In this document: piece by piece, positions 1-10,566 of the stretch
Numbering within the stretch: the first letter of the stretch is position 1
Layout of the letters: every line of letters begins with the position of its first letter
Assembly (NCBI RefSeq): GCF_001456115.1
Contig: NZ_CP013270.1
Coordinates: 1-10,566 of the forward strand
Source of the DNA: Sphingobium baderi
GTDB lineage: Bacteria > Pseudomonadota > Alphaproteobacteria > Sphingomonadales > Sphingomonadaceae
Length of the DNA stretch: 10,566 nt
Direction of reading: 5' to 3'
The notes under the pieces: model-generated
The model's input: only the letters and a program-made list of their open reading frames with translations
What the model was told of the DNA's origin: nothing
Databases searched by the model: none
Made by a program: the position numbers and the translations under genes

Positions 1-19
1 GTCGCCCCCTGCCGCACTG

Positions 20-49
20 ACTTGCGCAGCAAGTCGTAAGTGCGCACTT
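20..49. other. oriT: oriT, MOBQ (RSF1010/R1162-like)
   Basis: A perfect 6-bp inverted repeat, ACTTGC (20-25) and GCAAGT (29-34), with a 3-nt loop is followed by CGTAAGTGCGC (35-45). This is the known layout of RSF1010/R1162-type oriT: a hairpin, then TAAGTGCG with the nick just after it. By analogy the nick lies between 44 and 45. It sits between the divergent TraD-like gene and the relaxase gene of the neighbouring unit (unit 3, across the window ends), as expected for a MOBQ transfer region. The nick position is inferred from the family, not shown here. Confidence 0.88.
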
Positions 50-77
50 CGTGCTTTTCGCACTACGCCCGCCGCGC

Positions 78-89
78 TATGCTGACAAC
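78..89 (+). promoter_or_regulatory. Putative -10 element of the TraD-like gene; leaderless start
   Basis: TATGCT (78-83) resembles a -10 box and ends six bases before the ATG at 90, so transcription would begin at about the A of the start codon. No Shine-Dalgarno sequence precedes this ATG, which fits a leaderless mRNA. The -35 region (about 55-60, TTTTCG) is poor, so the call is tentative. The same sequence occurs at 3462-3473 and 7053-7064. Confidence 0.35.
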
Positions 90-347
90 ATGGAAACGAC
101 CGCACGGCCCACCATCGACCAGAAAATTGCCCGCAAGGAAGCCGAGCTTGCCCGGCTGCGTCAGCAGGGCCGGGCGCTCGAAACCGGCCAGAAGATCGTT
201 CTCGGCGGCCTGCTCCTGAACGCCGCCAGGAACGACCCGGCGATCCGCAAATGGCTGATCGCGGAACTCCCCTCGGCTGTGACCCGCGAGGTGGACCGCA
301 AGCGCCTCGCCCCCATCGTCGCGGAACTGGTGAAGCTCGATGGCTAA
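90..347 (+). CDS. TraD/MobC-like mobilization accessory protein (unit 1)
   Basis: An 85-aa protein starting METTARPTID. Residues 9-30 form a charged, probably coiled-coil helix rich in Arg, Glu and Ala. Residues 33-46 (GQKIVLGGLLLNAA) match the R/K-x-IxLGGL pattern of small TraD-type conjugal transfer proteins that accompany MOBQ relaxases and are thought to help assemble the relaxosome at oriT. It lies directly downstream of oriT and diverges from the relaxase gene, the usual place for such a gene. An upstream in-frame GTG at 51 would give 98 aa, but that extension would overlap the oriT nick region, so the ATG is preferred. The last 8 bases overlap the start of the 61-aa gene, implying one operon with coupled translation. 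Family assignment rests on motif recognition only. Confidence 0.75.
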   Translation: METTARPTIDQKIARKEAELARLRQQGRALETGQKIVLGGLLLNAARNDPAIRKWLIAELPSAVTREVDRKRLAPIVAELVKLDG

Positions 348-525
348 GGCCCACGGAGTTCGCCGCCTGACCCCTGCCGGGCTGGTCTTGGCCGGGGCCG
401 TCACGGGCGCCGCGATAGGCGGGGTGCTTGGGCTGATGCGCTGGCAGCAGGATCGGCAGCCCTCTCCCCCCCGCCCGGAACCGGAGGCACCAAAGGCGCA
501 AGGTGACAGGGTTATAATTCGATGA
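340..525 (+). CDS. Small glycine-zipper membrane protein (unit 1)
   Basis: A 61-aa protein of unknown function. Residues 11-33 form one hydrophobic helix containing a regular glycine zipper, G19-G23-G27-G31 (GxxxG three times in register), suggesting helix packing and oligomerisation in the membrane. A short basic N-terminus (K3, R8, R9) precedes the helix. A Pro-rich segment (about 41-52, PSPPRPEPEAPK) follows. The ATG overlaps the stop of the TraD-like gene by 8 bases (ATGGCTAA), so translation is probably coupled. A role in mobilization, for example docking the relaxosome at a helper type IV secretion coupling protein as the membrane-associated MobB of RSF1010 does, is inferred from position only. 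Its length, tight overlap and strict conservation in all three units support it as a real gene. Confidence 0.7.
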   Translation: MAKAHGVRRLTPAGLVLAGAVTGAAIGGVLGLMRWQQDRQPSPPRPEPEAPKAQGDRVIIR

Positions 526-693
526 CCTTCGGGAAATGCCCTAGGAAGCCCGTAGAGCGCCGATAGGCACGTTCAGGCCCTCTCCCCTATCCGGTTGCTC
601 TATCGCGGCTCTGTGGCGCTGAAATCGCCTCCTAACCCCCCTGAACACCCTTCACTTGGCTTGACCCTCGCGCATCGGTTGCGATGATGCGCT
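526..693. other. Non-coding stretch with competing short stems (unit 1)
   Basis: I see no convincing gene here. GATAGG (562-567) can pair with CCTATC (586-591). The overlapping CGATAG (561-566) can instead pair with CTATCG (600-605), extended by GAGC (555-558) with GCTC (608-611). The two pairings are mutually exclusive. The part up to about 640 is shared with the other units, with few changes. Positions about 640-690 replace the 65-aa gene found in units 2 and 3 and look unrelated to it, apart from a short shared TTGACCCT near the right end. Confidence 0.35.
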
Positions 694-773
694 TGCTGCG
701 GCCCTTTTTCTCAACTTCCCCTGCGTGCGGGGGATTGGGGGTGCAGGTAACGATCCCCCTTGGGGCCGCAGCA
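694..773. other. Structured GC-rich element with 11-bp terminal inverted repeat (unit 1)
   Basis: TGCTGCGGCCC (694-704) and GGGCCGCAGCA (763-773) form a perfect 11-bp inverted repeat. Inside it GGGGGAT (729-735) pairs perfectly with ATCCCCC (753-759), and CCCC (718-721) could compete for GGGG (729-732). The outer left arm runs straight into a T5 tract. The element is retained in all three units although the sequence to its left differs. It could be a structured RNA, a replication element such as a single-strand initiation site, or a remnant of a small mobile repeat; the sequence does not decide this. Confidence 0.5.
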
Positions 774-832
774 CCCTCCCGACATGACGTGCGCCGCGAC
801 CAGCGGCGCTCCATTTTCAATCGGTGTCCCCC

Positions 833-887
833 GTCAGTGTGAGTGTCAGTGTCAGTGTCTGTTCCAGACCCTGACACTCACACTGAC
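833..887. repeat. 17-bp-stem palindrome beside the iterons (unit 1)
   Basis: GTCAGTGTGAGTGTCAG (833-849) pairs perfectly with CTGACACTCACACTGAC (871-887). An inner stem GTCTG (857-861) with CAGAC (865-869) has a TTC loop, leaving only a 7-nt bulge against 1 nt. The left arm consists of GTCAGT/GTGAGT-type hexamer repeats. C5 (828-832) can further pair with G5 (892-896) across a small bulge. It ends about 15 bp before the first iteron. No U-rich tract follows on either strand, so it is not a typical terminator. A role in origin function is inferred from position. Confidence 0.8.
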
Positions 888-902
888 ACTAGGGGGCTAA
901 AA

Positions 903-1012
903 ACAGACACGCCGGAGGGCAAAAACAGACACGCCGGAGGGTATGAACAGACACGCCGGAGGGTATGAACAGACACGCCGGAGGGTATGAACAGACACGC
1001 CGGAGGGCATCA
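903..1012 (+). repeat. oriV: Replication origin iterons, 5 x 22 bp, type A (unit 1)
   Basis: Five contiguous 22-bp direct repeats start at 903, 925, 947, 969 and 991. Each consists of the half-site ACAGAC, then ACGCCGGAGGG, then usually TATGA. The first repeat ends CAAAA and the last ends CATCA. Regular spacing of two helical turns just upstream of a Rep_3-type rep gene is the hallmark of an iteron-controlled origin, where Rep monomers bind to start replication and control copy number. I could not find a convincing DnaA box. The AT-rich part lies between the last iteron and the rep start. Confidence 0.93.
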
Positions 1013-1055
1013 CAGACAAGTTGACTACAGACATATTCGAAATTAACGTCTGTTT
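1012..1055 (+). promoter_or_regulatory. rep promoter and Rep auto-repression operator, type A (unit 1)
   Basis: Two further direct half-sites ACAGAC (1012-1017 and 1027-1032) flank a -35 box TTGACT (1021-1026). An inverted copy GTCTGT (1048-1053) lies at the presumed transcription start, so 1027-1053 is an operator with ACAGAC...GTCTGT symmetry. In Rep_3 plasmids such as pPS10, Rep dimers repress their own gene at this type of inverted half-iteron. A -10 box may be TAACGT (1044-1049, 17-bp spacing). No Shine-Dalgarno sequence precedes the ATG at 1056, and the start site would fall at or next to the ATG, suggesting a leaderless mRNA. Confidence 0.72.
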
Positions 1056-2021
1056 ATGAGCCAAATCACCGTGTCCTCTGCTGCACTCGCCCTCCGCGCC
1101 GATAAGCCGCTCACGCCTGCGATGATCTCTGCGCTGTGGGAGATCGCTGCCGTCCTCGACGAGGAACGTGTGCCTGCGAATGTGCCGAATGCGGTCTGGC
1201 TGACCATCCCCACGGCACGCCTGCGTGGGCCGGGCGCACGACAGGACAACACATGGCTTCGCGAGTGCCTTGAACGCATGGCAGGGCTGCGCCTGACCGG
1301 CCAACATCGCGGCGAAGAATGGCTGGCCGTGATGCTGGCAGAGGCCCATTTCATCGAGGGCGGGGCCAAGGTGCGCTTGCTGGTGCCGCCCGCAGGCGTC
1401 CACGCCATGCGCGGACCGGGCAACTTCGTGAAGATCGAGACGACCGCAGCACATCGGCTCCCGCCTCATGCCCGCCGTCTCTATGCGCTGCTGGCCGACC
1501 GCAAGCGCCAGCGCGAACCCTACGCCCAGTGGAGCGTAGACAACCTGCGTGGCCTGCTCGGCGTCGATGACAAGCGGTCCTATGATCGGTGGAGTGATTT
1601 TCGCACCCGCGTGCTCGATCCTGCCATTTCAGCGATCAACGACTTCGGCACGGTGCGCGTGAAGATGACCTTCATAAAGTCCGGTCGGTCGGTTTCCGCC
1701 GTCCGCTTCGAATGGCGCTGGAAAGATCCGCACGATGCCGCCGATACGGTGGTGGAGAACGAGCGCCACAGCGACGCCCGGCGTAAAGACCCACCGGAAA
1801 ACCCGGACGCCCCGCCGCTGGTCGAAGGCGATCCGGTGGTACGGGAAGGACTGGCCCAACTTGTGGCGGACCTCGGGAACTCCAAGCGGGTCCAGGAGCC
1901 CGAACAGATGGACGTGGAAACCTACCTCGCGCTCAGTGATGAGGAATGCCCTGAATACCCGATCACCGATGATGAGCGGGCATGGCTCGACATGAAACCA
2001 GTCGGCAAAGAGGCGCTATGA
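1056..2021 (+). CDS. rep: Rep_3-family replication initiator, type A (unit 1)
   Basis: A 321-aa initiator that should bind the adjacent iterons as a monomer and repress its own promoter as a dimer. Residues about 10-128 form the first winged-helix domain (LTPAMISALWEIAAVL near the start). Residues about 130-222 form the second, with the typical Rep_3 series LYALL...W-S-V-D-N-L-R-G-L-L-G-V (142-170), a recognition helix region YDRWSDFRTRVLDPAISAIN (176-195), and the closing strand SVSAVRFEWRWK (212-223). The rest (225-321) is a charged, acidic tail of unknown role. The ATG is placed by the operator ending two bases before it. The gene ends 5 bp from the convergent mobA stop. The family is clear; organism-specific naming is not. 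Confidence 0.93.
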   Translation: MSQITVSSAALALRADKPLTPAMISALWEIAAVLDEERVPANVPNAVWLTIPTARLRGPGARQDNTWLRECLERMAGLRLTGQHRGEEWLAVMLAEAHFIEGGAKVRLLVPPAGVHAMRGPGNFVKIETTAAHRLPPHARRLYALLADRKRQREPYAQWSVDNLRGLLGVDDKRSYDRWSDFRTRVLDPAISAINDFGTVRVKMTFIKSGRSVSAVRFEWRWKDPHDAADTVVENERHSDARRKDPPENPDAPPLVEGDPVVREGLAQLVADLGNSKRVQEPEQMDVETYLALSDEECPEYPITDDERAWLDMKPVGKEAL

Positions 2022-2026
2022 GGGGC

Positions 2027-3346
2027 TTAGTCCCCGACCCCTTGCCCCTGATTTCCAAGGCCGCGCTGGGCCTGCCGCTGCTTGCGCCTGACCTGTTCCT
2101 GCTGCTTCAGTTCGGCCCGGGCAGCGGGAAGCCGAGCGGCCCATTCCGGTCGCTCGCGCTCTAGCTTCCGCTCTGCCTTGGCTTCGTTTCCAAAGCCCCG
2201 GAAATAGCCCCGGACACGCTCAAGCCGGTCGCGAAGCGTCTTCTCTCGCTTCGCCCTCCACTCCTTGATGCCCTTCGCTACCTGCTGCCAAGCCGCCTCG
2301 GCCTTCTCGTAGGACCCTCGCTGAAACCTGCCGAAAAGTCCCGTTGGCGCCTTCGGGCGCTGCTCGTCATGCTTCCATTCACGCTGCTGCCGCTCGCGCG
2401 AAATCTCCCGGATTTGGCCATCCAGCTTGTACTCAAGGAACTGGCTGCGCCGGTTCGCATTGGCGATCAGCTCCTTCTTGCGGGCGTCCCATGCCTTCAC
2501 CAGCTCGGCCGCCGGCATCGCTTCGACCTGGCGCACCTTTTCCCGGCGCTCGCGCTCTGCCTTCAGGTCGATGATCTCGGCTGTCAGCGCCTTCCGCTGG
2601 GCATTGTTCGCCGCCACCTGCCGGTTGCCATCGGCGCGATCGCTGACACGGCCACGCCGCTCCATCTCCGAGGCCGTGGGGCCAAGATGGGTGGTCGCTT
2701 CCCGGTCGATGCCCTGCGCCGCAAGGCTGCGCGCATCGATCCGCTCGGCCCGCCCCGCTTTAGCCAGGACAGAATTGGCCGTCTGTTCCCAAAGCCCCCG
2801 GACCGCCTTCACCTCGTCGGCAGCAGGGCCAAGCCCCTGTGCCCGGCGGGCCTTGTCCGATAGCTCGATGCTGGCCTTGTCCCCCATGACCGGCTCCCCC
2901 CTCTCCCCCCGGCTCACCTGCCGGGTGGTGGTGAGGATGTGCGCATGGTGATTCCGGTTGTCGCCTTCCCGGTCGGGCTGGTGGACGCACACGTCCACGG
3001 CCACGCCGTACCGGCGGGCCAGTTCGGCACCAAAGGACAGAGCGAGTTCGTGCCGCTGTCCCGCGTCCAGTTCGGACGGCAGCGCTACGATCCACTCGCG
3101 AGCGGTGCGGGCATCCTTCCGCTTCTCCGCGACCTCCGCCGCATTCCACAGCGCGGCCCGGTCGAGCGTTTCGCCATCCGCCGTGATGATGTCCGCCGAC
3201 ACCACCCCGCCCTTGCGGGTGTAGTCATGGACGAGGCCGGTGCGCTCATCGACCAACGCCGCGCCAGCCCGATACGCCGCAGCCGCAACGGACGAACGTC
3301 CGGCGGTGCGCGATATCGGCTTGGTGCTGGCGTGGTAGATCGCCAC
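2027..3346 (-). CDS. mobA: MobA/MobL-family MOBQ relaxase (unit 1)
   Basis: A 439-aa relaxase that should nick oriT, attach covalently to the 5' end and pilot the strand into a recipient using a helper plasmid's secretion channel. Residues 1-200 are the relaxase domain. MAIYHASTKPISR leads to the likely catalytic Tyr25 (AAAAYRAG), E84 lies in REWIVALP, and the metal-binding histidines are H122, H134 and H136 (N132-x-H-x-H). Residues about 245-430 are a long charged helical region. It is far shorter than RSF1010 MobA (about 700 aa) because there is no fused primase. The start is GTG at 3346, chosen because MAIYH is the family N-terminus and a strong GGAAGGAAG ribosome site (complement of 3350-3358) precedes it. 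It faces the oriT at 3404. Confidence 0.94.
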   Translation of the reverse strand: MAIYHASTKPISRTAGRSSVAAAAYRAGAALVDERTGLVHDYTRKGGVVSADIITADGETLDRAALWNAAEVAEKRKDARTAREWIVALPSELDAGQRHELALSFGAELARRYGVAVDVCVHQPDREGDNRNHHAHILTTTRQVSRGERGEPVMGDKASIELSDKARRAQGLGPAADEVKAVRGLWEQTANSVLAKAGRAERIDARSLAAQGIDREATTHLGPTASEMERRGRVSDRADGNRQVAANNAQRKALTAEIIDLKAERERREKVRQVEAMPAAELVKAWDARKKELIANANRRSQFLEYKLDGQIREISRERQQREWKHDEQRPKAPTGLFGRFQRGSYEKAEAAWQQVAKGIKEWRAKREKTLRDRLERVRGYFRGFGNEAKAERKLERERPEWAARLPAARAELKQQEQVRRKQRQAQRGLGNQGQGVGD

Positions 3347-3378
3347 CGACTTCCTTCCATTTGGTGCCCAACGGGGTT

Positions 3379-3396
3379 GCAGGGGTCGCCCCCTGC
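3379..3396. repeat. 7-bp hairpin between mobA start and oriT (unit 1/2 junction)
   Basis: GCAGGGG (3379-3385) and CCCCTGC (3390-3396) form a perfect stem with a TCGC loop. It lies between the mobA ribosome site and the oriT hairpin and could affect the relaxosome or mobA expression. The copy at 6970-6987 is identical. The third copy exists only when window end (10561-10566) is joined to window start (1-12). Confidence 0.6.
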
Positions 3397-3403
3397 CGCA
3401 CTG

Positions 3404-3433
3404 ACTTGCGCAGCAAGTCGTAAGTGCGCACTT
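3404..3433. other. oriT: oriT, MOBQ type (unit 2)
   Basis: Same hairpin (ACTTGC 3404-3409, GCAAGT 3413-3418) and TAAGTGCG core as at 20-49. The inferred nick lies between 3428 and 3429. It lies between the unit 1 relaxase gene and the unit 2 TraD-like gene, in direct orientation with the other two oriT copies. Confidence 0.88.
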
Positions 3434-3473
3434 CGTGCTTTTCGCACTACGCCCGCCGCGCTATGCTGACAAC

Positions 3474-3731
3474 ATGGAAACGACCGCACGGCCCACCATC
3501 GACCAGAAAATTGCCCGCAAGGAAGCCGAGCTTGCCCGGCTGCGTCAGCAGGGCCGGGCGCTCGAAACCGGCCAGAAGATCGTTCTCGGCGGCCTGCTCC
3601 TGAACGCCGCCAGGAACGACCCGGCGATCCGCAAATGGCTGATCGCGGAACTCCCCTCGGCTGTGACCCGCGAGGTGGACCGCAAGCGCCTCGCCCCCAT
3701 CGTCGCGGAACTGGTGAAGCTCGATGGCTAA
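3474..3731 (+). CDS. TraD/MobC-like mobilization accessory protein (unit 2)
   Basis: Second copy of the 85-aa relaxosome accessory protein, identical in sequence to those at 90-347 and 7065-7322. The ATG at 3474 is chosen over an in-frame GTG at 3435, which lies next to the oriT nick. The same weak TATGCT box ends six bases before the ATG. It overlaps the 61-aa gene by 8 bases. The lack of even silent changes among three copies implies recent duplication or ongoing homogenisation. Confidence 0.75.
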   Translation: METTARPTIDQKIARKEAELARLRQQGRALETGQKIVLGGLLLNAARNDPAIRKWLIAELPSAVTREVDRKRLAPIVAELVKLDG

Positions 3732-3909
3732 GGCCCACGGAGTTCGCCGCCTGACCCCTGCCGGGCTGGTCTTGGCCGGGGCCGTCACGGGCGCCGCGAT
3801 AGGCGGGGTGCTTGGGCTGATGCGCTGGCAGCAGGATCGGCAGCCCTCTCCCCCCCGCCCGGAACCGGAGGCACCAAAGGCGCAAGGTGACAGGGTTATA
3901 ATTCGATGA
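3724..3909 (+). CDS. Small glycine-zipper membrane protein (unit 2)
   Basis: Second copy of the 61-aa single-pass protein with the GxxxG series at residues 19-31 and Pro-rich tail, identical to the other copies. Its start overlaps the stop of the TraD-like gene. In this unit the next gene downstream is the 65-aa antidote-like protein, about 150 bp away. Function unknown; a transfer-related role is only suggested by the operon position. Confidence 0.7.
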   Translation: MAKAHGVRRLTPAGLVLAGAVTGAAIGGVLGLMRWQQDRQPSPPRPEPEAPKAQGDRVIIR

Positions 3910-4044
3910 CCTTCGGGAAATGCCCTAGGAAGCCCGTAGAGCGCCGATAGGCACGTTTAGGCCCTCTCCCCTATCCGGTTGCTCTATCGCGGCTCTGTGG
4001 CGCTGAAATCGCCTCCTAGCCCCCCCTGATAGCCCTTCCTGCCC
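3910..4044. other. Short non-coding stretch with competing stems (unit 2)
   Basis: No gene seen. It keeps the alternative pairings described for unit 1, with GAGCGCCGATAG at 3939-3950 and its partner CTATCG...GCTC at 3984-3995. It differs from unit 1 by a single C-to-T change at 3958 until about 4018, where the unit-specific sequence begins. Confidence 0.3.
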
Positions 4045-4056
4045 TTGGAGCCTGTT

Positions 4057-4254
4057 ATGACGTTGGAGACTTCGCCCTACGATCCGACCGATCACCTCAA
4101 CACCGAGGAACGGATTGCAGCCTACCTTGAGGCTGCATGGGAAGGCGCAGACGAGTTCACGGACATGGAGAAGCGGTTTGCCTTTCTCACCAACTGTTTC
4201 GAGGTTGTCCTGCTAGCCCGGCAACGCTGGTTCCTGACCCGATTGACGCATTGA
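4057..4254 (+). CDS. Short protein resembling the N-terminus of addiction-module antidotes (unit 2)
   Basis: A 65-aa protein. Residues 4-32 (ETSPYDPTDHLNTEERIAAY, then LEAAWEGAD) resemble the start of the COG3636 'putative addiction module antidote' family, which typically opens with a P-[WFY]-D-x-x-x-[HY]-L-x-T-x-E-x-x-x-x-Y-L-x-x-A pattern. The usual family protein is about 95-105 aa and continues into a helix-turn-helix DNA-binding domain. Here the match ends at about residue 32 and no HTH follows in any frame I read. It may be a truncated antidote, a divergent regulator or an unrelated small protein. No toxin gene is adjacent. GGAG (4047-4050) six bases before the ATG sets this start over a TTG at 4045. 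Absent from unit 1, so dispensable there. Confidence 0.6.
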   Translation: MTLETSPYDPTDHLNTEERIAAYLEAAWEGADEFTDMEKRFAFLTNCFEVVLLARQRWFLTRLTH

Positions 4255-4283
4255 CCCTACCGCCCTCGCAGGCATGATGATCC

Positions 4284-4363
4284 TGCTGCGGCCCTTTTTC
4301 TCAACTTCCCCTGCGTGCGGGGGATTGGGGGTGCAGGTAACGATCCCCCTTGGGGCCGCAGCA
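4284..4363. other. Structured GC-rich element (unit 2)
   Basis: Same 11-bp inverted repeat as in unit 1 (4284-4294 with 4353-4363), with the inner GGGGGAT/ATCCCCC stem. It begins 29 bp after the stop of the 65-aa gene, so on the + strand it could also act as a transcript-end structure for that gene, but no U tract follows the right arm. The rest of 4255-4646 holds only this element, the palindrome, the iterons and the rep operator. Confidence 0.5.
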
Positions 4364-4423
4364 ACCCTCCCGACATGACGCGCGCCGCGACCAGCGGCGC
4401 TCCATTTTCAATCGGTGTCCCCC

Positions 4424-4478
4424 GTCAGTGTGAGTGTCAGTGTCAGTGTCTGTTCCAGACTCTGCCACTCACACTGAC
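4424..4478. repeat. Palindrome beside the iterons (unit 2)
   Basis: Same as the unit 1 palindrome, but the right arm reads CTGCCACTCACACTGAC (4462-4478), which introduces one mismatch into the 17-bp stem, and the base after the inner CAGAC stem is T. Unit 3 has the same two changes. The switch from unit 3-like to unit 1-like sequence in this unit lies between this arm and the first iteron. Confidence 0.78.
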
Positions 4479-4493
4479 ACTAGGGGGCTAAAA

Positions 4494-4603
4494 ACAGACA
4501 CGCCGGAGGGCAAAAACAGACACGCCGGAGGGTATGAACAGACACGCCGGAGGGTATGAACAGACACGCCGGAGGGTATGAACAGACACGCCGGAGGGCA
4601 TCA
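4494..4603 (+). repeat. oriV: Replication origin iterons, 5 x 22 bp, type A (unit 2)
   Basis: Five iterons starting at 4494, 4516, 4538, 4560 and 4582, with the same ACAGAC half-site, order and end variants as in unit 1. The same Rep should bind both sets, so in a trimer this specificity has twice the iteron number of the unit 3 type. Confidence 0.93.
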
Positions 4604-4646
4604 CAGACAAGTTGACTACAGACATATTCGAAATTAACGTCTGTTT
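4603..4646 (+). promoter_or_regulatory. rep promoter and operator, type A (unit 2)
   Basis: Direct half-sites ACAGAC at 4603-4608 and 4618-4623, -35 TTGACT at 4612-4617, and inverted GTCTGT at 4639-4644 immediately before the ATG at 4647. Identical to unit 1, including the absence of a Shine-Dalgarno sequence. Confidence 0.72.
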
Positions 4647-5612
4647 ATGAGCCAAATCACCGTGTCCTCTGCTGCACTCGCCCTCCGCGCCGATAAGCCG
4701 CTCACGCCTGCGATGATCTCTGCGCTGTGGGAGATCGCTGCCGTCCTCGACGAGGAACGTGTGCCTGCGAATGTGCCGAATGCGGTCTGGCTGACCATCC
4801 CCACGGCACGCCTGCGTGGGCCGGGCGCACGACAGGACAACACATGGCTTCGCGAGTGCCTTGAACGCATGGCAGGGCTGCGCCTGACCGGCCAACATCG
4901 CGGCGAAGAATGGCTGGCCGTGATGCTGGCAGAGGCCCATTTCATCGAGGGCGGGGCCAAGGTGCGCTTGCTGGTGCCGCCCGCAGGCGTCCACGCCATG
5001 CGCGGACCGGGCAACTTCGTGAAGATCGAGACGACCGCAGCACATCGGCTCCCGCCTCATGCCCGCCGTCTCTATGCGCTGCTGGCCGACCGCAAGCGCC
5101 AGCGCGAACCCTACGCCCAGTGGAGCGTAGACAACCTGCGTGGCCTGCTCGGCGTCGATGACAAGCGGTCCTATGATCGGTGGAGTGATTTTCGCACCCG
5201 CGTGCTCGATCCTGCCATTTCAGCGATCAACGACTTCGGCACGGTGCGCGTGAAGATGACCTTCATAAAGTCCGGTCGGTCGGTTTCCGCCGTCCGCTTC
5301 GAATGGCGCTGGAAAGATCCGCACGATGCCGCCGATACGGTGGTGGAGAACGAGCGCCACAGCGACGCCCGGCGTAAAGACCCACCGGAAAACCCGGACG
5401 CCCCGCCGCTGGTCGAAGGCGATCCGGTGGTACGGGAAGGACTGGCCCAACTTGTGGCGGACCTCGGGAACTCCAAGCGGGTCCAGGAGCCCGAACAGAT
5501 GGACGTGGAAACCTACCTCGCGCTCAGTGATGAGGAATGCCCTGAATACCCGATCACCGATGATGAGCGGGCATGGCTCGACATGAAACCAGTCGGCAAA
5601 GAGGCGCTATGA
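4647..5612 (+). CDS. rep: Rep_3-family replication initiator, type A (unit 2)
   Basis: Protein of 321 aa identical to the unit 1 initiator, with both winged-helix domains and the type A recognition region (residues 177-192 include D177, R178, D181, T184, R185, D188 and S192). No base difference from the unit 1 gene was noticed. The two copies raise the dose of this initiator relative to the unit 3 initiator, although both would be auto-repressed by the same operator type. Confidence 0.93.
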   Translation: MSQITVSSAALALRADKPLTPAMISALWEIAAVLDEERVPANVPNAVWLTIPTARLRGPGARQDNTWLRECLERMAGLRLTGQHRGEEWLAVMLAEAHFIEGGAKVRLLVPPAGVHAMRGPGNFVKIETTAAHRLPPHARRLYALLADRKRQREPYAQWSVDNLRGLLGVDDKRSYDRWSDFRTRVLDPAISAINDFGTVRVKMTFIKSGRSVSAVRFEWRWKDPHDAADTVVENERHSDARRKDPPENPDAPPLVEGDPVVREGLAQLVADLGNSKRVQEPEQMDVETYLALSDEECPEYPITDDERAWLDMKPVGKEAL

Positions 5613-5617
5613 GGGGC

Positions 5618-6937
5618 TTAGTCCCCGACCCCTTGCCCCTGATTTCCAAGGCCGCGCTGGGCCTGCCGCTGCTTGCGCCTGACCTGTTCCTGCTGCTTCA
5701 GTTCGGCCCGGGCAGCGGGAAGCCGAGCGGCCCATTCCGGTCGCTCGCGCTCTAGCTTCCGCTCTGCCTTGGCTTCGTTTCCAAAGCCCCGGAAATAGCC
5801 CCGGACACGCTCAAGCCGGTCGCGAAGCGTCTTCTCTCGCTTCGCCCTCCACTCCTTGATGCCCTTCGCTACCTGCTGCCAAGCCGCCTCGGCCTTCTCG
5901 TAGGACCCTCGCTGAAACCTGCCGAAAAGTCCCGTTGGCGCCTTCGGGCGCTGCTCGTCATGCTTCCATTCACGCTGCTGCCGCTCGCGCGAAATCTCCC
6001 GGATTTGGCCATCCAGCTTGTACTCAAGGAACTGGCTGCGCCGGTTCGCATTGGCGATCAGCTCCTTCTTGCGGGCGTCCCATGCCTTCACCAGCTCGGC
6101 CGCCGGCATCGCTTCGACCTGGCGCACCTTTTCCCGGCGCTCGCGCTCTGCCTTCAGGTCGATGATCTCGGCTGTCAGCGCCTTCCGCTGGGCATTGTTC
6201 GCCGCCACCTGCCGGTTGCCATCGGCGCGATCGCTGACACGGCCACGCCGCTCCATCTCCGAGGCCGTGGGGCCAAGATGGGTGGTCGCTTCCCGGTCGA
6301 TGCCCTGCGCCGCAAGGCTGCGCGCATCGATCCGCTCGGCCCGCCCCGCTTTAGCCAGGACAGAATTGGCCGTCTGTTCCCAAAGCCCCCGGACCGCCTT
6401 CACCTCGTCGGCAGCAGGGCCAAGCCCCTGTGCCCGGCGGGCCTTGTCCGATAGCTCGATGCTGGCCTTGTCCCCCATGACCGGCTCCCCCCTCTCCCCC
6501 CGGCTCACCTGCCGGGTGGTGGTGAGGATGTGCGCATGGTGATTCCGGTTGTCGCCTTCCCGGTCGGGCTGGTGGACGCACACGTCCACGGCCACGCCGT
6601 ACCGGCGGGCCAGTTCGGCACCAAAGGACAGAGCGAGTTCGTGCCGCTGTCCCGCGTCCAGTTCGGACGGCAGCGCTACGATCCACTCGCGAGCGGTGCG
6701 GGCATCCTTCCGCTTCTCCGCGACCTCCGCCGCATTCCACAGCGCGGCCCGGTCGAGCGTTTCGCCATCCGCCGTGATGATGTCCGCCGACACCACCCCG
6801 CCCTTGCGGGTGTAGTCATGGACGAGGCCGGTGCGCTCATCGACCAACGCCGCGCCAGCCCGATACGCCGCAGCCGCAACGGACGAACGTCCGGCGGTGC
6901 GCGATATCGGCTTGGTGCTGGCGTGGTAGATCGCCAC
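5618..6937 (-). CDS. mobA: MobA/MobL-family MOBQ relaxase (unit 2)
   Basis: Second copy of the 439-aa relaxase, identical in protein sequence to the unit 1 copy (Tyr25; E84; H122, H134, H136). GTG start with the GGAAGGAAG ribosome site at the complement of 6941-6949. It ends with TAA 5 bp from the convergent rep stop. It faces the unit 3 oriT at 6995. Confidence 0.94.
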   Translation of the reverse strand: MAIYHASTKPISRTAGRSSVAAAAYRAGAALVDERTGLVHDYTRKGGVVSADIITADGETLDRAALWNAAEVAEKRKDARTAREWIVALPSELDAGQRHELALSFGAELARRYGVAVDVCVHQPDREGDNRNHHAHILTTTRQVSRGERGEPVMGDKASIELSDKARRAQGLGPAADEVKAVRGLWEQTANSVLAKAGRAERIDARSLAAQGIDREATTHLGPTASEMERRGRVSDRADGNRQVAANNAQRKALTAEIIDLKAERERREKVRQVEAMPAAELVKAWDARKKELIANANRRSQFLEYKLDGQIREISRERQQREWKHDEQRPKAPTGLFGRFQRGSYEKAEAAWQQVAKGIKEWRAKREKTLRDRLERVRGYFRGFGNEAKAERKLERERPEWAARLPAARAELKQQEQVRRKQRQAQRGLGNQGQGVGD

Positions 6938-6994
6938 CGACTTCCTTCCATTTGGTGCCCAACGGGGTTGCAGGGGTCGCCCCCTGCCGCACTG

Positions 6995-7024
6995 ACTTGC
7001 GCAGCAAGTCGTAAGTGCGCACTT
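6995..7024. other. oriT: oriT, MOBQ type (unit 3)
   Basis: Third copy of the hairpin (6995-7000 with 7004-7009) plus TAAGTGCG core. The inferred nick lies between 7019 and 7020. It is identical to the other two, so any of the three relaxase copies should act on it. Confidence 0.88.
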
Positions 7025-7064
7025 CGTGCTTTTCGCACTACGCCCGCCGCGCTATGCTGACAAC

Positions 7065-7322
7065 ATGGAAACGACCGCACGGCCCACCATCGACCAGAAA
7101 ATTGCCCGCAAGGAAGCCGAGCTTGCCCGGCTGCGTCAGCAGGGCCGGGCGCTCGAAACCGGCCAGAAGATCGTTCTCGGCGGCCTGCTCCTGAACGCCG
7201 CCAGGAACGACCCGGCGATCCGCAAATGGCTGATCGCGGAACTCCCCTCGGCTGTGACCCGCGAGGTGGACCGCAAGCGCCTCGCCCCCATCGTCGCGGA
7301 ACTGGTGAAGCTCGATGGCTAA
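7065..7322 (+). CDS. TraD/MobC-like mobilization accessory protein (unit 3)
   Basis: Third identical copy of the 85-aa accessory protein with the helical N-terminus and the GQKIVLGGLLLNAA segment. The ATG at 7065 is preferred over an in-frame GTG at 7026. Identity to the other copies contrasts with the diverged rep of this unit, showing that the transfer and replication modules of this unit have different histories. Confidence 0.75.
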   Translation: METTARPTIDQKIARKEAELARLRQQGRALETGQKIVLGGLLLNAARNDPAIRKWLIAELPSAVTREVDRKRLAPIVAELVKLDG

Positions 7323-7500
7323 GGCCCACGGAGTTCGCCGCCTGACCCCTGCCGGGCTGGTCTTGGCCGGGGCCGTCACGGGCGCCGCGATAGGCGGGGT
7401 GCTTGGGCTGATGCGCTGGCAGCAGGATCGGCAGCCCTCTCCCCCCCGCCCGGAACCGGAGGCACCAAAGGCGCAAGGTGACAGGGTTATAATTCGATGA
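7315..7500 (+). CDS. Small glycine-zipper membrane protein (unit 3)
   Basis: Third identical copy of the 61-aa protein: basic start, one membrane helix with a G19/G23/G27/G31 zipper, Pro-rich tail. It overlaps the end of the TraD-like gene by 8 bases. Function unknown. Confidence 0.7.
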   Translation: MAKAHGVRRLTPAGLVLAGAVTGAAIGGVLGLMRWQQDRQPSPPRPEPEAPKAQGDRVIIR

Positions 7501-7635
7501 CCTTCGGGAAATGCCCTAGGAAGCCCGTAGAGCGCCGATAGGCACGTTTAGGCCCTCTCCCCTATCCGGTTGCTCTATCGCGGCTCTGTGGCGCTGAAAT
7601 CGCCTCCTAGCCCCCCCTGATAGCCCTTCCTGCCC
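7501..7635. other. Short non-coding stretch with competing stems (unit 3)
   Basis: No gene seen. Identical to the unit 2 stretch, with the alternative stems at 7530-7541 and 7575-7586. Confidence 0.3.
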
Positions 7636-7647
7636 TTGGAGCCTGTT

Positions 7648-7845
7648 ATGACGTTGGAGACTTCGCCCTACGATCCGACCGATCACCTCAACACCGAGGA
7701 ACGGATTGCAGCCTACCTTGAGGCTGCATGGGAAGGCGCAGACGAGTTCACGGACATGGAGAAGCGGTTTGCCTTTCTCACCAACTGTTTCGAGGTTGTC
7801 CTGCTAGCCCGGCAACGCTGGTTCCTGACCCGATTGACGCATTGA
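7648..7845 (+). CDS. Short protein resembling the N-terminus of addiction-module antidotes (unit 3)
   Basis: Identical second copy of the 65-aa protein at 4057-4254. GGAG at 7638-7641 precedes the ATG by six bases and favours this start over TTG at 7636. The antidote-like pattern covers residues 4-32 only; residues 33-65 (FTDMEKRFAFLTN onward) match no domain I recognise. No partner toxin is in this unit. Confidence 0.6.
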   Translation: MTLETSPYDPTDHLNTEERIAAYLEAAWEGADEFTDMEKRFAFLTNCFEVVLLARQRWFLTRLTH

Positions 7846-7874
7846 CCCTACCGCCCTCGCAGGCATGATGATCC

Positions 7875-7954
7875 TGCTGCGGCCCTTTTTCTCAACTTCC
7901 CCTGCGTGCGGGGGATTGGGGGTGCAGGTAACGATCCCCCTTGGGGCCGCAGCA
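7875..7954. other. Structured GC-rich element (unit 3)
   Basis: Third copy of the element with the 11-bp inverted repeat (7875-7885 with 7944-7954) and the inner GGGGGAT stem. It matches the unit 2 copy. Beyond it, 7846-8238 contains only the palindrome, the iterons and the operator. Confidence 0.5.
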
Positions 7955-8014
7955 ACCCTCCCGACATGACGCGCGCCGCGACCAGCGGCGCTCCATTTTC
8001 AATCGGTGTCCCCC

Positions 8015-8069
8015 GTCAGTGTGAGTGTCAGTGTCAGTGTCTGTTCCAGACTCTGCCACTCACACTGAC
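8015..8069. repeat. Palindrome beside the iterons (unit 3)
   Basis: Same as the unit 2 palindrome (left arm 8015-8031, right arm 8053-8069 with the one mismatch). Here it stands before type B iterons, so the same palindrome sequence is used with both iteron types. Confidence 0.78.
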
Positions 8070-8084
8070 ACTAGGGGGCTAAAA

Positions 8085-8194
8085 ATGGAGACGCCGGAGG
8101 GTAAAAATGGAGACGCCGGAGGGTATGAGTGGAGACGCCGGAGGGTATGAGTGGAGACGCCGGAGGGTATGAGTGGAGACGCCGGAGGGGTGTG
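8085..8194 (+). repeat. oriV: Replication origin iterons, 5 x 22 bp, type B (unit 3)
   Basis: Five iterons starting at 8085, 8107, 8129, 8151 and 8173. Repeats 3-5 begin GTGGAG and repeats 1-2 begin ATGGAG, in place of ACAGAC. The following ACGCCGGAGGG is the same as in type A and repeats 3 and 4 also keep TATGA. Thus the change is confined to the first six bases of the repeat. The last repeat ends GGTGTG. Confidence 0.93.
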
Positions 8195-8238
8195 TGGAGA
8201 TATTGACAGTGGATAGACACTTTTTATAAACTCCACTA
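8194..8238 (+). promoter_or_regulatory. rep promoter and operator, type B (unit 3)
   Basis: A near-consensus promoter, TTGACA (8203-8208), 16-bp spacer, TATAAA (8225-8230). Half-sites GTGGAG (8194-8199) and GTGGAT (8209-8214) are direct, and CTCCAC (8231-8236) is inverted, ending two bases before the ATG as in type A. All three half-sites have changed with the iterons. The predicted transcription start (8237-8239) falls at the ATG and no Shine-Dalgarno sequence exists, so the mRNA should be leaderless. The promoter looks stronger than the type A one. Confidence 0.8.
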
Positions 8239-9204
8239 ATGGAGCAAATAGCCGTCTCGTCCGCTGCGCTCGCACTCCGAGCAGAAAAGCCGCTCACTCC
8301 GGCTATGATCTCAACGCTGTGGGAGATTGCGGCTGTCCTTGATGAGGATCGCATACCTGCCAATGTGCCCAACTCGGTCTGGCTATCGATCCCCACGGCG
8401 CGCTTGCGTGGCCCCAATGCAAGGCAGGACAATGTCTGGCTCCGCGAGTGCTTGGAGCGCATGATTGGCCTCAAGCTGACCGGCCAGCACCGCAATGACG
8501 AATGGGGCGCAGTGCTGGTGGCCGAATGGCACATCACCGAAGGCGGATCGAAGGCCCGTATCCTGATCCCGCCTGCAGGCGTCCACGCGCTGCGCAGCAC
8601 CGGAAATTTCGTGAAGATCGAGACGACAGCGGCACATCGGCTCCCGCCCCATGCCCGCCGCCTCTATGCTCTGCTGGCCGACCGCAAGCGCCAGCGCGAA
8701 CCCTACGCCCAGTGGAGCGTAGACAACCTGCGTGGCCTGCTCGGCGTCGATGATAAACGGTCCTATGAGGTTTGGTCACAGTTCCGAAAATGGGTTCTGA
8801 CCCCCGCCATTGAGGCCATCAACGACTTCGGCACGGTGCGGGTGAAGATGACCACCGTGAAGTCCGGCCGGTCGGTTTCCGCCGTCCGCTTCGAATGGCG
8901 CTGGAAAGATCCGCACGATGCCGCCGATACGGTGGTGGAGAACGAGCGCCACAGCGACGCCCGGCGTAAAGACCCGCCGGAAAACCCGGATGCCCCGCCG
9001 CTGGTCGAAGGCGATCCGGTAGTGCGGGAAGGACTGGCCCAGCTTGTAGCGGACCTCGGGAACTCCAAGCGAGTCCAGGAGCCCGAACAGATGGACGTGG
9101 AAACCTACCTCGCGCTCAGGGATGAGGACCGTCCTGAATACCCGATCACCGATGATGAGCGGGCATGGCTCGACATGAGGCCGGTCGGAAACGAGGAACT
9201 GTGA
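8239..9204 (+). CDS. rep: Rep_3-family replication initiator, type B (unit 3)
   Basis: A 321-aa initiator, same length and architecture as type A but a different allele. Most changes lie in winged-helix domain 1 (residues 2-121, with many silent changes too). Residues 122-176 are identical. Seven substitutions cluster at 177-192 (D177E, R178V, D181Q, T184K, R185W, D188T, S192E), the expected recognition helix of domain 2. F206T and I207V follow, then 208-293 are identical and six changes lie near the C-terminus. It sits beside its own iteron type, so it probably recognises GTGGAG rather than ACAGAC. It ends 4 bp from the mobA stop. The family is clear; the specificity is inferred. Confidence 0.93.
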   Translation: MEQIAVSSAALALRAEKPLTPAMISTLWEIAAVLDEDRIPANVPNSVWLSIPTARLRGPNARQDNVWLRECLERMIGLKLTGQHRNDEWGAVLVAEWHITEGGSKARILIPPAGVHALRSTGNFVKIETTAAHRLPPHARRLYALLADRKRQREPYAQWSVDNLRGLLGVDDKRSYEVWSQFRKWVLTPAIEAINDFGTVRVKMTTVKSGRSVSAVRFEWRWKDPHDAADTVVENERHSDARRKDPPENPDAPPLVEGDPVVREGLAQLVADLGNSKRVQEPEQMDVETYLALRDEDRPEYPITDDERAWLDMRPVGNEEL

Positions 9205-9208
9205 GGGG

Positions 9209-10528
9209 CTAGTCCCCGACCCCTTGCCCCTGATTTCCAAGACCGCGCTGGGCCTGCCGCTGCTTGCGCCTGACCTGTTCCTGCTGCTTCAGTTCGGCCC
9301 GGGCAGCGGGAAGCCGAGCGGCCCAATCTGGGCGTTCGCGCTCTAGTTTCCGCTCTGCCTTGGCTTCGTTTCCAAAGCCCCGGAAATAGCCCCGGACACG
9401 CTCAAGCCGGTCGCGAAGCGTCTTCTCTCGCTTCGCCCTCCACTCCTTGATGCCCTTCGCTACCTGCTGCCAAGCCGCCTCGGCCTTCTCGTAGGACCCT
9501 CGCTGAAACCTGCCGAAAAGTCCCGTTGGCGCCTTCGGGCGCTGCTCGTCATGCTTCCATTCACGCTGCTGCCGCTCGCGCGAAATCTCCCGGATTTGGC
9601 CATCCAGCTTGTACTCAAGGAACTGGCTGCGCCGGTTCGCATTGGCGATCAGCTCCTTCTTGCGGGCGTCCCATGCCTTCACCAGCTCGGCCGCCGGCAT
9701 CGCTTCGACCTGGCGCACCTTTTCCCGGCGCTCGCGCTCTGCCTTCAGGTCGATGATCTCGGCTGTCAGCGCCTTCCGCTGGGCATTGTTCGCCGCCACC
9801 TGCCGGTTGCCATCGGCGCGATCGCTGACACGGCCACGCCGCTCCATCTCCGAGGCCGTGGGGCCAAGATGGGTGGTCGCTTCCCGGTCGATGCCCTGCG
9901 CCGCAAGGCTGCGCGCATCGATCCGCTCGGCCCGCCCCGCTTTAGCCAGGACAGAATTGGCCGTCTGTTCCCAAAGCCCCCGGACCGCCTTCACCTCGTC
10001 GGCAGCAGGGCCAAGCCCCTGTGCCCGGCGGGCCTTGTCCGATAGCTCGATGCTGGCCTTGTCCCCCATGACCGGCTCCCCCCTCTCCCCCCGGCTCACC
10101 TGCCGGGTGGTGGTGAGGATGTGCGCATGGTGATTCCGGTTGTCGCCTTCCCGGTCGGGCTGGTGGACGCACACGTCCACGGCCACGCCGTACCGGCGGG
10201 CCAGTTCGGCACCAAAGGACAGAGCGAGTTCGTGCCGCTGTCCCGCGTCCAGTTCGGACGGCAGCGCTACGATCCACTCGCGAGCGGTGCGGGCATCCTT
10301 CCGCTTCTCCGCGACCTCCGCCGCATTCCACAGCGCGGCCCGGTCGAGCGTTTCGCCATCCGCCGTGATGATGTCCGCCGACACCACCCCGCCCTTGCGG
10401 GTGTAGTCATGGACGAGGCCGGTGCGCTCATCGACCAACGCCGCGCCAGCCCGATACGCCGCAGCCGCAACGGACGAACGTCCGGCGGTGCGCGATATCG
10501 GCTTGGTGCTGGCGTGGTAGATCGCCAC
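9209..10528 (-). CDS. mobA: MobA/MobL-family MOBQ relaxase (unit 3)
   Basis: Third copy of the 439-aa relaxase. It differs from the others by E401D and a few silent changes near the C-terminus and uses TAG rather than TAA as stop. These changes all lie within about 150 bp of the rep end, as if carried in with the rep allele. The relaxase domain (Tyr25, E84, H122/H134/H136) is unchanged. GTG start with ribosome site at the complement of 10532-10540. Across the joined window ends it faces the oriT at 20. Confidence 0.94.
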   Translation of the reverse strand: MAIYHASTKPISRTAGRSSVAAAAYRAGAALVDERTGLVHDYTRKGGVVSADIITADGETLDRAALWNAAEVAEKRKDARTAREWIVALPSELDAGQRHELALSFGAELARRYGVAVDVCVHQPDREGDNRNHHAHILTTTRQVSRGERGEPVMGDKASIELSDKARRAQGLGPAADEVKAVRGLWEQTANSVLAKAGRAERIDARSLAAQGIDREATTHLGPTASEMERRGRVSDRADGNRQVAANNAQRKALTAEIIDLKAERERREKVRQVEAMPAAELVKAWDARKKELIANANRRSQFLEYKLDGQIREISRERQQREWKHDEQRPKAPTGLFGRFQRGSYEKAEAAWQQVAKGIKEWRAKREKTLRDRLERVRGYFRGFGNEAKAERKLERERPDWAARLPAARAELKQQEQVRRKQRQAQRGLGNQGQGVGD

Positions 10529-10566
10529 CGACTTCCTTCCATTTGGTGCCCAACGGGGTTGCAGGG

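Follow-up and report, generated by a model that had tools for sequence, protein, structure and literature searches.

How an iteron-type plasmid origin can come to carry a different binding specificity on an otherwise unchanged backbone, and which residues of its initiator then go with which bases of the DNA, is the question raised by a small contig of Sphingobium baderi. The identity of the iterons has long been regarded as the determinant of plasmid incompatibility; to our knowledge, only a few structures show which residues of the initiator select which bases. The window analysed here is a whole contig (C7, 10,566 nt) of a 4.58 Mb genome in 9 contigs, and is made up of three units arranged head to tail (3384, 3591 and 3591 nt), each with a mobilisation gene (MobA/MobL by Pfam in unit 3), an iteron array and rep (Table 1). 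Our analysis indicates that units 1 and 2 on one side and unit 3 on the other are very probably two naturally occurring alleles of a single iteron-type origin that differ in specificity and have a RepE-like initiator.

Each iteron comprises a 6-bp box and an 11-bp part within 22 bp, and the rep promoter repeats the box only, in two direct copies and one inverted copy (in unit 2, direct at 4603 and 4618, inverted at 4639), the operator half-site being common to the iterons. As the earlier note on this DNA had it, none of the eight half-sites of unit 3 has the sequence found in units 1 and 2, while the adjoining 11-bp core, ACGCCGGAGGG, is intact in 15 of 15 iterons. Tandem Repeats Finder also recovers the three 22-nt arrays upstream of rep, with 5 copies per unit. 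Between the ACAGAC type and the unit 3 boxes the constant changes are at positions 2, 3 and 6, and bases 4 (G) and 5 (A) are common to both. The predicted rep promoter of unit 3 sits among the three half-sites, a layout as expected for autorepression if the prediction holds; the same consensus scan gave no match in unit 2.

Table 1. Features of the three units, in window coordinates.
Feature	Coordinates	Strand	Remarks
Unit 1 iteron array, ACAGAC followed by ACGCCGGAGGG, five copies	903..1007	+	iteron starts 903, 925, 947, 969, 991
Unit 1 promoter half-sites	1012..1053	+	direct 1012-1017 and 1027-1032; inverted 1048-1053
Rep of unit 1	1056..2021	+	identical to unit 2 Rep
Unit 2 iteron array, ACAGAC type, all followed by ACGCCGGAGGG	4494..4598	+	iteron starts 4494, 4516, 4538, 4560, 4582
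Rep of unit 2	4647..5612	+	
Imperfect inverted repeat, 21-nt arms, upstream of iterons	8015..8069	+	identical in units 2 and 3
Unit 3 iteron array, 5 x 22 nt, [A/G]TGGAG followed by ACGCCGGAGGG	8085..8189	+	ATGGAG at 8085, 8107; GTGGAG at 8129, 8151, 8173
Diverged tract relative to unit 2	8085..9347	+	zero differences in 6976-8084 or 9348-10566
Unit 3 direct promoter half-site GTGGAG	8194..8199	+	immediately upstream of predicted -35
Unit 3 predicted rep promoter, TTGACA-18-TAAACT	8203..8232	+	consensus match only, 10/12
Unit 3 direct promoter half-site GTGGAT	8209..8214	+	immediately downstream of predicted -35
Unit 3 inverted operator half-site (CTCCAC on +)	8231..8236	-	2 nt before start codon
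Rep of unit 3, 321 aa, two winged-helix domains	8239..9204	+	
Unit 3 codons 177-192, WH2 recognition helix	8767..8814	+	residues 178, 181 and 185 track the box

Some further parts of the units were noted. A stretch of about 207 nt with a small ORF is present in units 2 and 3 (4026-4256 and 7617-7847) and lacking from unit 1 at 642-660, where the flanks differ as well. The hairpin ahead of the unit 3 iterons is made of GTGTC/AGTGTC repeats, and related plasmids have a similar hairpin in other letters. The stretch 6989-7028 (also near 14-53 and 3398-3437) adjoins the mobilisation genes and is probably a transfer origin; 36-40 nt of it show 95-97% identity to stretches of 19 plasmid records from Sinorhizobium, Shinella, Rhizobium, Agrobacterium and Aminobacter.

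The initiators of the two types differ at 42 residues (units 1 and 2 encode the same protein), 27 of them in residues 1-126. The count of seven substitutions in residues 177-192 given in the earlier note was found to be exact (177, 178, 181, 184, 185, 188 and 192), and 7 of the 9 differences in the second winged-helix domain (WH2, 136-225) fall in this stretch (hypergeometric P 4.5e-5, for a stretch that the earlier observation had itself named). Its assignment to the WH2 recognition helix also agrees with structure prediction. In the AF2 model of the unit 3 Rep (mean pLDDT 72, pTM 0.54), ten-residue blocks have pLDDT 79-94 over 131-220 and 92-94 over 171-190, a helix runs from 179 to 197, and WH2 alone superposes on that of RepE at 1.9 A over 91 residues. 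The domain matches Pfam Rep3_C (PF21205) above the gathering score, with E 8.4e-14 for unit 3 and 2.4e-14 for unit 1. The protein has two winged-helix domains with the RepE fold; its best solved fold matches are the RepE-iteron, RepE-operator and pi-iteron complexes, and whole-model fold alignments with RepE have 15-17% identity.

In the F plasmid, one half-site is common to the iterons and the inverted operator. The RepE half-site, TGTGACA, gives G4, A5 and C6, like the box of unit 1. A profile alignment (E 0.14 against 1REP, not significant alone) places R, D and R of RepE at residues 178, 181 and 185, and residue 185 corresponds to RepE 207 both there and in the aligned ranges of the fold comparison. 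By this alignment, an arginine over the G opposite C6 would fit the TGTGACA half-site. RepE at ori2 of F (PDB 1REP, 2Z9O) resembles the present Rep in its two winged-helix domains, of which WH2 contacts part of the iteron, namely top-strand GTG and bottom-strand GtCA according to the accessible part of a review (PMC4980987). Unlike F ori2, this locus offers natural alleles whose half-sites differ while the backbone is the same.

Comparison of units 2 and 3 bears on how the second allele arose. They are identical over the 1109 nt before the iterons (6976-8084) and after 9347, so the diverged tract is sharply bounded; its start coincides with the first altered box, and its end lies 143 nt past rep. 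Synonymous differences per site between the two rep genes are 0.63 in codons 1-126, 0.19 in 127-173, 0.44 in 174-212, 0 in 213-245 and 0.24 in 246-321, and the tract looks imported or converted, as a mosaic from a diverged relative. The earlier note had spoken of a natural, matched re-specification. The matching holds, since box and WH2 helix change together both in the window and in the family, but a change in place is not supported, in view of the 0.63 synonymous divergence of codons 1-126 beside flanks with zero differences. Nor is there support for counting the first-domain changes, which that note had included, as part of the switch: codons 1-126 show ordinary purifying divergence (nonsynonymous 0.135 vs synonymous 0.630) and the other iteron half is unchanged. 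Given ordinary constraint and an unchanged iteron half presumed to be their target, these substitutions need no reading in terms of specificity. Separately, a Rep like that of unit 3 with a different C-terminal end (P0003) is listed for 13 contigs of up to 7209 nt, and the unit 3 allele thus seems to occur outside C7 too.

Further paired iteron/Rep alleles, for which the earlier note had proposed a search, were found among relatives: the consensus box covaries with the WH2 helix across 18 replicons (two from the window, two from contigs C8 and C9 of the same genome, five plasmid records, one from genome contigs and eight from further genomes). Before counting we left out L105 (no iterons seen), L049 (partial Rep match, upstream region unread) and the duplicates L011/L046/L050 (of pDC10), L092/L108 (of L015) and L101 (of L112); the iterons of L103 are degenerate and were read by eye. 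The consensus boxes are ACAGAC, GTGGAG, ATGGAG, GTGGAC, ATGGAC, GGATAC, GACTAC, GACTAG, GACAAC and GCGGAA; L009 is mixed (3 AGCTAG, 2 GACTAG, 1 AACTAG), with G as base 6 in 6/6. Genus searches of three genomes gave no new members, and protein scans of a viral contig collection gave no relatives; on this ground, 37 stretches from a pattern scan of that collection for three spaced GGAGGG were set aside.

Residue 185 alone accounts for base 6 (R with C, W with G, Y with A) in 18/18 replicons, or 16/16 non-redundant ones, the next-best of the variable Rep columns scanned reaching 0.48. The exceptions are single copies: one of six L106 iterons (GACTAA) and one unit 3 promoter copy (GTGGAT). For bases 2, 3 and 4 the best column is residue 181 (N with ACT, T with ACA, Q with TGG, A with GAT, D with C[A/G]G), which leaves base 3 partly unexplained, and base 2 also if L009 is read as AGCTAG. 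In shuffle tests, which ignore the relatedness of the plasmids, on the 16 non-redundant rows (L103 and L107 excluded as near-copies of L013) and 225 columns, the base 6 value was reached in 0/2000 shuffles and those of bases 2, 3 and 4 in 0, 4 and 2 of 2000. With L009 in its other reading, 0/1000 shuffles reached any of the four bases; with 13 rows, the counts per 1000 were 1 for base 6, 0 for base 2, and 33 and 28 for bases 3 and 4. Rules drawn from the 14 non-window rows predict bases 2-4 and 6 of unit 3, and bases 2, 4 and 6 of unit 1, where base 3 comes out wrong (D181 gives G, observed A). This covariation suggests that residue 185 reads base 6 (Arg-C, Trp-G, Tyr-A) and that residue 181, together with 178, reads bases 2-4. 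The proposal that six bases carry specificity is too coarse: base 5 is A in 18/18 consensus boxes, bases 2-4 track residues 181 and 178, and base 6 tracks residue 185.

A plasmid's own box occurs in its promoter segment at 5/6 letters or better in 18/18 cases directly (exact in 13) and in 16/18 inverted (exact in 11; the inverted sites of L009 and L012 are poor, at 4/6 letters), against averages of 3.9-4.7 letters (direct) and 3.6-4.6 (inverted) for foreign boxes. Because some foreign box is exact in 7/18 segments directly and in 4/18 inverted, a promoter match is weak evidence when taken by itself. In L111 the inverted copy at the operator fits the plasmid's box at only 5/6 letters, as if partly decayed. 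Among Reps with over-translated N-termini, hand-decoding of P0004, P0078 and P0122 (all R185) gives C or T as base 6, and in P0123 (R185) an xCGGAC-like box appears only if the operator is placed 3 nt upstream of the start codon. Thr occupies residue 185 in 5/126 Reps, for example P0059 and P0062. In a second Rep group (pAES2, pMG160, pYAN-2, WTD-1 p5, pHAE1, pWKS1, SCSIO p10, pZA1003 and pAt8; pMOS7 and pTK8, the latter represented by a stretch that lacks the upstream region, were left out), 9/9 records, about six distinct types with helices read by eye and a register chosen after seeing the data, fit R/K with C and F/D with G at one half-site column. An extension of the rule to this group is suggestive only.

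A neutral course of events would be that a diverged rep allele was recombined in and that box and helix match by shared descent, with no change of specificity. The whole tract is indeed diverged, synonymous sites included, and helix and box are common by descent in the related plasmids L013, L103 and L107. We nevertheless consider this improbable, as residue 185 stands far above the other columns and, on a tree that leaves out the helix columns, no fewer than 7 changes each are required for residue 185 and for base 6, and the two agree in every row. Several branches of the tree are weakly supported; independent pairs on well-supported branches agree in 3/3 cases (P 0.25, three pairs only). The cleanest pair, L014 and L111, with boxes ATGGAC and ATGGAG, also speaks against neutrality, for the two differ little elsewhere (V27I, S171A, R174K, A175S, A177E, K184R and R185W in Rep residues 1-204). 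We judge it highly improbable that WH1 and the 11-bp half are the main seat of specificity and the box change a secondary matter. The 27 of 42 substitutions in residues 1-126 and the variation of the second iteron half among more distant plasmids would favour such a role, but this half is identical in units 1 and 3, and likewise in pDC10, pHAE2, L015 and L110, and the divergence of codons 1-126 is purifying. A scan of Rep columns against iteron positions 7-11 gave no clear rule, and WH1 was dropped as the specificity carrier on that account; the best pairs were residue 123 with position 10 (0.85) and residue 10 with position 10 (0.79), other positions reaching 0.67 or lower. The identity of residue 123 (N or T) follows that of iteron position 10 (C or another base; normalised mutual information 0.85), a relation that possibly reflects contact or descent.

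A separate issue is whether both alleles ever share one molecule, or whether separate monomers were merged into the three-unit contig during assembly. Assemblers often join small plasmids end to end, and multimers of them are also common. Units 1 and 2 are near-identical copies, and the contig ends, if joined, would seamlessly form one more unit boundary; on the other hand, unit 1 is no plain monomer repeat, being 207 nt shorter than unit 2 and showing scattered base differences from it. We regard this matter as evenly balanced. Either answer would leave the reading of two specificity alleles untouched.

By analogy with RepE, WH2 would read the box both in the iterons, for initiation, and in the operator, for autorepression, and WH1 would read the other iteron half. 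If WH2 reads the box at both sites, a switch must alter its helix and every box copy together, and unit 3 most likely acquired the two at once, on a tract brought in by homologous recombination that left the mobilisation backbone unchanged. Each Rep would then be expected to ignore the iterons and promoter of the other, in which case separate replicons of both types could coexist. The genome of the window holds four box types, ACAGAC and GTGGAG on C7, GGATAC on C8 and GACTAG/AGCTAG on C9, while genome G777 has GTGGAC and ATGGAG on two contigs; in 2/2 genomes with members on more than one contig no box is common to two contigs, a distribution that fits compatibility by box.

Several known systems offer comparison. 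pHAE2 of Paracoccus haeundaensis belongs to the same Rep group (65% identity) and has five iterons upstream of rep (PMC3832669), but its box is GACTAC, and the portion of that report available to us holds no residue-base relation. That iterons set incompatibility is already known from it, and its authors infer that differing iterons, in a further subgroup of Reps, point to distinct inc groups (PMC3832669). pDC10 of Rhizorhabdus wittichii DC-6 has the same architecture, 83% Rep identity and the same 11-bp iteron half, with a different box (GGATAC) and helix (DRWQALKVRVLDP); C8 of the window's genome equals it in length and is identical upstream of rep. The modular REx-C/REx-R replicons of Pseudomonas likewise show natural module exchange, with incompatibility following one module, but their control module has a putative antisense RNA and the modules, as far as the consulted portion describes, lack mutual specificity (PMC5304414). 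In the window plasmid, unlike these, initiator and sites are matched. Geminivirus Rep is an unrelated rolling-circle Rep, and the likeness to it is analogy only. In the geminivirus account, as partially available, closely related viruses often have different iterons, which interact with the cognate Rep (PMC12548392). Among the matches listed in the open-licence literature, in the portions at hand, we found no residue-base code for Rep_3 initiators, and the accessible parts of PMC4081077, PMC12663086 and PMC4447125 contain neither contact residues nor such a code. What is new, then, is the natural occurrence of matched alleles, together with the relation between residues and bases and the hypervariability of the helix.

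That hypervariability is apparent among 132 aligned Reps, which carry 59 distinct strings at residues 177-192. At least 97% identity over residues 23-170 and 210-240 is shared by 706 of 8646 pairs, and in 110 of these 706 at least 6 of the 16 positions from 177 to 192 differ, the pairs being non-independent and many of the sequences coming from metagenome assemblies. One of them, P0002, equals the unit 1 Rep but for 10 residues, 8 of them in 178-192, and we predict [A/G]TGGAC iterons for it. At somewhat less than an even chance, we put forward that in this plasmid family the recognition helix of WH2 acts as an exchangeable specificity cassette, with recombination moving short cassettes and their matching boxes between near-identical initiators to give an open series of mutually compatible origins, and with a nearly one-to-one residue-base code, strongest at residue 185 and base 6, that may extend to other Rep_3 initiators. 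The many natural helix/box pairs, some of them nearly minimal, make the choice of base by residue testable by single exchanges, and a residue-base code would allow the compatibility of small plasmids to be predicted. If the cassette reading is true, incompatibility may be readable from sequence, and recombination would be the suggested route by which a plasmid escapes incompatibility with its own kin.
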